Origin: SAR86 cluster bacterium
GTDB lineage: Bacteria; Pseudomonadota; Gammaproteobacteria; Pseudomonadales; Azotimanducaceae
Assembly (NCBI GenBank): GCA_013204195.1
Contig: JABMOJ010000425.1
Coordinates: 1-10,986 of the forward strand
DNA length: 10,986 nt
Direction of reading: 5' to 3'
Shown: positions 1 to 10,986 of the stretch, in pieces
Layout: each line of letters opens with the position of its first letter
How positions within the stretch are numbered: position 1 is the stretch's first letter
Made by a program: the position numbers and the translations under genes
The notes under the pieces: generated by a model
What the model saw: the letters and a program-made list of their open reading frames with translations, nothing else
Database searches by the model: none
What the model was told of the DNA's origin: nothing

Positions 1-1661
1 AGATCATTCAGGGCGCAAAACCTGGAGAGGGTGGAGAATTACCCGGCGGCAAAGTTGACGAGACTATCGCCAGAATTCGTCACTCGACCCCAGGCGTCGG
101 TTTAATCAGCCCACCACCGCACCATGACATCTACTCTATTGAGGACATGGCGCAACTGATTCATGACCTGAAAAATGCCAACCCCACAGCCCGCATCAGC
201 GTCAAACTGGGCGCCGAAATAGGTGTCGGAACGATCGCTGCAGGTGTGACTAAAGCCAAGGCGGATCATCTGGTGATTGCCGGCCATGACGGTGGCACTG
301 GCGCCTCACCCCTAACTTCAATTAAACATGCAGGATTACCCTGGGAACTGGGCCTGGCCGAAGCACACCAGACATTGGTGATGAACAATCTCAGATCCAG
401 AGTTTATCTGCAAACCGATGGACAGTTGAAAACTGGCCGCGATGTGGCCATTGCCGCCTTGATCGGGGCTGAGGAATTTGGCTTTGCAACGGCACCCTTA
501 ATCACGCTGGGTTGCATCATGATGCGCAAGTGCCACTTGAATACCTGCCCAGTAGGAATCGCGACCCAGGATCCAGAACTGCGCAAAAAATTCAACGGTA
601 AGCCCGAGAGCGTCGTCAATTACTTCTTTATGGTCGCTGAAGAAATGCGTTTGATCATGGCCGAACTCGGCTTCCGCAATGTCAATGAGATGGTCGGCAG
701 AGTTGATGTTCTGGAAATGGACCAGGCACTGCAACACTGGAAAGCTAAGGGCCTGGATTTCAGCTCGATTCTGACCCCCGCCGCGATCGTCTATGACGAC
801 ACGCAAGTATATCGGGTCATGGAGCAAGATCACGGCCTTGAAAAAGCCCTCGACAACGACCTCATTCGCCTGGCTCAGCCCGCTCTCCTCAATGGCGAGG
901 TGGTCAACATTGACTTGCCGGTCATCAACATCAACCGCGTGGTAGGCACCATGTTGTCCCATGAGGTTGCCAAAGCGACTCACGGAAAATTGCTCGCGGA
1001 CGATACGATTAACATCAAACTTACGGGAACCGCCGGGCAAAGCCTCGGTGCCTGGCTAGCGAAAGGTATCAGCATCACGGTTGAAGGTGATGCCAACGAT
1101 TTCGTCGGCAAGGGGTTGTCCGGTGGCCGGATAGCAATCTACCCGCCGAAGGTCAGTAGCTTTGTGGCAGAGGATAATATCCTGATTGGTAATGTTGTGC
1201 TCTATGGTGCCACTAGCGGCTCAGCGTTCTTCCGCGGCATAGCCGCCGAAAGATTCTGCGTGCGCAACAGCGGTGCCAGCACCGTTGTCGAAGGCATCGG
1301 TGACCACGGCTGTGAGTATATGACAGGTGGCCGCGTGGTGGTTCTTGGGCGGACTGGAAGAAACTTCGGCGCGGGTATGAGTGGCGGTATCGCCTATATA
1401 CTCGACCGCGACCACGACTTTGAACGCCGGTGTAATATGGAAACCATCGGTCTGGAGCCGCTGGAAGAGGCCGCCGACATTCTCGAGCTCCGCAACCTGA
1501 TTGAGCAACATTTACAATACACTGGCTCAAATGTGGCTAGCGCACTGCTCGACGACTGGGATGCCAGCCTGGCCCTGTTCGTCAAGGTTATGCCAATCGA
1601 TTATAAACGTGTCCTGATGGCCAACAATGCCCAAAAGGCGCGCATCGTCGCCAGTGCCTGA
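1..1661 (+). CDS. gltB: Glutamate synthase [NADPH] large subunit, C-terminal part (5' end outside window)
   Basis: The frame is open from the first full codon at position 3 to the TGA at 1659-1661, giving 552 residues. That is roughly the last third of a GltB of about 1,500 residues. The FMN-binding synthase domain comes first: a GAKPGEGG loop, then [28 protein letters not shown] and [11 protein letters not shown]. The [3Fe-4S] cysteines are codons 513, 531 and 546 (C-x5-C-x4-C, in GCIMMRKC...TCPVGIATQ). From about position 1020 the glycine-rich GXGXG beta-helix domain follows ([31 protein letters not shown]). In the family, GltB hydrolyses glutamine in an N-terminal amidotransferase domain, not visible here, and channels ammonia to the FMN site, where 2-oxoglutarate becomes glutamate. 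gltD starts 38 nt downstream, so the two are probably cotranscribed. No frame disruption is seen. The promoter lies outside the window. Confidence 0.97.
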
Positions 1662-1699
1662 GATCAACGGACTCTACTAACAAGCAGTAAGAGATAACT

Positions 1700-3151
1700 A
1701 TGGGTAAACCAACTGGATTTAAGGAAATTGCACGCCTGGTAGAGCCGTACCGGGACCCTGCGGTGCGCATGGTGGATTTTAAAGAAATCTATACCCACCA
1801 CGACCCCAAGCACCTTCAGGAACAGGGCTCACGCTGCATGGACTGTGGCGTGCCGTTCTGCCAGTCTACCAATGGCTGCCCGATCCATAATTTGATTCCT
1901 GAGTGGAATGATCTGGTTTACCACGGTCGCTGGCGTGATGCCTTAGACCGGTTGCATAAGACCAATAATTTTCCGGAGTTCACCGGCCGAGTTTGTCCCG
2001 CACCCTGCGAAGGTGCCTGTGTGTTAGGCATCACGGATCCGGCGGTCACCATCAAAAACATCGAAGCCGCCATTATTGACCGTGGCTTTGACGAAGGCTG
2101 GGTTGTACCGGTGCCGCCTGTCACTCGAACCGGCAAGTCGGTTGCCGTCATTGGCTCCGGTCCCGCTGGGCTCTCTGCTGCAGCCCAACTCAATAGTGCC
2201 GGACACACTGTCAGCGTCTATGAACGCGCCGATCGCCTCGGTGGTTTACTCATGTACGGCATTCCAAACATGAAACTCGACAAGGCGATCATCGAACGGC
2301 GGATTCAACTGCTTCGCGACGAGGGTATCGTTTTCTTCGTTAACGCCGACGTCGGTGGCCAGGGTAGTCATGGCATTGCCGTGCAAAGCCTTATTGCTGA
2401 TAACGATGCCGTGCTACTGGCTACCGGTGCCAGCCTCGCCAGGGACTTGAATATCCCAGGCAGAGAAGGCCCTGGCGTACACTTGGCCATGGAATTTCTC
2501 ACTGCCAACACCAAGAGCTTCCTGGATTCCGATCACGCCGACGGCCAGTTCATCTCCGCCAAGGGCAAAGACGTCATCGTCATCGGTGGCGGCGATACGG
2601 GCACCGACTGCATCGGCACATCCTTACGCCATGGCTGCAAATCGCTAGTGAACTTCGAGCTGCTACCTCGTCCACCTGCCGAACGTGCCGCAAACAATCC
2701 TTGGCCACTGTGGCCACGGATTCATCGCACTGACTATGGCCATACAGAAGCCGCAGAGAAATTCGGCGATGATCCCAGGGTCTATCAAATCGCGAGTAAA
2801 TCATTTGTTCGAGACGATGCTGGTCAATTGACAGGCATCATTACGATTAATGTGGATGAACAATTACAAGAAATCCCAGGCACGGAAAAGACCTGGCCTG
2901 CCGACTTAATCTTTCTGTCTATGGGCTTTCTGCAACCTGAACATTACATCAATGACGAGTTGGACATGGAGGTTGATGGGCGCGGGAATTTTGTTGCCAA
3001 CAAAAGCGACTACCGAACTTCTGTACCTAAGGTCTATGCCGCCGCCGACTGTCGGCGCGGCCAGGATCTAGTGGTTCGTGCAATTAACGAAGGCCGCGAG
3101 GCGGCACGAGAGATAGACCGTGATTTGATGGGAAATACCCAACTACCGTGA
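1700..3151 (+). CDS. gltD: Glutamate synthase [NADPH] small subunit
   Basis: This complete gene encodes 483 residues, normal for GltD. It oxidises NADPH and passes electrons through FAD and iron-sulfur clusters to the FMN of GltB. The N-terminal ferredoxin-like domain has two cysteine groups: C46, C49, C54, C60 ([10 protein letters not shown]...GC) and C99, C103, C107 (CPAPCEGAC), suited to two [4Fe-4S] clusters. The FAD-binding Rossmann motif [14 protein letters not shown] is at 148-161. The NADPH-binding motif [13 protein letters not shown] is at about 292-304. The closing FAD motif [18 protein letters not shown] is at about 445-462. The start follows a purine-rich AAGAGA about 8 nt upstream. 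The cluster motif is of the CMDCGVPFC type, which as I recall differs from the E. coli GltD version. Its 3' end faces aroB across a 65-nt junction with a hairpin. Standalone GltD-like oxidoreductases exist, but the adjacent gltB makes the GOGAT subunit the clear choice. Confidence 0.97.
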
Positions 3152-3188
3152 TTCAGCACCTTAGCCGCGTCTGAACCCATTGACGCGC

Positions 3189-3217
3189 GCTGCCTGCAGC
3201 CAAAGGTTGCAGGCAGC
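3189..3217. terminator. Hairpin between convergent gltD and aroB, possible bidirectional terminator
   Basis: The arms GCTGCCTGCAGCC (3189-3201) and GGTTGCAGGCAGC (3205-3217) pair over 13 bp with a single G-T wobble in the plus-strand transcript, around an AAA loop. It lies 37 nt after the gltD stop, and its last base is also the last base of the aroB stop codon, so it could end transcription from both sides. Neither flank has a T-rich run, so it does not meet the usual intrinsic-terminator pattern. It could instead protect mRNA 3' ends or mark Rho-dependent termination. Confidence 0.5.
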
Positions 3218-4320
3218 TAACCGTTGATAATCGCTAGCAGATCCTTCGCGTCGACGTCGTCCACCAATATCGCTTGACCCAACCCGCTTAAAAGCACCAG
3301 CCTTAAACCCTGATCAGTCATCTTCTTATCCCGGTTCATCAGGGACAAAAATTGATCCTTCAACACCGCCGGCGGTACCACGGGTAAACCGACCCGCGCG
3401 ATGAGCGCCTCAAGGCGCTCATTGTCAGCCGCGGAACACAACCCCAGCCGAGCAGAAAGTGCCGTCGCCATCACCATCCCTGCGCCAACGGCCTCACCAT
3501 GCAGCCAGGCACCATAGCCCATGCCGGTTTCAATGGCATGCCCGAAAGTATGACCGAAATTAAGCAGCGCTCTGACGCCTTGCTCCTTCTCATCCCGCGA
3601 GACAATATCGGCTTTGATCTCGCAACTGCGCTTGATGGCCTCACTCATCAGCTCAAGATCAAGGGCTAACAGTTGATCCATATGCTGCTCTAGCCATTCA
3701 AAATACACCAGGTCTGCCAGCGCACCGTGCTTAATCACCTCGGCCATACCCGCAATCAACTCTCGCTTAGGCAAGCTCCGCAGCGATTCCGGGTCAATGA
3801 TAACCGCCTGCGGCTGATGAAAAGCACCGATCATATTCTTGCCGAGAGGATGGTTTACAGCTGTTTTTCCACCGACAGAAGAATCCACCTGAGCCAGTAG
3901 TGTCGTGGGCACTTGAATAAAAGCAACGCCACGTTGGTAACAAGCCGCGGCAAAACCGGTGATATCACCGACAACACCACCTCCGAGTGCTATCAGGGTG
4001 GTGGCACGATTATGGCGGCCCTCCAACAAACCCGTCAAAACAATGTCCAAACTCGCCAAGGTCTTGAATTGCTCACCGTCGGGTAAAACCACCACACCAA
4101 CATTCAGATCTCCCAAGGCGGCTTGCAAGCGCTCAAGGTACAAGGGGGCAATATTGGTATTCGTCACGATCAGCACCTGACGTCCATGGATATAACGACG
4201 TAGCAAAGCACCATCGTCAAGGAGGCCAGCACCGATATAAATCGAATAACTGGCGTCCCCAAGTCCGAGATTGACAACTTCCACAATAACTTCCTTCTTC
4301 TGACCTTTAGCCGACGGCAT
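3217..4320 (-). CDS. aroB: 3-dehydroquinate synthase
   Basis: The product has 367 residues, normal for AroB, and is the second enzyme of the shikimate pathway. It converts DAHP to 3-dehydroquinate in the cytoplasm, using NAD and a divalent metal. Visible motifs are the NAD-binding DGEQFKT (81-87) and [11 protein letters not shown] (113-123), TT at 139-140, VGGKTAVN with K152, KN at 161-162, and the metal ligands E194 (GMAEVIKHG), H257 ([10 protein letters not shown]) and H274 (LHGEAVGAG). A conserved DKK is at 331-333. It starts 11 nt after the aroK stop, so the two are cotranscribed. The ATG at 4320 has no obvious ribosome site. An in-frame GTG at 4284, preceded by AAGAAGGAAG, would give a 355-residue protein beginning close to the usual AroB N-terminus and may be the true start. 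Confidence 0.96.
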
Positions 4321-4331
4321 CAGCCGCCAGT

Positions 4332-4874
4332 CTATACATAGTTAATTTTAGCCAGCTTTCGAACGATGGACGTGATGATCCGTCGACTGCTGCTATCACC
4401 TACCGCTACCTTAATGTTCGCCAACTCGTTGTAGAGGGGATCGCGAAAGATTTTGAGCTCGCGCAAGACCGCCGCCGGGTTATCCGTTTGCAGCAAGGGG
4501 CGTTTTTTATCTTTGGCCGTACGCTTAATTTGCATATCTAGCGAGGTATCAAGAAAAATGACGAGCCCTCGAGAGCGCAAAAATTCTCGGTTTTCAGGTT
4601 TGAGCACAGACCCACCACCTGTGGCAATCAGCACATCGTCTAGCTGGGTGAGATCGTCCAACACCGCGGTCTCTCGCTCACGGAATCCCGGTTCGCCTTC
4701 AACATCAAATATCCAGGCGATATTCGCGCCCGCACGCCGCTCAATCTCCTGATCAGAATCAATAAACTCGAGATGCAATTGCTGGGCGAGCGCGCGCCCT
4801 ACCGTCGTCTTACCCACACCCATGGGTCCGACCAGGAAGATATTGCGCTTGGTTTTTTCATTCGACATTGGCAT
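4332..4874 (-). CDS. aroK: Shikimate kinase I
   Basis: The product has 180 residues, close to the usual size of about 170-175. It phosphorylates shikimate to shikimate-3-phosphate with ATP. The Walker A loop GPMGVGKT is at 16-23. The shikimate-binding residues D39 and D41 (FIDSD), R65 (FRERE) and the GGG at 86-88 (ATGGGSVL) are present, as are the lid arginine in KKRPLL (R125) and the adenine-side R144 ([10 protein letters not shown]). A second ATG two codons in (4868) is an equally possible start. The [11 protein letters not shown] opening matches the AroK branch rather than AroL. It is followed by aroB after 11 nt and preceded by pilQ after 93 nt, the conserved pilQ-aroK-aroB linkage of gammaproteobacteria. 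Expression is probably partly from the pil operon. Confidence 0.96.
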
Positions 4875-4923
4875 GGAGCGACTCTACCCAAGCTGGCTCG
4901 CGAACGCCAGTATTCGCAGGCCA

Positions 4924-4959
4924 GAACAAGCGGCTTAATCAAGATTAAACCGCTTGCTC
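4924..4959 (-). other. Hairpin in the pilQ-aroK gap
   Basis: On the minus strand, CAAGCGGTTTAAT (4956-4944) and ATTAAGCCGCTTG (4939-4927) pair over 13 bp with one U-G wobble around a CUUG loop, a known stable tetraloop. Two more pairs form beyond one mismatch. It begins 8 nt after the pilQ stop. In the minus-strand transcript it is a full stem; the plus-strand version has a C-A mismatch, which favours function in the pil/aro message. No U-run follows, so a partial terminator, processing site or 3'-end stabiliser fits better than a full intrinsic terminator. Confidence 0.5.
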
Positions 4960-4967
4960 GACACTCG

Positions 4968-6296
4968 TTAACGATTGGTCATGGGGTCATCGAGTAGGAT
5001 CGGCGTGATAAAAATCAATAACTCGGTCTTCGTCCGAGTACGATTAGTACTTCTGAACAAGCTACCCAGGTAAGGTATATCGCCAAGCAACGGCGTCTTG
5101 TTGATGCTGTTGGTATCCGAAGTTTTAAACACGCCACCAAGAACGATGGTATCACCGTTATTCACCAACACCTTGGTCGTTAGATTACTCGTATTAATCG
5201 GCGGCGCTCCACCACCTGCTGGCGCCGCACCCACCTCGTCCTGAGTCACATCCAGATCGAGAATAATTCGGTCGTCAGGCGTGATCTGCGGCGTCACATT
5301 CAACACTAACTCTGCAGCGATAAATGCCACTGTGGCCCCGCCGGCAGCGCCCGTATCACCACCTGCACGCTCCAGATAAGGCACCTGCTGACCCTGAGAA
5401 ATTGTTGCCGCCTGCTTGTCTGCGGTAATGACCTTCGGTCTAGCGACAACTTCACCCTCGCCGCTGACTTCAGCGGCAGATAATTCGAGATCCAGCAAAA
5501 ATTTGCTACTAAGGATGCCCAGGGCAATGGAGTTCCCCGACCCGCCGGGCAGATCAACCACCAGCGAATCAGCACTGGTCAATGCCAGGTCCGCGCCGGC
5601 CAGGGACGATCCCCTGATGGTTTCCAGCGCATCCAGATTAGAGCCTGCTTGGAGCACTGAATTATTCACCGATCCATAGCCCCCGGCTCCCCACCTAACA
5701 CCGAGATTTTTAGTAAAACTAGAGCTCGCCGTCACGATTCGGGCTTCAATCATGACCTGTCGCACCGGCACATCTAACTTCTCGAGGACGGCTCGAAAGT
5801 CGTTAATTTTGTCCGCGGTTTCAGTCAGTATAATCGAGTTGGTGCGCTCATCGACGATAACACTGCCACGGCCGGATACCACGCCAGCACCGGCACCCTC
5901 GTCGCCGCTCTTAAACAAGGCATAAATCTCACTGGCCTTGGCATATTTTACCTCGATGAATTCTGTCCGTAGGGGCGCCAACTCAGAAATTTGCTGGCGG
6001 CTTTCCAACTCGAGTTTTTCTCGAGCCGCGAGCTCGGCCGCGGGCGCCACCATCAGAACATTGCCTAACTGGCGCTTATCCAGACCTTTAGTCTTCATGA
6101 TGATATCCAACGCCTGATCCCATGGTACATTTTTTAATCGCAAGGTAATTCGCCCAGAGACCGTATCGCTCGCCACCAAATTAAGGTCCGTGAAGTCGGC
6201 AATGAGTTGCAAGACTGCTCGAATCTCGATGTCTTGAAAATTCAACGACAACTTCTCGCCACGATAGCGAAACGCCTGATCTAAGGACGACTCCAT
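4968..6296 (-). CDS. pilQ: Type IV pilus secretin PilQ, C-terminal (secretin) fragment, out of frame with the N-terminal half
   Basis: The coordinates run from the first ATG in this frame and give 442 residues. Homology continues upstream in the same frame to about 6367 (DYLAYQADNVFTLEVKPLT), so the ATG is not the natural start and has no ribosome site. The order of domains is: a short STN/N0 domain (about residues 15-85, LNFQDIEIRAVLQLIADFT...GRITLRLKNVPWDQALDII), an N1/NolW domain (about 110-185, FIEVKYAKASEIYALF...VDERTNSIILTE), then the secretin pore domain (about 190-435) with VARPKVITADKQAATISQG, LVLNVTPQITPD, and the terminal TPLLGDIPYLGSLFRS and ELLIFITPILL. In the family, 12-15 copies form the outer-membrane channel through which the pilus extends. 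Made alone, this piece would lack a signal peptide and could not be exported. Joined to the upstream half with one base removed it gives a normal PilQ of 722 residues. Confidence 0.93.
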   Translation of the reverse strand: MESSLDQAFRYRGEKLSLNFQDIEIRAVLQLIADFTDLNLVASDTVSGRITLRLKNVPWDQALDIIMKTKGLDKRQLGNVLMVAPAAELAAREKLELESRQQISELAPLRTEFIEVKYAKASEIYALFKSGDEGAGAGVVSGRGSVIVDERTNSIILTETADKINDFRAVLEKLDVPVRQVMIEARIVTASSSFTKNLGVRWGAGGYGSVNNSVLQAGSNLDALETIRGSSLAGADLALTSADSLVVDLPGGSGNSIALGILSSKFLLDLELSAAEVSGEGEVVARPKVITADKQAATISQGQQVPYLERAGGDTGAAGGATVAFIAAELVLNVTPQITPDDRIILDLDVTQDEVGAAPAGGGAPPINTSNLTTKVLVNNGDTIVLGGVFKTSDTNSINKTPLLGDIPYLGSLFRSTNRTRTKTELLIFITPILLDDPMTNR

Positions 6297-6360
6297 CGCT
6301 GAGGCAGTCAGAGGCTTAACCTCCAGCGTGAAAACATTGTCGGCCTGATAGGCGAGGTAA

Positions 6361-6374
6361 TCAAAGTCCCCCCG
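6361..6374 (-). other. Frameshift site in pilQ: G6 run followed by CTT TGA
   Basis: Minus-strand codons read ACG GGG GGA CTT TGA, so the N-terminal frame stops here. The secretin frame reads GAC TTT GAT TAC over the same bases, one nucleotide ahead (+1). Reducing the run from six G (C6 at 6368-6373) to five gives P-T-G-D-F-D-Y-L-A-Y-Q, a normal PilQ sequence. The simplest reading is a one-base insertion in a homopolymer, real or from sequencing. The local G-run plus CTT TGA also resembles the prfB +1 recoding signal. Confidence 0.9.
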
Positions 6375-7137
6375 TCGGCTCGATCATCAGGATCGTATTG
6401 TTTGACTCTGGCAAGGCATCGACTATCAGCACAGGGGTCGCAAAATCTGCCACATCCAGCCGGCGTTGTAGATCAGCGGGGATTTGCGTAGCGGTGAATT
6501 CGACTCGAATTTTCCCACCTTCGCTGGAAACATCCACGCCAATACCGGGATTGGATAAGTTAACAATTACACGACCCTCGCCACCTTCGCCGCGTCTGAA
6601 ATCGATCGCCTCGATTCGAGAACCTGCCGAGGGAGCGCTCTGCGTTTGCTGATTCAAGCCCCGTGAAGCCTGCTGCGTCGGCGCCAGACTCACCTGCGCC
6701 TGATTGTCCAACTGACCCACTAGAAGCACCAGCGTATCGCCGTCAACTCGGGTTGAGTAGGGCATAAGCTCTGTCATCGCAACAATAACTCGCGTCCGGT
6801 TGCCGGCGTCAACGACAGTGACACTGCGAGCGTTCCCACCGCCTAGCTGATGATATTTTGAAGCCAAGCCACTGCTGACTCCCGTTAGATCCAGGGCAAT
6901 TCTGGCAGGCTGCTCAATCGTGTAGCCAGTGGGCGCTGGCGGCATCCCGTCAAAATGCATACGGATCTCAATTTTATCACCCGGCAACGACGAAAATTCA
7001 ATGCCATCCATACTCACAGCTGCCAACGCCGCGGACGGGATGAGCGCCACCACTAATAGCAATAGACTCGCCAGCATGTTTTTCCCTACCTGTCTGTGAA
7101 TGATCGCAATCACTCCTGTCACTCTTGTGACTGCCAT
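6361..7137 (-). CDS. pilQ: Type IV pilus secretin PilQ, N-terminal (AMIN-domain) fragment ended by a frameshift
   Basis: This frame gives 258 residues before TGA at 6363-6361. The ATG at 7137 is chosen because AGAGGTG (7148-7142) sits just upstream and because it lies 22 nt after the pilP stop. A signal peptide spans about residues 1-39: a basic N-region, LASLLLLVVALIP, and cleavage after ALA. Two AMIN-type beta domains follow, at about 43-120 (GIEFSSLPGDKIEIRMHFDG...RIALDLTGV) and 155-240 (IEAIDFRRGEGGEGRVIVNL...RVEFTATQIP). In PilQ these bind peptidoglycan and place the secretin in the periplasm. The fragment stops at ...MIEPTGGL, exactly where other PilQ proteins continue with a YLAYQ segment. 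A secreted AMIN-only protein would not form a channel. An upstream in-frame ATG at 7269 overlaps pilP and is unlikely to be the start. Confidence 0.9.
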   Translation of the reverse strand: MAVTRVTGVIAIIHRQVGKNMLASLLLLVVALIPSAALAAVSMDGIEFSSLPGDKIEIRMHFDGMPPAPTGYTIEQPARIALDLTGVSSGLASKYHQLGGGNARSVTVVDAGNRTRVIVAMTELMPYSTRVDGDTLVLLVGQLDNQAQVSLAPTQQASRGLNQQTQSAPSAGSRIEAIDFRRGEGGEGRVIVNLSNPGIGVDVSSEGGKIRVEFTATQIPADLQRRLDVADFATPVLIVDALPESNNTILMIEPTGGL

Positions 7138-7159
7138 AAAACACCTCTGAAAGTAGTAT

Positions 7160-7765
7160 TTAATCACTGAGACCTTGCAGTTCAATTGTTCTGGGCCGGC
7201 GCAGCCAGCCACCAGAGCCATCACTGACAATCTCGGTAATATCGATACGACTGTCATTAATGCCTTCAACCCGCCCCCAGCTGGAGCCTAGATAGTCGCC
7301 GACCTGAACCCGATGAACACCTTGATCACCATCTTCAACTAGCGCCCAGGAACTGCCATCTTGCTCGAGGGTACCCACCATCGATAATGCCGACAGGTTA
7401 TACTTCTCTAGATACTGCTTAACATGATCCGGGGGTGGCTTAATGCCGACATTGCGCTTCTGCTCTTCGCTTTTCTGCACAACGATGATTGGTGGCTCAA
7501 ATGGGCTGCGGCGGTTGGCCGCGCTATAGCTGAAGGCCTGATAAGACTCGAATTCAGGTAACGGCGCGATGCTGCCGACAGGCTGAGCTTTTACGCTCTC
7601 CATAAACGCCGTGATATCCGCATACTCGTCGTCGGAGGAACATGCCGCGAGCAACAAAACCAACAAGACTGATCCGCCGAATCGAAAAGTCATATTCAGC
7701 AGGCGGTGCACGCCGCGCTCCATGGCTGCCTCTGACGGGCTCCGCTTATTCATTAAGGGCCTCAT
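7160..7765 (-). CDS. pilP: Type IV pilus inner-membrane/periplasmic lipoprotein PilP
   Basis: From the ATG at 7765 the product has 201 residues. PilP links the inner-membrane PilN-PilO complex to the secretin PilQ. The lipoprotein signal is clear: hydrophobic VLLVLLL, then a lipobox LAAC with the modified cysteine at residue 42, followed by S. The next part is a low-complexity periplasmic linker (SSDDEYADITAFMESVKAQP) with ANRRSPFEPP, and a C-terminal beta domain (SMVGTLEQDGSSWALVEDGDQGVHRVQVGDYLG) that contacts PilQ in the family. The chosen ATG overlaps the pilO stop as ATGA, which suggests translational coupling. ATGs at 7753 (after GAGG) and 7723 (after AGAGG) are plausible alternatives, and the latter (187 residues) gives a signal peptide of more usual length. 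pilQ follows after 22 nt. Confidence 0.95.
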   Translation of the reverse strand: MRPLMNKRSPSEAAMERGVHRLLNMTFRFGGSVLLVLLLAACSSDDEYADITAFMESVKAQPVGSIAPLPEFESYQAFSYSAANRRSPFEPPIIVVQKSEEQKRNVGIKPPPDHVKQYLEKYNLSALSMVGTLEQDGSSWALVEDGDQGVHRVQVGDYLGSSWGRVEGINDSRIDITEIVSDGSGGWLRRPRTIELQGLSD

Positions 7766-8400
7766 CGACGCTCATCATTATAACGATAGGTTTTCGCCAG
7801 GATATTCATCCTCAATATTCCGCCAATGTTTTCCGCGCCACGCGCACCTGCGCCTTCAGGAAGAATCGTAAAGTCGTGGAGAGTTACAATTCGCGACAAG
7901 TCCGCGACGTCGCTGACGAACGATCCCAGCTCGTGATAGCTGCCAGAGACAACTATCTGAATGGGTTTTTCAATATAGAACTCAAACTTCTTTTCTGCCT
8001 GAAGATTAATGCTGGTGAAGTTCAACCCATTTTTCAGTCCCACAAGCGTAATATCCTCAATCAAGCCGGGGATTTCTGTATCACTCGGCAGCTGCCGAAG
8101 AATCGTTTCAAAAGACAGCTCCATCTCTTTTTTCTGTTGTCGATAACCCTCGAGATGAGCCGACTCAAAATATTTCTTTTCGAAGTCAACCCGTAAGCTG
8201 ACTTCCTGTTTTTGCGTTTTTGTCAGCTCCTCCTGTAATGGGGTCACGAAAATAAAATAACCAATGGCCAGCCCTGCAACAAACGCGAGCATCCAGATGA
8301 TCGATTTAACGGCAACGGGCAAGGAACCAATATTGTTGACGTCATTCAGATCATTCAGGTCAAAACTTCGCAGACTCTCAATCGCATCTTGGATGGCCAT
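7762..8400 (-). CDS. pilO: Type IV pilus alignment complex protein PilO
   Basis: The product has 212 residues, as expected for PilO. It has a short cytoplasmic N-terminus with an LNDLNDVNN stretch, one transmembrane helix at about 31-52 (VKSIIWMLAFVAGLAIGYFIF), a charged coiled-coil segment at about 55-100, and a periplasmic ferredoxin-like domain (about 108-205: IPGLIEDITLVGLKNGLNF, PIQIVVSGSYHELGSFVSDVADLSRIVTL). In the family it forms a heterodimer with PilN and binds PilP, joining the cytoplasmic motor side to the outer-membrane secretin. Its ATG is 2 nt after the pilN stop, and its TGA overlaps the pilP ATG. No disruption is seen. Confidence 0.95.
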   Translation of the reverse strand: MAIQDAIESLRSFDLNDLNDVNNIGSLPVAVKSIIWMLAFVAGLAIGYFIFVTPLQEELTKTQKQEVSLRVDFEKKYFESAHLEGYRQQKKEMELSFETILRQLPSDTEIPGLIEDITLVGLKNGLNFTSINLQAEKKFEFYIEKPIQIVVSGSYHELGSFVSDVADLSRIVTLHDFTILPEGAGARGAENIGGILRMNILAKTYRYNDERR

Positions 8401-8402
8401 GA

Positions 8403-8969
8403 TTAATCCACCTCCGCGGCGCTTGGCGTGCTCTGCTGAACCATTAATTTAAACCGGCTCGCCTGCGGGCCATTCCGTGGATCAGCAACAATGCCGGTCA
8501 CGTTTGGCTTCTCAAACCAGTCCGATTCATCAAAGTTGCGCAGTTGACTGGAAATTCTGTTATTCGACTCAGCCACGCCGTCGATGGTAATTGACTTCTC
8601 CTGGACCGACAGACTGGTAAAGTAGACACGGTCTGCCAGACGCCGCGCCATCTCATCAAACAATCGAACGATGACCGGTCTATTACCCTGTAATTCTTGA
8701 ATCACCTTCATTCTCGCCAGCAACTCATTGCGCTTCTGCTGTAACATTCGAATCTCCTCGATGCGCTCTTCGAGGATTTTGATTTCCTTACCCAAGTAGC
8801 TGTTACGCGCCTGCTGAGTATCAATCTGGCTATGATAGAAACGGTCAACACCGAAAGTGATCGTTGCCGCCAAGAGCAACACACCCGCTAATATTTTCAA
8901 AAATTCTTGTTTGCGTTCCTCGCGCAGCTCTTCGCGCCAAGGCAGCAGGTTAATTTTAATATCAGCCAT
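8403..8969 (-). CDS. pilN: Type IV pilus alignment complex protein PilN
   Basis: The product has 188 residues. The cytoplasmic N-terminus carries the conserved INLLPWRE segment (residues 6-13), which in known PilN proteins inserts into a groove of PilM. A single transmembrane helix follows at about 23-42 (FLKILAGVLLLAATITFGVD), then a coiled coil at about 50-90 rich in E, R and Q (KEIKILEERIEEIRMLQQKR), then a periplasmic domain (RPVIVRLFDEMARRLADRVYFTSLSVQEKSITIDG, split around position 100) of the ferredoxin-like type shared with PilO. It starts 33 nt after the pilM stop and ends 2 nt before pilO. The whole product agrees with the family in length and architecture. Confidence 0.95.
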   Translation of the reverse strand: MADIKINLLPWREELREERKQEFLKILAGVLLLAATITFGVDRFYHSQIDTQQARNSYLGKEIKILEERIEEIRMLQQKRNELLARMKVIQELQGNRPVIVRLFDEMARRLADRVYFTSLSVQEKSITIDGVAESNNRISSQLRNFDESDWFEKPNVTGIVADPRNGPQASRFKLMVQQSTPSAAEVD

Positions 8970-9002
8970 CCTGTCGCGGCCTCCGAGCTTGAGTCAGCAC
9001 CA

Positions 9003-10073
<1,071 letters not shown>

Positions 10074-10199
10074 TTAAGCTCCCGTAAAATTCAGCGAAAC
10101 ATTAATCCGCTGATAAGGCTGACAGACGATATCAATGTGATGCCGAATTTGGCCCATTTAATACCAGCGAATACGTAAACACAATGTAACTTGCGCGTA

Positions 10200-10228
10200 A
10201 TTATAGCGTAACTATTGGCGACCGACAG
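10200..10228 (-). promoter_or_regulatory. Candidate sigma70-type promoter for pilMNOPQ
   Basis: Read on the minus strand, a perfect -10 element TATAAT occupies 10205-10200. At 17-bp spacing the -35 position (10228-10223) reads CTGTCG, only three of six consensus bases, so an activator may be needed. The transcript would have a leader of about 120 nt before the pilM GTG. This is a pattern match, not proof. Confidence 0.4.
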
Positions 10229-10254
10229 GTCGTCTTGGACGCCGACCGTGGCGC

Positions 10255-10276
10255 CAAACAACCCTCAAACAACCTT
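10255..10276. repeat. Tandem 11-bp repeat, operator-like
   Basis: CAAACAACCCT (10255-10265) is followed directly by CAAACAACCTT (10266-10276), ten of eleven bases identical and about one helical turn apart. GGCGCC palindromes at 10250-10255 and 10280-10285 bracket the pair. The site lies about 50-75 bp upstream of the putative pilM -10 and about 95-115 bp upstream of the mrcA -10, a location suited to an activator. No known binding site is recognised. Confidence 0.4.
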
Positions 10277-10344
10277 CAAGGCGCCCGTCTACACCCGTTC
10301 AGAAACGCGAAACTACCGATGAATGCGTTAATTCCGAGGCCCGC

Positions 10345-10374
10345 TCGGCATTCAGAGACGTTTACCTTTATAAT
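10345..10374 (+). promoter_or_regulatory. Candidate sigma70-type promoter for mrcA
   Basis: A perfect -10 element TATAAT is at 10369-10374. A partial -35 element, TCGGCA (four of six consensus bases), is at 10345-10350, with an 18-bp spacer. Transcription would begin near 10381 and leave a leader of about 58 nt before the mrcA ATG. Confidence 0.45.
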
Positions 10375-10438
10375 GGAGTCCAGCGAAATTCCCATGCTTT
10401 AACGTCCGTCACCGGACTAGAGGTTAATAATTCAGACT

Positions 10439-10986
10439 ATGCGGCGTCTTGGTTCATTTATTTTATGGTCTACCGCGACTTTAGTCTGTGGCGCATGTCT
10501 CATTCTCGCGGCCGCCTATTTGTACTTGAATCCCCAAGTTCCTGATGCAGCGAGCTTTCGCAACGTCAAACTCAGAGCACCACTCAGCATCTATTCCGCC
10601 GACGAGAAACTAATCCAGGAGTTTGGCGAAAGACTAGTACCTGTGACCTTCGACCAGATACCGCCACTTTTTGTTCGCGCGCTACTCGATACTGAAGACA
10701 AACGCTTCTTTGAACATGGCGGCATAGACCTGATCACTCTGGCAAATGCCTCTTGGCAGCTGGTGCGTAATAAGGGTTCAATCCGCACCGGCGCGAGCAC
10801 AATCACCATGCAATTGGTGAAAAATATATCCGGCGACACGGAAGTGCGCTTCATTCGCAAGTTCAAAGAAATGCTGCTGGCGCTGAAGATTGAGCAGGAA
10901 CTTTCCAAACAAGAAATTCTGGCCCTCTACCTCAATATCATTCCTTTCGGCAAGCACGCCTTCGGCATCCAGGCCGCCGCCAACAC
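10439..10986 (+). CDS. mrcA: Class A penicillin-binding protein 1A, N-terminal part (3' end outside window)
   Basis: The frame is open from ATG 10439 to the window end, giving 182 residues of a protein that usually has about 800-850. It is a bifunctional inner-membrane peptidoglycan synthase; only the glycosyltransferase (GT51) part is visible. A short cytoplasmic N-terminus (MRRLGSF) leads to one transmembrane anchor at about 9-30. GT51 motifs follow in order: motif 1 TEDKRFFEHGGID (85-97, catalytic E86), motif 2 GASTITMQLVKN (118-129), motif 3 RKFKEMLLALKIE (140-152, second catalytic E144), and motif 4 ALYLNIIPFGKHAFGIQAA (162-180). TAG at 10418-10420 closes the frame upstream and ATG 10439 is the first start after it, though no good ribosome site is seen; AGAGG lies about 15 nt away. 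The divergent pilM neighbour is typical of the mrcA/ponA locus. Other class A PBPs (1B) are less likely given this context. Confidence 0.93.
   Translation, partial: MRRLGSFILWSTATLVCGACLILAAAYLYLNPQVPDAASFRNVKLRAPLSIYSADEKLIQEFGERLVPVTFDQIPPLFVRALLDTEDKRFFEHGGIDLITLANASWQLVRNKGSIRTGASTITMQLVKNISGDTEVRFIRKFKEMLLALKIEQELSKQEILALYLNIIPFGKHAFGIQAAAN

Follow-up and report, generated by a model that had tools for sequence, protein, structure and literature searches.

A one-base frame break in pilQ of an uncultured gammaproteobacterium: probable consensus error or very recent mutation

The gene for the type IV pilus secretin, pilQ, is split into two reading frames at a run of six G residues in the draft genome of an uncultured gammaproteobacterium. 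Our preferred explanation, at a probability of about 0.55, is that a lone one-base error in the consensus of a fragmented draft accounts for the split and that the organism most likely has an intact pilQ and an ordinary type IV pilus secretin. The assembly would have added one base at the G-run, so that the pilQ frame is only apparently cut, and the cell's own pilQ would be whole and would yield an ordinary secretin; we infer that the cell's DNA lacks the extra base. If the split is an error, a divided pilQ in one MAG should not count as evidence for an organism without pili. Absence of pili follows only if the lesion is real, and the case would then be a further example of a pilus secretin lost recently. 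There is nothing novel in either outcome as presented here.

The window (the whole stretch of 10,986 nucleotides that was analyzed) is contig C389 of the MAG (G000), which comprises 3.16 Mb in 593 contigs and is 86.68% complete. Among 80 loci listed, the nearest named genomes are uncultured Pseudomonadales/Gammaproteobacteria MAGs, with UBA4475 first (97% over query PilQ residues 181-442), followed by DC_out240, K189A-clade, and OM182-clade MAGs (65-67%). The minus strand carries aroB, aroK, pilQ, pilP, pilO, pilN, and pilM, in that order, of which pilM to pilQ were named via Pfam and aroB and aroK are presumed from the sequence. The plus strand carries what we take to be part of gltB, gltD, and, later, the start of a penicillin-binding-protein-like ORF. 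The gene layout around pilQ is ordinary (Table 1), and the initial claim that pilMNOP is intact held, as all four genes are open frames with Pfam matches. T2SSE-family ATPase matches number six in G000 (two of them partial) and five each in the same-genus genomes G003, G004, and G005. No second PilQ was found in G000, where the sole other match had 30% identity over 197 residues of a 737-residue frame.

Table 1. Features of the pil region in the window
Feature	Position	Strand	Remarks
Upstream pilQ piece (AMIN half)	6361..7137	-	ATG 7137, end TGA 6363-6361; ORF; Pfam AMIN 2.9e-19
Downstream pilQ piece (secretin half)	4968..6371	-	+1 frame, first ATG 6296-6294; ORF, tblastn, Pfam
Six-G run at frame break	6368..6373	-	C6 on the plus strand; one base more than aligned G003
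CTT TGA, leucine codon and premature stop	6361..6366	-	Coincidental slippery-stop hexamer of RF2 genes
pilP, open frame	7160..7765	-	Pfam PilP 1.2e-46
pilO, open frame	7762..8400	-	Pfam PilO 4.9e-48
pilN, open frame	8403..8969	-	Pfam PilN 1.8e-20
pilM, open frame	9003..10070	-	Pfam PilM_2 1.6e-134

The minus strand reads GAG CCG ACG GGG GGA CTT TGA TTAC at the break. The first-pass annotation had described a pilQ split here, with the secretin half continuing in the +1 frame, and ORFs, tblastn, and Pfam all confirm this; the stop at CTT TGA is also as described but does not lie directly after the G-run, from which one A separates it. Two tblastn matches of the intact PilQ of G003 to the window, in different frames, abut at 6370/6371 and have identities of 89.1% (AMIN half, residues 1-256) and 96.8% (secretin half, residues 256-722). 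The upstream ORF matches Pfam AMIN and the downstream ORF matches N0, STN, Secretin_N, and Secretin. Position 7137 aligns with residue 1 of the catalogue protein P0001, and the upstream ORF could be extended to a TTG at 7269. The predicted length of 722 residues for the rejoined protein agrees with the 722 residues of both the G003 PilQ (L113:3845-6010) and P0001. Chance overlap of two separate genes does not explain the break, as the two pieces are parts of a single conserved gene. From its first ATG the secretin half begins MESSLDQAFRYRGEK, and no export signal or signal peptide was evident by eye in this half when restarted at ATG 6296. Viral contigs, when scanned with the flank of the site, gave no match.

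All five same-genus genomes (G001 to G005) are in frame at the site and have no six-G run. The sequence is ACG GGC GAC TTT GAT in G003 and G004 and ACG GGT GAC TAT GAC in G005, and G001 and G002 (L087 and L086) are likewise in frame. A wider survey took in 113 sequences (112 loci and the window), of which 111 matched; because several loci are copies of one genome, sites were counted by distinct sequence, giving 98 distinct 81-base sites. A stop at the site occurs in the window alone, the other 97 sites being those of relatives. The unmatched loci (L013 and L092) are contigs starting inside the gene, and L051 and L111 matched but have no AMIN-like sequence at the site. In L051 (Candidatus Sedimenticola endophacoides), the AMIN side is replaced by a stretch with an inverted repeat across the AMIN-secretin junction, representing either a rearrangement or an assembly fold-back. 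The first-pass annotation had called for a comparison with sister genomes: the frame is intact in five of them, but the three nearest have GGC or GGT rather than a five-G run, so that they do not prove an error in this strain. Alignment of the window with G003 (10,006 bases, 87.6% identity) contains ten gaps; those within pilQ are the break itself and a compensating pair at 6636/6639, and the remaining seven are intergenic (1661, 3166, 7152, 10111, 10123, 10212, and 10219). The PilQ of G004 is spread over two contigs, whose pieces are 99.5% and 100% identical to P0001 (722 residues, a 51-member cluster), compared with 96.3% for G003; P0001 is, judged by these identities, the PilQ of the species of G004.

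The quality of the assembly was assessed by comparing the window, 60 other G000 contigs, and one partial locus (317.6 kb) with G003 (600.7 kb) and G004 (65.2 kb), genes being defined as non-overlapping ORFs of at least 100 residues with a match of at least 65% identity. Close matches in G000 were obtained for 88 G003 genes (81.8 kb of G000 coding sequence), and two of these are frame-broken there, pilQ and a gene that we take to be clpB, where 88 is an upper figure because a few counted frames are probably spurious. Among 49 G004 genes matched in G000, pilQ alone is broken. In the reverse direction, 82 G000 genes placed on G003 gave two flags, namely, the over-extended start of the upstream pilQ ORF and one 33-residue N-terminal piece, and G004 genes on G003 gave one flag in 55. 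The homology-based break count is 2/88 for G000 versus 0-2/82 for its sister. The second break, likewise isolated and in a conserved gene of this MAG, removes one base from presumed clpB about 25 residues short of its end (L165 at about 1095-1113, on G000:C31, against L136). clpB is a chaperone gene of a kind that bacteria seldom lose.

Two further comparisons bear on assembly quality. Homopolymers of six or more bases number 54 in the compared G000 coding sequence (81.8 kb), 11 of them of G or C, and the pilQ run alone coincides with a frame break; systematic homopolymer error was therefore not seen in this sample. A reference-free scan with a hexamer model listed frame-break pairs that have no ATG nearby, 17 of them in G000 (317.6 kb) and 24 in G003 (524.9 kb); a GTG or TTG lies close to the junction in 13 of the G000 pairs and 16 of the G003 pairs. 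This left four (the window included) and eight, respectively, in the same lengths of sequence, all except that of the window being candidates only. These unvetted candidates give no indication that G000 is worse than G003, and the rate estimate rests instead on the homology comparison. In-frame stops were flagged in 13 cases, near frame ends or in frames that are short, match weakly, or are probably spurious, and were left out of the break count; a possible exception is a change from W to stop at residue 27 of 400 (L116:11799-12998, against L215 of G003).

Both halves of pilQ have been under full selection to date. Between G000 and G003, the secretin half (464 codons) has a dN/dS of 0.024 and the AMIN half (254 codons) one of 0.104, both inside the range of the intact pilP (0.136), pilO (0.067), pilN (0.043), and pilM (0.015) genes. 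For the same halves, the corresponding values in the intact pair G003-G004 are 0.032 (183 codons) and 0.147 (254 codons). Non-synonymous changes to G005 amount to 62.7 for G000 versus 65.7 for G003 in the secretin half and to 84.0 for each in the AMIN half. Neither relaxed selection nor further lesions were found in G000 pilQ, both halves being under strong purifying selection, a result that does not fit an old or established pseudogene. With full selection and no excess of amino acid changes, any pilQ lesion must be very recent; by rough reckoning, neutral evolution over more than a few percent of the branch would have left a trace. Synonymous divergence between G000 and G003 is ∼0.35 to 0.40 for gltD, aroB, and aroK and 0.56 to 0.86 for pilQ, pilP, pilO, pilN, and pilM (window 1700-10070), and that between G003 and G004 is 0.25 to 0.42 in the pil genes. 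Recombination may have replaced the pil operon, either in this strain or in the G003/G004 lineage, with a boundary at aroK/pilQ.

Three lines of evidence favor a consensus error. First, the draft is fragmented. Second, the same MAG contains the isolated break near the end of clpB. Third, pilQ is under full selection. The in-frame sequences of all five same-genus genomes, the restriction of the stop to the window among 98 sites, and the lack of a near-identical truncated AMIN half among the best 120 of 225 catalogue matches also point to an error, against which stand the otherwise sound homopolymers and the finding that G000 was not shown to be worse than G003. The initial ranking, which placed assembly error first, therefore stands, although not by far, and without the homopolymer-error pattern on which it drew. 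The GeneTack study states the authors' expectation that BLASTp-validated singletons are sequencing errors rather than genuine indels (PMC3711429).

A genuine, very recent frameshift is the strongest alternative, and we regard it as a serious but less probable one. A synonymous change would have made the G-run, replication slippage would have added a base, and the pilus secretin would have been lost; the AMIN piece could be exported and would form no pore, and the secretin piece has no evident signal peptide. The GGC or GGT of relatives in place of the G-run makes this path plausible, and there is no sign of an assembly generally worse than that of G003 or of miscounted homopolymers. The two breaks in 88 genes could both be real young pseudogenes. 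Further, PMC13170266 describes phage-resistance mutants of P. aeruginosa that include a truncating (nonsense) pilQ mutation. Nevertheless, the lack of a second lesion or of relaxed selection leaves room only for a very young mutation; pilM to pilP are open and T2SSE-family ATPases are present, and the similar isolated break at the clpB end hints at a technical cause.

Breaks in PilQ elsewhere in the family lend the mutation some further plausibility. PilQ was matched in 95 of 140 genomes at E 1e-90, and the places read were 10 matched ones plus that of G025, with 15 further matches with open frames of <600 residues left out. Frame breaks lie near residue 485 in L274 (G085; about 2957-2991) and near residue 662 in L275 (G112; about 3012). 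The PilQ of G127 is cut by a contig end, that of G108 is whole, and that of G025 (L267) is matched only from residue 336 onward, within an open frame that extends further and has ambiguous bases in its secretin part. The AMIN part of P0001 or P0041 had no match in the 1.6 to 2.2 kb upstream in L276, L277, L279, L280, L281, and L272. As this includes the single-contig genomes G103 (L277) and G140 (L280), AMIN-less PilQ (open frames of 475 to 546 residues) seems to be natural in some genera of the family. In G029 (L111 and L279) the PilQ frame starts with a stretch that, by eye, resembles a signal peptide; the secretin half in the window has no such start and so would not pass as an AMIN-less PilQ.

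In the protein catalogue, at least 8000 candidates were scored for the secretin half, and the best among the best 120 listed was P0001 (97%); the AMIN half matched 225 proteins, with P0121 (88%, 376 residues) the best among the 120 listed. No near-identical truncated AMIN protein was present among the best 120 of these 225 matches, and since the AMIN identity is 88% and the P0001 cluster was made at 90%, a truncated copy should not be hidden in that cluster. The window's own protein is absent among the matches listed for either half, and the catalogue may not include this strain. Divergent tails of at least 10 residues occur in 38 of 120 PilQ fragments listed and look by eye like frameshifted PilQ; their ends are spread along the whole protein, with 3 of the 38 in the bin that holds this site (240-259), fragment lengths also being limited by the search's own length rule. 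A break hot spot was considered because P0210 and P0217 diverge near residues 252-253 and was rejected, given this spread. P0135, from a 220-kb contig, is a 175-residue PilQ start that shares 98.5% identity with P0001 up to residue 137 and diverges beyond it; it probably represents a further frame break of PilQ in the genus, elsewhere in the gene.

Slipped-strand phase variation, in which the G-run lengthens and shortens and pili are switched on and off, is very unlikely. The first-pass annotation had raised such a switch, and the run does lie within a gene for a surface structure, but the suggestion is unsupported: the run has only six bases, whereas the setting used by GeneTack requires at least 7 for homopolymer repeats (PMC3711429), relatives read at the same place have no six-G run, and the other PilQ breaks lie at other places. 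A limited search by title found no literature on pilQ phase variation via a G-run.

Still less credible is recoding of the kind used by the RF2 gene prfB, in which ribosomes would slip at CTT TGA while the G-run pairs with the anti-Shine-Dalgarno sequence, so that some full-length PilQ is made. The pilQ site (GGGGGG A CTT TGA T) places CTT TGA directly ahead of the correct new frame with the G-run just upstream, and the prfB genes of G003, G004, and G006 (L218, L219, and L220) use the canonical +1 site AGGGGG TAC/TAT CTT TGA C; no prfB above the cutoff was found in G000 or G005, both of which are incomplete. The two sites share the CTT TGA slippery stop, the G-rich stretch upstream, and the +1 direction. 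A prfB survey reports CTTT 3 nt downstream of a Shine-Dalgarno-like stretch, strong conservation of the C that follows the stop, and lower frameshifting when any element is altered (PMC12421855). In contrast, the spacer in pilQ is 1 nt (or 2 nt, should pairing involve just the first five Gs), the stop is followed by U (UGAU rather than UGAC), and the arrangement is unique to the window among the 98 distinct sites. Five of the 97 relative sites, including those of the intact G003 and G004, have an out-of-frame CTTTGA at this position; as the hexamer is part of the D-F-D codons and becomes exposed when one base is gained upstream, the likeness to RF2 needs no selection. The RNA fold around the site is no better than that of shuffled sequences (z = 0.40). 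A real run with an accidental RF2-like site that yields low, release-factor-2-dependent PilQ, i.e., a pilus-gene indel corrected in translation, is similarly improbable; corrective frameshifting is discussed in PMC5009743. If the lesion is real, the chance likeness would provide a simple test of accidental slippery-stop rescue of a broken gene.

The consensus error that we favor has its closest counterpart in the singleton frameshift genes described in the GeneTack study, which are likewise isolated, supported by homologues, and without a conserved site, although that set was drawn from complete genomes and the pilQ case from a MAG (PMC3711429). The product itself resembles the PilQ secretin of type IVa pili, with AMIN, N0, STN, Secretin_N, and Secretin domains in order, beside pilMNOP; the difference is that in this assembly the five domains are coded in two frames.
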